A DNA stretch of 64,000 nucleotides from Rhizobium sp. Q54 (GTDB lineage: Bacteria > Pseudomonadota > Alphaproteobacteria > SHVZ01): NCBI GenBank assembly GCA_945871425.1, contig CAMBVS010000003.1, forward strand, positions 1-64,000, given 5' to 3'. Below the pieces are notes generated by a model that worked only from the letters and a program-made list of their open reading frames with translations, made no database searches and was not told where the DNA came from. Both the position numbers and the translations under genes were made by a program. Below are positions 1 through 64,000 of the stretch, piece after piece; the first letter of the stretch is position 1; each line of letters begins with the position of its first letter.

Positions 1-57
1 CGCCAGCCGGACGAACTCCCGCCGCAACGACATGATGGACCTCTCCCCCCACGGCAC
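1..57 (-). CDS. IS481-like transposase, N-terminal fragment (runs off left edge)
   Basis: Nineteen codons are visible, from a GTG at 57 to the window edge. The start is preceded by AGGAGGGTGCG, a strong ribosome binding site. The peptide reads VPWGERSIMSLRREFVRLA, which resembles the opening of IS481-family DDE transposases of the kind MPWxExSxxSxRREFVxLA. The helix-turn-helix and catalytic domains would lie outside the window, so the assignment rests on a short stretch recognised from memory. A paired repeat just upstream (99-137) supports an insertion-sequence end. Confidence 0.6.
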   Translation of the reverse strand, partial: MPWGERSIMSLRREFVRLA

Positions 58-98
58 CGCACCCTCCTGAAAAGGCACGCAAACAGCCGTGAGTATGT

Positions 99-137
99 GT
101 CCACCATGTCCCCGAACACCCGTCCACCATCTCCCCG
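99..137. repeat. Paired 16-bp repeats at the presumed IS481-type end
   Basis: GTCCACCATGTCCCCG (99-114) and GTCCACCATCTCCCCG (122-137) differ at one position and lie 23 bp apart in direct orientation. They sit upstream of the transposase start at 57, where the terminal transposase-binding sites of an IS481-type element would be expected. The outer boundary of the element and any target duplication cannot be fixed because the other end is outside the window. The remainder of 138-257 shows nothing else recognisable. Confidence 0.4.
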
Positions 138-257
138 GTCCATACACGAAGCCGGGGGAGGGAGCCGGAGGCGTCCAGGCTCGGCGGCGCTGCGTGCACG
201 GATCGCGGCTTGCCTTTAGAGTCGCGTCCCTTCACGTCCTTCCAAAGAGAGATCCCC

Positions 258-1289
258 ATGGACTATCGGCTGCTCGGCGGCTCCGGTTTCAGCGTGCCAG
301 CCTTGAGCTTCGGCACCGCCACCTTTGGCGGCGGCAACGAGTTCCTGCGCGCCTGGGGCGCGACCGACGTCGAAGGCGCGATGCGCATGGTCGACCTGTG
401 CCTCGACGCCGGGGCGACGATGTTCGACAGCGCCGACGGCTATTCCAACGGGCTGGCCGAGGAGATCCTGGGCAAGGCCATCGCCGGCCGACGCGACAAG
501 GTGCTGATCTCGACCAAGGCCTTCGCCCGCATGGGGCCTGGGCCGAACGACATCGGCACCTCCCGGCACCATCTGGTCGCGGCCTGCGAGGCGAGCCTGA
601 AGCGGTTGGGGACCGATTACATCGACCTCTGGCAGATGCACACCTTCGACGCGTTGACGCCGGTCGAGGAGACCATGCGGGCGCTCGACGATCTCGTCCG
701 CGCCGGCAAGGTCCGCTACATCGGCTGCTCCAACTATTCCGGCTGGCACCTGATGAAGTCGCTGGCGATCGCCGACCGCTATGGCTGGAGCCGCTTCGTC
801 GCGCACCAGGCCTATTATTCGCTGATCTGCCGCGACTACGAATGGGAACTGATGCCGCTCGGCGTCGCCGAGAAGGTCGGCTGCGTGGTGTGGAGCCCAC
901 TGGCCGGCGGCAAGCTGGCCGGCAAGATCACGCGCGATCGTCCGGCGCCGGAGGGTTCGCGGATCGCCGTGCAGGGTGCCATGGGACCGCAGATCCCTGA
1001 CGAGCAGTTCTACGACATCGTCGACGTGCTCCGGGACCTGGCGAAGGAGACCGGCCGCAGCGTCTCGCAGGTCGCGCTCAACTGGGTGCTGTCGCGTCCG
1101 ACCGTGGCGACGGTGGTGGTCGGCGCCCGCGACGAGGCCCAGCTCCGTGACAATCTCGGCGCGGTCGAGTTCAAGCTGTCGGCCGAGCAGATCAAGCGCC
1201 TGGATCGGGTCAGCGCTCGCCCTTCCGCCTATCCCTACTGGCACCAACAGCGTCCGCCCTCGATCGTCCGCAACCCGCCGCCGGTCTGA
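258..1289 (+). CDS. Aldo/keto reductase
   Basis: This 343-residue protein is an NADPH-type aldo/keto reductase of the YajO/Tas-like group, with a cytoplasmic TIM barrel. The catalytic tetrad is visible as D57 and Y62 (FDSADGYSNG), K87 (ISTKAF) and H128 (QMHTFD). The SNYSGWHL segment and the SPLAGGKLAGK cofactor loop are typical of the family. The ATG at 258 is preferred over an upstream in-frame ATG at 210 because AGAGAG precedes it and the conserved N-terminus begins there. It ends directly against the convergent flavoprotein gene at 1290. The substrate is not evident; sugars or small aldehydes are possible. Confidence 0.9.
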   Translation: MDYRLLGGSGFSVPALSFGTATFGGGNEFLRAWGATDVEGAMRMVDLCLDAGATMFDSADGYSNGLAEEILGKAIAGRRDKVLISTKAFARMGPGPNDIGTSRHHLVAACEASLKRLGTDYIDLWQMHTFDALTPVEETMRALDDLVRAGKVRYIGCSNYSGWHLMKSLAIADRYGWSRFVAHQAYYSLICRDYEWELMPLGVAEKVGCVVWSPLAGGKLAGKITRDRPAPEGSRIAVQGAMGPQIPDEQFYDIVDVLRDLAKETGRSVSQVALNWVLSRPTVATVVVGARDEAQLRDNLGAVEFKLSAEQIKRLDRVSARPSAYPYWHQQRPPSIVRNPPPV

Positions 1290-2468
1290 TCAACCGGGAA
1301 GGCGCTGCTCGGCCGGGTCGGTGCTGGACAACGCCAGCAGCGTCGCGCCGGGCACGTTCGTCGGCGGATAGATCACCACCGTGTTGATCCGGCGCTTCAG
1401 CACCTTGGCCTCGGCCCCGGTCTTCGAGATGGTACGCTCCCAGCCCTGGGTCAGCACCGCGCCGGAGCGGCCGAGGTCGAGGCAGGTGACGTAGCGCGGC
1501 TGTGCGTAGGGCACGGTTGGAAGGCCCAGCAGGTCGCGGGCGGCGTTCTCCCCGGCGAAGCGGCCGAGCTGGAGGGCGTGCTGGCAGGATTGCAGCGCCC
1601 GATGGCCGTCGCCGGTGTTTGCGGCGGCCGCATCTCCGGTCACGAACACCTCGGGCGCGGCTGGCGCGCGCAGCGAGCGGTCGACGATGATCCGGCCAAG
1701 GGCGTCGCGCTCGCCCGGCACGTGTCGAACGAAGCCGGAAGCGACCATACCCGTCGCCAGCACCACCGCGTCGGCGTCGAGGGCGGGGCCGGCGGCGAAG
1801 GTCACGCGATTGGCCGCAAGTGCGATGATGGTCACCCCCAGGCAACATTCGACCCCGGCTGCCGCGAGTGCGGTTTCGATCTCCGTGCGCGGGCCGGCGC
1901 CGAGTTCGGAGCCGACCGTTACGGCGCGGTCGACGAGGACGATGCGCAGGCTTTCCGCCTCGCCGCCGTGGGTCGCGATCCGGTCACGCATTTCGAGCGC
2001 CAGCTCGATGCCGGTGAATCCTGCGCCAACGACGGCGACGGTCGGCCGCGCAATACCTCTGGCGATCTCTCCCAGTCGCCGGTCGGAGGCGATCGCGTCT
2101 CGTTGGCTGTCGATGGAGTAGGCAGCCACCGCCCCCGGAACTGGTGGGCGGTGCATGCTGCTGCCGGTGGCGACGACGAGGCGGGCATAGGGGAGGTTGG
2201 CACCCGAGGCGAGGACGACGGTTTGCCGGGCAAGATCGAGGCCGGTTGCCTCGCCCTGGACGAATTTCACGCCGGCGGCGTCGAGCAGGGGGAGGAGATC
2301 GGCGCCCAGCGTTTCCGGCTTTGCCTCGTAGAGGCGGGGCCGCATCTGCAGCACCGGCTCGCGCGAGGCCATGGTCACGCGTACCTGGTCGCCGACCACG
2401 CGCCTCGCGGCCATCGCTGCCCAGAACCCGGCGAAGCCGCCGCCGACGATCAGGATCTCGTCAGTCAT
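1290..2468 (-). CDS. NDH-2-like FAD-dependent pyridine nucleotide oxidoreductase
   Basis: The 392-residue protein has an N-terminal FAD-binding GGGFAG at residues 9-14, a second Rossmann motif VVGAGFTG near 150 and a VTGDAA motif near 300, the layout of type II NADH dehydrogenase-like flavoproteins. No CxxxxC redox disulfide is present, so it is not a glutathione-reductase type enzyme. Its start (ATG at 2468) overlaps the end of the Rrf2 gene by 8 nt, so the two are co-translated and the flavoprotein is probably the regulated target. The electron acceptor (quinone or other) is unknown. Confidence 0.85.
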   Translation of the reverse strand: MTDEILIVGGGFAGFWAAMAARRVVGDQVRVTMASREPVLQMRPRLYEAKPETLGADLLPLLDAAGVKFVQGEATGLDLARQTVVLASGANLPYARLVVATGSSMHRPPVPGAVAAYSIDSQRDAIASDRRLGEIARGIARPTVAVVGAGFTGIELALEMRDRIATHGGEAESLRIVLVDRAVTVGSELGAGPRTEIETALAAAGVECCLGVTIIALAANRVTFAAGPALDADAVVLATGMVASGFVRHVPGERDALGRIIVDRSLRAPAAPEVFVTGDAAAANTGDGHRALQSCQHALQLGRFAGENAARDLLGLPTVPYAQPRYVTCLDLGRSGAVLTQGWERTISKTGAEAKVLKRRINTVVIYPPTNVPGATLLALSSTDPAEQRLPG

Positions 2469-2997
2469 CGCCCGTCTCCTTGGAGGCTCTCCGGCCGGCG
2501 TAACGATCGGTGAACCAGGCGGTGATGGTGGTTGCCGCCGTCGCCGAGGCCTTGGCGCTGACCTGGCCGGCGATGTCGGCAAGGGTTCGTTGGGCAAGCT
2601 CGCGGCGCATGGCCGCCTCCGCTGACAGCATGACGGCGTGGATGGCACAGGTGCCGGAGGTGGCCGCGCGCGGGGCGGCGCCCTCGGCCCAGAGCGCGCA
2701 ATGGGCTCGGATCTCGCGGCATTCGAACAGCGGTTCGCGCCCTTGGACGGCATCGGCGACGTCGAGCGTGGTGATCGCGTCCGGCGCGCGCGCCAGCTTC
2801 CAGCCGCCGCGGACGCCTTCGGAGCCGCTGACCAGCCCGGCCTTCTCGAGCTGGGTCAGCAGCTTCCGCATGAAGGCCAGCGGCAGGCGCTGGAACTCCG
2901 CGAGGTCGCGCGCGCTGGGCGCCGTCGCGCTCGGGGCGAGACTCAGGTTGAGCAGCGTATGCAGGGCGTATTCGACGCCGGCACCGTAGTAGGCCAT
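2461..2997 (-). CDS. Rrf2-family transcriptional regulator
   Basis: The 178-residue protein has the winged-helix N-terminus of Rrf2 regulators (residues 1-75, with MRKLLTQLEKAGLVSG as the recognition region and a GVRGGWKLAR wing). Three cysteines, C93, C100 and C117, lie in the segment that holds the Fe-S ligands in IscR, NsrR and RirA, although their spacing differs from those proteins. Many Rrf2 members sense iron, NO or redox state through such a cluster. It is first in an operon with the FAD oxidoreductase. A near-perfect palindrome lies 12 bp upstream of its start, suggesting autoregulation. Confidence 0.88.
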   Translation of the reverse strand: MAYYGAGVEYALHTLLNLSLAPSATAPSARDLAEFQRLPLAFMRKLLTQLEKAGLVSGSEGVRGGWKLARAPDAITTLDVADAVQGREPLFECREIRAHCALWAEGAAPRAATSGTCAIHAVMLSAEAAMRRELAQRTLADIAGQVSAKASATAATTITAWFTDRYAGRRASKETGDD

Positions 2998-3008
2998 GGA
3001 TCTCTATA

Positions 3009-3031
3009 ACTACGATTAAGTTAGTCGTAGT
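3009..3031. promoter_or_regulatory. Palindromic operator candidate for the Rrf2 regulator
   Basis: ACTACGA (3009-3015) and TCGTAGT (3025-3031) are exact inverted arms. The inner bases also pair except for one position, giving 10 of 11 pairs around a centre at 3020. The site is AT-rich against a GC-rich background and lies between the divergent Rrf2 and PhyH genes, 12 bp from the Rrf2 start. The size and symmetry suit a dimeric Rrf2 protein. Binding by this particular regulator is inferred from position. Confidence 0.6.
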
Positions 3032-3084
3032 ATATATGATCACGTCTCCAAGGCAAGGCCGGAGGCGGTCTATAGTCGGGCGCG

Positions 3085-3894
3085 ATGAACCCTGACCCGA
3101 TGATCACCGCCGCCGACATCGCCGCCTATGAACGAGACGGCGTCGTCTGCCTCCGGCGCATGTTCGATCCCGACTGGATCGCCGTCCTGGCCGCCGGTGT
3201 CGAGGAGGCGATGGCCAAGCCCGGCCCGCATGGCGAGATCTATACGAAGCCCGGCAATCCCGGCCGCTTCTTCGGCGACCTCGACATGTGGCAGCGCTTG
3301 GCCCCGTTCCGACGCTTCGTGTTCGAGTCGCCGGCCGCCGCCATCGCCGGCCGCGTCATGGGGGCCAGCCGCGTCAACTTCTTCTACGACCAGCTCCTGG
3401 TGAAGGAGCCGGGTACCGGCGAGCGCACGCCCTGGCACCAGGACCAGCCCTACTGGGCGGTGAGCGGCACTCAGGTGTGCTCGATCTGGCTGCCGCTCGA
3501 CCCGGTGGCGAGGGAGAACGCGGTCGAATATGTCCGGGGATCGCATCTCTGGGGACGGGCGTTCCTGCCCTATCACTTCGCCGACGGCAGCCCATATCGC
3601 GAGCGCAGCCTGGAGACGATGCCGGACATCGATGCGGACCGCTCGGCCTACGACATCGTCGCCTACGACATGGAGCCGGGCGACTGCCTGGTGTTCCAGG
3701 CGATGATCGTGCATGGCGCGCCCGGCAATGCTTCGGCCAGCCGGCGGCGGCGGGCGTTGGCGACGCGCTGGACCGGCGACGACGCACGCTACTGCGTGCA
3801 TGCGGGCGAGGTGGCGATCCCGACCTCGGACCCAGGCCTCAAGCACGGCGACCCGATGGACTGCGCCTTGTTCCCGCGCGTCTGGCCGCGCTGA
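3085..3894 (+). CDS. Phytanoyl-CoA dioxygenase (PhyH) family protein
   Basis: The 269-residue protein is a member of the Fe(II)/2-oxoglutarate-dependent PhyH family. The HxD iron-binding pair is H118 and D120 (WHQDQPYW), the distal histidine is H210 (VHGAPGN), and the 2-oxoglutarate-binding arginine lies in the following RRRRALATRW. The length is usual for bacterial members. It is transcribed divergently from the Rrf2 regulator and shares its 87-bp intergenic region, so it may respond to the same regulator. The substrate cannot be read from sequence; PhyH proteins hydroxylate a wide range of small molecules. Confidence 0.88.
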   Translation: MNPDPMITAADIAAYERDGVVCLRRMFDPDWIAVLAAGVEEAMAKPGPHGEIYTKPGNPGRFFGDLDMWQRLAPFRRFVFESPAAAIAGRVMGASRVNFFYDQLLVKEPGTGERTPWHQDQPYWAVSGTQVCSIWLPLDPVARENAVEYVRGSHLWGRAFLPYHFADGSPYRERSLETMPDIDADRSAYDIVAYDMEPGDCLVFQAMIVHGAPGNASASRRRRALATRWTGDDARYCVHAGEVAIPTSDPGLKHGDPMDCALFPRVWPR

Positions 3895-3896
3895 CG

Positions 3897-4190
3897 CTAC
3901 TTGGCACGCGCACGGAGGCTTCGGAGATTGTGGATGTGGACATGCTCGCCCGGGCGGATCGCGCTGGTCGCCTCGCCGATCGCCTCGCCATATTTGAAGA
4001 TGCGGTCGCCGGGCGAGATCGCCTGAAGCGCGATCTTATGGCAAAGCGGCACGTCCTGGATCGCCTCCAGCGCCGAGACCGCCTCGCCGCAGCCGACACG
4101 GATGCGCTCGCCCCGGCCGACCGGCCTGAGCACGGTCGCGACACCGTCCTCAGGGCTCAGGCGGATCGCGTCGACCATCGGCGCTTCCAT
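3897..4190 (-). CDS. UxaA-type dehydratase small subunit (SAF domain)
   Basis: This 97-residue protein matches the SAF domain found at the N-terminus of altronate/galactarate dehydratases, with a central GDRIFKYGEAIGEAT segment and GEHVHIHN near the end. The ATG at 4190 is chosen over one at 4178 because GAGGAAG lies at suitable distance. It follows the large subunit by 11 bp on the same strand. In classical UxaA both parts form one protein; here they are separate genes, as in several bacterial sugar-acid operons. It probably acts with the 4202-5368 product in dehydrating an aldonate or similar hydroxy acid. Confidence 0.85.
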   Translation of the reverse strand: MEAPMVDAIRLSPEDGVATVLRPVGRGERIRVGCGEAVSALEAIQDVPLCHKIALQAISPGDRIFKYGEAIGEATSAIRPGEHVHIHNLRSLRARAK

Positions 4191-4201
4191 CGTCGTCTTC
4201 C

Positions 4202-5368
4202 TCACATCGCCGGGCCGTAGCGGGCGACGACCTCGTCGCCTTCGCCCAGCACCTCGCCCCAGGTGGCGTCGCCCGAGGCGACGGCCAGCATCCGCTGCCA
4301 TAGCCGATCGGCCGCGACCTCCGGCGCCTCGCGGCCGAGGAACACGGCGCTGGCGTCGAGGTCGAGCTGCTCGCCGATCTTGGCGCAGGTGACCGGGTTG
4401 GCGCTGACCTTGAGGGTGGGCGCCATCGAGCTGACGAAGCTGTTGCCGACGCCGGTCGTGAACAGCATCAGCTGGGCGCCGGCGACGGTGAATCCGGTCA
4501 GCGACTCCGATGCATAGGCCGGCGCGTCCATGACCCAGCAGCCGGGGCCGCCGGCCGCCTCGCCATAGGCGAGCACGCCCTGGATCGGCCGGCTGCCGCT
4601 CTTGGCGATATTGCCGAGCGCCTTCTCCTCGATGCTGGAGAGGCCGGCGGCGATGTTGGTCGGCCCGGGGTTGTTGCCGGTGAGGTCGAGGCCGTTGCTG
4701 ACCGCGGTCTCCTCGCGGCGGCGGACGGCGTCGTGGATGGCGGCGGCGACGGCGGGGGTCGCGGCGCGCCGTTCCAGCAGGTGCTCGGCGCCCAGCCACT
4801 CGACGGTCTCGCCGATGATGGCGCGGCCGCCGGCATCGACCAGACGGTCGGCCATGCGGCCGAGCAGCGGGTTCGACACCAGGCCGGAGGAGGGATCGGA
4901 GCGGCCGCATTCGAGGCCGAGACAGAGCGCGGAGAGCGGTGCCGGTGCGCGCCTGAAGGTGGAGACCTGCATCGCCAGCCGCGCCCCGGCGCGGATACCG
5001 CGTTCGGTCAAGGTGACGGCATCGTGGCCGCAATCATCCATGGTCAGCGCCGCGAAGGGCCGCTTGCTGCGCTCGACCTCCGCGGCGACTTCGGCCATCA
5101 GCGGCGGGCTGTCGCCGATCAAGAGCACCGCGCCGACATTTGGATGGTTGGGCAGCCGCATCAGCGAACGCCGCCAGGTCGCCCGGTCCGCGCCGAGCAG
5201 GCTGCCGTGATTGTAGGGCATGCCGACCATTACTGCGCCGCTGAGCGCCGATGCGATGCGGCGTGCTGTCGGAATGGTCAGGCCGGCGATCGACAGCACC
5301 AGAAGGTGGTTGCGGATCCCGATACTGCCGTCCGGGCGATGGTAGCCGAGGAACTCTTCGCCAGACAT
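4202..5368 (-). CDS. UxaA-type (altronate/galactarate) dehydratase large subunit
   Basis: The 388-residue protein corresponds to the C-terminal catalytic part of the UxaA/GarD family: it opens with EEFLGYHRPDGSIGIRNHLLV and carries the family motifs LGLECGRSDPSSG and TGNNPGPTNIAAGLSSIEEK. These enzymes are iron-dependent, cytoplasmic dehydratases of sugar acids. It lies between the MR/MLE enzyme (8 bp upstream) and the SAF subunit (11 bp downstream), so the three form one operon. The exact substrate is not clear; the neighbouring enolase-superfamily enzyme suggests an aldonic or aldaric acid. Confidence 0.88.
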   Translation of the reverse strand: MSGEEFLGYHRPDGSIGIRNHLLVLSIAGLTIPTARRIASALSGAVMVGMPYNHGSLLGADRATWRRSLMRLPNHPNVGAVLLIGDSPPLMAEVAAEVERSKRPFAALTMDDCGHDAVTLTERGIRAGARLAMQVSTFRRAPAPLSALCLGLECGRSDPSSGLVSNPLLGRMADRLVDAGGRAIIGETVEWLGAEHLLERRAATPAVAAAIHDAVRRREETAVSNGLDLTGNNPGPTNIAAGLSSIEEKALGNIAKSGSRPIQGVLAYGEAAGGPGCWVMDAPAYASESLTGFTVAGAQLMLFTTGVGNSFVSSMAPTLKVSANPVTCAKIGEQLDLDASAVFLGREAPEVAADRLWQRMLAVASGDATWGEVLGEGDEVVARYGPAM

Positions 5369-5376
5369 CTAAAGGA

Positions 5377-6495
5377 TCAGGTCCTTTCCGTCAGCTCGGC
5401 GACCAGGGACGGGACCAGCGCGAGGCCGAGGCCCGGTTTGGACGGGAGCTTGCTTGCCTCGCCTGCATGCTTGGGAAGCTTGCCGCCGACCAGCGTGTCG
5501 AACAGCGGCGACTCGTCATACTGGTGCTCCAGCAGGTCGAAGCCGTCTAGGACGGCGGCGGCGTGCAGGCTGGCCGCGTGGCAGATGGGGCCGGTCGGAT
5601 TGTGTGGGGCGCAGCCGACGCCGTAGCTGGCGCAGAGCGTCCCGGCCGCCAGCATCCCGGCGAAGCCGCCGATGTATTTGATGTCGGGCATGACGACATC
5701 GTAGCAGCCCGCCTCGAGGAACGGGCGAAGCGCGGCAGGCGAGGTCGACATCTCCAGGCCGGCAAGCTGCATGTTGCGGGCGTTGCTCCTGGCGCGGAGG
5801 CGCCGGAGCGCGTCCAGCGATTCCGCCGTCTCCGGGATCGGGCACTCGAACCAGGTGACGCCGATCTCCGCCAGCCGGTCGATGGTGCGATCAGCGGTGG
5901 CTTCGGTGAACCGCCAGTGGCAGTCGACCATGACCCTGACATCCGCGCCGGCAGCCTCCCTGACCGCGGTGATCCGGGCGACCCCGGCATCGATCAGTGC
6001 AGGCCCGGCATCGGTCTCGGCCAGGGCGGGGGTGAGGCCGTCGAAGGGCGCGAGCTTGAGGCGGGTGAAGCCGACCGCGAGGGCGTCGCGGGCGCTCGCG
6101 GCGAAGCCGGCCGGGCTGCGGTCGACGGTCCGCCGGTTGATGTTGGCATAGAGGGGGATCTCTCGCCGCTGGGTTATCCCCAGCAGCTGCCAGACCGGCT
6201 TGCCGCCGCGCTGGCCGCGAAGGTCCCAGAGCGCCTGGTCGAGGGCGCTCGAGAGGGCGGCCTCGGCGATCGATTGCTCGGGTATGGGGGCCTTCAACGG
6301 CGCCGGTGTTGCCGAGACGCCGATCAGCGCCGGCCTCTGCTCGGCCAGCAGCGCCGATACCTCCGCCTCGCGACCGGGAAGCGTCGCCTCGCCGAGTCCG
6401 GTCAGGCCGTCGTCGTCGACGACCTTGAGGAAGATCCAGACGGTCTTCTCGCTGATCCGGAGAGGCAGCGCCTCGATCTCGGCTATTCGGCTCAT
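5377..6495 (-). CDS. Mandelate racemase/muconate lactonizing enzyme family protein
   Basis: The 372-residue protein belongs to the enolase superfamily. Mg2+ ligands are visible as D191 (VMVDCHWRF), E217 (WFECPIPE) and E248 (AGLEMS). Candidate acid/base residues are K147 (TRLKLAPFDG) and the D271/K273 pair (PDIKYIGG), with H298 in GCAPHNPTGP. Such enzymes abstract a proton alpha to a carboxylate, usually to dehydrate, epimerise or lactonise. ATG at 6495 begins the conserved N-terminus. First gene of the minus-strand operon with the UxaA-like subunits. A sugar-acid dehydratase or epimerase is likely; the substrate is not assigned. Confidence 0.88.
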   Translation of the reverse strand: MSRIAEIEALPLRISEKTVWIFLKVVDDDGLTGLGEATLPGREAEVSALLAEQRPALIGVSATPAPLKAPIPEQSIAEAALSSALDQALWDLRGQRGGKPVWQLLGITQRREIPLYANINRRTVDRSPAGFAASARDALAVGFTRLKLAPFDGLTPALAETDAGPALIDAGVARITAVREAAGADVRVMVDCHWRFTEATADRTIDRLAEIGVTWFECPIPETAESLDALRRLRARSNARNMQLAGLEMSTSPAALRPFLEAGCYDVVMPDIKYIGGFAGMLAAGTLCASYGVGCAPHNPTGPICHAASLHAAAVLDGFDLLEHQYDESPLFDTLVGGKLPKHAGEASKLPSKPGLGLALVPSLVAELTERT

Positions 6496-6626
6496 GGCCG
6501 GGACCTTGCCTGATGCATGGGGCACCCTATCGCGTCTTGCGGCCTTTCGCGAAATGCGTTCCGTCGTTGCGCGGCGGCGTCCGCGCCCGGAACAATCGGG
6601 CATAGCTTTCGCCGTGAGAGGTCCCG

Positions 6627-8267
6627 ATGCCGACACCGCTCAAGACCGATCAGATCGACGCCCTGTTTGCCGGCTGGGACACGCCCGGCGCACCGGGGGG
6701 GACGCTGGCAGTGCTGCGCGGCGGCGCCGTCGTGCACCAGCGCTGCTTCGGCCTCGCCAGCCTCGAGCTCGGCGTCAGGAACAAGCCCGAGACGCGGTTC
6801 CACATCGCCTCCATCACCAAGACCTTCGTCGCCGCCGCCTCGGCGCTGCTGGTCGAGCGTGGCAAGCTCGACCTCGACGAGGACATCCGCGGCATCGTGC
6901 CGGAACTCAAGATCGACAGGCCGGTGCCGATCCGGCGACTGCTCGGCATGACCAGCGGGCTCCGCGACTCCTGGGAGCTGATGCAGCTCTCCGGTGTCGG
7001 CACCGACCAGGCCCGCTCGATCGACGACTTCCTGGACATCGCCTTCAACCAGCGCCACTTCAGCTTTCCGGTCGGCGAGCGCAACGTCTACACCAACATC
7101 AACTTCATCCTGATGGCGCTGGTGGTCGAGAGGCGGAGCGGCAGGCCCTTCGCCTCGTTCCTGGCCGACGACGTGCTGAAGCCGCTCGGCATGACCCAGA
7201 CCCGCCTCCGCGACGAGGCCTCCGACGTCGCCGAGAACCTGGCCAATTCCTACCTGCCTCAGGCCGACGGCAGCTGGAAGAAGGGTGTGTTCTCGATCGG
7301 CCTCGGCGGGGCCGGAGGCCTGATCAGCAACCTGCCCGATCTCGTTCGCTGGCAGGGCATGTTCCGGGCCGGCGGCATCGGCGGCGCGAAGATCGCCCGG
7401 CTCATGGCGACGCAGGGGAAACTCGCCGATGGCCGGCCGACCAACTACGGCCTCGGCCTCAGCGTCCGGAAGTATCGCGGCCTCGACCTCTGGTGCCATG
7501 GCGGCGGGTTGCCGGGCTTCCGCTCGATCTTCGCTTTCATGCCGGGCGTCGATTTCGGTGTGGTCCTGCTCTCCAACCGCGACGACGCCGACACCTATCG
7601 TCGATTCACCGAGATCGCCGATGTGGCGCTCGCCGACGAATTTACCGAGCCATCGCCGGCCAGGCTCGGGGCGGAGCGCATGAAGCAGGTCTCCATCCCT
7701 GGCGTCAGCCTCGCCAGCCTCGACGGCCGCTACATCGACCGCGAGTCCGGCGAAGTGATGACGCTGAAGGTCAAGGAGGCGGCGATCGAGGCCGACAAGA
7801 ACGGCCACGCCCTAGTGCTGCGCCCGGTCGGGGGCAATCGCTTCGTCGAGAACTGGTCCAACGTCGATACCACGGCCGAGATCGAGGCGGGCTCGAACAA
7901 GGCGCCGGTGATCCACATGGATTTCGGCGGCCAGCGCTGCGTCTTCGATCCGGCCCCGGTCTACGAGCCCAATGCCGCCGCGCTGGAGGCCTGCGTCGGC
8001 CACTACGTCAGCGACGAGCTGGCGACCACCTTCGAGGTCAGGCGGGAGACGGACGGGCTGGTGCTCAAGCTCGGACCGGGCTTCCAGCGCCAGGCGCTGG
8101 TGCCGCTAGAGCCGCTCGCCCCCGACCGCTTCGTCGGCAAGACCCAGCTCTGGCAAGGCTGGTGGGTGGTCCATGCCGTACGCATGATCCGCGAGGGCGG
8201 CAGGGTCGCGGCCATGCTCGTCAGCTCGGATCGAATGAAGGATGTACGGCTCGATCGGGTGAGTTGA
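6627..8267 (+). CDS. Beta-lactamase-family serine hydrolase, D-aminopeptidase-like
   Basis: The 546-residue protein has the penicillin-recognising fold: SxxK at S62-K65 (ASITK), YxN at Y155-N157 (YTNIN) and HGGG at 291-294 in place of KTG. After the catalytic domain (to about 350) two beta-rich C-terminal regions follow, the layout of Ochrobactrum D-stereospecific aminopeptidase, which releases D-amino acids from peptides and amides. No signal peptide is seen, so it is likely cytoplasmic. It is divergent from the MR/MLE operon (131 bp between the two start codons) and stands alone. An esterase role is the alternative. Confidence 0.82.
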   Translation: MPTPLKTDQIDALFAGWDTPGAPGGTLAVLRGGAVVHQRCFGLASLELGVRNKPETRFHIASITKTFVAAASALLVERGKLDLDEDIRGIVPELKIDRPVPIRRLLGMTSGLRDSWELMQLSGVGTDQARSIDDFLDIAFNQRHFSFPVGERNVYTNINFILMALVVERRSGRPFASFLADDVLKPLGMTQTRLRDEASDVAENLANSYLPQADGSWKKGVFSIGLGGAGGLISNLPDLVRWQGMFRAGGIGGAKIARLMATQGKLADGRPTNYGLGLSVRKYRGLDLWCHGGGLPGFRSIFAFMPGVDFGVVLLSNRDDADTYRRFTEIADVALADEFTEPSPARLGAERMKQVSIPGVSLASLDGRYIDRESGEVMTLKVKEAAIEADKNGHALVLRPVGGNRFVENWSNVDTTAEIEAGSNKAPVIHMDFGGQRCVFDPAPVYEPNAAALEACVGHYVSDELATTFEVRRETDGLVLKLGPGFQRQALVPLEPLAPDRFVGKTQLWQGWWVVHAVRMIREGGRVAAMLVSSDRMKDVRLDRVS

Positions 8268-8557
8268 GGCGGCGAGGGGCGTTCTGCCACAAGGGCGAGT
8301 TGGCCATCCGGCGGCGCGTCTGCAGCGGGCAAAGCTCGCAGTATCTCTTCCCGTCGCCGCAAGCGGTCTGGTCGAGCAGCTTCACTCGCTGCTGAAGCTA
8401 CTCGGCCAGGCCCTCGCCGCTCCAGCCCGCCGAAAGCCCCGCAAAGACGATCGCGCACCTGCTCGGTCTCAGCGGACTGCTCAGGCCGAACCTCGCTTGC
8501 GCGACGCGAGGAAGTTGAAGAACAAGACAGAGAACGGGTAAGAGGCGATTGCCGGAC
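8268..8557. other. Intergenic stretch without recognisable gene
   Basis: This 290-bp gap lies between the serine hydrolase and the GMC small-subunit gene. One plus-strand frame stays open for about 70 codons and ends near 8541, but it has no start codon with a ribosome binding site and no recognisable motif. It may be decayed coding DNA. No hairpin with a following T-run is evident. Confidence 0.4.
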
Positions 8558-8965
8558 TCAGCGCCAGAGACGCGGTCTGCCCTTCACCCGATCCAGGCGC
8601 TGCCACGTCGCCTCGTCCGCCTCGACGACCTTGTGGCCCGAGGGCTGGGGAGGCCCTTGCCGCCATCCAAGTGCGCTCACCACCGCGTCGCTGGTGTAGT
8701 AGTCGTAGATCGCGCTGGCGACCAAGGCTTTGAAGATGGGGGCGTCCGGCCCCAGATCGATCTTGCGTAGCAGCTCCGTCCGGGCCTCCGCCGACTTCGC
8801 TATGAACGCGGCTTCACCGCCAGCGGCAGCGGCGATCGCCTGAAAGACGGAGGCGTGAGCGGAGAGGCAGCCGGCTGCGTCGATGCCCGACCGCGAGGCC
8901 GCCGGCAACACCGCGTCTCCGGGAAGCAGCGTGTCGAGCACGGCGGTGCTGAAATCCTGCGTCAT
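8558..8965 (-). CDS. Gluconate 2-dehydrogenase subunit 3-like (gamma) protein
   Basis: This 135-residue protein resembles the small subunit (subunit 3 family) of membrane-associated gluconate 2-dehydrogenases. It has an early DTLLPGD motif and a YDYYTSDAVVSALGW region typical of the family. Its ATG overlaps the stop of the GMC gene by 4 nt (ATGA), so the two are translationally coupled. In known enzymes this subunit pairs with the flavoprotein and helps export it through a Tat signal on the small subunit; no clear twin-arginine signal is seen here. No cytochrome c subunit is adjacent. Confidence 0.75.
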   Translation of the reverse strand: MTQDFSTAVLDTLLPGDAVLPAASRSGIDAAGCLSAHASVFQAIAAAAGGEAAFIAKSAEARTELLRKIDLGPDAPIFKALVASAIYDYYTSDAVVSALGWRQGPPQPSGHKVVEADEATWQRLDRVKGRPRLWR

Positions 8966-10539
8966 GCGAGTTCCACCGCCAGGTCGTCGGCGATCTTCAG
9001 GCCGAGCGCTCCGATCGTAGAGCCGGGGTTCACTGCGCCGACCGTCGGGAACAGGCTGCCGTCTGCGACCAGCAGGTTCGGCGCCGCATGGCAGCGGCCG
9101 CGGCCGTCGGTGACGGACGTCGCGGGATCGGTGCCCATGCGCGCTGTTCCCAGCAGGTGCCAGCCGGTCACCGCAGCCAGCGGAATGGTTTGGATGCGAT
9201 GCGCGCCCGCCGCCCTCAAGACCTCCTGGGCGCGGGCGATGCCGAAATCGAGGCTCTTCCGCGAGTGCTCCGACAGCGTGTAGTCGAGCTTCACGCCCGG
9301 GAGCCCGTCGGCTTCGATCTTGTCGGTGAGGGTCACGCGATTGTGGTCCTCCGGCAGGTCCTCGCCCATCACCAGGACGGTCATCGAATGACGGAACTCC
9401 TCGCGCAGGAGGCGATGCGCCTCGGCACCCCAGTTCGGCTCGAGCCGTGTCGCCTGGCTCAGAAGCGCGTTCTCGCGCGTGACCTGCAGGTGGATGCCGC
9501 GCTTGAAACCGCGAGAGTCGTCGGTCTCGTAGAACTCGTGGCTGTAGAGGGCGCAGCCGACCGGGCCGACCGGGCCGTCCAGCTCCTCTTCGAACATGGC
9601 GCGGAGATATGACGCCGAATGGAACATCAGATTGCGGCCGAGCGCCGGACTGGAGAGTCCGGAAGCCATCAGCAGGCGGGGCGTGCCGATGCCGTTGCCG
9701 GCCACGACCACGTAGGAGGCCGGCTGGATCACATCGCGGCCGTCGTGGTCGCGATAGCGGACGCCGGTCGCGCGCCCACCCTCGATGTCGACCTGCTGGA
9801 CGATCGCGTGCGTGCGCAGCTCGACACCGGCGGCCAATGCCTTCGGCCAGTAGGTGGTATCGACCGAGCATTTGGCCTTGGTCGGGCAGCCGAGCAGGCA
9901 GGGGCCGCAATGGTTGCAGCCGGCACGGCCGCCATGGGCGCGCGAGTTGACGGCGGCATCGACCGGCCACCAGTGCCAGCCGAGCTTGTCGAATCCCCGG
10001 GCCGCGACCATGCCGAGCCGGCCGAGCGGAAGCGGCGGCATCGGCCGTGCGGGCTTCGGCGGATAGGCTGGATCGCCGGCGAGGCCGGAGACGCCGACCA
10101 TGGCGTCGTTCTCCTCGTAGTAGGGTTCGAGGTCGAAATAGTCGAAGGGCCAGTCGTCGCCGACGCCGTCCAGCGTCCGCGTGCGGAAGTCGGAGGGATG
10201 CAGGCGAGGAAAGTGGGCGGCCCAGTTGATCGTCGATCCGCCGACGCCGTTCCACATCAGCGGCTTGAAGGCGGAGTTCTCGTCATCGATCGGGTAGTCG
10301 GCCGACGGCGCGGGGTTCTTCGACTTCAGCCGCAGATTGGGATACGTCGCCCAGTCGCCCAACGTCGCCCGCTGCCAGTCCGCTCCGGCCGGCGGCATGG
10401 TCGCATGGTCGACCCAGCCGCCGCGCTCCAGGCAGACGATCCTCAGCTCGGGGACGCGAGTCGTCAGGCGCCAGGTGAAGGCGGCGCCGCCGAAGCCGGC
10501 GCCGACCACGACGACATCGACGGGCTCCCGGCGGATCAT
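8962..10539 (-). CDS. GMC-family FAD oxidoreductase (gluconate/sugar dehydrogenase flavoprotein type)
   Basis: The 525-residue protein has the N-terminal FAD motif GAGFGG at 13-18, a middle Cys-rich CNHCGPCLLGCPTKAKC segment seen in gluconate 2-dehydrogenase-type flavoproteins, and the C-terminal GMC signature with the catalytic His in GWHLLGTARMG and an Asn in VNPGSTIG. ATG at 10539 is used; an upstream TTG at 10572 has no advantage. It is paired with the small subunit at 8558-8965. A periplasmic or membrane-bound sugar or polyol dehydrogenase is likely; the substrate is unknown. Confidence 0.85.
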   Translation of the reverse strand: MIRREPVDVVVVGAGFGGAAFTWRLTTRVPELRIVCLERGGWVDHATMPPAGADWQRATLGDWATYPNLRLKSKNPAPSADYPIDDENSAFKPLMWNGVGGSTINWAAHFPRLHPSDFRTRTLDGVGDDWPFDYFDLEPYYEENDAMVGVSGLAGDPAYPPKPARPMPPLPLGRLGMVAARGFDKLGWHWWPVDAAVNSRAHGGRAGCNHCGPCLLGCPTKAKCSVDTTYWPKALAAGVELRTHAIVQQVDIEGGRATGVRYRDHDGRDVIQPASYVVVAGNGIGTPRLLMASGLSSPALGRNLMFHSASYLRAMFEEELDGPVGPVGCALYSHEFYETDDSRGFKRGIHLQVTRENALLSQATRLEPNWGAEAHRLLREEFRHSMTVLVMGEDLPEDHNRVTLTDKIEADGLPGVKLDYTLSEHSRKSLDFGIARAQEVLRAAGAHRIQTIPLAAVTGWHLLGTARMGTDPATSVTDGRGRCHAAPNLLVADGSLFPTVGAVNPGSTIGALGLKIADDLAVELA

Positions 10540-10724
10540 CGGTCCGGTTCCCGCATGGCGGGAGAAGGGCAAGGGTTTGGGGTCATGGCGTCGTCGGCCT
10601 CGAGCGAACTGATTTGATCGGGTGAAATGCTACTGTAACCTTCGACAGGGCATCTATACGGAACTGCCGCCGGCGCAACCGGCTCAATCGGCAGGCGGCC
10701 GTAGCTTAAGGGAGGTTGTCGGAC

Positions 10725-11714
10725 ATGCGCGGATTGGTTTGTCGCCTCGGCGCCGTGGCGTCGCTGGTCGTCGTCGGCTTCTTTGCTGTCTCCTTGCCGG
10801 CGATGGCCGACAAGCTGATGCTCTATACTTCCCAGCCGGACAAGGACGCGGCGGAGACGGTGGCGGCGTTCAAGGCGGAACGGCCGGGCACCGAGGTCGA
10901 CATCTTCCGCTCCGGCACCACCGAGATCCTGGCCAAGCTCGCTGCCGAGTTCTCGGCCGGCCAGCCGCGGCCGGACGTGCTGCTGATCGCGGATGCGGTC
11001 AGCATGGAGATCCTGAAGAAGGAAAACCGGCTCGCCGCCTACAAGGAGGCCAAGCTCGACGGCTTCCCCGCCGGCGCCTTCGACCCCGACCGCACCTATT
11101 TCGGCACCAAGCTGATCACCAGCGGCATCGTCTATCACAAGAGCGCCAAGTTCCAGCCGACATCCTGGGCCGATCTTGCCCGGCCCGAGCTCAAGGGCCA
11201 GATCATCATGCCGAGCCCGTTCTATTCGGGCGCAGCGGTGATCGTGCTCGGCGCCGTCACCCAGCAGTCCGGCCTCGGCTGGAAGTACTTCGAGTCTCTG
11301 GCCGCCAACCAGATGGTCTCGGCCCGCGGCAACGGCGCCGTGCTGAAGTCGGTGGCCAGCGGCGAGAAGCCCTACGGCATCATCGTCGAGTTCATGGCGC
11401 TGAACGCCAAGGCGAAGGGCTCCCCGGTCGAGTTCGTCTTCCCGAAGGAAGGCGTGGTTCCGGTGACCGAGCCGGTCGCCATCCTCAGGACCGCGCCGAA
11501 CCCGGTCGCCGCCCGCGCCTTCGTCGACTTCCTCCTCTCGGAGAAGGGGCAGAGGATGGCGGCGAAGCAGGGCTACATGCCGGCGCTCTCGGGCGTGCCC
11601 AGCGAGATGGGGTTGCCCCCGGGCGGGGTGAACCTGATGCCCATGGATGTAGGGCGCATCCTCAGCACGACCGATGCAGACAAGAAGCGGTTCGCGCAAT
11701 TGTTCGGCGAATGA
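10725..11714 (+). CDS. ABC transporter substrate-binding protein (Fe3+/aminoethylphosphonate/spermidine type)
   Basis: The 329-residue periplasmic protein has a signal peptide (residues 1-28, cleavage after AMA) followed by KLMLYTSQPDKDAAETV, typical of the FbpA/AfuA/PhnS class. The motif DVLLIADAVSMEILKKE and the closing SEKGQRMAAKQGYMPAL are family hallmarks. ATG at 10725 is preferred because GGGAGG lies upstream at good spacing. It is first in an operon with a fused double permease and an ATPase. The ligand could be ferric iron, a phosphonate or a polyamine; tyrosines for Fe3+ binding cannot be confirmed by eye. Confidence 0.88.
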   Translation: MRGLVCRLGAVASLVVVGFFAVSLPAMADKLMLYTSQPDKDAAETVAAFKAERPGTEVDIFRSGTTEILAKLAAEFSAGQPRPDVLLIADAVSMEILKKENRLAAYKEAKLDGFPAGAFDPDRTYFGTKLITSGIVYHKSAKFQPTSWADLARPELKGQIIMPSPFYSGAAVIVLGAVTQQSGLGWKYFESLAANQMVSARGNGAVLKSVASGEKPYGIIVEFMALNAKAKGSPVEFVFPKEGVVPVTEPVAILRTAPNPVAARAFVDFLLSEKGQRMAAKQGYMPALSGVPSEMGLPPGGVNLMPMDVGRILSTTDADKKRFAQLFGE

Positions 11715-11741
11715 TGGCGGACTGCGCTATCTAACTCGGCG

Positions 11742-13445
11742 ATGACCGCCGCCCGGCTCGCGAGCCGGGCAGGGGAGCGCGCCCTGCTCCCCTGCCTCGC
11801 TCTTCTCCTTGCAGCTCTCTCGATTCTCCCTTTCGGCCGGCTGCTGACCGAGGGCGTGGCGCCGAAGGGTGTGCCTTCCTTCGATGCCATCGCCGCGGCG
11901 CTCGGCCGTTCCTCGACCTGGGTCGCGACAATTCACAGCCTGGAGGTCGCGATCGGCGGCACCGTGGTCGCCGTGCTGCTGGGCTCGGCCGTGGCGCTCA
12001 CGGTCACGCTGACCGACGCCCGGCTGCGCAGCGCCTTCATCTTCTGCTTCGTGCTGCCGCTGATGATCCCGCCCCAGGTGACGGCGCTGGCCTGGCTCCA
12101 GGTGATGGCGCCCAGCAGCCCGCTGCTGGGACTCCTCGGATTCGAGCCCCGGCTGGGGGCGCCGAATCCGCTCTACTCCCGCCAGGGCATCATCCTGATC
12201 CTCGGCCTGCAATACGCGCCGCTGGTCTTCCTCGCGCTCAGGGCCGGGCTTCGCGGCCTGCCCGGCGATCTGGTGGAAGCGGCGCGTGCCGCCGGCGGCC
12301 GGCCCTGGACGGTTTTGAGGACGATCATCCTGCCGCTGATGGCCCCGCATCTGGTCGCGGCGACCGCGCTCTCCTTCGTCTCCTGCGTCGGCAATTTCGG
12401 CATCCCGGCCTTCCTTGGCATTCCCGCCAACTACCTGGTCCTGCCGACGCTGATCTACCAGCGTCTTGCCGGGCTCGGGCCGACGGCGTTGAGCGAGGTA
12501 TCGGTCCTGGCGCTGGTCATCGGCCTGATCGCGCTCTCCGGCATCGTCCTGCAGGGGCTGGCGACGCGGGGGAGAGACAGCCGGACGACGATGTTGTCGG
12601 CGGCGAGCCGGCCCTTCGCTCTCGGCGTCTGGCAGCGGCCGGTCACCTGGGTCATGTGGCTGGTCGTGGCGGTCATGCTGGGTTTGCCCGTCCTCGGCCT
12701 GCTCTCGACCTCGCTGGTGCCCGCCTATGGCGTGGCCCTCAGCGCCGCGTCGGCGACGCTCGAGAACTATAACTTCGTGCTCTTCGGCCACGCAGCCTCG
12801 CGCCGGGCGATGGTCAACAGCTTCCTGCTGGCAGCGGCGGCGGCGGTCATCATCATCGCCATCAGCGTCGTGCTCGCCTATTTCCTGGTCTGGCGCCGGT
12901 CGGTGCTGCTGAGCGTGCTCAATCTCGCCGCCGAGCTGCCCTATGCCGTACCCGGCGTCGTGCTTGCCATCGCCTCCATCCTGGTCTTCCTGAAGCCGCT
13001 GCCGTTCTTCGGGGTCAGCCTCTACAACACCGTCTGGATCATCCTATTCGCCTATGTCGCGCGCTTCCTCGTCCTGGGTCTCAGGCCCGTGGTCGGCGGC
13101 TACAGCCAGCTCGACCGCGGCCTCGAGGAGGCGGCGCAGGTGGCCGGCGCCGGCTTCTTCACCCGCCTCAGGACCATCATCCTGCCGGTGATCTCGCCCT
13201 CAGCGGTCGCCGGGGGATTCCTCGTCTTCATGACCGCCTTCAACGAACTCACGGTCTCGGCGCTGCTGTGGTCGTCAGGAGCGGAGACGCTCGGCGTGGT
13301 CGTCTTCGGCTTCGAGCAGGGGGGCGAGTCGACCTACGCCTCGGCGCTCGCCCTGGTGACGGTGGTGGTGACGCTGGCATTGATGCTGGCGACCCTGGCC
13401 GCCGGTCGTGCGATGCCCAAGGGGGCGCTGCCGTGGCGCGACTGA
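11742..13445 (+). CDS. ABC transporter permease, fused two-domain (FbpB/ThiP type)
   Basis: The 567-residue membrane protein contains two homologous permease halves of about six helices each. Each carries an EAA loop: EAARAAGGRPWTVLRTIILP in the first half and EEAAQVAGAGFFTRLRTI in the second. This fused arrangement is characteristic of FbpB and ThiP importers, in which one protein replaces two permeases. It lies 27 bp after the binding protein and overlaps the ATPase start by 13 nt. It forms the inner-membrane channel of the 10725-14500 importer. Confidence 0.92.
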   Translation: MTAARLASRAGERALLPCLALLLAALSILPFGRLLTEGVAPKGVPSFDAIAAALGRSSTWVATIHSLEVAIGGTVVAVLLGSAVALTVTLTDARLRSAFIFCFVLPLMIPPQVTALAWLQVMAPSSPLLGLLGFEPRLGAPNPLYSRQGIILILGLQYAPLVFLALRAGLRGLPGDLVEAARAAGGRPWTVLRTIILPLMAPHLVAATALSFVSCVGNFGIPAFLGIPANYLVLPTLIYQRLAGLGPTALSEVSVLALVIGLIALSGIVLQGLATRGRDSRTTMLSAASRPFALGVWQRPVTWVMWLVVAVMLGLPVLGLLSTSLVPAYGVALSAASATLENYNFVLFGHAASRRAMVNSFLLAAAAAVIIIAISVVLAYFLVWRRSVLLSVLNLAAELPYAVPGVVLAIASILVFLKPLPFFGVSLYNTVWIILFAYVARFLVLGLRPVVGGYSQLDRGLEEAAQVAGAGFFTRLRTIILPVISPSAVAGGFLVFMTAFNELTVSALLWSSGAETLGVVVFGFEQGGESTYASALALVTVVVTLALMLATLAAGRAMPKGALPWRD

Positions 13446-14500
13446 TCCTGGATCGCGTTTCCAAGTCCTTCGGCAGCCAGGAGGTCTTGAGCGGGGTCGG
13501 CATCGATGTCGCCGACGGCGAGCTTCTCGCGGTCCTCGGTCCGTCTGGCTGTGGGAAGACAACGCTTCTGCGCCTCGTCGCCGGGTTCGAAACGCTGAAC
13601 GGCGGCACCATCGACATCGGCGAACGGCGGGTCTCCGGCAATGGTGTCCACATTCCGCCGGAGGACCGGCGCGTCGGTATCGTCTTCCAGTCCTATGCGC
13701 TATGGCCGCATCTGACGGTCGACGGCAATGTCGAGTACGCGCTCCGCGTCGCCGGCATGGCGGCGGAAGAGCGCCGCCGACGGGTTGCCGACGTGCTGGC
13801 CAAGATCGGACTCACAGGGTTCGGGGATCGCCGCCCGGCCGAGCTCAGCGGCGGACAGCGTCAGCGCGTGGCGCTCGCCCGCTGCCTGGTGATGGAGCCG
13901 TCGCTGGTCCTGCTGGACGAGCCGCTGGCAAACCTCGACGTGCATCTCCGCGCCTCGGTCGAGGCCGAGTTCGTTGACTTCCACCGGCGGACCGGGACGA
14001 CGATGATCTACATCACCCACGACCAGGCCGAGGCGATGGCGCTGGCCGACCGGATCGCGGTGCTGGACCAGGGCGTCCTCATGCAGATCGCGCCGCCGTC
14101 CCAGCTCTATGCCGAGCCGGCGAACGAAATGGTCGCGGGATTCGTGGGCCGCGGCATGGTGGTACCGGCGGTGGTGCTGGGCGAGGAGAGGGGTGGGCGA
14201 TGCCGCGTATCGGTCCTCGGCATCGAGGTCACCGTCCGCTGCGCGCCCGGGCAGCGCGCCGGCCGGCAGGCGAAGTTGTGCTTCAGGCCGCGCGATCTGG
14301 GCCTTGCCGCTTATGGCGACGGCGTTCCCTGTCGCCTCGCCCGGTCTATCTATCAGGGCGGCGGCTTTCGCCTCGAGATCCGCCCAGAGGTGGCGCCTGA
14401 GATCATGCTGACGCTGGATGTGCCGGAGATCACCGCGATCGACCATGGTGGGATGGTATCGATCGGTATTCGCGACGGCTGGGTCATCCCCGGCTCTTAG
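13433..14500 (+). CDS. ABC transporter ATP-binding protein (FbpC/PotA type)
   Basis: The 355-residue protein begins at GTG 13433, inside the end of the permease gene. Walker A is GPSGCGKT at 36-43, the signature is LSGGQRQRVALAR near 137, Walker B is VLLDEPLANLD and the H-loop is ITHDQAEAMAL. A C-terminal region from about 240 fits a TOBE-type regulatory domain. It energises the importer encoded just upstream. The domain order matches Fe3+, 2-aminoethylphosphonate and putrescine ATPases alike. Confidence 0.92.
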   Translation: MARLILDRVSKSFGSQEVLSGVGIDVADGELLAVLGPSGCGKTTLLRLVAGFETLNGGTIDIGERRVSGNGVHIPPEDRRVGIVFQSYALWPHLTVDGNVEYALRVAGMAAEERRRRVADVLAKIGLTGFGDRRPAELSGGQRQRVALARCLVMEPSLVLLDEPLANLDVHLRASVEAEFVDFHRRTGTTMIYITHDQAEAMALADRIAVLDQGVLMQIAPPSQLYAEPANEMVAGFVGRGMVVPAVVLGEERGGRCRVSVLGIEVTVRCAPGQRAGRQAKLCFRPRDLGLAAYGDGVPCRLARSIYQGGGFRLEIRPEVAPEIMLTLDVPEITAIDHGGMVSIGIRDGWVIPGS

Positions 14501-14515
14501 CGAACAGACGCTGCC

Positions 14516-15055
14516 TCAGCGGCGGCGCCGGACGGCGAACGCTGCCTCGACGCTCGGCATGACCAGCCAGCCGATGCTTTCGCCCATGGCGTCCAATTCC
14601 TTCGCCGTGCTGGACGATACATGGAGGAACTGGGCTTCGCAGATGAAATGCACCATGGGTATCGACGGATCCATGCGCCCAGCGACGCCGTGAAGCTTGA
14701 ACTCCTCGTTGAAGTCGCTGGCCTCCCGAAGGCTTCGCACAATGTGCGTTGCGCCGATTTTGCGGGCATACGCGATCAGGCTCTGGTCGGTGTACTCGCC
14801 AACCTCCAGTGCGCCTTCGAAGAGCAGGTCGCCGGCCTTGGCCACCGCCTCCGGTCAGTGCTCCGCAATCGATCGCCCGATGAGACTCAGGCTTTCCTCC
14901 ACGTCGAAAGCGCGTCGCTTCCTGACGTTCGTTCCGATGGCGACATGCACGGCGTCGAAGGTCATCAGCGCCTTGCCGATGATGTCCAAATGTCCGCGCG
15001 TTATGGGGTCGAACGATCCGGCGTAGAGAGCTTTGGTCCTGCCTGCCTTGCGCAT
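14516..15055 (-). pseudogene. CoaD-like adenylyltransferase interrupted by an in-frame TGA
   Basis: The reading frame from ATG 15055 to the stop at 14516 encodes a phosphopantetheine adenylyltransferase-like protein in two blocks in the same frame. Block one has the nucleotidyl-transferase motif SFDPITRGHLDII (TxGH with H22); block two has IVRSLREASDFNEEF and a SSSTAKEL motif equivalent to the CoaD SSSxxKE. Codon 67 (14855-14857) is TGA. Without it the product would be 178 residues, close to CoaD length. It differs enough from housekeeping CoaD to be a paralogue. A GTG nine bases beyond the TGA could restart translation, but the nearby GGAGG sits too close to it. Likely a pseudogene by point mutation; sequencing error is possible. 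Confidence 0.72.
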
Positions 15056-15211
15056 GTGAACCGCCAGCCTCCGCTTCCCGTCGAGATACGCTGACGTTTC
15101 CACGAGACGGACTGAACATGCAAGTATGGAGAGGCTCGGCCGACCGTCCTGGACGAACACCTATGTCGGCTTCGGGTCGTTTTCTTTCCTTGGTCGCCCT
15201 TCCGATGGCTT
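15056..15211. other. Intergenic region upstream of the CoaD-like gene
   Basis: This stretch holds the presumed upstream region of the CoaD-like gene and leads into direct-repeat copy A. The last 25 or so bases before 15212 still resemble the sequence before copy B (shared TTGGT, CCTTTC and ACG segments), so the duplication probably once extended further left at lower identity. No other gene or RNA is recognised. Confidence 0.35.
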
Positions 15212-15370
15212 ACGTTCGGCGGGACACTCGGTGTGGCCACGGTACGCGATAGCCCGTGCCCGGCGGACCAGGTCCAAGGGAAATTCAACGGTGGAGGTGC
15301 CCCATGCCTGAAACCTACGACGCGATCGTCATCGGCACCGGTCAGTCGAGCCCTCCGCTCGCCGGCCGGC
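15212..15370 (+). repeat. 159-bp direct repeat, copy A (5' end of the RclA-like gene)
   Basis: This segment aligns without gaps to 17581-17739, with about nine mismatches by eye (roughly 94% identity). It includes the upstream region, a ribosome binding site and the first 22 codons of the FAD oxidoreductase gene whose intact copy begins at 17673. The two copies enclose a LysR gene and a binding-protein gene. Confidence 0.9.
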
Positions 15371-15414
15371 GCATCCTCGGGCAGCGGCAGACGTGCCGGT
15401 CAACGACCGGGTGA
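15304..15414 (+). pseudogene. Truncated 5' copy of the RclA-like flavoprotein gene
   Basis: ATG at 15304, with the same GGAGGTGCCCC leader as the intact gene, starts MPETYDAIVIGTGQSSPPLA and follows the intact protein for 22 residues. It then runs into unrelated sequence and stops at 15412-15414 after 36 codons. The end overlaps the 3' end of the LysR gene by 15 nt. It is the debris of a duplication, though its translation signals are intact, so it may still be made as a short peptide. Confidence 0.8.
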
Positions 15415-16296
15415 GGGGAGCCGCCGGGTTGGCGTCAGGCTGGCCGCGAAGCTTTGCAACGCGCTGACCTCATGGGCGACGCGGCGCCGAATGAACAGGG
15501 TGTCTACTCGCTTCTGGGAATCGCTGAGTGCATGAGCGCGGATTTTTCCTTTCAACTCGCTGCGCTCTACGACGACGCGCGGCAGAAGGGTGACACCCAT
15601 ATCCGCGGACACGCAGCCGATGATGCCGTCGAGCGTGCCGAACTCGAGGCGCGCGGCGCAGGGCCAGCCGAACTCGCTTAGTACCTGTTCCAGCCTCTGG
15701 CGGTAGGAGCAGCCGGTCCGGAACACCAGAATGGTCGGGCCCGATTCCGACGTGCCGGCGCGAAGGGCAGCCAAGGTCGTCCAGCGGCGAGCGGTGACGA
15801 GCACCAGCTCTTCCTCGAAGGCTGGCACTACTGCGAGATCGGGATGATCGATCGGTCCGGCGACGAAGGCACCGTCCAGAGACCCGTCGAGCACCGCCTC
15901 CACCAGCGTCGCCGTCGGACCGGTCCGGAGCGTCAGCCGCACGGCCGGAAAGCGCCGGTGAAAGCGGGTAAGCAGGGGCGGTAGGCGGACGGCGGCGGTC
16001 GTTTCCATCGAGCCGATTGCCAGCGGTCCTTTCGGCTGTCCGTCGTCACGCGCCGCCCCCATTGCCTCGCGCGACAGCGCGGCCAGGCGTTCCGCGTATG
16101 GCAACAGACGCTGGCCGGCTCCGGTCAGCGTCATGCCGCGGCAATGCCGGTCGAACAACGGAATGCCGAGCTCGGTTTCGAGCGCCCGGATACGGTTGGT
16201 CACGTTCGACTGCACGGTGTTGAGTTCACCTGCCGCGCGCGTGATGGCGCCGCAGCGGGCGACGGTCGAGAAGGTCGCTAAATTCAGTAGCTCCAT
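15400..16296 (-). CDS. LysR-family transcriptional regulator
   Basis: The 298-residue protein has a LysR helix-turn-helix (residues 1-60: FSTVARCGAITRAAGELNTV and SNVTNRIRALETELG) and a substrate-binding-like effector domain from about 90 with LAIGSMETTAAVRLPPLL. It is transcribed divergently from the periplasmic binding protein at 16443 across a 146-bp gap, the usual arrangement for a LysR protein and its target. Its final codons run into the edge of repeat copy A, so the C-terminus may have been altered by the rearrangement; the length is nevertheless normal. Confidence 0.9.
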   Translation of the reverse strand: MELLNLATFSTVARCGAITRAAGELNTVQSNVTNRIRALETELGIPLFDRHCRGMTLTGAGQRLLPYAERLAALSREAMGAARDDGQPKGPLAIGSMETTAAVRLPPLLTRFHRRFPAVRLTLRTGPTATLVEAVLDGSLDGAFVAGPIDHPDLAVVPAFEEELVLVTARRWTTLAALRAGTSESGPTILVFRTGCSYRQRLEQVLSEFGWPCAARLEFGTLDGIIGCVSADMGVTLLPRVVVERSELKGKIRAHALSDSQKRVDTLFIRRRVAHEVSALQSFAASLTPTRRLPSPGR

Positions 16297-16327
16297 GAGG
16301 AACCTCAGTTCTGTAATCCGGATGGAT

Positions 16328-16358
16328 GCGTTCTCTTCAAATCACTTCTCAAGAACGC
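16328..16358. promoter_or_regulatory. Inverted repeat in the LysR/binding-protein intergenic region
   Basis: GCGTTCT (16328-16334) and AGAACGC (16352-16358) form a perfect 7-bp inverted repeat with a 17-bp spacer. It lies 31 bp upstream of the LysR start and about 85 bp upstream of the binding-protein start. LysR sites usually centre on T-N11-A with shorter spacing, so the fit is only fair. It is the most symmetrical element in the gap. Confidence 0.35.
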
Positions 16359-16442
16359 TACCCGCATCTACGGTGCATGTCGAGACTGACCGATGAGCTT
16401 TGCCACGCCGCCGGTGCATGCGTCTACTCCGAGGAGATCGTC

Positions 16443-17201
16443 ATGAAGAAAATCTCGATCCGAGGCGCAGCCATAGCCATTCTTGCATTGTCGGGAGCGG
16501 CACCTGTCGCCTCGGCGGCGGAGGTCAAAGTCTTCAGCACGATCGGCGTCAGGGCGGTCATGCAGGAGCTCGGTCCCCGGTTCGAGCGCGCATCCGGGCA
16601 CAGGCTGACCATGACGTTCGACGTGGCCAACGCCTTGAAGCGGCAGATCGAGGCCGGTGAGAAATTCGACGTCGCGATCCTTACCGTGCCGGTCCTCGAC
16701 GACCTGATCAAACAGGGCAGGATCGTCGCCGATACCCGCGTCACCGTGGCGCGCGGCGGCTTGGGCGTGGCGGTACGGACCGGCGCGCCCAGGCCCGATA
16801 TCGGCTCGATCGAGGCGTTGAAGCGCGTGCTGCTCGACGCGAAGTCGGTTGCCTATCCCAAGGAGGGCCTGACCGGTATCAATTTCGTGCGGGTCCAGGA
16901 ACGTCTGGAGATCGCCGACCGCATTCAACCCAAGGCGATACTGACCACGGCCGGCAGTCCGGCCGAGCTCGTCGCCCGCGGCGAGGCGGAAATGGCCGTA
17001 CATCTCATCCCTGAACTTCTGGCGGTGGCGGGCGTCGAGCTTCTTGGGCCCCTCCCTCCGCAATTGCAGAGCTACATCGTTCTGCCGGGGGCCGTGGCGG
17101 CGGACGCTCTACAACCGCGGGCAGCGGGGGACTTTCTTCAGTACCTGGTCGGGCCGGAGGCCATCTCGGTTATGAAATCCAAGGGCTACGAGCCCGGATA
17201 A
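16443..17201 (+). CDS. Molybdate-type (ModA-like) periplasmic substrate-binding protein
   Basis: The 252-residue protein has a signal peptide (MKKISIRGAAIAILALSG with cleavage near ASAAE, residue 25) and then VKVFSTIGVRAVMQELGPRF, as in the ModA-like class II binding proteins that bind small oxyanions or organic acids. ATG 16443 follows GAGGAG. No permease or ATPase gene is adjacent, so it is an orphan binding protein, paired only with the divergent LysR regulator. It may supply a transporter elsewhere or serve a sensory role. Confidence 0.8.
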   Translation: MKKISIRGAAIAILALSGAAPVASAAEVKVFSTIGVRAVMQELGPRFERASGHRLTMTFDVANALKRQIEAGEKFDVAILTVPVLDDLIKQGRIVADTRVTVARGGLGVAVRTGAPRPDIGSIEALKRVLLDAKSVAYPKEGLTGINFVRVQERLEIADRIQPKAILTTAGSPAELVARGEAEMAVHLIPELLAVAGVELLGPLPPQLQSYIVLPGAVAADALQPRAAGDFLQYLVGPEAISVMKSKGYEPG

Positions 17202-17458
17202 TACCCCCATCGACATCAGGCTTCCGCTTCTGGCCCGGTTCATTTTCTGCCTGTAACATACGCGGCGCGCTTCGGCGGCTAGGACATCTCGAAACTGGGC
17301 AACGTCGTCTGCCTCGGCGAGTGCGCCCGCGCCTCCTGCGTAACAGGCTCGGGGCGGTCACGGCTTCGGGGAGTGGCATGGCCGGTATCCAAGCCGCCCG
17401 GGCATCAACTCCGTCGTAATTGTGTGAACTTACGATCCTGCGGGTCCGGGCTGCCGGC
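17202..17458. other. Degenerate intergenic region
   Basis: No intact gene is recognised. The stretch has broken frames on both strands and precedes the response-regulator fragment, so it is probably decayed coding sequence brought in by the same rearrangement. No hairpin terminator is apparent after the binding-protein gene. Confidence 0.35.
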
Positions 17459-17581
17459 GCCTCGACGCCGCGTGAGGTGCGAAAGGGTCTGGCGGCCGGC
17501 TTCTTCCGCTACCTGACCAAGCCGCTCGATGTGGCGGATTTCCTCAGTGCTTTCCTCCTTGGTTTCCTTTCAGATAACTGA
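17459..17581 (+). pseudogene. C-terminal fragment of a response-regulator receiver domain
   Basis: One frame reads ASTPREVRKGLAAGFFRYLT followed by KPLDVADFL and ends at TGA 17579-17581. This matches the last part of receiver domains, where the conserved lysine of the KP pair follows the fifth beta strand; the form with GLAAGFFRYLTKP is common in hybrid histidine kinases. The phosphate-accepting aspartate half is missing and a stop lies shortly upstream. The stop codon touches the first base of repeat copy B, so the fragment abuts the duplication boundary. Confidence 0.7.
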
Positions 17582-17739
17582 CGTTCGGCGGGACATTCGG
17601 TGAGGCCACGGTACGCGATAGCCCGTGCCCGGCGGACCAGGTCCTAAGGAAATTCGACGGAGGAGGTGCCCCATGCCTGAAACCTACGACGCGATCGTCA
17701 TCGGCACCGGCCAGTCGGGCCCGCCGCTCGCCGGCCGGC
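17581..17739 (+). repeat. 159-bp direct repeat, copy B (5' end of the intact RclA-like gene)
   Basis: This is the partner of 15212-15370 in the same orientation, 2.37 kb apart. It spans the upstream region and first 22 codons of the intact flavoprotein gene. Copy B is continuous with a full-length gene while copy A is truncated, which makes copy B the parental arrangement. Confidence 0.9.
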
Positions 17740-19049
17740 TGACCGATGCTGGAATGCTTACGGCGGTGATCGAGCGCAAGCACCCGGGCGGCACCTGCGT
17801 CAATGTTGGTTGCGTTCCGACCAAGACCCTGGTCGCCAGCGCCCGGGTCGCGCACCTCGCCAGGCGCGCCGGCGACTTCGGCGTCGACACCGGCCCGGTC
17901 CGCGTCGACATGAAACGCGTCAAGGCACGGAAGGACGAGATCTCTCTCCGCTCGCGCGCGGGCGTCGCCAAATGGATGGAGGAGCTGCCGAACGCGAAGT
18001 TCTATCGCGGACACGCCCGCTTCGAAGCGCCGCACCGGCTGCGCGTGAACGGCGAGGTCCTGGAGGCCGAGAAGATCTTCATCAACACCGGCGGCCGGGC
18101 CTCGGTCCCGGACATGCCGGGGGTCGGTGATGTGCCCTACCTCACCAGCAGCAGCATGCTGGATCTCGACGTCCTGCCAGCGCACCTGATCATCATCGGC
18201 GGCAGCTATATCGGTCTCGAATTCGCGCAGATGTACCGGCGCTTCGGCAGCGCCGTCACGGTGATCGAGATGGGCGAACGGCTGATCCGGCGGGAGGACC
18301 CGGACATCTCCGATGCCATCCGCGAGATCCTGGAAGGCGAGGGCATCCAGGTCCGCCTGAATGCCGAGTGCCTCGCGCTGGAGCGCGACGGCGCGGGCAT
18401 CGCCGTCAACTTGGAATGTGGCGAGGCGCCGAAGCGCGTCCGCGGCAGCCACCTGCTGCTTGCCGTCGGCCGCACGCCCAACACCGACGATCTCGGCGTC
18501 GATGCCGCCGGCATCGCAACGGATAAGCGCGGCTACATCACTGTCGATGACGAGTTGCGAACCAATGTACCGGGAATCTGGGCGATCGGCGACTGCAATG
18601 GGCGCGGCGCCTTCACTCATACCTCTTACAACGACTATGAGATCGTCGCCGCCAATCTCCTGGACGGCGAGCATCGCCGGGTCAGCGACCGCATCCCCTG
18701 CTACGGCCTGTTCATCGACCCGCCGCTCGGCCGGATCGGCGCCACGGAACAGGAGGTCCGGTCGTCCGGCCGGAAGGCGCTGGTCGCCAAGCTGCCGATG
18801 AAGAGGGTGGGACGCGCCAAGGAGATGAGCGAGACCTTGGGATTCATGAAGGTCGTGGTCGATGCCGAGAGCAAGGGCATCCTCGGTGCCGCCTTCCTCG
18901 GCGTCGGCGGCGACGAGGTCGTGCATGTGCTGCTGGATACGACCTACGCGAAGGCACCCTACACGGTGATCGAGCGTGCCATGCACATCCACCCGACGGT
19001 CTCGGAGTACCTGCCGACGCTCTTCGGCAACCTGGAGCCGCTCACGTGA
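17673..19049 (+). CDS. RclA/mercuric-reductase-like FAD-dependent disulfide oxidoreductase
   Basis: The 458-residue protein is a class I pyridine nucleotide-disulfide oxidoreductase. It has the FAD motif near residues 9-16, a redox disulfide C42/C47 (GGTCVNVGCVPTK), an NAD(P)-binding IIIGGSYIG near 170, an AIGDCNGRGAF motif and the C-terminal MHIHPTVSE with H440 and E445. It lacks the N-terminal metal domain and C-terminal cysteine pair of MerA. The HPTVSE ending and overall length fit the RclA-like group linked to reactive chlorine or copper stress in E. coli. Its 5' end is duplicated at 15212. Confidence 0.88.
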   Translation: MPETYDAIVIGTGQSGPPLAGRLTDAGMLTAVIERKHPGGTCVNVGCVPTKTLVASARVAHLARRAGDFGVDTGPVRVDMKRVKARKDEISLRSRAGVAKWMEELPNAKFYRGHARFEAPHRLRVNGEVLEAEKIFINTGGRASVPDMPGVGDVPYLTSSSMLDLDVLPAHLIIIGGSYIGLEFAQMYRRFGSAVTVIEMGERLIRREDPDISDAIREILEGEGIQVRLNAECLALERDGAGIAVNLECGEAPKRVRGSHLLLAVGRTPNTDDLGVDAAGIATDKRGYITVDDELRTNVPGIWAIGDCNGRGAFTHTSYNDYEIVAANLLDGEHRRVSDRIPCYGLFIDPPLGRIGATEQEVRSSGRKALVAKLPMKRVGRAKEMSETLGFMKVVVDAESKGILGAAFLGVGGDEVVHVLLDTTYAKAPYTVIERAMHIHPTVSEYLPTLFGNLEPLT

Positions 19050-19061
19050 GCCCGCGGTGGC

Positions 19062-20372
19062 TCACGGCATGTTGGCAGGTGCGGTCGGCGACCAGATGTG
19101 GCGGCGCCAGTAGAGCCCGATCGCCAGGGTCGCGACCAGGCCGAAGCTCGCATAGATCGTCCCGGTCGTGGCGAAGCCGATGCGCTCGATCAGCGGGCCG
19201 GTGGCCAGCAGGCCGACGGGAAGGCCGTAGACCGCCAGCATCCTGACGCCCAGCACGCGTCCGCGGAATCTCGGCTCGGAGCTCCTGAGCAGCATCACCG
19301 ACAACGGCACCAGGCTGAGGCTCTGTGCCAGGCCGGCGCAGGCCATGAGCACGATGCCGCCGGACTCGTGCTCGACATGTACGAACACCAGGAGGACGGC
19401 GAACCAGAGCGAGGCGAAGATGATCATCATGCGTGCCGGCCGGATCCCGGCGCCGCGCGTGGTGAGCGCGATCGAACCGGTCAGCGCACCGACGGCGAAG
19501 CTGGCGGTCAGATAGCCGAGCCCGGTCTGGTCGACCGCGTAAATCTCCTTGGCGATGTAGGGCAGGAGCCCGTTCGAGAACGGATATGCCGCGAGGTTGA
19601 CCAGGAAGGCGAGGTACATCGCCGCCAGCAGGTGCGGGCTGTTCCAGACATAGGTCAGGCCCTCGCGGAGATCGTGCCAGGGTGACGAGCGCTTCGGCAG
19701 GCCGGACATGTCGCTGACGGTGTAGGCGCTGGGGCCGGTGCCGGCGATGCCGAGGGTGAGCAGCAGGGCTGCTGCATAGAGACCGGACACCACCGCATAG
19801 GCGAGCCCCATGCCGAGGGCGGCGACCAGCCCGGCACCGGCCAGCGCGCCGGCGATGCGGGCGGAGTCCGCGGTGGTGCGCGAGATGCTCATCGCGCCGA
19901 CCAGCTGGGCGGTGGGAATGGTGGCGCCGATCAGCGCGTTCCGCATCACCAGGTCGGACGAGCGGACCAGCCCGGCCAGCGTGCCGATGATGAACACATG
20001 GACGGGCTGGAGCGTGCCGGTCAACGCCAGCGTCATCAATGTGGCGGCCAGAAGGCCGTAGACGGCTCGCATCAGGCAGAGCAGGTTGCGGTGGCCGATC
20101 CGGTCACCGACGACGCCGAACATCGGCGCGCAGAGGGTGCCGAGCAGCTGCAGCGAGCCGAACAGGGTGAGCAGCAGCACGGACTCGGTCTCGACCACCA
20201 CGTACCAGCCGAGGATGATCACCTCCATCTCGGTGGCCCAGGAGGTTGCGAGATCGGCCGGCCACTGGAAGCGGAAGCTGCGGACCTGGAAGGGCGCCAG
20301 GATCGGCGGGCGCGATGGGTTCTTCAAACGCGCGGCCCCGTTGGCATCCTCTGCATGGCCCGATAGTCTCAC
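19062..20372 (-). CDS. MFS transporter (DHA3/EntS-like)
   Basis: The 436-residue membrane protein has about twelve hydrophobic segments. It starts near FRFQWPADLATSWATEMEVI, characteristic of the DHA3 exporters related to EntS and MefA, and has a GDRIGHRN loop between helices 2 and 3. The GTG at 20372 is used; an internal TTG about 15 codons later is an alternative, and no strong ribosome binding site distinguishes them. It is divergent from the nitrilase gene and convergent with the RclA-like gene. Probably an efflux protein with unknown substrate. Confidence 0.82.
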   Translation of the reverse strand: MRLSGHAEDANGAARLKNPSRPPILAPFQVRSFRFQWPADLATSWATEMEVIILGWYVVVETESVLLLTLFGSLQLLGTLCAPMFGVVGDRIGHRNLLCLMRAVYGLLAATLMTLALTGTLQPVHVFIIGTLAGLVRSSDLVMRNALIGATIPTAQLVGAMSISRTTADSARIAGALAGAGLVAALGMGLAYAVVSGLYAAALLLTLGIAGTGPSAYTVSDMSGLPKRSSPWHDLREGLTYVWNSPHLLAAMYLAFLVNLAAYPFSNGLLPYIAKEIYAVDQTGLGYLTASFAVGALTGSIALTTRGAGIRPARMMIIFASLWFAVLLVFVHVEHESGGIVLMACAGLAQSLSLVPLSVMLLRSSEPRFRGRVLGVRMLAVYGLPVGLLATGPLIERIGFATTGTIYASFGLVATLAIGLYWRRHIWSPTAPANMP

Positions 20373-20438
20373 TGCCCCGGAGGCGGCGTCACGCCCAATC
20401 CGGAATCCGCGCAACGGCGCGAACCGGGAGGTTGCCTC

Positions 20439-21293
20439 ATGCCGACGATCAGGATCGCTCTGGCCCAGACGCGCCAGTCGCCGAACTTCGATGACAATGT
20501 CGCGACCATCTTCCGCTTCGTCGAGCAGGCCGGAGCGGCCGGCGTGCAGATCCTCTGCTTCCCGGAGACCCAGACGGTCGGCTACCGGGTCGACATCACC
20601 CCGACCGACGCGCCGGTCGAGCCCGAGCGGCTGCGCGACCTGCATGCCCGGGTGGCCAAGCGCTGCGGCGAGCTCGGCATGGCCTGCATCCTCGGCACCG
20701 AGACGCCGCTGGAATCGAACCCCAAGGGCGGCAAGCCCTACAACTCGGCCCTGGTGATCTCGCCCGAGGGCAGGATCCTGGGCGTCCATCACAAGACCAA
20801 GCTGACGCCGCTGGACGCGATCGCCTACAGCGCCGGCGAGGGCTTCCAGGTTTTCGACCTGTTCGGGGTCAAGGTCGGCGTCGTCATCTGCTACGAGGCC
20901 TTCCGCTTCGCCAGCACCACGCGGGCCTGCGTCGCCAAGGGCGCCCAGGTGATCTTCCATCCGCAGAACAACACCACGCGGCCGAACGACTGGAAGATCC
21001 CCGTGCACCACGCGATGGCGACCACGCGCGCCGCCGAGAACACCGTCTGGTTCCTGACCTGCAACATCTGCCACGACCAGCACCAGAACTGCCGGTCGAT
21101 GGTGATCTCCCCCGACGGCGTGGTCAAAGCCCAGTCCGAGCTGAAGCGGGAGCAGCTGATCGTCGCCGACATCGACACCGATCTCGCGACCCGCGCCATG
21201 TACAAGTTCGACGTCGGCGAGGAAGCGGCCGACGACTGTGCGGCGATGCTGTTCGCCGGCACGGTCAAGAAAGAGGAATACAAAGCCGCCTGA
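20439..21293 (+). CDS. Nitrilase-superfamily carbon-nitrogen hydrolase
   Basis: The 284-residue cytoplasmic enzyme has the nitrilase-superfamily catalytic triad: E43 (LCFPETQTVGY), K119 (GVHHKTKLTPLD) and C151 (VGVVICYEAFRF). It cleaves non-peptide C-N bonds, most often as an amidase or carbamoylase. It starts an operon with the CocE-like hydrolase 12 bp downstream (GAGGAG between them). The divergent MFS transporter may handle the product or substrate. Specific substrate not assignable. Confidence 0.9.
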   Translation: MPTIRIALAQTRQSPNFDDNVATIFRFVEQAGAAGVQILCFPETQTVGYRVDITPTDAPVEPERLRDLHARVAKRCGELGMACILGTETPLESNPKGGKPYNSALVISPEGRILGVHHKTKLTPLDAIAYSAGEGFQVFDLFGVKVGVVICYEAFRFASTTRACVAKGAQVIFHPQNNTTRPNDWKIPVHHAMATTRAAENTVWFLTCNICHDQHQNCRSMVISPDGVVKAQSELKREQLIVADIDTDLATRAMYKFDVGEEAADDCAAMLFAGTVKKEEYKAA

Positions 21294-21305
21294 GGAGGAT
21301 CGCCC

Positions 21306-23222
21306 ATGTCTCTCCCCGAGCCCGCCCACGGGATCATCGTCGCCGAGAACGTCATGATCCCGATGCGGGATGGGGTGCGGCTGGCGACCGACATCTATCG
21401 CCCGGCCGGACCCGACGGCACGCCGCTGCCGGGGCCGTTCCCGACGCTGCTCTACCGGACCTCCTACGACAAATCGAACGCGGTCGCCCATATCGAGCCG
21501 GTCGCCCGCTTCTTCGTGCCGCGGGGCTATGTCTGCCTGCTGCAGGATCTCCGCGGCCGCGGCAAGTCGGACGGCGAGGGGCAATACTTCCACGTCGCCA
21601 ACGTCAACGAGGGTAGGGACGGCCACGACAGCATCGAATGGGCGGCGGCTCAGCCCTGGTGCAACGGGCGGATCGGCATGCTCGGCAGCTCGCATATGGG
21701 CATCGTGCAGAACGCGGCGGCGCTGGAGCGGCCGGCGCATCTGAAGGCGCTCTGGGTCGACGTGGCGCCGACCATGTTCTTCGACGGCTGCGCGCGCGAG
21801 GGCGGCGCCCAGGCGCTGCACATGTTCGGTGCGTTGTTCCTGCACGGCTTCGATGCCCAGGAGATCCGCGACAATCCGGCGGCGCGCAAGCGCCTGGAGA
21901 CGGCGGTCGAGACGCTCCGCGATCAGCTCTACCGGATCCCGTTCAAGCCCGGGCACACGCCGCTCTCGCCCAATCCCAACTTCGAGGAGCTGCTGTTCCG
22001 CTACCAGTGCAACGGCGTCTACGACGACTGGTGGAAGATGCCGGTGATGGATCTCGAGCCCAACATCGGGCGATTCGCCGATATACCGGTGATCCTCTCC
22101 AGCGGCTGGTACGATCCGTTCAGCCTGGACATGGCGCGCGAGTTCGTGTCGCTCTCGAAGCAGAACCAATCGGTGACGCAACTGCTGCTGGGGCCGTGGA
22201 ACCACGGCTCGATGAAGGGCGACGGCGTCTCCCATGTCGGCGAGGTCGAGTTCGGTCCGGAGGCCGCCTGGGGCAATGCCGTCTACAACCGCGAGCGGCT
22301 GCGCTGGTTCGAGCGCTGGCTGCGCGATACGCCGACCGGTGTCGAGAATGACGCCAAGGTCCGCGTCTTCGTCATGGGCGGAGGCGACGGCGGCCTGACG
22401 GCGGCGGGGCGGATCCGTCATGGCGGACGCTGGATCGAGGACAGCACCTGGCCGCTCAAAGGTGTCACCGCCACGCCCTGGTATCTGCAGCCGGGAGGCG
22501 GGCTCTCGACCGGGCTGCCGCCGGCGAAGGGCGAGCCGGCGCGCTGGGTGCACGATCCGGAGAACCCGGTGCCGACGCTGGGCGCGGCGGTGACCGGCTT
22601 CTACGAATGGTCGAAGATCCCGGCCGATGTCGATCCGCGCTACGTCCATCCGCGCGGCCGCATGCGGACCCTGGTGCCGGACGGTCCGCTGCATCAGAAG
22701 GAACGGACGGATCAGGTCGGCTGCAAGGCGCCATGGCGCCTCTTGGCCGAACGGCCGGATGTGATGGTGTTCCAGACCGAGCCGCTGACCGATCCGGTGG
22801 AGATCGCCGGCGACCTGGAAGCGAAGCTGTGGGTGACCTCGTCGTCGCTGGACACCGACATCACCGTGAAGCTGCTGGACGTCCACCCGTCCAGCCTCGC
22901 CTATCCCGACGGGTTCCACATGCCGCTGGTCGACCGCATCCTCCGGCTTCGCTTCGCCGGCGGCTTCGATCGTGAGCGCCTGCTGGAGCCGGGCAAGGTC
23001 TATGCGGTGACGGTCAAGCTGCCGCCGGTCGCCAACCTGTTTGCCATCGGCCATCGCATCCGGGTCGACATCGCCTCCAGCAACTTCCCGCGCTACGACG
23101 TCAACCCCGGCACAGGCGAGCCGCTGGGGCGCCACACGCATACGGTGAAGACCCACAACACGCTCTGGCTCGACCGCGCGCAGCCCTCGCACATCGTGTT
23201 GCCGGTAAGGGACGTCCGCTAG
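21306..23222 (+). CDS. CocE/NonD-family (S15-like) alpha/beta hydrolase
   Basis: The 638-residue protein has the CocE/X-Pro dipeptidyl-peptidase architecture: an alpha/beta-hydrolase domain with S129 in [12 protein letters not shown]270 in SGWYDPFS and H300 in GPWNHGS, then a C-terminal jelly-roll region from about 420. Members hydrolyse acyl esters such as cocaine, or peptides and amides. The second gene of the nitrilase operon, it overlaps the convergent ABC ATPase gene by 4 nt (CTAG). The dipeptide-ABC neighbourhood fits a role in peptide or amide utilisation. Confidence 0.88.
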
Positions 23223-24252
23223 GACGAGCGCATGCCGCGGAGGCTTAGCTCGTCCGCCCGGTGGCAGCTGACGAAATGGGTCTGGCCGACCGCGCGATAC
23301 GCCGGCGGCTCGGTCCGGCAGACGTCCTGGGCGTAGCGACAGCGCGGGTGGAAGTGGCATCCGCTGGGCGGGTTCACCGGGCTCGGCACGTCGCCCTCGA
23401 GCGGAATCCGCTCGACCTTGAAATCGGGGTCGGCGACGGGGACCGCCGACAGCAGCGCCTCGGTGTAGGGATGCCTCGGGTTGCCGAACAGCTCTCGGGT
23501 GTCGGCGAGTTCGACGATCTTGCCGAGATACATCACCGCGACCCGGTTGGAGATATGCTTCACCACCGAGAGGTCGTGGGCGATGAACAGGTAGGTGAGG
23601 CCGAACTGCTCCTGCAGGTCCTGCAGCAGGTTGATCACCTGGGCCTGGATCGAGACGTCGAGGGCGGAGACGGGCTCGTCGGCGACCACCAGCCGGGGAT
23701 TGAGGGCGAGCGCGCGGGCGATGCCGATGCGCTGGCGCTGGCCGCCTGAGAATTCATGCGGATAGCGGCGGGCGTGATCGGCCGAGAGGCCGACGGCGCC
23801 GAGCAGGTCCAGGACCCGCGCCATGCGTTCGCTGCGGGACATCAGGCCCTGGATCTGCAGCGGCTCGCCGACGATCTCGCCGACGGTCATGCGCGGATCC
23901 AGGGAGGAGTAAGGGTCCTGGAAGATGATCTGCATGTCGCGGCGCAGCAGCTTGATCTGGGCCGGGGAGGCGGTGGCGACGTCGGTCATCGCCGTGTCCG
24001 TGTCCCCGGCCAGGCTGCGGCCGCGGAACAGGATCTCTCCTCCGGTCGGCTCGACCAGGCGGAGGATGGTGCGGCCGGTAGTGGTCTTGCCGCAGCCGCT
24101 CTCGCCGACCAGGCCTAGCGTCTCGCCGGTTCGGATGGTCAGGTCGACGCCGTCCACCGCCTTGATCTGGGCGACCGTGCGCTGCAGCAGCCCCTTCCGG
24201 ACCGGGAAGTATTTCCTGAGGTTCCGGACCTCCAGGAGCGTGTTTTCGGCCG

Positions 24253-24256
<4 letters not shown>
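23219..24256 (-). CDS. Peptide/nickel-type ABC transporter ATP-binding protein (DppF/OppF type)
   Basis: The 345-residue ATPase starts at a GTG (24256) that overlaps the upstream gene stop as GTGA. Walker [10 protein letters not shown], signature [15 protein letters not shown] and Walker [13 protein letters not shown] are present. The C-terminal oligopeptide-transporter extension has [17 protein letters not shown], a cysteine-rich motif typical of DppF/OppF. Last gene of the 28834-23219 operon. It pairs with the 24253-25254 ATPase. Confidence 0.92.
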
Positions 24257-25254
<998 letters not shown>

Positions 25255-25255
25255 C

Positions 25256-26092
25256 TCACTTCCGCTTCTTCAGCTTGGGGTTAAGCGTCTCCTGGACGGC
25301 ATCGCCGACCAGGTTGGCCGATAGCACGAAGATCACCAGCGCCGCCGCCGGTCCGACGATTAGGTAAGGGGCGTTGATCAGGTGGTCCTTGGCTTCGTTC
25401 AGCATCTGGCCCCATTCCGGCGTCGGCGGCTGCACGCCGAGGCCCAGATAGCTCAGCGCCGAGGCGTTCAGCACGAACACCGGCAAGGTCAGCGTCGCCT
25501 GGACGATAATCGGCGTCGAGATGTTGGGCCAGATGTGGCGGGCGAGGATGTGCAGCCAGCCGGAACCGGCGGCGATCGCCGCCTCGACGTAGAGCTCCTC
25601 CTTGATCGAGAGCGTGACGCCGCGGGTGATGCGGACGAACTGCGGCGCCTGCGCCAGGCCGAGGGCGACGATGACGCCGGTCTCGGTCGGGCCCGAGATC
25701 ACGACGACGACGATCGCCAGCATGATGATCGGGAAGATCAACAGCATGTCGGTCGCCCGCATCGTCACCGACTCGATCCAGCCGCCGCGATAGCCCACGA
25801 ACATGCCGATGGGGACGCCGGTGAGAACGGCGAAGAGACAGGCGGCGCTGGTCACCTTCACCGTCACCTGGGTCGCCAGGATGACGCGGGAGAGGATGTC
25901 GCGGCCGAACTGGTCGGTGCCGAGCCAGTGCGTGGCCGATGGCGGGGAGAAGACCTCGCGCAGGTTGACCGCCATCGGGTCGGCCGGGGTGATCCATTGC
26001 GCGGTAAGCGCCACGCCATAGAGCAACAGCAGCAGGGCGCCGAAGAAGACACCGACCTTGTCGCGGGAATAGCGCCGGAAGAAGTCAGTCAT
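25256..26092 (-). CDS. Peptide/nickel-type ABC permease (DppC type)
   Basis: The 278-residue inner-membrane protein begins MTDFFRRYSRDKVGVFFGAL with an early periplasmic loop THWLGTDQFGRDILSRVILA, the hallmark of DppC/OppC. An EAA-type loop lies near residue 190 (EAAIAAGSGWLHILARHI), followed by the GLGVQPPTPEWG motif. The ATG at 26092 overlaps the end of the DppB-type gene by 8 nt. Confidence 0.92.
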   Translation of the reverse strand: MTDFFRRYSRDKVGVFFGALLLLLYGVALTAQWITPADPMAVNLREVFSPPSATHWLGTDQFGRDILSRVILATQVTVKVTSAACLFAVLTGVPIGMFVGYRGGWIESVTMRATDMLLIFPIIMLAIVVVVISGPTETGVIVALGLAQAPQFVRITRGVTLSIKEELYVEAAIAAGSGWLHILARHIWPNISTPIIVQATLTLPVFVLNASALSYLGLGVQPPTPEWGQMLNEAKDHLINAPYLIVGPAAALVIFVLSANLVGDAVQETLNPKLKKRK

Positions 26093-27005
26093 AGCGGATC
26101 CTGGGATCGACCCAGGCATAGACTAGGTCGACCAGGAGGTTCACCAGGATGAAGATCATGGCGAAGAAGAAGATCGAGCCCTGGGTGATGGGCAGGTCGC
26201 GGGTCAGGATCGAGTTGACCATCAGCCGGCCGAGACCCGGCCAGTTGAAGATGGTCTCGGTCACCACCGATCCGCCGAGCGTATGGCCGAGGCCGAGGCC
26301 GAACAGGGTGACGATCGGCAGCAGCGCGTTCCTCAGCGCATGCTTGAAGACGACCAGGAACTCGGGCGCCCCCTTGGCTCGCGCCGTGGTGATGTAGTCC
26401 TTGCCCAGCGCGTCGACCATGCATGAGCGCACCATGCGGGTGAGCACGGCTGCCTGGAACGAGCCCAGTGTAATCACCGGCAGGATGAAGTGGCGCCAGC
26501 TCGACATGCCGCTGATCGGCAGCCATCCCAGATAGATCGAGAAGAAGTAGATGCCGAGCAGGCCGGTGACGAACACCGGCGTGCAGATGCCGAGCAGGGA
26601 GACTACGGTCACGAACTTGTCGAGCGGGCGGTTCCAATACATCGCCGAGACGCAGCCGAGCAGCAGGCTCACCACCATTGCGAACAGCATGGAGAGGAAG
26701 GCGAGTTGCGCGGTATTGATGATGCGCGGGATTACCGAGTTGACGACGGGATCGCGGGTGTAGTTGGAGATGCCGAGATCGCCCTGGAACACCTTGGCGA
26801 TGTAACGCCCGTACTGGATGTGCAGCGGCTGGTCGAAGCCGTAGGCCTCGCGGATGCCCTCGACCACCGAGCGCGGCGCATTGTCCCCCGCCAGCATCAC
26901 CGCCGGATCGCCGGGGATCAGGTGGAACAGGGCGAAGAGGAAGCTGACCAGCAGGAATGCCGCCGGCACCATGAACAGCAGACGGCCGACGATCAGGCGG
27001 ATCAT
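26085..27005 (-). CDS. Peptide/nickel-type ABC permease (DppB type)
   Basis: The 306-residue inner-membrane protein has the DppB/OppB N-terminus (LFHLIPGDPAVML near 27) and the C-terminal EAA-region motif DYITTARAKGAPEFLVVFKH with RNALLP. The neighbouring SVVTETIFNWPGLGRL segment is also diagnostic. It is separated from its binding-protein gene by 176 bp holding a REP-like inverted repeat, whereas the remaining genes overlap. Confidence 0.92.
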   Translation of the reverse strand: MIRLIVGRLLFMVPAAFLLVSFLFALFHLIPGDPAVMLAGDNAPRSVVEGIREAYGFDQPLHIQYGRYIAKVFQGDLGISNYTRDPVVNSVIPRIINTAQLAFLSMLFAMVVSLLLGCVSAMYWNRPLDKFVTVVSLLGICTPVFVTGLLGIYFFSIYLGWLPISGMSSWRHFILPVITLGSFQAAVLTRMVRSCMVDALGKDYITTARAKGAPEFLVVFKHALRNALLPIVTLFGLGLGHTLGGSVVTETIFNWPGLGRLMVNSILTRDLPITQGSIFFFAMIFILVNLLVDLVYAWVDPRIRYD

Positions 27006-27029
27006 GAGCGGAAGTAGCCTCCGATAAGT

Positions 27030-27157
27030 CCTCTCCCACCGGAAGAAGGCGCGAGGCGCAGCCGAGCGGGTGAAGGCCTACGGTGCAGGCAGAGAGAGGC
27101 TGATAGCGTGCCCCTCACCTGCTCGCATCCGCTCGCACCCACTCCCGGTGGGAGAGG
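27030..27157. repeat. REP-like element with 13-bp inverted ends
   Basis: CCTCTCCCACCGG (27030-27042) and CCGGTGGGAGAGG (27145-27157) are exact inverted complements separated by 102 bp. The interior contains the motif GCGAGGCGCAGCCGAGCGGG. The combination resembles short interspersed palindromic elements common between genes of GC-rich proteobacteria. It lies inside an operon, between the binding protein and first permease, where it could lower expression of the membrane genes or stabilise the upstream mRNA. Confidence 0.55.
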
Positions 27158-27181
27158 GTTTGCGGGAAGCGCCATCGCGGC

Positions 27182-28834
27182 CTAGCGCCGGATGTTCTGC
27201 TTCTTCATCTCGTCCTTATCGAGCCAGGCGAAGGGCGCCGGGTAGTTGTCGACGGAGAGGATGCGGTCGCCGTGGAGATAGGAGCGGCTGCCGAGGTTGA
27301 GGGCCAGCACCGGCAGGTAGACCACCGGTGCATCGCGCAGCAGCTCACCCATCCACTGTTTGACGTAACCCTTGCGCTTGGCGTCGTCGATCTCCGAATG
27401 CGCCAGCATCGACAGGCGGTCAACTTCCTCGCTCGAATAGAACATCCGGTTGGAGCCGACCGGCTTCCATGCCTGGGTCAGCGTGAACAGCATCATCGGC
27501 TCATCCGGATCGGCAGTCGGGATGCCCCAGGACAGCAGAGCCATGTCGTACTTCGCGTCGGTCGGGCCGAGCTTGATGGCGTCACCGAAGGCGGCGCTTT
27601 CCAGGACCTGGATTCTGACCTCGACGCCGAGGTCCTTGAGGAAGGTCTGGATCAGCTGGGCCACCTGGAAGTCACCCTGGGTGCCGCCCCGCCGTGTGAA
27701 CAGGTTGAGCGCCAGCTTGGCGCCTTTGACATCCTCGACGATGCCGTCCTTGTTGCGGTCCTCGTAGCCGGCGTTCTTCATCAACTCCTTGGCGCGCGCC
27801 AGGTTGAACGGAAAGATCGTGTCCTCGCCGGGATTCCGCATGTCGGCATAGCCGTAGACGCCCTCCGACAGCGTCGGTGCCTTGGCCAGGATCGCTCCCC
27901 GGTCGGCGAAGACGCTCTTCACGATGCCGGCCTTGTCCATGGCGTAGTTGAAGGCCTTCCGCACGTTCACATGCGCCAGAGCCGGCACCATGTGATTGAG
28001 CGCGATGTAGTACTGGCGGGTGCTCGGCACCACGCGGATCTTCACGTCCTTGTTCTTCTCGAGCCGGGCCAGGTCGAAGTCGTTGAGGCGCACCGTCCGG
28101 TCGATCTCGCCCTTCTCCAGCAGGGCGGAGCGCACGGCGGGATCGGGGACGTTGATGATCTTGACCGCGTCGAGATAGGGCTTGCCCTTCTGCCAGTAGT
28201 CCGGGTTCTTGACGAAGCGGATGTGCTCGCCCTTGGAGAACTCCTTCTGGATGAACGGGCCGGTTCCGACGATGTTCGTCGCCATCCATTGCTCGCCGTT
28301 CTTCTTGTAGGCGGTCGGGCTGAAGATGCAGAGCGGCCGATAGGCGAGGTTCGGGATCAGTGCCGCAAAGGGCGAGGTGAAGGTCATCGAGACTGAATGC
28401 TGGCCCTCGGCCTTGGCGGCCTCGAAGCCCTCGAGGATGTTCGAATAGATGAATTTCTTGGCCTTGGCCTCGTTGAAGACGAAGGCGACCGCCTCGGCAT
28501 CGAAGGCGGAGCCATCATGGAACTTGACGCCCTGCTGGAGCTCGAAGATGAATTTCTTGCGATCCGTCGAGACCGTCCAGCTTTTCGCCAGCAGGGGAGA
28601 GACCGAGCCGTCCTCGTTCATCTCCACCAGGTTCTCGCAGGCATAAAGCCAGACATCCTGGGCGCCGCTGTCCAGGTTGCGCCCGGGGAACAGCGAGAAC
28701 TGCTCGCCGGCCTGGGCATAGACCAGCTCGCCGCCATATTGCGGTTTGGCATCCTGGGCGAGCGCGATGCCGCCGGCCAGCACGCAGACAGAGAGCGCCG
28801 CGGCGGCGGCTGAAAGGATGCGACGCAGGTTCAT
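27182..28834 (-). CDS. ABC transporter substrate-binding protein, family 5 (peptide/nickel type)
   Basis: The 550-residue periplasmic protein has a signal peptide (MNLRRILSAAAAALSVCVLA, cleavage near ALAQ, residue 27) and the family-5 sequence QYGGELVYAQAGEQFSLFPG. The later VKFHDGSAFDAEAVAFVFNE motif is the family signature. ATG 28834 is used because the signal peptide begins there. It is first in the operon of the first Dpp-like importer. Ligand unknown: di- or oligopeptides, opines or sugars are all handled by this family. Confidence 0.92.
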   Translation of the reverse strand: MNLRRILSAAAAALSVCVLAGGIALAQDAKPQYGGELVYAQAGEQFSLFPGRNLDSGAQDVWLYACENLVEMNEDGSVSPLLAKSWTVSTDRKKFIFELQQGVKFHDGSAFDAEAVAFVFNEAKAKKFIYSNILEGFEAAKAEGQHSVSMTFTSPFAALIPNLAYRPLCIFSPTAYKKNGEQWMATNIVGTGPFIQKEFSKGEHIRFVKNPDYWQKGKPYLDAVKIINVPDPAVRSALLEKGEIDRTVRLNDFDLARLEKNKDVKIRVVPSTRQYYIALNHMVPALAHVNVRKAFNYAMDKAGIVKSVFADRGAILAKAPTLSEGVYGYADMRNPGEDTIFPFNLARAKELMKNAGYEDRNKDGIVEDVKGAKLALNLFTRRGGTQGDFQVAQLIQTFLKDLGVEVRIQVLESAAFGDAIKLGPTDAKYDMALLSWGIPTADPDEPMMLFTLTQAWKPVGSNRMFYSSEEVDRLSMLAHSEIDDAKRKGYVKQWMGELLRDAPVVYLPVLALNLGSRSYLHGDRILSVDNYPAPFAWLDKDEMKKQNIRR

Positions 28835-28946
28835 GGATCCGATCCCCCTGATCGTGCGGCCAGGGCTTGGGAATTGCTCCGGCGGGATTGTGGTCCGGGC
28901 ATTCTCCCCGGATTGCGCACGTCTTACAAGTCGTCCCGCCAGCCAG

Positions 28947-30527
28947 TCATCCGCGGCCGCGCACGATGGCGGCGGCCGAGAGGAGAGGACCGGCGCCTTC
29001 GCGAAGCTGCCGGCGCTGCCGGTCCGAGAGCCGGATTCCGTGGATGCGAAGGCAGGCCTCCAAGTAGTCGTCGATGACCGTATCCTCCGCGAGCTCCGCC
29101 GGGGTCCAGTCGGGCATGCACGTCGTCGGGGTCGGAAGCGGAGTGGCGAAGGAGGGACGACGCTCGTGCCAGTCCGTCTCCTGCTGATAGGCATGGGCGA
29201 CGCCGAGGATGCCAGCCTCGTCGAAGGGGCGCCCGACGATCTGCAGGCTGAGCGGCAGCCCGGCCTTGCTGAAGCCGTTGCAGACGGAGACCGCCGGCAG
29301 CCGCATCAGACTGAACGGCAGGGTGGCGAAGGGCCGGAGTCTGCCGCCGTAGGACATCGTGGCGAAGGCCGGCGCCGGCCCATGGGTGGAGGCGGTGATC
29401 AGAACGTCGAACCGATCGAGGACGTCCAGCGCCGCCCGAGTCAGCCTCCGGCGCATCTCCCTCGCCGCGACGTAGTCGGATCCCTGAACCAGGACGCCCG
29501 GCAGGACGCGATAGCGGAACATCTCCCCGAAGATCCCAGGATCGTCGCCGAAGGTACCACGATGCAGAGTGAATGACTCGGCGCCGGTGATGATCCGCGC
29601 GCAGGCGCCGTAGTCTTCGAGGTCGGCCAGGATCGCATCGGCAACCACCGCGCCTCGCCCACGAAGCACGCTCACCGCCGTATCGATTGCCGCGACCAGC
29701 TCGTCCCCGGCCCCATCGTAGAGATGGCGGACGAGCCCGACCCTGAGGCCGCGCAGGTTCCCGCTCAGAGCCGCGCCATAATCCGGAACCTGGGTTTCGG
29801 CCGAGGTGCGATCCGCCGGATCGGAGCCGGCCAGTGCCTGAAGGCTGATGGCGGCATCCTCGGCCGAACGGCAGAGCAGGCCAACCGTGTCGAAGGTCCG
29901 GGCAAGAGGCCACACGCCGGCGGTGCTGATGCGCCCGTAGGTCGGCTTGAGGCCGGTGAGGCCGCAATAGGAGGCCGGCACGCGGATCGAGCCGCCAGTG
30001 TCCGATCCGAGAGCCAGCGGCGCCATCCCGGCGGCCACGGCGGCGGCGGGGCCGGTGCTCGACCCACCGGGCCCATGGTCGAGGTTCCATGGGTTCCGCG
30101 TCGGCGGCCAGGGCAGGTCGAAGGAGGGACCGCCGGTCGCGAACTCATAGGTCGCGGCCTTGCCGAGGGAGATGGCGCCGGCAGCGGTGAGTCGGGAGAC
30201 GCAGGTGGCGTCGCGCTTGGCCCGGCTGCCGGCGAGGAGGCGGGAGCCGCAGGTGGTCGGAACGCCGGCCACGTCGATGATGTCCTTGACGGCGAAGGGG
30301 ATGCCGTGAAGCGGGCCGCGGTAGCGTCCATTCGCGATCTCGTGCTCGGCCGTCCGCGCCTCGGCCCGGGCATTCTCCGTCGTCACCTCGACGAAGGCGG
30401 CGAGGGTCGTGTCGAGTTGCTCGATCCGGGCGAGGCATGCTTCAACCAGCTCGCGAGGCGATACCTCGCGGGCCTCGATCAGCCGAGACAACCGGGCGAC
30501 GGATAAGCTCGTCAGGTCGTCGCTCAT
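28947..30527 (-). CDS. Amidase signature-family protein
   Basis: The 526-residue cytoplasmic amidase has the Ser-cisSer-Lys triad: K81 (IPFAVKDII), cis-S156 (GPGGSSTGP) and S180 ([16 protein letters not shown]). It follows the 2-hydroxyacid dehydrogenase by 8 bp on the same strand, so they are co-transcribed, and it lies just upstream of the peptide-transporter operon. It hydrolyses an amide, perhaps one imported by the adjacent ABC system, with the dehydrogenase handling a resulting oxo- or hydroxy acid. This pathway link is inference. Confidence 0.9.
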
Positions 30528-30535
30528 GATGCGCC

Positions 30536-31594
30536 TCAGTACAGGCGGACCTTGTCGAGCACGTTCCGCATCTCGCCGCGACGTCCGTCGAGGTAGCAGC
30601 GGAGGTTGTGGCAGAAAATCTCGGTGATCCGCTCGTTCTCGCGGCCGACGGTGCTTGCAGAGTGCGGGCTGATCATGACGTTCGGCATGTCCCAGAGCGG
30701 GCTCGCCGCCGGCAGCGGCTCGATCGCGGCGACGTCGAGCGCGGCGAAGCCGAGCTTGCCCGAGCGCAGCGCCGCGATCATCTCGGCCTCGTCGACGCAT
30801 TGGCCGCGGCCGATGTTGACGAAGGCGACACCGGTCTTCATGACCGCGAAGGCGCGGGCATCGAGCAGGTTCTCGGTCTCCGGCGTGTGCGGGGCGATCA
30901 GAACGATCGCGTCGGCCTCGGCCAGCATCGCGTGCAGGCGGGCGGGCGGGTAGACCGCGTCCACGCCCATCTCCTCGGCCCGGCCCGGACGGGCGTCGCG
31001 GACGCTGGCCAGCACCCGCATGTCGAAGGCCTTGCCGAGCGCGGCGATGCGCCCGCCGACCTGGCCGGCGCCGATCACCGCCAGGGTCTTTCCCGCCAGC
31101 TCGTCGCCGCAATAGCGCTCCCAGCGATGCGCCCGCTGCTCCCGGTTCAGCCGGGCCACCTCCTTGATATGGGTCAGGAGGGCGGTGAACACGAACTCGG
31201 CCAGCGGTCCGGCATGGACGCCACGGGCGGTGGTGACCAGCAGGTCCGACGCCTGCAGGCCCATCTTCTTGATCATCTGGCCGACGCCGGAGCTGGTGGT
31301 CTGCACCCACTTGGCATGGGGGGCGAGCGCGAAGCCGCCGCTACCGTCGGCTGCGCTCGGCGGGAAATCGAAGAGCACCTGGGCGCGGCCGAGGTGCTTT
31401 CGCCAGCGGGCCTCCTGCTCAGGCGAGCGGGCGAAGCCGTCCTTGCCCTTGTGGTCGGCGACGTAACGCTGCGGCGGCCAGAGGTCGGGCTCGCAGATCA
31501 CCTCGATCCGGTCCGGGTTGACCGCCCGGATGCGCTCCACATGTTCGGGCTCGAGCGGCGTCGAGATGAAGACCGTGAGGCGCGCGCTGCTCAT
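30536..31594 (-). CDS. D-2-hydroxyacid dehydrogenase family protein
   Basis: The 352-residue protein has the NAD(P)-binding GAGQVG at 175-180 and the catalytic trio R263 (NIGRGQCVDE), E292 (AAIEPLP) and H311 (ISPHSAST). This is the arrangement of D-2-hydroxyacid dehydrogenases such as glyoxylate/hydroxypyruvate reductase. First gene of a two-gene operon with the amidase. It is divergent from the second Dpp-like importer across a 110-bp gap, so all may respond to a common signal. Substrate unassigned. Confidence 0.88.
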   Translation of the reverse strand: MSSARLTVFISTPLEPEHVERIRAVNPDRIEVICEPDLWPPQRYVADHKGKDGFARSPEQEARWRKHLGRAQVLFDFPPSAADGSGGFALAPHAKWVQTTSSGVGQMIKKMGLQASDLLVTTARGVHAGPLAEFVFTALLTHIKEVARLNREQRAHRWERYCGDELAGKTLAVIGAGQVGGRIAALGKAFDMRVLASVRDARPGRAEEMGVDAVYPPARLHAMLAEADAIVLIAPHTPETENLLDARAFAVMKTGVAFVNIGRGQCVDEAEMIAALRSGKLGFAALDVAAIEPLPAASPLWDMPNVMISPHSASTVGRENERITEIFCHNLRCYLDGRRGEMRNVLDKVRLY

Positions 31595-31704
31595 TTCTGG
31601 GATCCCCCTGCCGTGGCGCGGGGAGATTGCTCGGTTTTTGTCCTGAATCCCAGGCCCATCCGCCTGCCTTGTCTCGCCCGAGCGCCTGCGGATATGCTCC
31701 TCCG

Positions 31705-32622
31705 ATGCTGCAGTTCCTGGCGCGACGCCTGCTGGTTGCCCTGCTCGTCTGCATCACCGTGCTGACCTTCGCCTTCGCGCTGACCCGGCTTTCGGGCGAT
31801 CTCGCCATCTCCATCGCCGGGCCGAACTCGACCGCCGCCGACATCGAGATCATCCGCAAGGCGTACGGGCTCGACCGACCGGTCATCCAGCAGTTCTTCG
31901 ACTGGGTCGGCCGGGCCATGGTCGGCGACTTCGGCCAGTCCTACTTCTTCCGCGAGCGCGTGGCCAAGCTGATCGGCGACCGGCTGCCGATCACGCTCAC
32001 CCTCGGCCTGGTCGGCCTCGGCATCGCGCTGACGGTGGCGCTGCCGCTCGGCGTCATCTCGGCCTTGCGCGAGGGACGGCCGATCGACCGCGTGATCTCG
32101 CTGGTGGCGCTGCTCGGCCAGGCGATGCCGTCGTTCTGGCTCGGCCTGGTCCTGATGATCACCTTCGGCCTCCATCTCGGCTGGCTGCCGATCTCCGGCA
32201 CCGGCACCTGGCAGCATTTCGTCATGCCCGGCACGGTTCTGGCGTTCTCCGCCATCCCCGCGCTGATGCGCCTCACGCGAAGCGGCATGATCGACGCGAT
32301 GTCGGCCGACTACATCCGGACGGCGCGGGCCAAGGGCCTGTCGCGAGCCTCGATCATCCTCAAGCACGCCGCCCGAAACGCGGCGATGCCGGTGGTTTCG
32401 ATCGCCGCCGTGCAGCTCGGCTTCATGCTGGGCGGCTCGATCGTGATCGAGACGGTATTCGCCCTCCACGGCGTCGGCTTCCTCGCCTGGGAGTCGATCA
32501 GCAAGAACGACTTCCCGACGGTGCAGGCGGTCGTGCTGCTGTTGGCGATCATCTACACGCTGTTGACGCTCGGAGCCGACATGCTCAACGCGGTGCTCGA
32601 TCCGAGGCTGCGCGCCTCATGA
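31705..32622 (+). CDS. Peptide/nickel-type ABC permease (DppB type), second system
   Basis: The 305-residue inner-membrane protein has the family N-terminus (MLQFLARRLLVALLVCITVL), a DYIRTARAKGLSRASIILKH EAA region and the following SIVIETVFALHGVGFLAWES. The ATG at 31705 gives the conserved start; no strong ribosome binding site is seen. It overlaps the next permease by 4 nt. Together with 32619-35376 and the convergent binding protein at 35434 it forms the second Dpp-like importer. Confidence 0.92.
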   Translation: MLQFLARRLLVALLVCITVLTFAFALTRLSGDLAISIAGPNSTAADIEIIRKAYGLDRPVIQQFFDWVGRAMVGDFGQSYFFRERVAKLIGDRLPITLTLGLVGLGIALTVALPLGVISALREGRPIDRVISLVALLGQAMPSFWLGLVLMITFGLHLGWLPISGTGTWQHFVMPGTVLAFSAIPALMRLTRSGMIDAMSADYIRTARAKGLSRASIILKHAARNAAMPVVSIAAVQLGFMLGGSIVIETVFALHGVGFLAWESISKNDFPTVQAVVLLLAIIYTLLTLGADMLNAVLDPRLRAS

Positions 32623-33448
32623 GGGGGTGGCGTAGCGCGGGACTCTGGGTGGGCGCGTTCATCGTCGGGTTCACCCTGCTGGTCGCGATCTTCGCCCCGA
32701 TGCTGAGCGCCCATGATCCCTTCGCCCAGGAGCTCAGCCGTCGCCTGATTCCGCCGATCTGGATGGAGGGAGGCAAGCCCGAGCATTGGCTCGGCACCGA
32801 CCAGCTCGGCCGCGACTACCTCGCCCGCTTGGTCTACGGCGCTCGCATCTCGATGCTGATCGGGATCATGACGGTGGTCACCTCGGGGCTCATCGGCATC
32901 TCGCTCGGCGTCGCCGGCGGGTTCTTCGGCGGCCGCATAGACGACGTCATCCTGTTCATCATCACCGCGCGGCTCTCGATCCCGCTGATCCTGGTGGCGC
33001 TCGCGGTCGTCTCCCTGGTCGGCAGCTCTCTCACCGTCGTCGTCGCCACGCTCGGCCTGCTGCTCTGGGAGCGCTTCGCGGTGGTGGCGCGGGTGGCGAC
33101 AATGCAGGTCCGGAACCTGGACTACGTCGCCGCCGCCTGGTCGGCCGGTTGTTCGCAGCCCTACATCGTGATGCGCGAGATCCTGCCCAACATCCTCTCG
33201 CCGCTGGCCGTGGTCGCGACCCTCGAGATGGCGCTGGCGATCCTGCTTGAGGCCGCGCTCTCCTTCCTCGGCCTCGGCGTGCCGCCCCCCTTGCCGTCCT
33301 GGGGGCTGATGATCGCCGAAGGCAAGGACTACATGTTCTTCAGCGCCTGGGTGATCATGGTTCCAGGCCTGTCGCTGTTCGCGCTGGTGTTCGGCATCAA
33401 TCTGCTCGGCGACGGGCTGCGCGACCTCCTCAAGACCGGGCGGGTGGC

Positions 33449-33452
<4 letters not shown>
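32619..33452 (+). CDS. Peptide/nickel-type ABC permease (DppC type), second system
   Basis: The 277-residue membrane protein shows the DppC signature EHWLGTDQLGRDYLARLVYG and later GLGVPPPLPSWGLMIAEGKD. The permease loop around DYVAAAWSAGCSQPYIVMRE is present. It overlaps both neighbours by 4 nt (ATGA and GTGA), indicating tight translational coupling through the operon. Confidence 0.92.
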
Positions 33453-34416
<964 letters not shown>

Positions 34417-34420
<4 letters not shown>

Positions 34421-35376
34421 CCACGCCTCTGATCGAGGTACGTGACGTCGGCCGGCAGTTCCGGGTGCGGGCGGGCCTGCTCGCTCAGCCGAAGCGCGTG
34501 GTGGCGGTCGACGGCGTGTCGCTGCAGCTCAAGGCGGGCGAGGTCCTGGGCGTGGTCGGCGAGTCCGGCTGCGGCAAGTCGACCCTCGCCAAGATCATCT
34601 TAGGCTTGCTCGAGCCGACGGCGGGCGAGGTGCTGATCGACGGCAAGCATCTCGCCTCGCTCGACCGCAAGGAGCGGGCGCGGCTGATCCAGCCGGTGTT
34701 CCAGGATCCCTTCTCCTCGCTCAACCCGCGCCGGCGGGTGAGGGACGTCATCTCCCTGCCGCTGGTGGCTCAGGGCGGGATGTCGTCGCCGGAAGTGAAC
34801 CGCCGCGTCGACGAGATGCTGGAGCGCGTCGGCCTCGACCCGTCGATGGCCGACCGGCTGCCGGCGCATCTGTCGGGCGGCCAGCGCCAGCGGGTCGCGA
34901 TCGCGCGCGCCCTGGTTCTGCGTCCGCGCATCGTCGTCTGCGACGAGCCGACCTCGGCCCTCGACGTCTCGGTCCAGGCGCAGATCCTGAACCTGCTGGC
35001 CGAGCTCAGACGCGAGCTCGGGCTCGCCTACCTCTTCATCAGCCACAACTTGGCCGTGGTCGAGCATGTCGCCAGCGAGGTGGCGGTGATGTATCTCGGG
35101 CGCATCGTCGAGCAGAACCAGGCGGCGAGCCTGTTCCGCGATCCCCGGCACCCCTACACCAAGGCGCTGCTGGCGTCGGTGCTGACGCCCGAGCCGGATC
35201 TCGGGCTGCCGGAGACCGGCCTCGGCGATGCCATGCCCGATCCGGCCAACGTGCCGCCCGGCTGCCGCTTCCATCCGCGCTGCCCGGTGGCGATCGAGCG
35301 CTGCAGCCGCGACGTGCCGGCGACCCAGCGCAAGGAACCCAGCCTGGTCGAGTGCCACCTCGCCGTGCCGGCCTGA
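34417..35376 (+). CDS. Peptide/nickel-type ABC ATP-binding protein (DppF type), second system
   Basis: The 319-residue ATPase has Walker A GESGCGKSTLA, FQDPFSSLNPRRRV, signature LSGGQRQRVAIARALVL and Walker B IVVCDEPTSALD. PPGCRFHPRCPVAIERC marks the DppF/OppF C-terminal extension. Last gene of the plus-strand operon; a strong hairpin terminator follows directly. Confidence 0.92.
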
Positions 35377-35382
35377 AACGAA

Positions 35383-35411
35383 GAACCCCGCGGAGGGCTT
35401 CCGCGGGGTTC
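35383..35411. terminator. Strong hairpin terminator between convergent operons
   Basis: A perfect 12-bp stem, GAACCCCGCGGA (35383-35394) and TCCGCGGGGTTC (35400-35411), encloses a 5-nt loop. It lies 7 bp after the DppF-type stop and 22 bp before the end of the convergent binding-protein gene. There is no long T-run on either strand, but position and stem strength make it a likely bidirectional terminator. Confidence 0.8.
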
Positions 35412-35433
35412 CGGGTAGTTTCGAGCTAGACCG

Positions 35434-36957
35434 TCACTGCCACTTGCTGAGCCAGAAGCGCGGCAGCTCGTCCGCGTAGGTCTTCAGGCTGAGCGTCTTC
35501 GACAGGCCGTAGGTGGTGACGTAGGTGTGCAGCGGCACCCAATAGGCCCGCTCCATCGCCAGATTGATCGCCCGCGAGTAGTTGCTCTTGCGGGTGTCGG
35601 CGTTCATCGTCGTGCCGGCGGTGGTGAGCAGCTTCTCGATCTCGGCGTCCTTGGCGTGGTCGTCGACGCCGCCGCCGAGGAACACCGGCATGATCGCCGA
35701 GACGTCGTTGATCGAGTAGGAGCCCCAGCTGCCCATGTCGATCGGGCATTCGCCGCGTCCCTGGCAGCGCTGGACCAGGGCTTGGACCTGGAGCTGGCTG
35801 ATCTTGGCCTTGATGCCGACGGCGCCGAGATAGCCCTGCACCGAGGCGGCCCATTGCGGTAGCACATAGGTGACGAGCTCGGTCTCGAAGCCGTTCGGAT
35901 ATCCGGCCTCGGCCAGGAGCGCCTTGGCCTTCGCCGGGTCATAGGCGTACTTCATCGCCGCCTCGCCGTCGCAGCCGAACTGCGAGGGGAAGCACGGTGC
36001 CGGGGGAACGCGAGAGCCGCCCTGGACCAGCTGCTTGGCGATCTGCTCGCGGTCGATCGCGTGGAAGATCGCCTGCCTGACCTTAAGGTTGGTCAGCGGC
36101 TTGTTGGTATCGCGGTCCCCGGCCGTGTCCATGCGGAGGAAGCCGACGCGCATCGACTCCTGGCGGAGCGCCTGCAGGGTCGGCATCCGCCCGACGGCGT
36201 CGAACTGGTCGGGGTTGAAGTTCCAGATGAAGTCGGCGCGGCCGGCGAGAAGCTCGGTCATCTCGGTCGCAGCGTCGGGAACGAAGCGGACCTGCATCTT
36301 GCCGATCGCCGGCTTACCCTTCGGGCTGTCGGCGTAGTAGTCGGCGAAGCGCTCGAAGTCGATCTGGCCGGCCTCGACCTTGGTGATCTTGTAGGGCCCG
36401 GCGCCGACCGGCGCCTTGGCATAGCCGTCCGGGCCGACCTTCTCGCGGTAGGCCTTAGGATAGATCGGCACCACCATGGCCATGAATTCAAGCGCGGCCG
36501 GTGTCGGCTTCTTGAGCTTTAGGCGAACGTTGAAGTCGTCGATCTTCTCCGCCTTCTCGATCCAGTTGACGTTGCTGGGGGTCGAGACCTTGGAGTCGGC
36601 CGCGCTCACCAGGTTGAGCGTGTAGACCACGTCGTCGGCGGTGAAGGCGTCGCCGTTGTGGAATTTGACGCCGCGGCGAAGCGCGAACTCGATGGTCGTG
36701 TCGTCGACGATCTTCCAGGACGTCGCCAGCAGCGGCTTCGGCCCGAAGGTGTCGGGATCACGATAGATCAGCGCATCCCATGACTGGTGCTGGATGACGA
36801 CACCAGTGCGAAGCTGGTTGTAGTAGGGATCGACGTTGGTGACGGCGTCCCTCAAGACGATGCGAAGCGTGTCCGCGGATTTCTGCGCGTTCGCCGGCAC
36901 GCTGCTGCCGAGCAGGGTGCCCAGCAGAATTCCGGCTGCGATGGCTTTGATCTTCAT
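35434..36957 (-). CDS. ABC transporter substrate-binding protein, family 5, second system
   Basis: The 507-residue periplasmic protein has a signal peptide (MKIKAIAAGILLGTLLGSSV, cleavage near ANAQ, residue 24) and the family-5 signature RRGVKFHNGDAFTADDVVYT. The ATG at 36957 is preceded by GGAGGTAAC, a strong ribosome binding site. It converges on the second Dpp-like operon, so this system has its binding protein under a separate promoter. The binding protein can then be made in excess over the membrane parts. Ligand unknown. Confidence 0.92.
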   Translation of the reverse strand: MKIKAIAAGILLGTLLGSSVPANAQKSADTLRIVLRDAVTNVDPYYNQLRTGVVIQHQSWDALIYRDPDTFGPKPLLATSWKIVDDTTIEFALRRGVKFHNGDAFTADDVVYTLNLVSAADSKVSTPSNVNWIEKAEKIDDFNVRLKLKKPTPAALEFMAMVVPIYPKAYREKVGPDGYAKAPVGAGPYKITKVEAGQIDFERFADYYADSPKGKPAIGKMQVRFVPDAATEMTELLAGRADFIWNFNPDQFDAVGRMPTLQALRQESMRVGFLRMDTAGDRDTNKPLTNLKVRQAIFHAIDREQIAKQLVQGGSRVPPAPCFPSQFGCDGEAAMKYAYDPAKAKALLAEAGYPNGFETELVTYVLPQWAASVQGYLGAVGIKAKISQLQVQALVQRCQGRGECPIDMGSWGSYSINDVSAIMPVFLGGGVDDHAKDAEIEKLLTTAGTTMNADTRKSNYSRAINLAMERAYWVPLHTYVTTYGLSKTLSLKTYADELPRFWLSKWQ

Positions 36958-37208
36958 GTTGGTTACCTCCTCCATGTCCGAATAAAGAAGAGTAGCGCCC
37001 GCGACTCCGGCGAAACAAGCCTTGCCGGTCTAGGGCCGGGGTGGCCTTCCTGGATACTGTTCGAACCGAACGGTTCGAGCATGTTCTGGCCATCAAGCAC
37101 GGGATTCCCGCTCGACTGGTCGCCTGAAGCCAAGTCACTCTGGGATCACCTCTCGGGCGGCGATGTCCTCCCCAGAGCCCCCAACGAGTAACCCAGCGCA
37201 GAAGGCAT
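36958..37208. other. Intergenic region with an 8-2-8 palindrome
   Basis: TCGAACCG (37061-37068) and CGGTTCGA (37071-37078) are exact inverted arms separated by AA. The site lies about 104 bp upstream of the binding-protein gene at 36957 and after the end of the gene at 37209. It may be an operator for the 36957 promoter or a transcription stop for neither gene, since no T-run follows. Short open frames across it have no recognisable family motif. Confidence 0.4.
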
Positions 37209-38306
37209 TCAGTTGCGCTTGGCCGCCTTTCCCTCGTATCGACGCTGCCACTCGGCCAGGATGCGGGGCCGATTGTCGGCCGCCCAGGCGAAGTCGTTCT
37301 TGATCAGGGACGCCTCAACTCCCGGCGGGTAGTTCGGTTGGGTAGTGGAGATCCCTTCCACGGCGACGATACCGAGGTGCTTCGCGTAAAGTTCGTTCGC
37401 CTTGCGGCTGGCTGCCCAGTCGGCGAGGCGACGGGCTGCATCGACGTTCTTGGCGCCCTTGATGATGGCCGTGGCGTCCATGTCCCAGCCACCCCCCTCT
37501 TTCATGAGAAGGACTTCAACCGGGGCGCCGCTCGCCTTCACATTCAGGTAGGAGACCTCCGAGGAGATCCCGATCGGGAACTCACCGGTTCCGGCCATGC
37601 GGCACGGCTGTGTTCCCGAGTGAACATAGGTCGCAATGTTCTGATCGAGCTTGTCCATGAACTCCCACGCCTTCGCTTCACCGAACATCTGAATCCAGGC
37701 GGATACAGCGAAAAACCCGGTTCCGGATGAAGCGGGGTGCGGCATGACGATGCGGTTCTTGTATTTCGGGTCCAGCAGGTCGTGCCATGAGACCGGCCGC
37801 TCGAACTTCTGCTTGGCGGCTTCGACCGTATTGAAGCAGAGCGCGCTCGCCCAACCGTCCATGCCGACCCAGCTCGGCGGATTCTTCGGGTCACGGAAGC
37901 TGGCCTTGATCTTCTCCAGGCCCTTGGGAGCGTAGGGCATCAGGACACCCTCCCGATCGAGAGGGATCATGTTGGTGACCGCAAGCCCCCAGATCACGTC
38001 CGCTGACGGATTCGCCTTCTCCGCCATGACCCGGGCGGCGACGACCCCGGTCGAGTCCCGCTGCAGGACGACCTTGATGTCGGGGTTGTCCGCCTCGAAC
38101 GCCCTGCGGAAGGGTTCGATCTGCTCGATGTCCAAGGTGCTGAAGACCACGAGCGGCGTCTGGGCGTGTGCTGCGCCACCGGCAAGGCTGCCGGCGAACA
38201 AAGCCGCCAAGACAAGGCCGCGCATCCAGTACCGGCCGCGCGTACCCCGATTATTTGTCCGCTCGCGCACCCGCGAGACATCCATCTTTGCCACCTGGTT
38301 GCGCAT
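37209..38306 (-). CDS. Orphan ABC substrate-binding protein (2-aminoethylphosphonate/Fe3+ type)
   Basis: The 365-residue protein starts at ATG 38306 with GGAGG at ideal spacing. It has a long N-terminal extension before the hydrophobic signal (WMRGLVLAALFAGSLAGG, cleavage near AHAQ, about residue 49). The mature part has VVFSTLDIEQIEPFRRAFEA and WHDLLDPKYKNRIVMPHP, as in AfuA and PhnS-type proteins. No permease or ATPase is adjacent. It differs from the 10725 protein, so the window holds two binding proteins of this class but one transporter. Confidence 0.85.
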   Translation of the reverse strand: MRNQVAKMDVSRVRERTNNRGTRGRYWMRGLVLAALFAGSLAGGAAHAQTPLVVFSTLDIEQIEPFRRAFEADNPDIKVVLQRDSTGVVAARVMAEKANPSADVIWGLAVTNMIPLDREGVLMPYAPKGLEKIKASFRDPKNPPSWVGMDGWASALCFNTVEAAKQKFERPVSWHDLLDPKYKNRIVMPHPASSGTGFFAVSAWIQMFGEAKAWEFMDKLDQNIATYVHSGTQPCRMAGTGEFPIGISSEVSYLNVKASGAPVEVLLMKEGGGWDMDATAIIKGAKNVDAARRLADWAASRKANELYAKHLGIVAVEGISTTQPNYPPGVEASLIKNDFAWAADNRPRILAEWQRRYEGKAAKRN

Positions 38307-38364
38307 GTCAGCCTCCTCAGACCGCAGTCTCGTTGAAAAATCCAATAAGCGATCACAACCAAAG

Positions 38365-38823
38365 TCAATCCAGTTCCCTGAGCGGCGAACCATGTCGAGA
38401 TACACGCTCAACCACCGTCAAGGCGGCGGTAGGGATGGCGATCCATTGCAGCAGTGGTGAAAGTCCGAGATTCAGGACTGGCACGATCGGCATCAGATCC
38501 GAATAGGCCCAGCTCATGCGCACGGCCGTGTTCAGCCATTCGCTATAGCCCGTGTAAGCGAGGCCGATCGCAAGTGTCAGCGCCATGACCGGCCGGAATT
38601 GCCTGAGGGGCCAGTCCCGGTGCCCGGCAAACGCAAGCGCCATCAGCACGGCCGAGGCGGCGATGACCAGATCGCCCACAGTGCAGTGGGCGATCGCAAA
38701 GACGATCTCTCGGGTGCTTCCAGTTCGCCAGAGCGTGTAGAGCGGGAGTTGCGCGACTTCCCAGACAAGGTTGGCCACCGCGGTGAAGCTCAGATAGAGG
38801 CGGAAGGCGGAGAGCCAAGGCAT
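38365..38823 (-). CDS. Small membrane protein, function unknown
   Basis: This 152-residue protein has about four hydrophobic segments (near 5-28, 42-66, 78-96 and 110-140) with a conserved-looking NLVWEVAQLPLYTLWRTG early on. I do not recognise the family by name. It is the last gene of the minus-strand metal-resistance cluster, 11 bp after the methyltransferase-like gene, so it is probably co-expressed with it. Confidence 0.7.
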   Translation of the reverse strand: MPWLSAFRLYLSFTAVANLVWEVAQLPLYTLWRTGSTREIVFAIAHCTVGDLVIAASAVLMALAFAGHRDWPLRQFRPVMALTLAIGLAYTGYSEWLNTAVRMSWAYSDLMPIVPVLNLGLSPLLQWIAIPTAALTVVERVSRHGSPLRELD

Positions 38824-38834
38824 GTCAATCTAGC

Positions 38835-39512
38835 CTATGGACGGCCTTCGCCGGCCCGGTCGTGCGAAATGGCGAGGATCCGGCTCAAGCTAGGCAGGAA
38901 ACCAGGCACGCGGACCATGTAGCCGCGATAGGCTTCGCCGAACTCCGCTATCGCGTCGCTCTCCTCGCGGCGGGCCAGCCGCACGTACATGACGGCCAGA
39001 GGAGGGAACATCGCGAGGGTGAGCAGCGTCGGCCACTGAACCAGGAACCCGAGAAGCACCAGGATGAAGCCGACATATTGCGGGTGGCGGACATAGCTGT
39101 AGATGCCGGTGGTCGCCAGGGAATGGTGCTGCTGTGCGACGTAGAGGACGCGCCAGCCGGCCGCGATGACCCAGAACCCGATCGCGATCAGTGCATAGCT
39201 CAGGACATGAAACGGCCCGAAATGCGGATTCGCCTCCCAGCCAAACATCATCTCAAGCAGATGGCCGGCGTCATGCGAGAACCACTCGACCCCGGGGTAG
39301 CGGGACTGCAGCCACCCCGACAGGAAGTAGATGGTCAGCGGGAAGCCGTACATTTCGCTGAACAGCGCCACCAAGAACGCGCTGAAGGCGCCGAACGAGC
39401 GCCAATCGCGGCCAGTCTGCGGCTTGAAGAAGCTGTAGGCGAACAGGATGAAGATGGTGGCATTAACCAGGGCGACGCCCCAGAAGCCGTAGTCGGGGAA
39501 ATCATGTTTCAT
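38835..39512 (-). CDS. Isoprenylcysteine carboxyl methyltransferase-like membrane protein
   Basis: The 225-residue protein has about five membrane segments and the ICMT/PEMT-type motif GIYSYVRHPQYVGF followed by a later EFGEAYRGYMVRVPGFLPS. Bacterial members with this signature are found frequently in heavy-metal resistance clusters, where their methyl acceptor is unknown. Its ATG overlaps the stop of the DUF2933-like gene by 4 nt. Confidence 0.82.
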   Translation of the reverse strand: MKHDFPDYGFWGVALVNATIFILFAYSFFKPQTGRDWRSFGAFSAFLVALFSEMYGFPLTIYFLSGWLQSRYPGVEWFSHDAGHLLEMMFGWEANPHFGPFHVLSYALIAIGFWVIAAGWRVLYVAQQHHSLATTGIYSYVRHPQYVGFILVLLGFLVQWPTLLTLAMFPPLAVMYVRLARREESDAIAEFGEAYRGYMVRVPGFLPSLSRILAISHDRAGEGRP

Positions 39513-39760
39513 CGCCGAGTCTCCTCCTTCTCTTCATGACGATGACCATGCCCGCGATGGCCGCGATGCATGAACACGTGCATGAAGAGGCAGGCAAAGG
39601 GCAGCAGCCAAAAAGTCGCCCCCAGGACATGGGCTCGATGCTCGGTGAACATCAACACGCCACCGATGACCAGGAAGCCGATCAAGACCAGCCCCGCACG
39701 CGACCCAAACAGACCACCTGACATCGTTTCAGTTCCATGAGTGTCGTGATGCTCGCGCAT
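39509..39760 (-). CDS. DUF2933-like small membrane protein
   Basis: The 83-residue protein has two hydrophobic helices (about 18-34 and 42-58) and a His-rich tail (HVFMHRGHRGHGHRHEEKEE). The AGLVLIGFLVIGGVLMFTEH segment matches small DUF2933 membrane proteins of copper/silver resistance clusters. Histidine-rich ends may bind metal. It is translationally coupled to the ICMT-like gene, so the two probably act together. Confidence 0.75.
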   Translation of the reverse strand: MREHHDTHGTETMSGGLFGSRAGLVLIGFLVIGGVLMFTEHRAHVLGATFWLLPFACLFMHVFMHRGHRGHGHRHEEKEETRR

Positions 39761-39833
39761 GGCGTACTCCCGTATCCAGCAAAGGATGAGGTGGCAGCGG
39801 CGAGAGGTTGTCGTCGCCGCCACGACATCGCAA

Positions 39834-40367
39834 TCAGTTGGCCTTGGGTTGCATCTGCATCTGGGACTGCATTGCCTCCATTCTCTTCATCATGTCCTGC
39901 ATCATCGACATCATCGATTGCATCTGGCGCTGCATCATCTCGTGATGCTCCATCATTCCACGCCCCATCATCCCGCCCTGCATACCGCCACCCTGGGGAT
40001 TCGATCGGCCTGGCATCGCCATGCCCGGGCGCGCCATTGGCATTTGGGCGGGACTCTGCGCAGCGGCGACCCCGAGCTTGTCCAACGTCGGCTTGTCGGG
40101 TTCGCCGGTAACCGGGAGATGATGCTGCGACTGAAACTGCCGAATGGCGGTGCGCGTTGCGTCGCCCAGCACCCCGTCGACTTTGACCGCGACACCCTGC
40201 TTGTTCAGAGCCTCCTGCAACGCTGAAATCGCGGATCGCGACAGCGCGGCAGAGGCGGTAGGCGGCGGCATCTGAGCATGGGCGATGGTGATAGGCGCTG
40301 CGCCGAGAAACATCACAGTCAGCAGGGATGCCATGCCGAGCCTGCGGATAGGAGTGAAAGCGAGCAT
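39834..40367 (-). CDS. Secreted peptidoglycan-binding protein with Met-rich tail
   Basis: The 177-residue protein starts at ATG 40367 behind AAAGGAGAT. A signal peptide ends near residue 32 (AHAQ). Residues 42-90 form a peptidoglycan-binding type 1 domain (ISALQEALNKQGVAVKVDGV and RTAIRQFQSQHHLP). From about 108 onwards the tail is very rich in methionine, with many MM and MxxM pairs and several His. Met-rich stretches bind Cu(I) and Ag(I) in CopC, SilE-like and CopA periplasmic proteins. The design suggests a metal-binding tail tethered to the cell wall. Confidence 0.82.
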   Translation of the reverse strand: MLAFTPIRRLGMASLLTVMFLGAAPITIAHAQMPPPTASAALSRSAISALQEALNKQGVAVKVDGVLGDATRTAIRQFQSQHHLPVTGEPDKPTLDKLGVAAAQSPAQMPMARPGMAMPGRSNPQGGGMQGGMMGRGMMEHHEMMQRQMQSMMSMMQDMMKRMEAMQSQMQMQPKAN

Positions 40368-40550
40368 CGAAGATCTCCTTTGGTCAACGTGGGGAATTGC
40401 GTTCATGGATTCGCCATGCCGTGTGTCTACGGCTTCGGATCGACGATTCTGGAAGTGATCTTGAGGTATCCGCCGACGATCGCGGGATCGCGGGCCGGGC
40501 ACAGAGCCTGACTGACGGGACCGGAAGATCTCCCCCGGCCGATCGGTCGC

Positions 40551-41048
40551 TCAGACGTCCAGACGTGGGGGTCGGAAGAGCGAAGCTGGGCTCAGCGCGG
40601 CAACGCTGGTGCCGCGCGACCAGGGACACCCAGACGTGGCTCCGGGAACATAGGCGGCAATGGCCGTCGGCACCGCCGCAGCGCTGCACGACGCGCAATT
40701 GGCCCCTGAGCAGCCCGAACCGGACGCATGCAGTGTGCCGCAGCAGCCAAGCGCATTGCCTTCCGTGCCGGTGTCGCTGATCTCATGCGCCTTTTGGAGA
40801 TCCATGCCCGGCGGGACCGCGCGAATGACCCTCGTCGCAATCTTCGCGACCGTCTGCATCTCCTCGACGGCCGTAATTGTGCCCTGTACGGTGCTGTCCC
40901 GACAGGCTGGTGCCTCATCCGCGCCGAGCACGACGAGAATCCCCATGGCCAGGGCGAAAACAAACGCAATAGCCGACTGACGACCGCCGATCCCACTCGG
41001 GTGCCGCGATTTCCACGGCAGTCGAGACTGAAGGTTCTTTGGTGTCAT
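40551..41048 (-). CDS. Cys-rich exported protein, function unknown
   Basis: The 165-residue protein has one hydrophobic segment (about 25-43) near the N-terminus followed by a small domain starting CRDSTVQGTITAVEEMQTVA. A cysteine-rich stretch follows (CCGTLHASGSGCSGANCASC). I do not recognise a family. Its place between the cytochrome and the Met-rich protein in the copper cluster, with paired cysteines, suggests metal binding. An FNR-type box lies 37 bp upstream. The ATG at 41051 is an alternative start. Confidence 0.6.
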   Translation of the reverse strand: MTPKNLQSRLPWKSRHPSGIGGRQSAIAFVFALAMGILVVLGADEAPACRDSTVQGTITAVEEMQTVAKIATRVIRAVPPGMDLQKAHEISDTGTEGNALGCCGTLHASGSGCSGANCASCSAAAVPTAIAAYVPGATSGCPWSRGTSVAALSPASLFRPPRLDV

Positions 41049-41085
41049 CATTTGGCAGTATGGCCTAGGTCGGTGGCAGCCAACA

Positions 41086-41099
41086 TTGACGCAGATCAA
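41086..41099. promoter_or_regulatory. FNR/FixK-type box
   Basis: TTGACGCAGATCAA reads TTGATCTGCGTCAA on the minus strand and matches the FNR/FixK pattern TTGAT-N4-ATCAA at 9 of 10 defined positions. It lies 37 bp upstream of the minus-strand gene starting at 41048. This spacing suits an activator overlapping or adjoining the -35 region. It suggests that the downstream genes (41048 to 38365) respond to low oxygen. Confidence 0.6.
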
Positions 41100-41127
41100 A
41101 TGCCGAACTTTCGTAGACTAGCATGAA

Positions 41128-41574
41128 TCACCTGCCCCGCTCATCGCGAGGCTGGCGCTTGCGGATGGCCTCCGGCCAGCGCGACTTGATGTGAGCGATC
41201 GCCGCCCAGATCTCCCGATCCGACAAGATATCGCCATAGGCCGGCATGTCACTTTGATAACCAGGAACGATACCGGCAACGCCGCGCTTGGTGATATCGA
41301 AAAGCTGTCGGTCGGGATGGTGCCAAGTGTGGCCGCTGGCATCATGCGGCGGCGCAGGAAGGCGCCCGTCCGGGCGTCTTTCCTGCCAGTTCGGCTGCCC
41401 TTCCATCCGGTCACCATGGCAGGAGGCGCAGTGGGTGGCATAGACCGTCCGACCAAGCTCGACCAACCGTGCATCGGCAATGTCGGCCTCCTGAATCGAC
41501 CTCGAAGAGGCGTAGACCCACGCCGCAGCGGCAATGAAGGCGACCATGCCGAGCGCGACAAGCCACCGTCTCAC
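41128..41574 (-). CDS. Membrane-anchored cytochrome c
   Basis: The 148-residue protein begins at a GTG overlapping the ATPase stop (GTGA). An N-terminal helix (about 4-22) anchors a class I cytochrome c domain with heme motif C49-A-S-C52-H53 and probable axial M110 (SDMPAYGD). It is translationally coupled to the copper ATPase. The combination is common in copper-resistance clusters, where the cytochrome may receive electrons from a metal or copper oxidase reaction; the partner is not identified here. Confidence 0.88.
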
Positions 41575-43781
41575 AGAGTGACGGTCCGCAGACGCAACGC
41601 GTTGCCGATGACCAGGACCGAACTCAGGCTCATCGCCGCGCTGGCGATGATAGGGCTCAGCAGGATGCCCCAAGAGGGGTAGAGCACGCCAGCAGCCACC
41701 GGGACCGCGAGCGCATTAAAGACGAAGGCGAAGAACAGGTTCTCGCGGATGTTGCGCATGGTCGTCTGCGACAGGCGGCGCGCGCGCAGGATGCCCTTGA
41801 GGTCGCCCTTGAGCAGGGTGACTGCGGCGCTTTCCATCGCCACGTCGGCACCCGTTCCCATGGCGATGCCGACCATCGCCTGCGCCAAGGCCGGGGCATC
41901 GTTAATGCCGTCGCCGGCCATGGCGACGCGCCGCCCGCTTGCCTGCAGTTCCTTCACCGCGCTCGCCTTCTGCTCGGGCAGGACTTCGGCCCTGATCTCG
42001 TCGATGCCGAGCTTGCGACCAACCGCCTCCGCCGTGCGCCGGCTGTCGCCGGTCATCATCACGACCCGGACTCCGGACTCCCGTAGGCTCCGGATCGTAG
42101 CCGCCGCGCTCTCCTTGATCGGATCGGCGACGGCGATGACGCCGGCCGGGCGGTCATCCACGGCGACCAACATCGCCCCCTGCCCTTCGGCACGGAGCTC
42201 GTCGGCGGTCTTGGACAGGCCGCTGGCATCGATCCCGAGCTGAGCCATGAGCGCCGCATTGCCGACGGCGACACGGTGCCCATCGACGAGCCCCGTGACG
42301 CCCTTGCCGCTCACCGACTCGAAGTCGCTTGCCGTCGGCAGCTGAACATTGCGTTCCTCGGCGCCCCGGACAATGGCCGCGGCCAAAGGATGCTCGCTGC
42401 CACGCTCCAGGCTCGCCGTCATCCGCAGAAGATCCTGCTCCGAGGTCACGCCAACCGGGTGAACGCCGACGAGCTTCGGCCGGCCTTCGGTGAGCGTGCC
42501 GGTCTTGTCGACGACCAGGGTGTCGATCTGCTCCATCAGTTGCAACGCCTCGGCGTTCTTGACTAGCACGCCCGCCATCGCCCCGCGGCCGGTGCCGACC
42601 ATGATCGACATCGGCGTGGCCAAGCCGAGCGCACAGGGGCACGCGATGATCAGCACCGCCACGGCGTTGACCAGCCCATACGCCATCGGCGGCGGCGGCC
42701 CCCAGATGGACCAGGCGACGAACGCCACGACCGCGACCAGGATCACGCCGGGTACGAACCAGGCGGAGATGGTATCGACCAGGCTCTGGATCGGCGCCCG
42801 CGAGCGCTGCGCGGCAGAAACCATACTGACGATCTGCGCCAGCAGCGTCTCGCTGCCGACACGCTCGGCCTTCATCAGGAACGTGCCGGTGGTATTGACT
42901 GTAGCCCCAGTGACCTTCGATCCCGGCTCCTTTTCGGCCGGCACAGGCTCGCCGGTGACCAACGCCTCGTCGACGGCGCTACGCCCTTCGGTGACGATGC
43001 CGTCGACCGGGATCTTCTCGCCCGGCCGCACGCGGACCACGTCGCCCGGTTGGACCCGGTCGAGCGGCACGTCTTCCTCGCTACCGTCAGGGTGGACCAG
43101 TCGCGCCTCTTTAGGTGCGAGATCCAGCAAGGCGCGAATGGCGCTGCTGGTCTGCGATCGCGCCCGCAACTCCAGCACTTGGCCCAGGAGCACCAGCGTG
43201 ACGATCACGGAGGCGGCCTCGAAGTAGAGGGCGACTTCTCCGTCCGCAGCGCGGAAGGAGGCAGGGAAGATCGACGGGAAATACGCGGCGACGAGGCTGT
43301 AGAGATAGGCGACGCCGGTGCCGAGCGCGATCAGCGTGAACATGTTGAGCCGGCGATTGATGATCGACCGCCATCCCCGCTCGAAAAATGGATACCCGCC
43401 CCAGAGCACGACCGGCGTGGCCAGCAGCGACTGCGCCCAGAGCGAGAGCAGGGGCGCAATCGGCACATGTCCGATCACGTGCGGCAGCATGACCAGGAGA
43501 GCGAGCGGCACGGTCAGCACGACGCCGATCCAGAAGCGGCGCGACATGTCGGCGAGCTCGGGGTTCACGTCGTCGGTCCCGGCCGACGGCGTCATCGGCT
43601 CTAGCGCCATGCCGCAGATCGGGCAACTTCCCGGCGCATCCCGGATGATCTCCGGATGCATTGGGCAGGTCCATTTGACGCCCGGAGCGGCCACCGATGA
43701 GGGCGCGTTCAGAGGGTCCGCAGCCTTGTGCCCGTGATGGGCGTGGTCGTGGGCATGTTGGTGCGGCGGATGGCTGGTCAT
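41571..43781 (-). CDS. Copper/silver-translocating P1B-type ATPase
   Basis: The 736-residue protein exports Cu(I) or Ag(I) from the cytoplasm. It has a His-rich N-terminus (residues 3-18) and a short Cys motif domain (WTCPMHPEI with C39, C53 and C56). The membrane metal site is CPC at 381-383 ([10 protein letters not shown]), the actuator TGEP at 277-280 and the phosphorylated aspartate D425 in DKTGTLT, with the HP motif SEHPLA later. Its promoter has a MerR-family (CueR-like) architecture. First gene of the copper island. Confidence 0.93.
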
Positions 43782-43809
43782 GCGCTTCTTATTCCTATCG
43801 AGCGCCGAT

Positions 43810-43840
43810 CATATGGTCCTTCCACCTACAGGAAGGTCAA
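43810..43840 (-). promoter_or_regulatory. CueR/MerR-type promoter of the copper ATPase operon
   Basis: On the minus strand the -35 element TTGACC (43840-43835) and -10 element CATATG (43815-43810) are separated by 19 bp. MerR-family promoters have this extended spacing. Between them lies the dyad CCTTCC / GGAAGG (43831-43836 and 43818-43823) with a 7-bp gap, close to the ACCTTCC...GGAAGG type of CueR operators. The site is 29 bp upstream of the ATPase start. No merR/cueR gene is present in the window. Confidence 0.75.
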
Positions 43841-43968
43841 TGGCTCACGGGACGCGGACCTGCAGGCCACGCTGCTGAGCGGTGCGCGCGGAATCGGCAG
43901 CGAGGCGCGCAGCGGCTTTGCCCTCGGTCGCACAATGTCCGGCCATTGATGAACGAGGAGACGGATCG

Positions 43969-44013
43969 ATGCTGAATCGTCGACATTTCCTGCATGGGTA
44001 TTACTCGCGATGA
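43969..44013 (+). pseudogene. Truncated 5' end of a Tat-exported protein gene
   Basis: ATG 43969, with GAGGAG upstream, encodes MLNRRHFLHGYYSR and then stops. The first ten residues look like the start of a twin-arginine signal peptide (RRHFLHG). From about 43995 the sequence belongs to a serine-recombinase fragment in another frame, so the gene was cut by a junction. Its position, divergent from the copper ATPase, would suit a periplasmic copper protein such as a multicopper oxidase; this is inference from ten residues. Confidence 0.45.
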
Positions 44014-44336
44014 GTACGACAAAAAGGCGCGCGAGCTGAAAGAGCTTCAGGTCGAACTCTCCATGCGGATCGAGGAGCATCAGAAGGGCGGGGACGGGTT
44101 CCGGACCACGCTGGAAAGCCTGATTTCCGTGGCCTCGCAGGCGTCCCGCCTTTTCGAGCGTTCGAAAACCGAGCAGAAGCGCGAATTGATCGCCTTCGTC
44201 TTTTCGAACCTGCAGCTCAGGGGCCAAAAGCTAGAGTTTTCATTGAGATCGCCCTTCGACCTGATGGTCAATCGGCGGTCTTATACGGAATGGCTGGCCG
44301 GGATGGATGGAGCCCGGTTTTCTGATACGGTTCGGC
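43994..44336 (+). pseudogene. Serine recombinase, C-terminal fragment
   Basis: Residues starting ITRDEYDKKARELKELQVEL and ending near FVFSNLQLRGQKLEFSLRSP with FDLMVNRRSYTEWL match the extreme C-terminal coiled-coil part of large serine recombinases (resolvase/invertase family with recombinase domain). The catalytic N-terminus is missing. The frame continues without interruption into a GH51 fragment, so this is a remnant of a mobile element joined to unrelated sequence. Base composition is lower in GC than the neighbours, consistent with foreign origin. Confidence 0.7.
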
Positions 44337-45299
44337 CGTCCCGTGGTTTATCCGAGGCGGCCAAGATGATGCGCTGGATCGACGGCTCGATCGAGCTGGC
44401 CGCCTGCGGCTCGTCGGGCCGCAAGATGGCGACCTTCGGCGCCTGGGAAGACACGGTTCTGGAGCACACCTTCGACCATGTCGAGTTCATCTCGCTCCAC
44501 ACCTATCTCAACAACTATGCCGGCGACACCGCGGCCTTCCTCGCCAGCCCCGACCTGATGGACAGCTTCATCGACGAGGTCGTGGCCATCGCCGATGCCG
44601 TCGCCGCCCGCCCGCGCTCGAACAAGCGCATCATGCTCAGCTTCGACGAATGGAACGTCTGGTAACGGACGCGCCGGAACCGCGGCGAGCGGGTCAAGGC
44701 GGGCTGGCCGGTGGCGCCGGAGATCCTGGAAGAGGTCTACAACGTCGAGGACGCGCTGGCCTTCGGCGGCGCCTGTATCTCTCTCCTCAACCATGCCGAC
44801 CGGGTGAGGGCCGGGTGCCTCGCCCAGCTGGTCAACGCCATCGCCCCGATCATGGCCGAGACCGGCGGCCCGGCCTGGCGACAGACGATCTTCGTCCTCT
44901 TCGCCCATTTCAGCGATTTCGGCCGCGGCCGTGTGTTGCAGGCGCAGGTCGACTCACCCACATATGCCGCCAACTACTTCGATCCCGGCGGCGCCCTTTC
45001 TCAAGGTCTCGGCGGTGCATGACGAGAGCGGCGGATTCCTCACCGTATTCGCTCTCAATCGCAGCCTGGCCGCGGAGATGCCGCTCCGGGTCGAGGCCAA
45101 CGGCTTCTCGGGTCTCGAGGTCGAGCGGGCGATCCAGCTTCGCGACGCCGACCTCAAGGCGGTCAACACCAAGAGCCAGCCCGATCGGGTGGCGCCCTCG
45201 GTGCTGGCCGGCGTCCGGGTCGAGGGCGGGGCGCTGCAGGCGACGCTCGCGTCGGCCTCGTGGAACGTCATCCGCCTGAAGGTCTCCCGATCGCGCTAG
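44337..45299 (+). pseudogene. GH51 alpha-L-arabinofuranosidase, C-terminal remnant with nonsense and frameshift
   Basis: The segment begins AAKMMRWIDGSIELAACGSS and proceeds through HVEFISLHTYLNNYAGDT to SFDEWNVW, the region of the GH51 nucleophile glutamate. There a TAA (44663-44665) replaces what is normally a tyrosine codon. The same frame then resumes with GERVKAGWPVAPEILEEVYN to about 45000, where it shifts; the end (FLKVSAVHDESGGFLTVFAL) is in the next frame and stops at 45299. The N-terminal third is absent. A non-functional gene, joined at its 5' side to the recombinase fragment. Confidence 0.82.
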
Positions 45300-45329
45300 G
45301 ATGGCCCCACTCTCACGGGGTGGGGTTCG

Positions 45330-46130
45330 ATGATCTTCGATTTCTTCGGCGCACGGCGGAAGGCCGTCATCGGCATGGTGCATATCGGCGCCTTGCCGGG
45401 GACGCCGCTCTATGACGCGGCCGGCGGCATGGCGAAGCTGATCGATGACGCCGGCCGCGACATCGAGGCGCTGCAGGCCGGCGGCATCCACGCGGTGATG
45501 TTCGGCAACGAGAACGACCGGCCCTACCGGCTGAAGGCGCCGGAGGAGGGGATCGCGGCGATGACCGCGGTGGTCATGGCGCTGAAACCGTCGCTGAAGG
45601 TGCCCTTCGGCGTGAACTACCTCTGGGACCCGGTGGCGAGCGTCGCCATCGGCTGCGCTGCCGGGGCCGCGTTCGTTCGCGAGATCTTCACCGGCCTGTT
45701 CGCCTCCGACATGGGGATGTGGGAGCCGGATTGCGCCGGGGCGCTTCGCCTGAGGAGAAATCTCGGCCGGTCGGACCTGAAGCTGCTGTTCAACATCAAC
45801 GCCGAGTTCGCCTCGTCGCTCGACACGCGGCCGATCGAGCTTCGCGCCAGGAGCGCCGTCTTCTCCTCGCTGGCCGACGCCATCCTGGTCTCCGGCCCGC
45901 TCACCGGCCAGGCGGTGGACGGCTCCGACCTCCGCAAGGTGAAGGGCGCGGTCACCACGGTCCCGGTCTTCGCCAACACCGGCGTCACCCTCGACAATGT
46001 GCGGGACATCCTCGGCGTCGCCGATGGCTGCATCGTCGGGACCCATTTTAAGGTCGACGGCAACACCTGGAACGTCGTCGACGGTGGCCGGGTGAAGCGC
46101 TTCATGGACCTGGTCGAGACGATCCGGTAG
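45330..46130 (+). CDS. BtpA/SgcQ-family TIM-barrel protein
   Basis: The 266-residue cytoplasmic protein matches the BtpA family: VIGMVHIGALPGTPLY near the N-terminus, the central GVNYLWDP and FVREIFTGLFASDMGMW, and the C-terminal ANTGVTLDNVRDILGVADG. BtpA supports photosystem I in cyanobacteria, and SgcQ-type relatives lie in sugar-operons of other bacteria, with unknown reaction. It precedes an FGGY kinase by 7 bp. A short inverted repeat CCCCAC/GTGGGG (45305-45310, 45320-45325) overlaps its ribosome binding site and might hide it. Confidence 0.85.
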   Translation: MIFDFFGARRKAVIGMVHIGALPGTPLYDAAGGMAKLIDDAGRDIEALQAGGIHAVMFGNENDRPYRLKAPEEGIAAMTAVVMALKPSLKVPFGVNYLWDPVASVAIGCAAGAAFVREIFTGLFASDMGMWEPDCAGALRLRRNLGRSDLKLLFNINAEFASSLDTRPIELRARSAVFSSLADAILVSGPLTGQAVDGSDLRKVKGAVTTVPVFANTGVTLDNVRDILGVADGCIVGTHFKVDGNTWNVVDGGRVKRFMDLVETIR

Positions 46131-46137
46131 CCGCGCC

Positions 46138-47664
46138 ATGGCTTGCGTGATCGGCCTCGACATCGGCACCACCTCGACCATCGGCATTCTGCTTCGCCTG
46201 CCCGACAAGGTACTCGCGGTCGCAACCCGTCCGGTGACGCTGACCTCGCGGCATGCCGGCTGGGCCGAGGAGGATCCGGAGGAGTGGTGGCGGAACGTCT
46301 GCGACGTCGTTCCGGAGCTTATGGCGACATCCGGGGTCGCTCCGTCGGAACTCGTCGGCGTCGGCGTTACCGGCATGCTGCCGGCGATCGTCCTGCTGGA
46401 CTCGGACGACAGGATTCTCCGCCCGAGCATCCAGCAAAGCGACGCCCGCTGCGTCGCCGAGGTCGAGGAACTGAAAGCCGAGGTCGACGAGTCGGCCTTT
46501 CTTCGTCGCACCGGCAACGGCGTCAACCAGCAGATCGTTGCCTCGCGGCTGCGCTGGGTCGAGCGTCACGAGCCCGCCGTCTTCCGGCGCATCGCCACCG
46601 TGTTCGGCTCCTACGACTATGTGAACTGGCGACTCACGGGGCGGAAGGCGATCGAGCAGAACTGGGCGCTGGAGGCGGGGTTCGTCGACCTCGCCGATCA
46701 CGCGCTCGCCGATGACCTGATCGGCCTCGCCCATGTGCCGCGCACGGCGGTGCCGCCGAAGTCGATCTCGCACAAGATCCTCGGGCAGGTGAGCGCGGGC
46801 GCGGCGGCGGCGACCGGCCTGCCCGCCGGATTGCCGGTGGTGGGAGGGGCGGCGGATCACATCGCCTCGGCCCTGGCGGCAGGCCTGCTGGCGCCGGGCG
46901 ACGTGCTGCTCAAGTTCGGAGGTTCAGGCGACATCATCGTCGCGGCACCGACGCCGGTGCCCGATCCAAGGCTCTATCTCGATTACCACCTGGTGCCCGG
47001 CCTGTTCGCGCCGAATGGCTGCATGGCCTCGGCCGGATCGACCCTCAACTGGTTTGCGCACTCGATCGCCGGCGGCTTCGCCGAGCCCGCACGAGGGCAG
47101 GGGCTCTCGGTCCATGCCTGGCTCGACCGCCTCGCCGCCGAGATCCCGCCCGGCTGCGACGGAGTCCGCGCGCTCCCGTATTTCCTGGGCGAGAAGACGC
47201 CGATTCACGATCCGCGCGCCCGCGGCACCTTCACCGGCCTCAGCCTCAACCACGGCATCCCGCACATGTGGCGGGCGCTGCTGGAGGGCATCGCCTATGC
47301 CTTCCGCCACCATCTCGATGTGATGGCCGAGCTGGGATATCCGGCAACCCGCTTCCTCGCCTCCGACGGCGGCTCCCGGAGCCGGGTGTGGATGCAGATC
47401 GTCAGCGACGTGCTGCAGCGGCCGGTGCAGCTCCTGGTGAACCATCACGGCTCCTGCCTCGGCGCCGCCTGGGTTGCCGCCATCGGCACCGGGCAGGGGG
47501 TCTCCTGGGGCGACATCGCAAAGGTCGTCGGCCAGGGCGAGCGGATACGTCCGGATCCGACGAGAGCCGCCGCCTGCGACGCCGGCTATGCCGCGTTCCG
47601 GGATCTCTACGCCTCGCTGAAGCCGCACTTCCACCGCCCTGACCCGCTGCCACTCCTTCGTTGA
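46138..47664 (+). CDS. FGGY-family carbohydrate kinase (xylulokinase-like)
   Basis: The 508-residue cytoplasmic kinase has the N-terminal phosphate loop VIGLDIGTTST, a VVGGAADHIASALAAG region and a C-terminal ATP-binding segment FLASDGGSRSRVWMQIVSDV of the FGGY family. It phosphorylates a sugar or polyol; the length is right for xylulo- or related kinases. Co-transcribed with the BtpA-like protein and directly followed by the sugar ABC transporter operon. Substrate not identified. Confidence 0.9.
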   Translation: MACVIGLDIGTTSTIGILLRLPDKVLAVATRPVTLTSRHAGWAEEDPEEWWRNVCDVVPELMATSGVAPSELVGVGVTGMLPAIVLLDSDDRILRPSIQQSDARCVAEVEELKAEVDESAFLRRTGNGVNQQIVASRLRWVERHEPAVFRRIATVFGSYDYVNWRLTGRKAIEQNWALEAGFVDLADHALADDLIGLAHVPRTAVPPKSISHKILGQVSAGAAAATGLPAGLPVVGGAADHIASALAAGLLAPGDVLLKFGGSGDIIVAAPTPVPDPRLYLDYHLVPGLFAPNGCMASAGSTLNWFAHSIAGGFAEPARGQGLSVHAWLDRLAAEIPPGCDGVRALPYFLGEKTPIHDPRARGTFTGLSLNHGIPHMWRALLEGIAYAFRHHLDVMAELGYPATRFLASDGGSRSRVWMQIVSDVLQRPVQLLVNHHGSCLGAAWVAAIGTGQGVSWGDIAKVVGQGERIRPDPTRAAACDAGYAAFRDLYASLKPHFHRPDPLPLLR

Positions 47665-47681
47665 CCCGCCGATATGGCCGA

Positions 47682-47695
47682 TGTTATCGTTCACA
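47682..47695. promoter_or_regulatory. LacI-type operator, copy near the sugar ABC operon
   Basis: TGTTATCGTTCACA is 13/14 identical to the palindrome TGTTATCGTTAACA at 58614-58627, upstream of the Gfo/LacI operon. It lies 37 bp upstream of the binding-protein start at 47733, in the gap after the kinase gene. The shared near-palindrome suggests a common LacI regulator. Confidence 0.6.
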
Positions 47696-47732
47696 TCAAT
47701 CGCGTGTCGAAATGCAAAATTGGGAGGGTGAG

Positions 47733-49022
47733 ATGCGCTCGAAGGGTCCGATCACGCCGGCTCAGCGCCCGTCGCGGCGCCAGGTTCTCGGAGGCGCGGC
47801 TGCGCTCGGCGCCGTCGGCGCGCTGGGCTTTCCGGCCCCGGCCATCGCCCAGGGCATCTCCGGCGAGATCGCCTTCGCCACCAACGAGTGGACCCTGCCG
47901 CACTCGGGCAAGGTGCTGCGCATGATCACCGAGAACTTCTACAAGAAGCACCCGAACGTGAAGGTGAACGAGATCGCGATCCCGTTCGCCGGCTTCCACG
48001 ACCAGATCCTGACCCAGCTCACCGCCGGCACGCCGCCGGACATGTTCCGCATCGACGATCCCCAGCTCTCGCTCTACATGGAGCGCGGCCACCTGACGCC
48101 GCTCGACGACGCGCTGAAGGCGGCCGGCATCAACCGCGACGACTTCGTCCCGGCCGGCGTCGATGCGCGCCTCAACGGCCAGACCATGGGCATCGTCTAT
48201 CAGACGAATGCGCGCGCGATGTTCTACAACAAGCAGATCCTGGGCGCGGCCGGCATCAGCGAGGCGCCGAAGACTGCGGCCGAGTTCGAGGCGGCGATCG
48301 CCAAGTCGACCTCGCGCGAGAAGGGCCAGTACGGCTACTCCTTCGCCAGCAAACCCGGTGACGTGGTCGGCACCTTCATCACCCTGATGCCGATCGTGCT
48401 CGGCTTCGGCTCGCACTTCACTACGGCGGACGGCAAGCCGAACGCGACCGACCCGAAGGTCGCCGAGGCGATGAATCTCATCAAGCGGATGTGGGACGGC
48501 AACTACGTGCCGCGCGGCCTCGACGGCCCCTCGTCGCTCAAGCTCTGCACCGATGGCAAGGTCGCCATGACCATCAACGGCTCCTTCGTCATGGGGGCCG
48601 CCCAGCCGGAGGTGAAGCCGCTGCTCGGCGTCGCGCCGAGCCCGCTTCCGAGCGGCATCGCCGTCCGCGCCAGCTCCTGGTACGGCGTCGCGGCCAAGGG
48701 CAAGAACAAGGCGGCGGCGACCGCCTGGCTGATGCACATGCTGGCGCCTGAGAGCCAGGCGATCATCGCCGAGGTCGAGCGCATCGTGCCGGCGCTGCCC
48801 AAGCACATCCCGGAGACGGTCTACGCCGACACGCCGTGGTTCCGCACCATCGTCGCCGGCGCCTCGAAGAGCGTCTCCTACGTCCCGCCCGGCCTGGGCT
48901 CGAAGGGCTTCGCCCAGGTCAAGACCATCGCCGACCAGATCGAGAGCGTGCTCTACCGCTCGACGCCGGTGCCGCAGGCGATGGCGGCCCTGCAGCGCGA
49001 GCTCGAGACCAACCTGCGTTGA
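47733..49022 (+). CDS. Sugar ABC transporter substrate-binding protein (family 1, Tat signal)
   Basis: The 429-residue protein starts at ATG 47733 behind GGGAGGGTGAG. Residues 10-38 form a twin-arginine signal (PSRRQVLGGAAALGAVGALG, cleavage near AIAQ). The mature protein is a family-1 sugar-binding protein with VNEIAIPFAGFHDQILTQLT and a FAMTINGSF-type segment (KVAMTINGSFVMGAAQPEV). Tat export of a sugar-binding protein is less common than Sec export. First gene of a transporter set with two permeases; a LacI-type operator precedes it. Confidence 0.9.
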   Translation: MRSKGPITPAQRPSRRQVLGGAAALGAVGALGFPAPAIAQGISGEIAFATNEWTLPHSGKVLRMITENFYKKHPNVKVNEIAIPFAGFHDQILTQLTAGTPPDMFRIDDPQLSLYMERGHLTPLDDALKAAGINRDDFVPAGVDARLNGQTMGIVYQTNARAMFYNKQILGAAGISEAPKTAAEFEAAIAKSTSREKGQYGYSFASKPGDVVGTFITLMPIVLGFGSHFTTADGKPNATDPKVAEAMNLIKRMWDGNYVPRGLDGPSSLKLCTDGKVAMTINGSFVMGAAQPEVKPLLGVAPSPLPSGIAVRASSWYGVAAKGKNKAAATAWLMHMLAPESQAIIAEVERIVPALPKHIPETVYADTPWFRTIVAGASKSVSYVPPGLGSKGFAQVKTIADQIESVLYRSTPVPQAMAALQRELETNLR

Positions 49023-49030
49023 GCCATGCC

Positions 49031-49930
49031 TTGACGACCGCGGCGCCTCCTAGACGGGCGCCGCGGATCGGCACGCTGCCGCTGGTGCTGCTACTCCCCG
49101 TGGTCGTCTGTATCGCCGTCTTCTATGCCGGCCCGATCCTGTTCGCGATCTGGTCGAGCCTACAGCGCGAGGGGACGACGATAGGCGAGAGTGGCTTCGT
49201 CGGCGCCGCGCACTACCTCTCGCTCTTCGGCGACCGGCGTTTCCACAACTCGGCCTTCATCACGCTCGTCTTCACCGTCGGTGTCGTCGCCGCCACCTAC
49301 GCGATCGGTCTCGGCCTCGCCTTGCTGCTGAACCGGGGATTCCTCGGACGCCGGATCGTCGGCGGCCTCCTGATCATCCCCTGGACCATGCCGCTGGTGG
49401 TGGTCGCTGTGGTCTGGGGCTGGCTGCTCGACTACCAGTTCGGCATCCTCAACTACCTGCTCGAGCGCTGGGGCATCATCGACAAGCCGATCGGCTGGCT
49501 GACCGACCCCGACATGGCGCTGTGGAGCGTCGGGGCGGCCAATGTCTGGCGCCTGTTCCCGCTGGCGATGGTGACGCTACTGGCGGCGCTGAAATCGATT
49601 CCGCAGGAACTCTACGAGGCGGCCGAGGTCGACGGTGCCAATCGCCGGCAGTCCTTCCTCTACGTCACTTTGCCCGGCATCCGCTCGACCACGGTTGCAC
49701 TGGTTCTGCTGCTGGCGATCTGGGCCTTCGGGCGCATCTTCACCATCGTCTTCGTCATGGCCGGCGGCGGTCCGGCCGGGGCGACCGAGACCTTGGTGAT
49801 CCAGATCTATCTCGAGGCCTTCCGCTATTTCCGGATGGAGCGCGCCTCGGCGCTCGGCGTCATCACGCTGGTGATCTCCGCGGCTCTGACCCTGGTCTAT
49901 CTGAAGGTGAGCCGTGACCGGACGGCCTGA
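49031..49930 (+). CDS. Sugar ABC transporter permease (MalF/UgpA type)
   Basis: The 299-residue inner-membrane protein has six hydrophobic helices beginning near GTLPLVLLLPVVVCIAVFYA. The EAA loop is ELYEAAEVDGANRRQSFLYV, the signature of CUT1 sugar permeases. The start is uncertain: TTG 49031 gives a full-length N-terminus, the nearest ATG (49026) is out of frame. It overlaps the next permease by 17 nt. Confidence 0.87.
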   Translation: MTTAAPPRRAPRIGTLPLVLLLPVVVCIAVFYAGPILFAIWSSLQREGTTIGESGFVGAAHYLSLFGDRRFHNSAFITLVFTVGVVAATYAIGLGLALLLNRGFLGRRIVGGLLIIPWTMPLVVVAVVWGWLLDYQFGILNYLLERWGIIDKPIGWLTDPDMALWSVGAANVWRLFPLAMVTLLAALKSIPQELYEAAEVDGANRRQSFLYVTLPGIRSTTVALVLLLAIWAFGRIFTIVFVMAGGGPAGATETLVIQIYLEAFRYFRMERASALGVITLVISAALTLVYLKVSRDRTA

Positions 49931-50747
49931 TCTCGCGGCCTGGCGGCGCGGCGCAGCGACGCTGCTGATCGCGCTCGCGCTCCTGTTCCCGTTCTACTGG
50001 ATGCTGATCACGGCGCTGCAGGGGGAGGCGGCGGTGATGGCCTTCCCGCCGCGGCTCTGGCCGCAGGAGGTCAATCTCCCGGCCTTCATCGACGTCTTTC
50101 GGGCGACCAAGGTCGGGCGCTGGCTCCTCAACACCATCGTCGTCGCCGGCGCCGCCACCCTCGTCGTCGTTCCGGTGGCGGCGCTGACCGCCTATGCCTT
50201 GTCGCGGTTCCGCAACCGGGCGGTGTCGATCGCCGCCATTCTCATCGTCGTCACCCAGATGATGCCGCCGGTGCTGCTGCTGGTGCCGTATTTCATCCTG
50301 TTCCGCGAGCTGGGATTGCTCAACGGCCTCGCCGGGCTGATCCTCGCCAACATCGCCTGGACGCTGCCGGTCTCGGCCTGGCTGATGAAGTCGGCCTTCG
50401 ATTCCGTGCCTCTCGAGCTCGAGGAGGCGGCGATGATCGACGGCTGCAGCCGCTTCGGCGCGATCATAAGGGTCGCCGTTCCTCTGGCGGCGCCCGGCAT
50501 CGCGGCGGCCGCCGTCTTCGCCTTCATCTCGGCCTGGGATGAGTACTTCTTCGCCCGCACGCTGATCTCCAACAGCGACCACTGGCTGGTCTCCGTCGGC
50601 TTGGGATCCTTCACCGGCGACTACTCGACCTCCTGGCAGCATGTGATGGCGGTCGCCACCCTCTCGACGCTGCCGCCGGCCATCCTGTTCATCCTGGTGC
50701 AGAAGGCATTCATCGCGAACCTCGCCCAGGGCGGGGTGAAGGGGTAG
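49914..50747 (+). CDS. Sugar ABC transporter permease (MalG/UgpE type)
   Basis: The 277-residue protein starts at GTG 49914. Its ELEEAAMIDGCSRFGAIIRV EAA loop and the early FPFYWMLITALQGEAAVM are typical of the MalG half of CUT1 importers. With 49031-49930 it forms the channel. No ATP-binding gene follows; CUT1 systems often share a general MsmK/UgpC-type ATPase encoded elsewhere. Confidence 0.9.
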   Translation: MTGRPDLAAWRRGAATLLIALALLFPFYWMLITALQGEAAVMAFPPRLWPQEVNLPAFIDVFRATKVGRWLLNTIVVAGAATLVVVPVAALTAYALSRFRNRAVSIAAILIVVTQMMPPVLLLVPYFILFRELGLLNGLAGLILANIAWTLPVSAWLMKSAFDSVPLELEEAAMIDGCSRFGAIIRVAVPLAAPGIAAAAVFAFISAWDEYFFARTLISNSDHWLVSVGLGSFTGDYSTSWQHVMAVATLSTLPPAILFILVQKAFIANLAQGGVKG

Positions 50748-50766
50748 GGCGTGGCGCGCGGTCGTG

Positions 50767-50800
50767 CCCCCTTTCCCGCGCCGAGGCGCTGGAGAGGGGG
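50767..50800. repeat. Intra-operon hairpin, REP-like
   Basis: CCCCCTTTCC (50767-50776) and GGAGAGGGGG (50791-50800) pair at 9 of 10 positions around an inner GCGCC/GGCGC stem, giving a long imperfect hairpin. It lies between the MalG-type permease stop and the SDR start at 50826. It could separate expression of transporter and enzymes or protect the upstream mRNA end. Confidence 0.5.
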
Positions 50801-50825
50801 AATGAATTCTGAACGGGAGACGGAC

Positions 50826-51587
50826 ATGGACTTCGGCTATTCCGGCAAACTCGCGGTGGTCACCGGCGGCGGCAAGGGGATCGGGCGCGCGATCGCCGAG
50901 AGCCTGGCGGAAGAGGGGGCGGTGGTCGCGGTCACCGATGTCGGCCTCGACCTCGCCGCCGACGCTGCGGAGGCGATCGCCGCCAAGGGCCTCAAGGCCT
51001 TCCCCTACCGGCTCGACGTCACCTCGAGAGCCTCCGTGCGCGAGACCTTCGCCCGCATCGCCGCCGAGCGCGGGCCGGTCGAGATCCTGGTCAACAACGC
51101 CGGCATCGTCAGGAAGCAGCCGACCGCGACGCTGACCGACGAGGAGTTCGACCTGGTCGACCGCGTCAACTTCCGGGGCGCGCTCTATTGCTGCCAGGAG
51201 GTGATGGAGGCGATGAAGGCGCGGCGCTCGGGGCGCATCGTCAACGTGATCTCGCTGGTGGTGAAGCTGATCGGCCGCACGGACGTGCTCTCCTACGCCG
51301 CGTCCAAGGCGTCGCTGGGAGCGATGACGCGGATGCTGGCCAAGGAGCTGGGCGAGCACGGCATCACCGTCAACGGCGTGCTGCCGGGCTCGATCGCCGT
51401 CACCGACTTCAACGATTCCGTCGGCGTCTCGAAGGACGTCAAGCTGCTGCCCGGCATGAGCGTGCCGGCCGGCCGCCGCGGCACGCCCGAGGATATCGGC
51501 CCGGTCGTCGCCTTTCTCTGCTCGCGGCAGGCCGGATACGTCACCGGCGAGTTCGTGAACGTCAATGGCGGCCTGTTCATGGACTGA
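50826..51587 (+). CDS. SDR-family NAD(P)-dependent oxidoreductase
   Basis: The 253-residue enzyme has the SDR cofactor motif GGGKGIG at 14-20, NNAG at 90-93 and the catalytic S143, Y157 and K161 (YAASK). The ATG at 50826 has GGGAGA upstream; an earlier in-frame ATG at 50802 is possible. Cytoplasmic. In the rhamnose-like regulon it would suit an L-rhamnose 1-dehydrogenase or a 2-keto-3-deoxyrhamnonate dehydrogenase. Both are SDRs in the non-phosphorylative pathway; the choice is not decided by sequence. Confidence 0.9.
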   Translation: MDFGYSGKLAVVTGGGKGIGRAIAESLAEEGAVVAVTDVGLDLAADAAEAIAAKGLKAFPYRLDVTSRASVRETFARIAAERGPVEILVNNAGIVRKQPTATLTDEEFDLVDRVNFRGALYCCQEVMEAMKARRSGRIVNVISLVVKLIGRTDVLSYAASKASLGAMTRMLAKELGEHGITVNGVLPGSIAVTDFNDSVGVSKDVKLLPGMSVPAGRRGTPEDIGPVVAFLCSRQAGYVTGEFVNVNGGLFMD

Positions 51588-51644
51588 CGGCGGCGGCGCG
51601 ACGGTATAGCATCATCTCGATCCCACCTGACCCCAGAGGACCGC

Positions 51645-52943
51645 ATGCCGGGCGACGCGAGAACAGCTCAGGCCTCTCTTCTCGAGCGGGCCGAGAAATC
51701 CATTCCGGGCGCAGCGCTCGGCGTCTTCAGCCTGCCCGAGAAGCAGCGCATCGTCATCGAGAGCGGGCAGGGCTCGACGGTCGTCGACGCCAACGGCAAG
51801 ACCTATGTCGACTATCTGCTCTCCAGCGGCCCGCTGATCCTGGGCCACGCGCATCCGGAGATCGTCGCCGCCGTGCAGAAGCAGGCGGCGCTGGGATCGA
51901 CCTATTATGCGTTGAACCGGCCGGCGATCGAGCTGGCCGAGCTGATCGTCGATGCCGTGCCCTGCGCCGAGGCGCTTCGCTACCAGTCCACCGGCTCCGA
52001 GGCGACCTTCGCCGCGCTCCGGCTTGCGCGTGCCGCCACGGGCCGCAAGCTGGTGCTGAAATTCGAGGGTTCCTTCCACGGTAGCCACGACGTCGCGCAG
52101 ATGACGACCGCCCGCATGATGGGGCGGAACTCGGATGAGACCGTCGCCGAGTCCGCCGGCTTGGCGGAGCTGCTGGCCGGGGAGGTCCTTATCGTGCCCT
52201 TCAACGATCTCGAAGCGGTCGCTGATGTGGTGGCACGGCGGGGCGCCGAGATTGCGGCCATCATCGTCGAGCCGCTGCAGCGCGTGCTGCGCCCGGCGCC
52301 CGGATTCCTCGAGGGCTTGCGGGATCTGTCGACCCGGCACGGCATCGTGCTCGTCTTCGACGAGGTCGTCACCGGCTTCCGGCTGGCCTGGGGCGGTGCG
52401 CAGGAACTTTATGGCGTCGAGCCGGATCTGGCCTGCTACGCCAAGGCGATCGGCGGCGGGTATCCGATTTCGGCGATCGCCGGCCGGCGCGACATCCTGG
52501 AGCTCGCCGACAAGCGCCGGTCTGGCTCGGAGACCTATTCCTATCTCGGCGGTACCCTGACCGGGAATCCGATCTCCGCGGCGGCGGGGCTCGCCTGTCT
52601 GAACGTGCTGCGGCGACCCGGAACCTATGAGCGGCTCCGGGCGCTGGGCGATCGCCTGCGCGACGGCCTGGAGCAGGCCGGCCGGCAGGCCGGCGTGCCG
52701 GTGCAGGCGCTCGGCGAGGGGCCCGTCCTGTCTCCGCTGATTTCAGAGAACCGGAGCATCCGGACGGCGAGGGATCTCGACACCGTGAACAAGAAGATGA
52801 TGGTCGCATGGGCCCATGAGATGATCGATCGCGGCGTCCTGCTGACGCCTGGCGGCAAGATGTATATCTCGCTCGTCCATTCGGATGAGGACATCGAGCG
52901 GACGATCCGCGCCGCGCATGAGTCCTTCCGCGCCGTGCGGTGA
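51645..52943 (+). CDS. Class III aminotransferase (glutamate-1-semialdehyde aminomutase-like)
   Basis: The 432-residue PLP enzyme has the fold-type I class III layout: SGPLILGHAHPEIVAAV near 60-78, STGSEATFAALRLAR (115-129), FDEVVTGFR with D239, and the PLP lysine K267 in CYAKAIGGGYP. It resembles HemL-type enzymes but lies in a sugar operon, so it is probably a catabolic aminotransferase rather than haem biosynthetic. It overlaps the rhamnose mutarotase gene by 4 nt. Confidence 0.88.
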   Translation: MPGDARTAQASLLERAEKSIPGAALGVFSLPEKQRIVIESGQGSTVVDANGKTYVDYLLSSGPLILGHAHPEIVAAVQKQAALGSTYYALNRPAIELAELIVDAVPCAEALRYQSTGSEATFAALRLARAATGRKLVLKFEGSFHGSHDVAQMTTARMMGRNSDETVAESAGLAELLAGEVLIVPFNDLEAVADVVARRGAEIAAIIVEPLQRVLRPAPGFLEGLRDLSTRHGIVLVFDEVVTGFRLAWGGAQELYGVEPDLACYAKAIGGGYPISAIAGRRDILELADKRRSGSETYSYLGGTLTGNPISAAAGLACLNVLRRPGTYERLRALGDRLRDGLEQAGRQAGVPVQALGEGPVLSPLISENRSIRTARDLDTVNKKMMVAWAHEMIDRGVLLTPGGKMYISLVHSDEDIERTIRAAHESFRAVR

Positions 52944-53293
52944 CGACATGGCCCGACAGCTTCGAGACGTTGAGCTTCGCGCTTCACCTGAAGCCCGGCT
53001 GCGAGGCCGAGTATCGCCGCCGCCACGACGCGCTCTGGCCGGAGATGCGGGACCTGCTCCTCTCCCGCGGCATCGTCCACTACGAGATCAGCCTGCACCC
53101 CGAAACCAGCCTCCTGTTCGCCGTCATCGTGCGCCGCAAGGACCACACCATGGACGGCATGACAGATCATCCGGTGGCGCAGCGCTGGCGGGCGCACATG
53201 GCGGACATCCTGGAAACGACGACGGGGATCGTGCCGAAGGTCGACCCGCTGACGCGGCTTTTCCGGCTGTCGGCGACCGAGGTGCAGGACTAG
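52940..53293 (+). CDS. rhaM: L-rhamnose mutarotase (RhaM family)
   Basis: The 117-residue protein matches RhaM (DUF718): EYRRRHDALWPEMRDLLLSR with the catalytic His H29, HYEISLHPETSLLFAV and a QRWRAHMADIL segment. It interconverts alpha and beta anomers of L-rhamnose. It begins at GTG 52940 overlapping the aminotransferase stop, and ends the plus-strand operon. Its presence is the strongest evidence that the transporter operon is for rhamnose or a close relative. Confidence 0.88.
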   Translation: MTTWPDSFETLSFALHLKPGCEAEYRRRHDALWPEMRDLLLSRGIVHYEISLHPETSLLFAVIVRRKDHTMDGMTDHPVAQRWRAHMADILETTTGIVPKVDPLTRLFRLSATEVQD

Positions 53294-53341
53294 CCGCTCG
53301 AACGTGTTCCGTTCAGGCGTGAGCCATCCGTGTCGTGCTCT

Positions 53342-53359
53342 CCCGCGCGTCGGCGCGGG
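53342..53359. terminator. Weak hairpin between convergent genes
   Basis: CCCGCGC (53342-53348) and GCGCGGG (53353-53359) form a 7-bp stem with a 4-nt loop. It lies between rhaM and the convergent PilZ gene. No T-run follows, so a terminator is only plausible. Confidence 0.35.
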
Positions 53360-53383
53360 GGAGGAGGCTCGAGGCGGTTCCTC

Positions 53384-53830
53384 TTAGGCGGAACGCGCTC
53401 CAGGTGGCGGGGCGGCGGCTGCTCCGCTCTGCGGATACTTGCCGAGGAAGGCCTTCAGGAAGGCCTCGGCGTCGGGCCGCAGATTGAAGAAGAAGGCGGC
53501 GAGCCCATCGTTCCCGCGCCGCGCGACGCAGGCATGGGCAGGGAACGCCACCCTGTGGTCGTCATCGGGAAAGACCAGGGTCACACGGACTGCCTGGCCT
53601 ACGGTCAGCGGGCCGGCATAGGGCTGGAGCCGAAATCCGCTGGTGCTGACGTCGGCGACCGGCAGCTCCTTGTCGATGGGACCGGGCCGAAGCGCGATGG
53701 CGAAGAACCAGCGCTTCCCCGCCTCCTCGCCCTCGAGGCGGATATGCGCGCCGGTTCCCTCGATGCGCGGCGAGGTCCGGCGCTCTGCGCCGACGAGGTC
53801 TCGTTCGGGCTCGGCTGACATGGCACGCAT
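53384..53830 (-). CDS. PilZ-domain protein
   Basis: The 148-residue cytoplasmic protein has the c-di-GMP-binding motifs of PilZ domains: the RRTSPRI arginine motif near residue 20 and DVSTSGFRL ((D/N)xSxxG) near 60. ATG 53830 is preferred on ribosome-binding grounds (GAGAGAGGG), with 53821 as an alternative. No other c-di-GMP protein is adjacent. Probably a stand-alone effector in motility or envelope control. Confidence 0.85.
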   Translation of the reverse strand: MRAMSAEPERDLVGAERRTSPRIEGTGAHIRLEGEEAGKRWFFAIALRPGPIDKELPVADVSTSGFRLQPYAGPLTVGQAVRVTLVFPDDDHRVAFPAHACVARRGNDGLAAFFFNLRPDAEAFLKAFLGKYPQSGAAAAPPPGARSA

Positions 53831-54019
53831 ATCCCTCTCTCCGCCGGTGACGGCAGCGTCTCGAGGCGCCATGAGAAGTCGAAAGGCGTTAAGGTCCGAT
53901 TAATTGGGGGCGTCGGTGCATGCTTGCGGAGGTTGATTTGAACCCTCCCTGCCAGTTGAAGTAGATTGCACCGATCGGCTTCCAGATCTCAGCCCGGATG
54001 AAGGGCCTCCTCAGATGTC

Positions 54020-55222
54020 ATGGCTACCGTGATCCGTCCGATGCCGCGTGGTCGTTTCAGGAAGGCAGCGTTGCTGGCCGGCGCGTGGCTGGCGCTCGCG
54101 GTGATTTGCCTCGGCCGCCCGGCCTTCGCCCAGTTCGACAATCATCCGCCGCCGCGCTTCGATCCGCCGATCAAGACGGACCTGCTGCCGAATTTCTGGG
54201 GCACGCGCCTGCCGATCCCCGATTGGGCGGACGAGGATACGATCGCTACGTTCTGGCTGAGCAAGGTGAAGTTCGGCCCCAGAGAAGACCTGCTGCTGAC
54301 CGTTATTTTCAATGCGAAGCTGGATTCAGAAAGTTCAATCAGGCTCGGTGGCACCTATCAAGTAGGCGACACGTACTACCAAAGCGTCCGCCTGTCCGAT
54401 GGTCGAGTGATTGCGCTAACCAAATCAAAGTTCGTTACGCCCGATCGTCCGCATTCGGTCCTGCAGGACTATCGCACTAGCCCTTATCAGGAAGTGCCGA
54501 CACGTTTCGAGCGTGCGAGAAACGGTGGACAAGAACCTTCACCTACGTCGATCCTCTTCAAGTACGAAAATCTGAAGTGGCATACGGCCAGGTTCATCAA
54601 GGAGTACTTTGAGCCGCGGGAAATCGCCCTTGCTCCCGCTCCGTCACGGACGGACTGTTTTAACTACCGGTTCGTCTTCCGCGAGTATTCGCTCGCAGGA
54701 ACGTTGCATTCCGAGCGAATGCTGTTGGACGCTAGGCGGGAAGCGCGTCGACGCGATATCCCGGTGCAGCGATTCAATCCGCCCCTTCAGGCTTGCATCT
54801 TAGGTGGGACGTGGCCGAGCGTTGCGCGCGAGGATGCAGAGGGACGACCATATGTCCGCGTGCGTGGACGCGCGATCACCGGCGAATTTGTCGATCTCGA
54901 GGACGGAAGCTTCCTACTCGTGCCTCCGAAGGACTCCGATCTGTACGAGCGAGAAGGCTATGCCGAGGTTATTCGATTCCACGGCTCTCTCGAATCTCCC
55001 TACCTTGCGCACAATGGCAGCCGACTAAGGCTGATCGAGTTCAGCAAGATCGAGAGTCTTCTCGCTCAGGATGGCAACCTCAAATTCGAACTCGACTCTT
55101 ACCAGTGGAACACTGATCGACGCAGTCCGCCACCGTCAGTTCCGAGAGGGGCCCTTCTCTACGAGTATATCGATCAGAAGATCGTCGAGGCGATGGAACG
55201 CAGATATGGGGTCGGCAGGTAG
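54020..55222 (+). CDS. Exported protein of unknown function
   Basis: The 400-residue protein has an N-terminal signal peptide (RFRKAALLAGAWLALAVICL, cleavage near AFAQ, about residue 38). The remainder has no motif I recognise; it looks soluble, mixed alpha/beta, with only two mature cysteines. Much of the gene after about 54300 is visibly lower in GC than its neighbours, which suggests acquired or fast-evolving DNA. It has no obvious operon partner. An alternative start at 54041 would trim seven residues. Confidence 0.75.
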   Translation: MATVIRPMPRGRFRKAALLAGAWLALAVICLGRPAFAQFDNHPPPRFDPPIKTDLLPNFWGTRLPIPDWADEDTIATFWLSKVKFGPREDLLLTVIFNAKLDSESSIRLGGTYQVGDTYYQSVRLSDGRVIALTKSKFVTPDRPHSVLQDYRTSPYQEVPTRFERARNGGQEPSPTSILFKYENLKWHTARFIKEYFEPREIALAPAPSRTDCFNYRFVFREYSLAGTLHSERMLLDARREARRRDIPVQRFNPPLQACILGGTWPSVAREDAEGRPYVRVRGRAITGEFVDLEDGSFLLVPPKDSDLYEREGYAEVIRFHGSLESPYLAHNGSRLRLIEFSKIESLLAQDGNLKFELDSYQWNTDRRSPPPSVPRGALLYEYIDQKIVEAMERRYGVGR

Positions 55223-55312
55223 CGCGCGCCCACCCTCGGCTGTTGGGCGCGGGAACCTCCGGCCCGTAGGGCCCGCGTTCACAGGCAGGGCGCCGCGCGT
55301 CGAAGCTCGCGC

Positions 55313-56482
55313 TCAAACCTTCAGCGTCTCGATGCCGTCGAGGGTGAGGTCGACGCCGAAGCCCGGCGCGTCGGACGGGGTGAGGGAACCGTCCTTCGGT
55401 GTCGCCACGCCCGGAAACACGACCATCTCTTCCAGCGGCACGCCGGGCGCCGATCCGAGGAAGTATTCGCCTAAGGGCACGTTCGGCGAGGCATAGCCGA
55501 AATGCTGGCCATAGGGCGTGTTCATGCCGGCATGGGGAATGACGGCGATGCCGGCGGCCTCGGCCAGCGCATTGATCTTGAGGCAGGCGGTCAAGCCGCC
55601 GGCCCAGGCGATGTCGGGCTGGAAGATGTCGGCCGACTTGCGCGCGGCGGATGAGGCGAAGGTGAATGTGGAGTACCAGTGCTCGCCGCTCGCCAGCGTC
55701 ATCCACGGCAGGCGGCGGCGAAGCTCGTCCTGGCCGTCCAGGTTCTCAGGAAGAAGGCAGTCTTCGATCCATTTCAGGCCGTAGGGCCTGAGCCTCTCGG
55801 CCAAGCGTACTGCGAACTCGACGTCGAAGGCCATCCAGCAGTCGAGCATCAGCTCGACGTCGGGGCCGATCAGCTCCCGCGTGCTTGCGACCAGCGCCTC
55901 GTTCCGGGCGATGCCGGCGAGGCCGTCGGATGTTCCGTGCGGGCAGGCGAGCTTGGTCGCGCGGAAGCCCAGCTCCATGTGCCAGTCGGTGTCGTTGCCG
56001 GTGGCATAGACCGGGATGCGGTCATGCGCCGGGCCGCCGATCAGCTCGTAGACCGGCCGCTTCAGGATCTTGCCCTTCAGGTCCCAGAGCGCCAGGTCGA
56101 CGGCGCTGATGGCATAGGCGGCGATGCCGCCGGGGCCATAGGGCGAGACGATCCTCGCCATCATGTCCCAGAGCCGCTCGGTCGCCAGCGCCGGCTCGCC
56201 GGCCAGCAGCGGCGCGACGTGCTCGTTGACGATGGCGATCACCGGCGTGCCGTAGCGGCTGGCGCCGAAGCCCCAGCTGCCGTCCTCGGCGGTGACCAGG
56301 CAGCCGACCGAGTGCCAGGTCGGACGCCACGTCGAGCGCAGCTTCTTGAAGCGCGGATATCGCGACATCGGCCCGGCGACCTCGGCCTCGGCAAGCCAGG
56401 ATGGCCGCCTCGCCTTGGTCTTCGGCGGGCCGCCGACGAGGTCGCTCTTGATGGCGAAGGCCTGGACCGACTTGATCTTCAC
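55313..56482 (-). CDS. L-rhamnonate dehydratase-like MR/MLE enzyme
   Basis: The 389-residue protein belongs to the enolase superfamily and resembles L-rhamnonate dehydratase: it shares LMLDCWM (D214), LKWIEDCLLPENLDG (E240), SGEHWY (E267), IFQPDIAWAGGLT and VIPHAG (H317) with that enzyme. It would convert L-rhamnonate to 2-keto-3-deoxy-L-rhamnonate. GTG 56482 overlaps the LacI stop as GTGA, with GAGGGTGAG upstream. Last of a three-gene operon. Related acid-sugar dehydratases are an alternative. Confidence 0.82.
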   Translation of the reverse strand: MKIKSVQAFAIKSDLVGGPPKTKARRPSWLAEAEVAGPMSRYPRFKKLRSTWRPTWHSVGCLVTAEDGSWGFGASRYGTPVIAIVNEHVAPLLAGEPALATERLWDMMARIVSPYGPGGIAAYAISAVDLALWDLKGKILKRPVYELIGGPAHDRIPVYATGNDTDWHMELGFRATKLACPHGTSDGLAGIARNEALVASTRELIGPDVELMLDCWMAFDVEFAVRLAERLRPYGLKWIEDCLLPENLDGQDELRRRLPWMTLASGEHWYSTFTFASSAARKSADIFQPDIAWAGGLTACLKINALAEAAGIAVIPHAGMNTPYGQHFGYASPNVPLGEYFLGSAPGVPLEEMVVFPGVATPKDGSLTPSDAPGFGVDLTLDGIETLKV

Positions 56483-57513
56483 CGGCGTCTCACCCTCTTG
56501 CTCTCGGCGCGGGCGGAGCTGCCGCGTGCCACGACCTCGAAGCCGACATCGACCGTCCGTGCGCCCTCGGGCCGGCCCAGCAGCCGGCCGACGATCATCT
56601 CGCCGGCGACCTGGCCGACACGATACTCGGGCACCCGCACCGTCGTCATGCCCGGGGGCACGTGACGCCCGATCTCGAGGTCGCCGAAGCCGGCGATGGC
56701 GAGCTCGTCCGGCACGCTCCATCCCAGCTCCATCGCCTTGAGCATGGCGCCGACGGCGATCGAGTCGGAGGTGCAGAAGAGGCCGTCGACATCAGGATGC
56801 CGGTCACGGAGGCGCCTGAGGCCGCGCCGTCCGCCCTCGATGCTGAGGTCGGTCGCGATCACGATCGGTGCGTGGTTCAGCACCTTGGTCACGGCCGCCT
56901 CATAGGTGGCGCGGCGGGCTCGTACCCGCGCATGCTCGACCTTGACGGTCATGAAGGCAATGCGGCGCGAGCCCATCCGGATCAGGTGGTCGACGATGGC
57001 GGCGCCGGCCGCATGGTTGGAGAAGCCGACATTCATGTCGAGCGGCTTCGGCACCAGCTCCCACAGCTCGACCAGCGGCGCCTTCAGGCGGGCGAGCGAG
57101 CGCGTCAGCTCCGGGCGATGATCGCCGCCTGCCAGCACCACCGCCTCCGGCCGATATGCCAGCAGCGACATCATCACTCGCCGCTCCTCGTCGACCGCGT
57201 AGTTCGAGGTGCCCAGCACCAGCGAATAGCCCTCGGGCGAGATCGCGTCGGCGATGCCCTGCACGACATTGGCATAGACCGGCGAGGAGATCGTCGGGAT
57301 GACGCAGGCGACCGTCTGGCTGCGCTTGGAGCGCAGCCCGCTGGCGATCTGGTTGGGCAGGTAGCCCAGCGCCTCGGCGGCGCGGAGCACCTTCTCAAGC
57401 GTGTCCTCGGACAGCGCGTCGGGGCGTCGGAAGGCGCGCGAGACGGTCATGATCGAGACGCCGGCCCGCCGGGCCACGTCCTCGAGGCTGACGCTGCCGA
57501 GCGCGTCGGTCAC
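56479..57513 (-). CDS. LacI-family transcriptional regulator
   Basis: The 344-residue repressor has the LacI helix-turn-helix (SLEDVARRAGVSIMTVSRAF near residues 8-27), the hinge helix ending IASGLRSKRSQTVACVIP and a periplasmic-binding-like effector domain. It starts at GTG 57513 overlapping the Gfo/Idh stop. The operator candidates at 58613-58628 (its own operon) and 47682-47695 (transporter operon) have the symmetric TGTTA-TCGT-TAACA form typical of this family. Effector probably a rhamnose-pathway intermediate (inference). Confidence 0.9.
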   Translation of the reverse strand: MTDALGSVSLEDVARRAGVSIMTVSRAFRRPDALSEDTLEKVLRAAEALGYLPNQIASGLRSKRSQTVACVIPTISSPVYANVVQGIADAISPEGYSLVLGTSNYAVDEERRVMMSLLAYRPEAVVLAGGDHRPELTRSLARLKAPLVELWELVPKPLDMNVGFSNHAAGAAIVDHLIRMGSRRIAFMTVKVEHARVRARRATYEAAVTKVLNHAPIVIATDLSIEGGRRGLRRLRDRHPDVDGLFCTSDSIAVGAMLKAMELGWSVPDELAIAGFGDLEIGRHVPPGMTTVRVPEYRVGQVAGEMIVGRLLGRPEGARTVDVGFEVVARGSSARAESKRVRRR

Positions 57514-58583
57514 GAGACGCGGGCGAGGGGACGGGAAGGACCGGCGATCTCGACGGTGGCGCCGTTGGCCCGGGCCGAACGCTGGATCGCCTCGATCACG
57601 GCGACCGTCGCCGCGCCGACCGCGCCGGGCGACAGGTTCTCGCCGCGGCCTTGCGCGAGGTCGACGAGCGCATGCACCGGCCCGTCGCAGCGATAGACCA
57701 GGTCGCCGGGGGCGAAGGCGAAGCCGGTCGAGGTGCCGTCGTGCCGGTGGATGGCGATATGGTCGCGATGGACCGCGAGATCGAGCGCGCCCTCGCTGCC
57801 GACGAGCTGGAGCCCGAGGAGGGCGCGTTGGCCCTCCGGCAGGCCGCCGGCGCCGGAGACGCTGCCGATCGCGCCGCCGTCGAAACTCACCCAGGCGGCG
57901 TCGAACAGGTCGGCCGCGCCCTTGGGCCCGGTTCGGGCGCCGACGGCGGTGGCATTGAGTCCGGCGAGCCAGAGAGTAAGCGCGATCGAATGCGAGAGCT
58001 GGCCATAGGCGAAGCCGCCGCCCTGGGCCGGGTCCTGCCAGGTCGCCGGATCGGGGCGGAAAAAACTGGTCCGCCAGCGGGCGAGCCCGACCGGGCCTTC
58101 GAAGACCGAGCGTGTCGCCGAGACGAAGGTGCAGGCGAGGTGCTCGATCCGGCCGATGCAACCGGCGGCGATGAGCGCGCGCAGCCGCGCCAGCTTCGGC
58201 AGATAGTGATAGCCGTTGGCGATCAGCAGATGCCGGTTCCGCGCCTTGGCGCGGGCAACCAGGTCCCAGGCCTCGGCCGGAACCAGCGTCATCGGCTTCT
58301 CGCAGAGCACGTGGCAGCCGGCCTCGATCGCGTCCCGCGCATGGACGTAGTGCAGATGGTGCGGCGAGGCGACGACGACCGCGTCGGGCCGGCGGGCGAG
58401 GACGTCGCGGTGGTCTTCCGAGGCGAAGGCGAAGCCGAAGTGGTCGCGCACTCGCGTCAGCGGGTCCGCTCCCAGCCGGCAGACGCCGTCGAGCACGACG
58501 TCGTCGCGGGCGGCGAGCACCGGGATGTGGTTCTCGGCGGCATACCAGCCGGCGCCGACGACCGAAACCCTGATCCGTCGCAT
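57510..58583 (-). CDS. Gfo/Idh/MocA-family oxidoreductase
   Basis: The 357-residue enzyme has the NAD(P)-binding SVVGAGWYAAENHIPVLAAR at the N-terminus and the catalytic EKP motif in HVLCEKPMTL near residue 95. It oxidises or reduces a sugar or cyclitol. First gene of the minus-strand operon with the LacI regulator and rhamnonate dehydratase, 29 bp downstream of the operator candidate. The exact substrate is not evident. Confidence 0.88.
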   Translation of the reverse strand: MRRIRVSVVGAGWYAAENHIPVLAARDDVVLDGVCRLGADPLTRVRDHFGFAFASEDHRDVLARRPDAVVVASPHHLHYVHARDAIEAGCHVLCEKPMTLVPAEAWDLVARAKARNRHLLIANGYHYLPKLARLRALIAAGCIGRIEHLACTFVSATRSVFEGPVGLARWRTSFFRPDPATWQDPAQGGGFAYGQLSHSIALTLWLAGLNATAVGARTGPKGAADLFDAAWVSFDGGAIGSVSGAGGLPEGQRALLGLQLVGSEGALDLAVHRDHIAIHRHDGTSTGFAFAPGDLVYRCDGPVHALVDLAQGRGENLSPGAVGAATVAVIEAIQRSARANGATVEIAGPSRPLARVS

Positions 58584-58612
58584 TGCCCCTCGGTGACGCC
58601 TGGAATCTCTAC

Positions 58613-58628
58613 CTGTTATCGTTAACAG
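58613..58628. promoter_or_regulatory. LacI-type operator, copy near the Gfo/LacI/rhamnonate-dehydratase operon
   Basis: CTGTTA (58613-58618) and TAACAG (58623-58628) are exact inverted arms separated by TCGT. It lies 29 bp upstream of the Gfo/Idh start. The core TGTTATCGTTAACA recurs with one change at 47682-47695. This is the shape of a LacI-family operator and suggests autoregulation by the 56479-57513 repressor. Confidence 0.65.
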
Positions 58629-58823
58629 AGAGGATATGGCCAGCCAAGTCCATTTGCGGAAAAGGCACCGAAGCGGAGAGCGTTCACGCCTCGACCGAGA
58701 GATCCGCAAGGCGCGTGTCGTCTACGCGACGGAAGCGGTCGGTCCCGGCGGCGGCCCTGTGCGGCGGGTGTTGCATAGAGCCGCGATGGCCCTTGAGCGG
58801 GCGATCGAGGGAAGGGCCCGACG

Positions 58824-59711
58824 ATGCCCGACGCGATGGACCGTGGAGACGTGCCGGCGCTGCCGGCGACGATCGAGCTCTCGGCGCGGTCGATCGCGGC
58901 CGATCCAGCGGCGTTGGCGCTGATCCCGGCGGCGACCCGGGTCTACCTCGTCGACGCTGGCGATGACCCGGCCGGGCGATGGGCCGAAGCCTGTCTCCGG
59001 CTCGTCCGCGCCGGGCTCGAGCCGGTGCCCCATATCGCCTGCCGGCGCCTTCGCAGCTCCGAGGAGATCGACGAACGCCTCGGGGCCATGGCCGGTGCCG
59101 CCGGCATCCGCGACGTCCTGGTCGTCGGCGGCGACATCGGCCGGCCCCTCGGACCCTTCGCCTCGTCGCTGGACCTTCTCGAGAGCGGCCTTCTCGAACG
59201 CCACGGGATCCGGAGGATCGGCATCGCCGGCCATCCCGAGGGCTCGCCCGATGTGCCGCCGGCGGCGATCGTCGATGCGCTCCACCGGAAGATCGAGCTC
59301 GGCGCCCGCACCGGCCTCGATCTCCGGCTGGTCACCCAGTTCGGCTTCGATCCCGAGGCGACCATCCGCTGGGCCGAGCGGATGGCGGGGGAGGGCATCG
59401 GGCTGCCGATCCATGCCGGCGTCGCCGGCCCGACCAGCATGACCCGGCTCCTCAAATATGCGGCGCTCTGCGGGGTCCGCGCCTCGGCGTCGTTCGCTCT
59501 GAAACGCGGCGCCGCCTTGACCTCGCTGATGGGCGGCTACTCGCCGGAGCCCTATGCGCGGGCGATCGAACGGAGCGACCACATCAAGCAGCTGCATGTC
59601 TATGCGTTCGGAGGCCTGCCGGCCACCGCCCGGTGGTTGGTCGGGCGAGGAACGTGGCGCGAGCGGAGCGAAGCCGTTCTCGCGCTTCAAAGCACCAGGA
59701 GAATGCCGTGA
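58824..59711 (+). CDS. MetF-like methylenetetrahydrofolate reductase family protein
   Basis: The 295-residue protein has the TIM-barrel features of methylene-THF reductase: DVLVVGGDI near 95, RIGIAGHPEGSPD near 132, LRLVTQFGFDP near 168 and a late GLPIHAGVAGP. It is more divergent than housekeeping MetF. In the operon with a methyl-THF-binding protein and a dimethylglycine-dehydrogenase-like enzyme it would reduce 5,10-methylene-THF, or run in reverse. It overlaps the next gene by 4 nt. Confidence 0.83.
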   Translation: MPDAMDRGDVPALPATIELSARSIAADPAALALIPAATRVYLVDAGDDPAGRWAEACLRLVRAGLEPVPHIACRRLRSSEEIDERLGAMAGAAGIRDVLVVGGDIGRPLGPFASSLDLLESGLLERHGIRRIGIAGHPEGSPDVPPAAIVDALHRKIELGARTGLDLRLVTQFGFDPEATIRWAERMAGEGIGLPIHAGVAGPTSMTRLLKYAALCGVRASASFALKRGAALTSLMGGYSPEPYARAIERSDHIKQLHVYAFGGLPATARWLVGRGTWRERSEAVLALQSTRRMP

Positions 59712-60637
59712 CGGATACCGTTCTGCACTCGGCCACGAAAACCGCGGTGATCGGCTTCGGCCGTCCGTTCTGCGTGATCGGCGAACGGATCAACCCCACG
59801 GGGCGGAAGAAGCTGGCCGAGGCGATGATCGCCGGCGACTTCTCCGGCGTGACCGCCGATGCCCTGGCCCAGGTCGCGGCCGGCGCGCTGGTGCTGGACG
59901 TCAACGCCGGGGTCACAGCGGTCGATCCGAACATGACCGAGCCCCCCTTGCTGGCCCGGACCATCGAGCTGGTGCAGTCGCTGGTCGACGTGCCGCTCTG
60001 CATCGATTCCTCGGTGCCGGCGGCGCTGGCTGCGGGCTTGGCCGTCGCCAAGGGACGCCCGCTGGTCAACTCGGTGACGGGCGAGGACGATCGCCTCGAG
60101 ACGATCCTGCCGCTGATCAAGAAGTTCGACGTGCCGGTGGTGGCGATCTCCAACGACGAATCCGGGATCAGCCATGATCCCGACGTGCGTTTTGCGGTCG
60201 CCAGGAAGATCGTCGAACGTGCCGCCGACCACGGCATCAAGCCCGCCGACATCGTCGTCGATCCGCTGGTGATGCCGATCGGCGCGCTCAACAACGCCGG
60301 CTCGCAGGTCTTCCGCCTGATCCGGCGGCTGCGCGAGGAGCTGAAGGTCAACACCACCTGCGGCGCCTCCAACATCTCCTTCGGCATCCCCAACCGGCGG
60401 GTGATGAACGCCCACTTCCTGTCGATGGCGGCGGCCGTCGGCATGACCAGCGCGATCATGAACCCGCTGCACAAGGAGGACATGGACGCGATCCGCGCCG
60501 CCAACACGCTGAACGGCTTCGATCCCGACTGCATGGCCTGGCTCCGGGCCAACCGGGACCCGGCGGCGGGTGGGGCAGCGGCCGCGGCCCGGCGCGAACG
60601 CCGGGGGCGGCGGCAGGGGGGCGAGGGCGGCGCCTGA
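59708..60637 (+). CDS. Methyltetrahydrofolate-binding (pterin-binding) methyltransferase-like protein
   Basis: The 309-residue protein has the pterin-binding TIM barrel seen in MetH and corrinoid methyltransferases: CVIGERINPTGRKKLAEAM near 22-40, LVLDVNAGV, and VNSVTGEDDRLETILPLIKK. It starts at GTG 59708. The last 25 residues are a low-complexity Ala/Gly/Arg tail. It would transfer a methyl group between methyl-THF and an acceptor such as a corrinoid protein, but no corrinoid protein is seen in the window. Confidence 0.85.
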   Translation: MTDTVLHSATKTAVIGFGRPFCVIGERINPTGRKKLAEAMIAGDFSGVTADALAQVAAGALVLDVNAGVTAVDPNMTEPPLLARTIELVQSLVDVPLCIDSSVPAALAAGLAVAKGRPLVNSVTGEDDRLETILPLIKKFDVPVVAISNDESGISHDPDVRFAVARKIVERAADHGIKPADIVVDPLVMPIGALNNAGSQVFRLIRRLREELKVNTTCGASNISFGIPNRRVMNAHFLSMAAAVGMTSAIMNPLHKEDMDAIRAANTLNGFDPDCMAWLRANRDPAAGGAAAAARRERRGRRQGGEGGA

Positions 60638-60700
60638 GAGGTTGCGTTTGCGGCCTGAATTGCCGTATTGCCGATAGCTCAACGTGGTCAGGGGAACCGG

Positions 60701-63112
60701 GTGAAAACCGAAATTCGTGTGGCTGTGATCGGCGGCGGAGTCGTCGGCGCGAGCGTGCTCTATCACCTGACCAAGCTCGGTTGGACCGACATCGCGCTGT
60801 TCGAGAAGCACGAGCTGACCTCGGGCTCGACCTGGCACGCAGCCGCGAGCGTGCACACCTATAATTCGGACGCCAACGTCTCGAAGCTGCAGAAATACAC
60901 CATCGATCTCTACCGAGAGATCGAGCAGATCTCCGGGCAGAGCTGCGGCATCCACGCCACCGGCAACATGGTGGTCGCCGCCACCGATGAGATCTTCGAC
61001 AACCTGAAGCTGATGCATTCGCGTGCCAAGTATCTCGGCATGGAGACGCATCTGATCACGCCCAAGGAGGCGAAGAAGCTCAATCCGCTGCTCGACGACA
61101 CGCAGTTCGTCGGCGCGCTCCACCGTATCGACGGCGGCCATGTCGACCCGAATGGCGTCACCCACGCCTATGCCATCGCCGCACGCAAGGCCGGGGCGGA
61201 GGTCCATCGCTTCACCCAGGTGACGGGCCTCTCCCAGCGTGCCGACGGCACCTGGGACGTCGCGACCGACAAGGGCGGCGTCCATGCCGAGCATGTCGTC
61301 AACGCCGCCGGGCTCTGGGCCCGCGAGGTCGGCCGCATGGCCGGGATCGAGCTGCCGGTGCTGGCGATGGAGCACATGTATGTGGTGACCGAGGAGATCC
61401 CCGAGATTGCCGCCCATGGCCGCGAGATTCTGCCGACGACCGACTATTTCGGCGAGATCTACATGCGTCAGGAAGGGAAGGGCGTGTTGCTCGGCACCTA
61501 CGAGAAGGACTGCCGGGTGTGGTCGCCGCATACGACGCCCTGGGACTTCTCGATGCAGCTGCTGCCGGACGATCTCGACCGCCTCTCGCCGCATCTCGAG
61601 ATCGGCTTCAAGCATTTCCCCGCGGTCGGCCGCGCCGGCATCAGGAAGGTGGTCAACGGACCCTTCACCTTTGCGCCGGACGGCAACCCGCTGGTCGGGC
61701 CGGTGCGGGGGCTCCGCAACTACTGGTCGGCCTGCGCCGTCATGGCCGGTTTCGCTCAGGGCGGCGGCGTCGGCCTGGCGCTCTCGCGCTGGATGGTCGA
61801 TGGCGATCCCGGCGCCGACATCTTCGCCATGGATGTCTCGCGCTTCGGCAGATACGCGACGCACCAGTACACGCTGATCAAGGTTCCAGAGAACTACAGC
61901 CGCCGATTCCGCATCGCCTATCCGAACGAGGAGATGCCCGCCGCCCGGCCGCTTCGCCGGACGCCGGTCTACGACCGTCTGAAGGATGCCGGCGCGGTGT
62001 TCGGCGCGAATTTCGGGCTCGAGGTCGCGCTCTGGTATGCGCCCAAGGGCATGGAGCCGGTCGAGACCCCGACCTATCGCCGCTCCAATGCCTTCCCGAT
62101 CGTGAAGGAGGAGTGCCACGCGGTCCGGCACGCCGTCGGTCTGATGGAGATCTCCGGCTTCGGCAAGTATGAGGTGGTGGGGCCGGATGCGGAGGCCTGG
62201 CTCAACCGGATCCTGTCCAACAAGATGCCGAAGCCCGGCCGCATGGTGCTGGCGCCGATGCTGAACCCGCGCGGCACCATCATCGGCGACTTCTCGGTGG
62301 CGCGCCTCGCCCACGACCGCTTCCTGATGATCGGCTCAGGCGTCGCCGAGATCTACCACATGCGCTGGTTCGAGCAGCATCCGCCGCCTCCTGGCACCTA
62401 TATCCGGCCGTTGCCGCATGCGCTGACCGGCTTCATGATCGCCGGCCCCAAGTCTCGCGAGCTGTTGCAGCGCCTGGTGTTCGAGGACGTCTCTCACCAG
62501 GCGTTCAAGTTCTTCGCCGCCCGCGAGATGGTGGTGGGATTGGCGCCGGCGACCGTGCTTCGCGCCAGCTACACCGGCGACCTCGGCTACGAGATCTGGG
62601 TGACGCCCGACTATCAGGTGACGCTCTATGACGCGCTGGTCGAGGCCGGCCGCGACCTGGGGCTTCGTCACTTCGGCAACCGGGCGCTGATGTCGCTCAG
62701 GCTGGAGAAGGCCTATGGCGCCTTCTTCCGCGAGTTCCGCCCGGACTACACGCCGATGGAGAGCGGGCTCGACCGCTTCGTCGCCTATGACAAGCCGGAC
62801 TTCATCGGCCGCGAGGCGGCACTGAAGGACCGCGCCACGCCGCCGAAGAAGAAGCTGGTGCCGCTGATCGTCGAGACCGATGTCGAGGTCGTGGGATATG
62901 AGAGCGTGATGAAGGGCGACGACGCGGTCGGCCAGGTGACCTCCGGCGGCTACGCCCATTGGGCCGGCAAGAGCATGGCGATGGCCTATGTCGACTCGAC
63001 CCTGGCCAAGGACGGTGAGACGCTGTCGGTCCTGATTTTCGGCAAGGCCTGTCCGGCGGTGGTCGCGACCCAGCCGCTGTTCGACGCTAACGGCGGGCGC
63101 CAGCGCGGATGA
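60701..63112 (+). CDS. Dimethylglycine/sarcosine dehydrogenase-like FAD protein with GcvT domain
   Basis: The 803-residue protein has an N-terminal FAD-binding VIGGGVVGASVLYHL (residues 8-22) and the SGSTWHAAA motif (covalent-FAD His region of dimethylglycine dehydrogenase). From about 430 to the end it has a GcvT/aminomethyltransferase-like domain for THF (SYTGDLGYEIWV and GLDRFVAYDKPDFIGREA). This domain order matches dimethylglycine dehydrogenase. It starts at GTG 60701. It would oxidise an N-methyl compound and pass the formaldehyde unit to THF. Confidence 0.88.
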   Translation: MKTEIRVAVIGGGVVGASVLYHLTKLGWTDIALFEKHELTSGSTWHAAASVHTYNSDANVSKLQKYTIDLYREIEQISGQSCGIHATGNMVVAATDEIFDNLKLMHSRAKYLGMETHLITPKEAKKLNPLLDDTQFVGALHRIDGGHVDPNGVTHAYAIAARKAGAEVHRFTQVTGLSQRADGTWDVATDKGGVHAEHVVNAAGLWAREVGRMAGIELPVLAMEHMYVVTEEIPEIAAHGREILPTTDYFGEIYMRQEGKGVLLGTYEKDCRVWSPHTTPWDFSMQLLPDDLDRLSPHLEIGFKHFPAVGRAGIRKVVNGPFTFAPDGNPLVGPVRGLRNYWSACAVMAGFAQGGGVGLALSRWMVDGDPGADIFAMDVSRFGRYATHQYTLIKVPENYSRRFRIAYPNEEMPAARPLRRTPVYDRLKDAGAVFGANFGLEVALWYAPKGMEPVETPTYRRSNAFPIVKEECHAVRHAVGLMEISGFGKYEVVGPDAEAWLNRILSNKMPKPGRMVLAPMLNPRGTIIGDFSVARLAHDRFLMIGSGVAEIYHMRWFEQHPPPPGTYIRPLPHALTGFMIAGPKSRELLQRLVFEDVSHQAFKFFAAREMVVGLAPATVLRASYTGDLGYEIWVTPDYQVTLYDALVEAGRDLGLRHFGNRALMSLRLEKAYGAFFREFRPDYTPMESGLDRFVAYDKPDFIGREAALKDRATPPKKKLVPLIVETDVEVVGYESVMKGDDAVGQVTSGGYAHWAGKSMAMAYVDSTLAKDGETLSVLIFGKACPAVVATQPLFDANGGRQRG

Positions 63113-63924
63113 GCGACCTCATCGCTAACGCCCGCATGTACTCGGTCGCGCCGGAAGCGGCGGCGGCGTGGAAGCGGCTGTTCGCCTGGCTCAAGGAGCG
63201 GTCGGGCGTCGAGATGACGGTGATCGACCACGCCTTCCCGGCGTCGCTGGACGAGTTGTGGTCGCGGACGGATCTCGCCTGCACCTTCATGTGCGGCTGG
63301 CCGTTTATGCGCTATGGCGCCATCCACCAGGTGGTGGCGGCGCCGATCCCGAGCGCCCCTTATGCCAAGGGGCGGCCGGTCTATTGCTCGCATTTCGTCG
63401 TCCGCGACGACGCGCCGTTCAAGACGCTGGAGGACACCTTCGGCCATCGCTTCGCCTATACGATCCCGGACTCCCATTCCGGCTACAACGCGCCGCGCCA
63501 TCATCTGCTCTCCTTTCGGAAGGGCGGAACCAAGGCTCTCTACCGGGAGATCGTCGGCCCCTTGCGGACGCCGCGGCTGATGGTCGAGGCGATCGTCGAG
63601 GGCAAGACCGATGTCGGTCCGCTCGACTCCTTCGCCTATGCGCTGCTTCGCCGTCACTGGCCGGAGGTCGCCGGCCGTACCCGGGTGATCGCGTCCACCG
63701 ACGTGGTACCTATCCCGGCCTTCATGGCGTCCGCCGGCACATCGCCGGAAATCGTCGACCGCCTCGCCGAGACGCTATGCACCTTCGGCGACGATCCGTC
63801 ACACGCAGCGTTGCGCGAAGATCTTTGCATCCTCGGATTTGCCCGCGTCGCCGAGAGCGAGTACCGGATCACCGAAGACTGGGCCCAGGCCGCGGAGACG
63901 CAAGGCCTCGCCGAGATCGCCTGA
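63109..63924 (+). CDS. PhnD-like phosphonate/phosphate-binding family protein without signal peptide
   Basis: The 271-residue protein resembles PhnD-type binding proteins: ACTFMCGWPFMRYGAIHQVV, YCSHFVVRDDAPFKTLEDTF, FGHRFAYTIPDSHSGYNAPR and VEGKTDVGPLDSFAYALL. It has no signal peptide or lipobox, so it would stay in the cytoplasm. It overlaps the dimethylglycine-dehydrogenase-like gene by 4 nt (ATGA), so it is part of that operon. The role is unknown; it may bind a pathway compound or act as a subunit. Confidence 0.82.
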   Translation: MSDLIANARMYSVAPEAAAAWKRLFAWLKERSGVEMTVIDHAFPASLDELWSRTDLACTFMCGWPFMRYGAIHQVVAAPIPSAPYAKGRPVYCSHFVVRDDAPFKTLEDTFGHRFAYTIPDSHSGYNAPRHHLLSFRKGGTKALYREIVGPLRTPRLMVEAIVEGKTDVGPLDSFAYALLRRHWPEVAGRTRVIASTDVVPIPAFMASAGTSPEIVDRLAETLCTFGDDPSHAALREDLCILGFARVAESEYRITEDWAQAAETQGLAEIA

Positions 63925-63925
63925 G

Positions 63926-64000
63926 ATGCGGGCGCTGCTGCAGGCGATCGAGACGCTCTATCATCCTGCCGCCGATGGCCCGCTTGCGGTCGCCGCGAAG
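63926..64000 (+). CDS. Start of a further operon gene, cut by the window edge
   Basis: ATG 63926 lies one base after the preceding stop (63922-63924) and stays open for 25 codons to the edge (MRALLQAIETLYHPAADGPL then AVAAK). The close spacing suggests the operon continues. No family can be assigned from so short a piece. Confidence 0.5.
   Translation, partial: MRALLQAIETLYHPAADGPLAVAAK

Follow-up and report, generated by a model that had tools for sequence, protein, structure and literature searches.

A leaderless PhnD-like protein encoded in a predicted betaine-catabolism operon of Rhizobium sp. Q54

Gene content of the operon

The window analysed here is a stretch of 64,000 nucleotides from Rhizobium sp. 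Q54 (positions 1 to 64,000 of contig CAMBVS010000003.1, here C3). At its end lie four tightly packed genes, which the first-pass annotation had read as a C1/dimethylglycine operon ending in a PhnD-like protein and running on beyond the window. Domain matches and joins confirmed the four-gene set at 58824-63924 and supported this reading, and the continuation was found to consist of a DMSP-lyase-type cupin gene followed by a GFA gene. Positions given on locus L007 refer to C3:57500-77400.

58824-59711, + strand: MTHFR-like (MetF2-like) protein, 295 aa, divergent; PF02219, 1.8e-12
59708-60637, + strand: methyl-THF:corrinoid methyltransferase (MtgD/MeTr type); GTG start; PF00809
60701-63112, + strand: dimethylglycine-dehydrogenase (DMGDH)-type flavoprotein, 803 aa; DAO, FAO_M, GCV_T and GCV_T_C domains
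63109-63924, + strand: cytosolic PhnD/AioX-fold protein, 271 aa; PF12974, 102 bits
63926-64000, + strand: 5′ end of the DMSP-lyase-type cupin gene, which runs past the window (whole gene L007:6427-7020)
L007:7017-7418, outside the window: GFA protein gene; PF04828; overlaps the cupin gene by 4 nt

Overlaps of 4 nt join the MTHFR-like and methyltransferase genes (59708-59711) and the flavoprotein and PhnD-like genes (63109-63112). A 63-nt gap precedes the flavoprotein gene, for which an alternative TTG start lies at 60668, and the PhnD-like gene is separated from the cupin gene (63926) by 1 nt. Five further genomes from this genus share the overlap of the flavoprotein and PhnD-like genes, and the MTHFR-like gene holds the same operon position in genus relatives. 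In profile searches, the MTHFR-like protein scored far under the TIGR00676 equivalog cut-off, and the methyltransferase exceeded that of NCBIfam PRK07535 (376 bits, cut-off 259). The best PDB match of the flavoprotein was human mitochondrial DMGDH (5l46, E=1e-178, 599 bits, compared with 302 bits for the N,N-dimethylglycine oxidase 1pj5), and the STWHAA motif was kept; this closeness and the DAO-FAO_M-GCV_T-GCV_T_C architecture point to an enzyme of the DMGDH type. The cupin matched PF16867 with 118.6 bits (cut-off 27) and kept the HxH...E...H metal motif in an alignment to 5cu1. It is thus a putative DMSP lyase of the DddQ/DddW cupin type, with lyase activity predicted from these features.

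The absence of transporter partners, claimed in the first-pass annotation, held within the operon but not for its immediate surroundings, because the genes of an entire Opp/Dpp-type ABC transporter, binding protein included, lie convergent directly downstream and are conserved in the genus. A defence function was also considered and rejected, with no PADLOC match.

Predicted betaine-demethylation genes further along the contig

The remaining genes of a predicted glycine-betaine demethylation pathway were found 13-31 kb downstream of the operon (locus L127, C3:77.3-94.2 kb).

L127 region: two MttB-family genes, without in-frame stops
L127 region: MtgC-like corrinoid protein; 204.7 bits with the best MtgC model, NF047996 (cut-off 370)
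L127 region: DUF1638-like protein, named by resemblance and position
L127 region: RamA/AcsV-like activator; scores with the AcsV/RamA models under cut-off
L127 region: MtgE-type homocysteine methyltransferase; PRK07534 above cut-off
L127:4296-5543: DddP-like M24 protein; 430 bits against an equivalog cut-off of 600, E 8e-103 to 4b28
L127 region: soxBDAG-type sarcosine oxidase

Glycine-betaine demethylation by MtgBCDE/MetF2, together with a split methionine synthase, has genetic proof in Ruegeria pomeroyi (PMC12478193). Similar parts recur here, one contig carrying MtgB-, MtgC-, MtgD- and MtgE-like genes, candidates for RamA and DUF1638, and a paralogue of MetF. For the MtgBCD demethylase itself, a PF06253 methyltransferase and a PF02310 corrinoid protein are both present in this genome region, and PRK07535 identifies the MtgD-like pterin-binding methyltransferase. 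The contig set corresponds to the parts list of the MtgBCDE/MetF2 system plus the later steps from dimethylglycine via sarcosine to glycine, and homology and synteny make the assignment to glycine-betaine demethylation very likely. The operon described here differs from the published system in carrying PhnD-like and cupin genes; the main text of PMC12478193 does not contain the terms 'PhnD', 'phosphonate' or 'cupin'.

Several other features of the contig were observed. Two unlike DMSP-lyase-type genes, the DddP-like M24 gene (L127:4296-5543) and the cupin gene (L007:6427-7020), occur together; some relatives in the genus are metagenome bins from lakes, where DMSP metabolism would be unusual. 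Outside the window, at L007:13275-16743 (C3:70774-74242), a 2OG-Fe(II) oxygenase gene precedes the gene of a second DMGDH-like flavoprotein, which shares 58% identity with that of the window and lacks a PhnD-like partner. Also outside the window, at L007:17163-19573 (C3:74662-77072), another PhnD-like protein with a leader-like N-terminus is followed by an overlapping sensor histidine kinase; this pair, which adjoins the MttB genes, is probably an oxyanion-type two-component sensor.

Location, pocket and neighbours of the PhnD-like family

The first-pass annotation had proposed that the PhnD-like protein lacks a signal peptide and that a binding-protein fold is kept inside the cell, and both points were upheld. 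The sole in-frame start is at 63109, and a stop at 63088 lies 14 codons before the conserved R-M-Y motif, so that an upstream start is excluded and the protein cannot carry a leader. Hundreds of relatives were found by tblastn and collection scans, falling into two deep clades, 'MCG' and 'QTCG'. In 60 of 96 homologue loci there is no start codon at least 20 codons upstream of the first conserved motif, making a signal peptide impossible; the extensions upstream in the remaining loci resemble read-through of overlapping genes, and none of the homologues in the neighbourhoods surveyed requires a signal peptide. These results indicate that the family is cytosolic as a whole. Gene fusions that would reveal a partner were rejected, the long frames of some homologues being arginine-rich read-through of other frames.

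Identity with the phosphonate ABC binding protein PhnD was rejected as well: the window protein scored 44.6 bits with TIGR03431 (cut-off 261), has no signal peptide, and no phn genes were seen among the neighbours. It resembles the phosphonate/phosphite-binding proteins PhnD, PtxB and HtxB in fold (TM about 0.75-0.8) and in the Ser-x-Ser oxyanion motif, but has neither their leader nor a phn/ptx transporter. The PhnD-like protein is not a phosphonate transport component.

An AlphaFold2 model (67 homologues in the alignment) reached a pLDDT of 95.7. Its top PDB matches in Foldseek were AioX structures (8ed5/6esv/6eu7, TM 0.78-0.82), then ArrX, PhnD and PtxB, and the sequence profile agreed, with AioX best (E 4.7e-33). 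By fold and profile similarity, the nearest solved relatives are thus the arsenic sensors AioX and ArrX. AioX, ArxX and ArrX are periplasmic arsenic-oxyanion sensors, and the AioX pocket consists of Tyr88, Cys106, Tyr131, Ser161, Ser163, His192 and Asp210 (Badilla et al., 2018, PMC5908839). In the profile alignment these residues correspond to P44, C62, Y92, S122, S124, P155 and D173 of the window protein; five of the seven are kept, with Cys62 aligned to the arsenite-binding C106, and Y88 and H192 are lost, replaced by P44 and P155 (P/A across the family), so that the full AioX/ArrX pocket is absent. The window protein differs from these sensors also in being cytosolic, in having no sensor kinase in its operon and in its betaine-catabolism context. 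Among 72 homologous sequences (27-93% identity to the window protein), 13 positions were invariant (M10, Y11, D55, C62, G63, P65, P79, S122, S124, G125, D168, D173 and T197), including the equivalents of AioX C106, S161, S163 and D210; that of Y131 was kept in 69. The pocket core was identical in every genomic context and the rim positions 64, 123, 126 and 155 varied, which suggests that a common anchor group is bound and that its surroundings vary, as judged from inferred geometry.

The earlier proposal asked whether homologues without signal peptides always neighbour the flavoprotein. They do not. Among 80 database loci, a DMGDH homologue occurred anywhere in seven and was adjacent in four, all from the window's genus, the only one to couple the PhnD-like gene to an adjacent flavoprotein. 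An ornithine-cyclodeaminase homologue was present in 42 of these loci, adjacent and on the same strand in 31; ergothionase-like HAL was found in 16, HutU-type genes in 13, and MttB and cupin genes in eight each, and 36 loci showed none of the onium marker genes searched for. One of the 13 HutU-type neighbours, in Rhodopseudomonas (L059), passes the S-methyl thiourocanate hydratase model. On annotated plasmids, the family adjoins ornithine-cyclodeaminase-family, HutH-like, HutC and betaine-type ABC genes and, for the QTCG clade, desaturase-like genes. The recurrent partners outside the window's genus are therefore ornithine-cyclodeaminase-like, ergothionase-like, urocanate-pathway, MttB/corrinoid and desaturase-like genes. 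The cytosolic family is embedded in ergothioneine/S-methyl-thiourocanate clusters, where it adjoins ornithine-cyclodeaminase-like genes, whereas genes of the HAL, urocanate or ornithine-cyclodeaminase type are absent from beside the PhnD-like gene of the window. A search of the available literature for ergothionase clusters with ornithine-cyclodeaminase or PhnD-like genes found nothing relevant.

Ornithine-cyclodeaminase-like and PhnD-like genes were observed together with hut-type genes in L048, L051-L055 and L058-L062 (Bradyrhizobium, Rhodopseudomonas and Xanthobacteraceae). A further recurrent neighbour of the PhnD-like gene, in L083, L086, L093, L095, L099, L117 and L130-L132, is a 'fatty acid desaturase' family with weak similarity to beta-carotene hydroxylase; MttB or ABC transporters of the betaine type often accompany it.

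The link to the corrinoid system was seen directly in a Hyphomicrobiaceae locus (L044, 62% identical), where a single PhnD-cupin-MtgC-DUF1638-MttB array joins the PhnD-cupin pair of the window to that system. In 289 alphaproteobacterial genomes, MttB occurred in 29 of 34 with a PhnD-like homologue and in 37 of 255 without one (Fisher p about 1e-16, a value that overstates the co-occurrence because the genomes are mutually related and no neutral control family was run). One of the 34, G034, encodes an AioX-like protein with a leader; when it and the window's genus were left out, 26 of 30 genomes had MttB. MttB lay within 15 kb on the same contig in 14 of 28 homologue genomes checked, and this physical linkage is a stronger argument than the p-value.

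Proposed role of the PhnD-like protein

The operon would lie within a catabolic island for onium compounds, with glycine betaine and, probably, DMSP as substrates. Judged by protein family and synteny, the MttB-type methyltransferases would transfer a methyl group from a betaine to a corrinoid protein, the MtgD-type enzyme of the window would pass it on to THF, and the MTHFR-like protein would probably oxidise methyl-THF to methylene-THF. The flavoprotein would convert dimethylglycine to sarcosine, and the soxBDAG sarcosine oxidase sarcosine to glycine. The ligand of the PhnD-like protein is predicted to be, most likely, an onium substrate or product that bears a carboxylate; Ser122/Ser124 would form the oxyanion site, surrounded by Cys62, Tyr92 and Asp173. 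That the protein is a cytosolic ligand-binding protein of onium catabolism is predicted with good confidence. On balance we favour the reading that the operon is part of an onium-compound island in which this protein serves the metabolism generally and not the flavoprotein specifically; the 36 of 80 loci free of onium markers and the replacement of the AioX residues Y88 and H192 weigh against it.

A specific tie to the flavoprotein, as its subunit or as a channel for its substrate or intermediate, had been suggested earlier and is consistent with the 4-nt overlap kept across the genus; the neighbourhood counts and the second, unpartnered DMGDH-like gene of the contig make it improbable. The adjacent Opp-type transporter raises the question of a true transport binding protein that recently lost its leader or is exported in an unusual way, and Opp-type ABC genes do adjoin the family in several loci. 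However, each Opp-type transporter examined has its own binding protein and the leader is missing from both deep clades, which leaves this explanation barely credible. The alignment of the invariant Cys62 with AioX C106 would fit a binder of trivalent arsenicals or thiophilic species freed during the breakdown of arsenic or sulfur betaine analogues, a very improbable role given the replacement of Y88 and H192; in a non-systematic look at the annotated neighbours, none was recognised as an aio, arr or ars gene.

A stand-alone cytosolic sensor deserves more weight, although we consider it rather unlikely. By analogy with AioX, which signals to a kinase from the periplasm, the protein would bind a pathway substrate and signal to a transcription factor of the HutC/GntR or XRE type. 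The nearest solved relatives are indeed sensors, HutC and PhnD genes overlap in L020, L065 and L069, and XRE-type regulators adjoin the PhnD gene in L032/L033. On the other hand, in none of the examined loci was the protein fused to a domain for signalling or DNA binding, the partner regulators vary among loci, and the operon of the window has none. We slightly prefer an enzyme or substrate handler to the sensor, for two reasons: the pocket core, including the cysteine, is constant across pathways of differing substrates, and the genes coupled to the family encode mainly catabolic enzymes, whereas adjacent regulators differ. Taken by itself, a role as a catalytic or substrate-handling component is predicted at a little under even chances. 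More tentatively still, the family may represent an undescribed and widespread class of cytosolic PBP-fold enzymes or metabolite handlers with an AioX-like cysteine pocket, general in the bacterial catabolism of quaternary ammonium and sulfonium betaines, whose range would take in glycine betaine, ergothioneine and probably DMSP.

Few osmolytes of soils and waters are more abundant than betaines. Corrinoid-dependent betaine demethylation in aerobic bacteria was established only in 2025 (PMC12478193). The PhnD-like protein, which recurs beside this route and in ergothioneine-type clusters, may supply a missing step of catalysis, handle substrates or act as a sensor. It offers a clear case of a solute-binding fold relocated to the cytosol, and the vague annotation 'PhnD/SsuA/transferrin family substrate-binding protein' can be replaced by a testable one.
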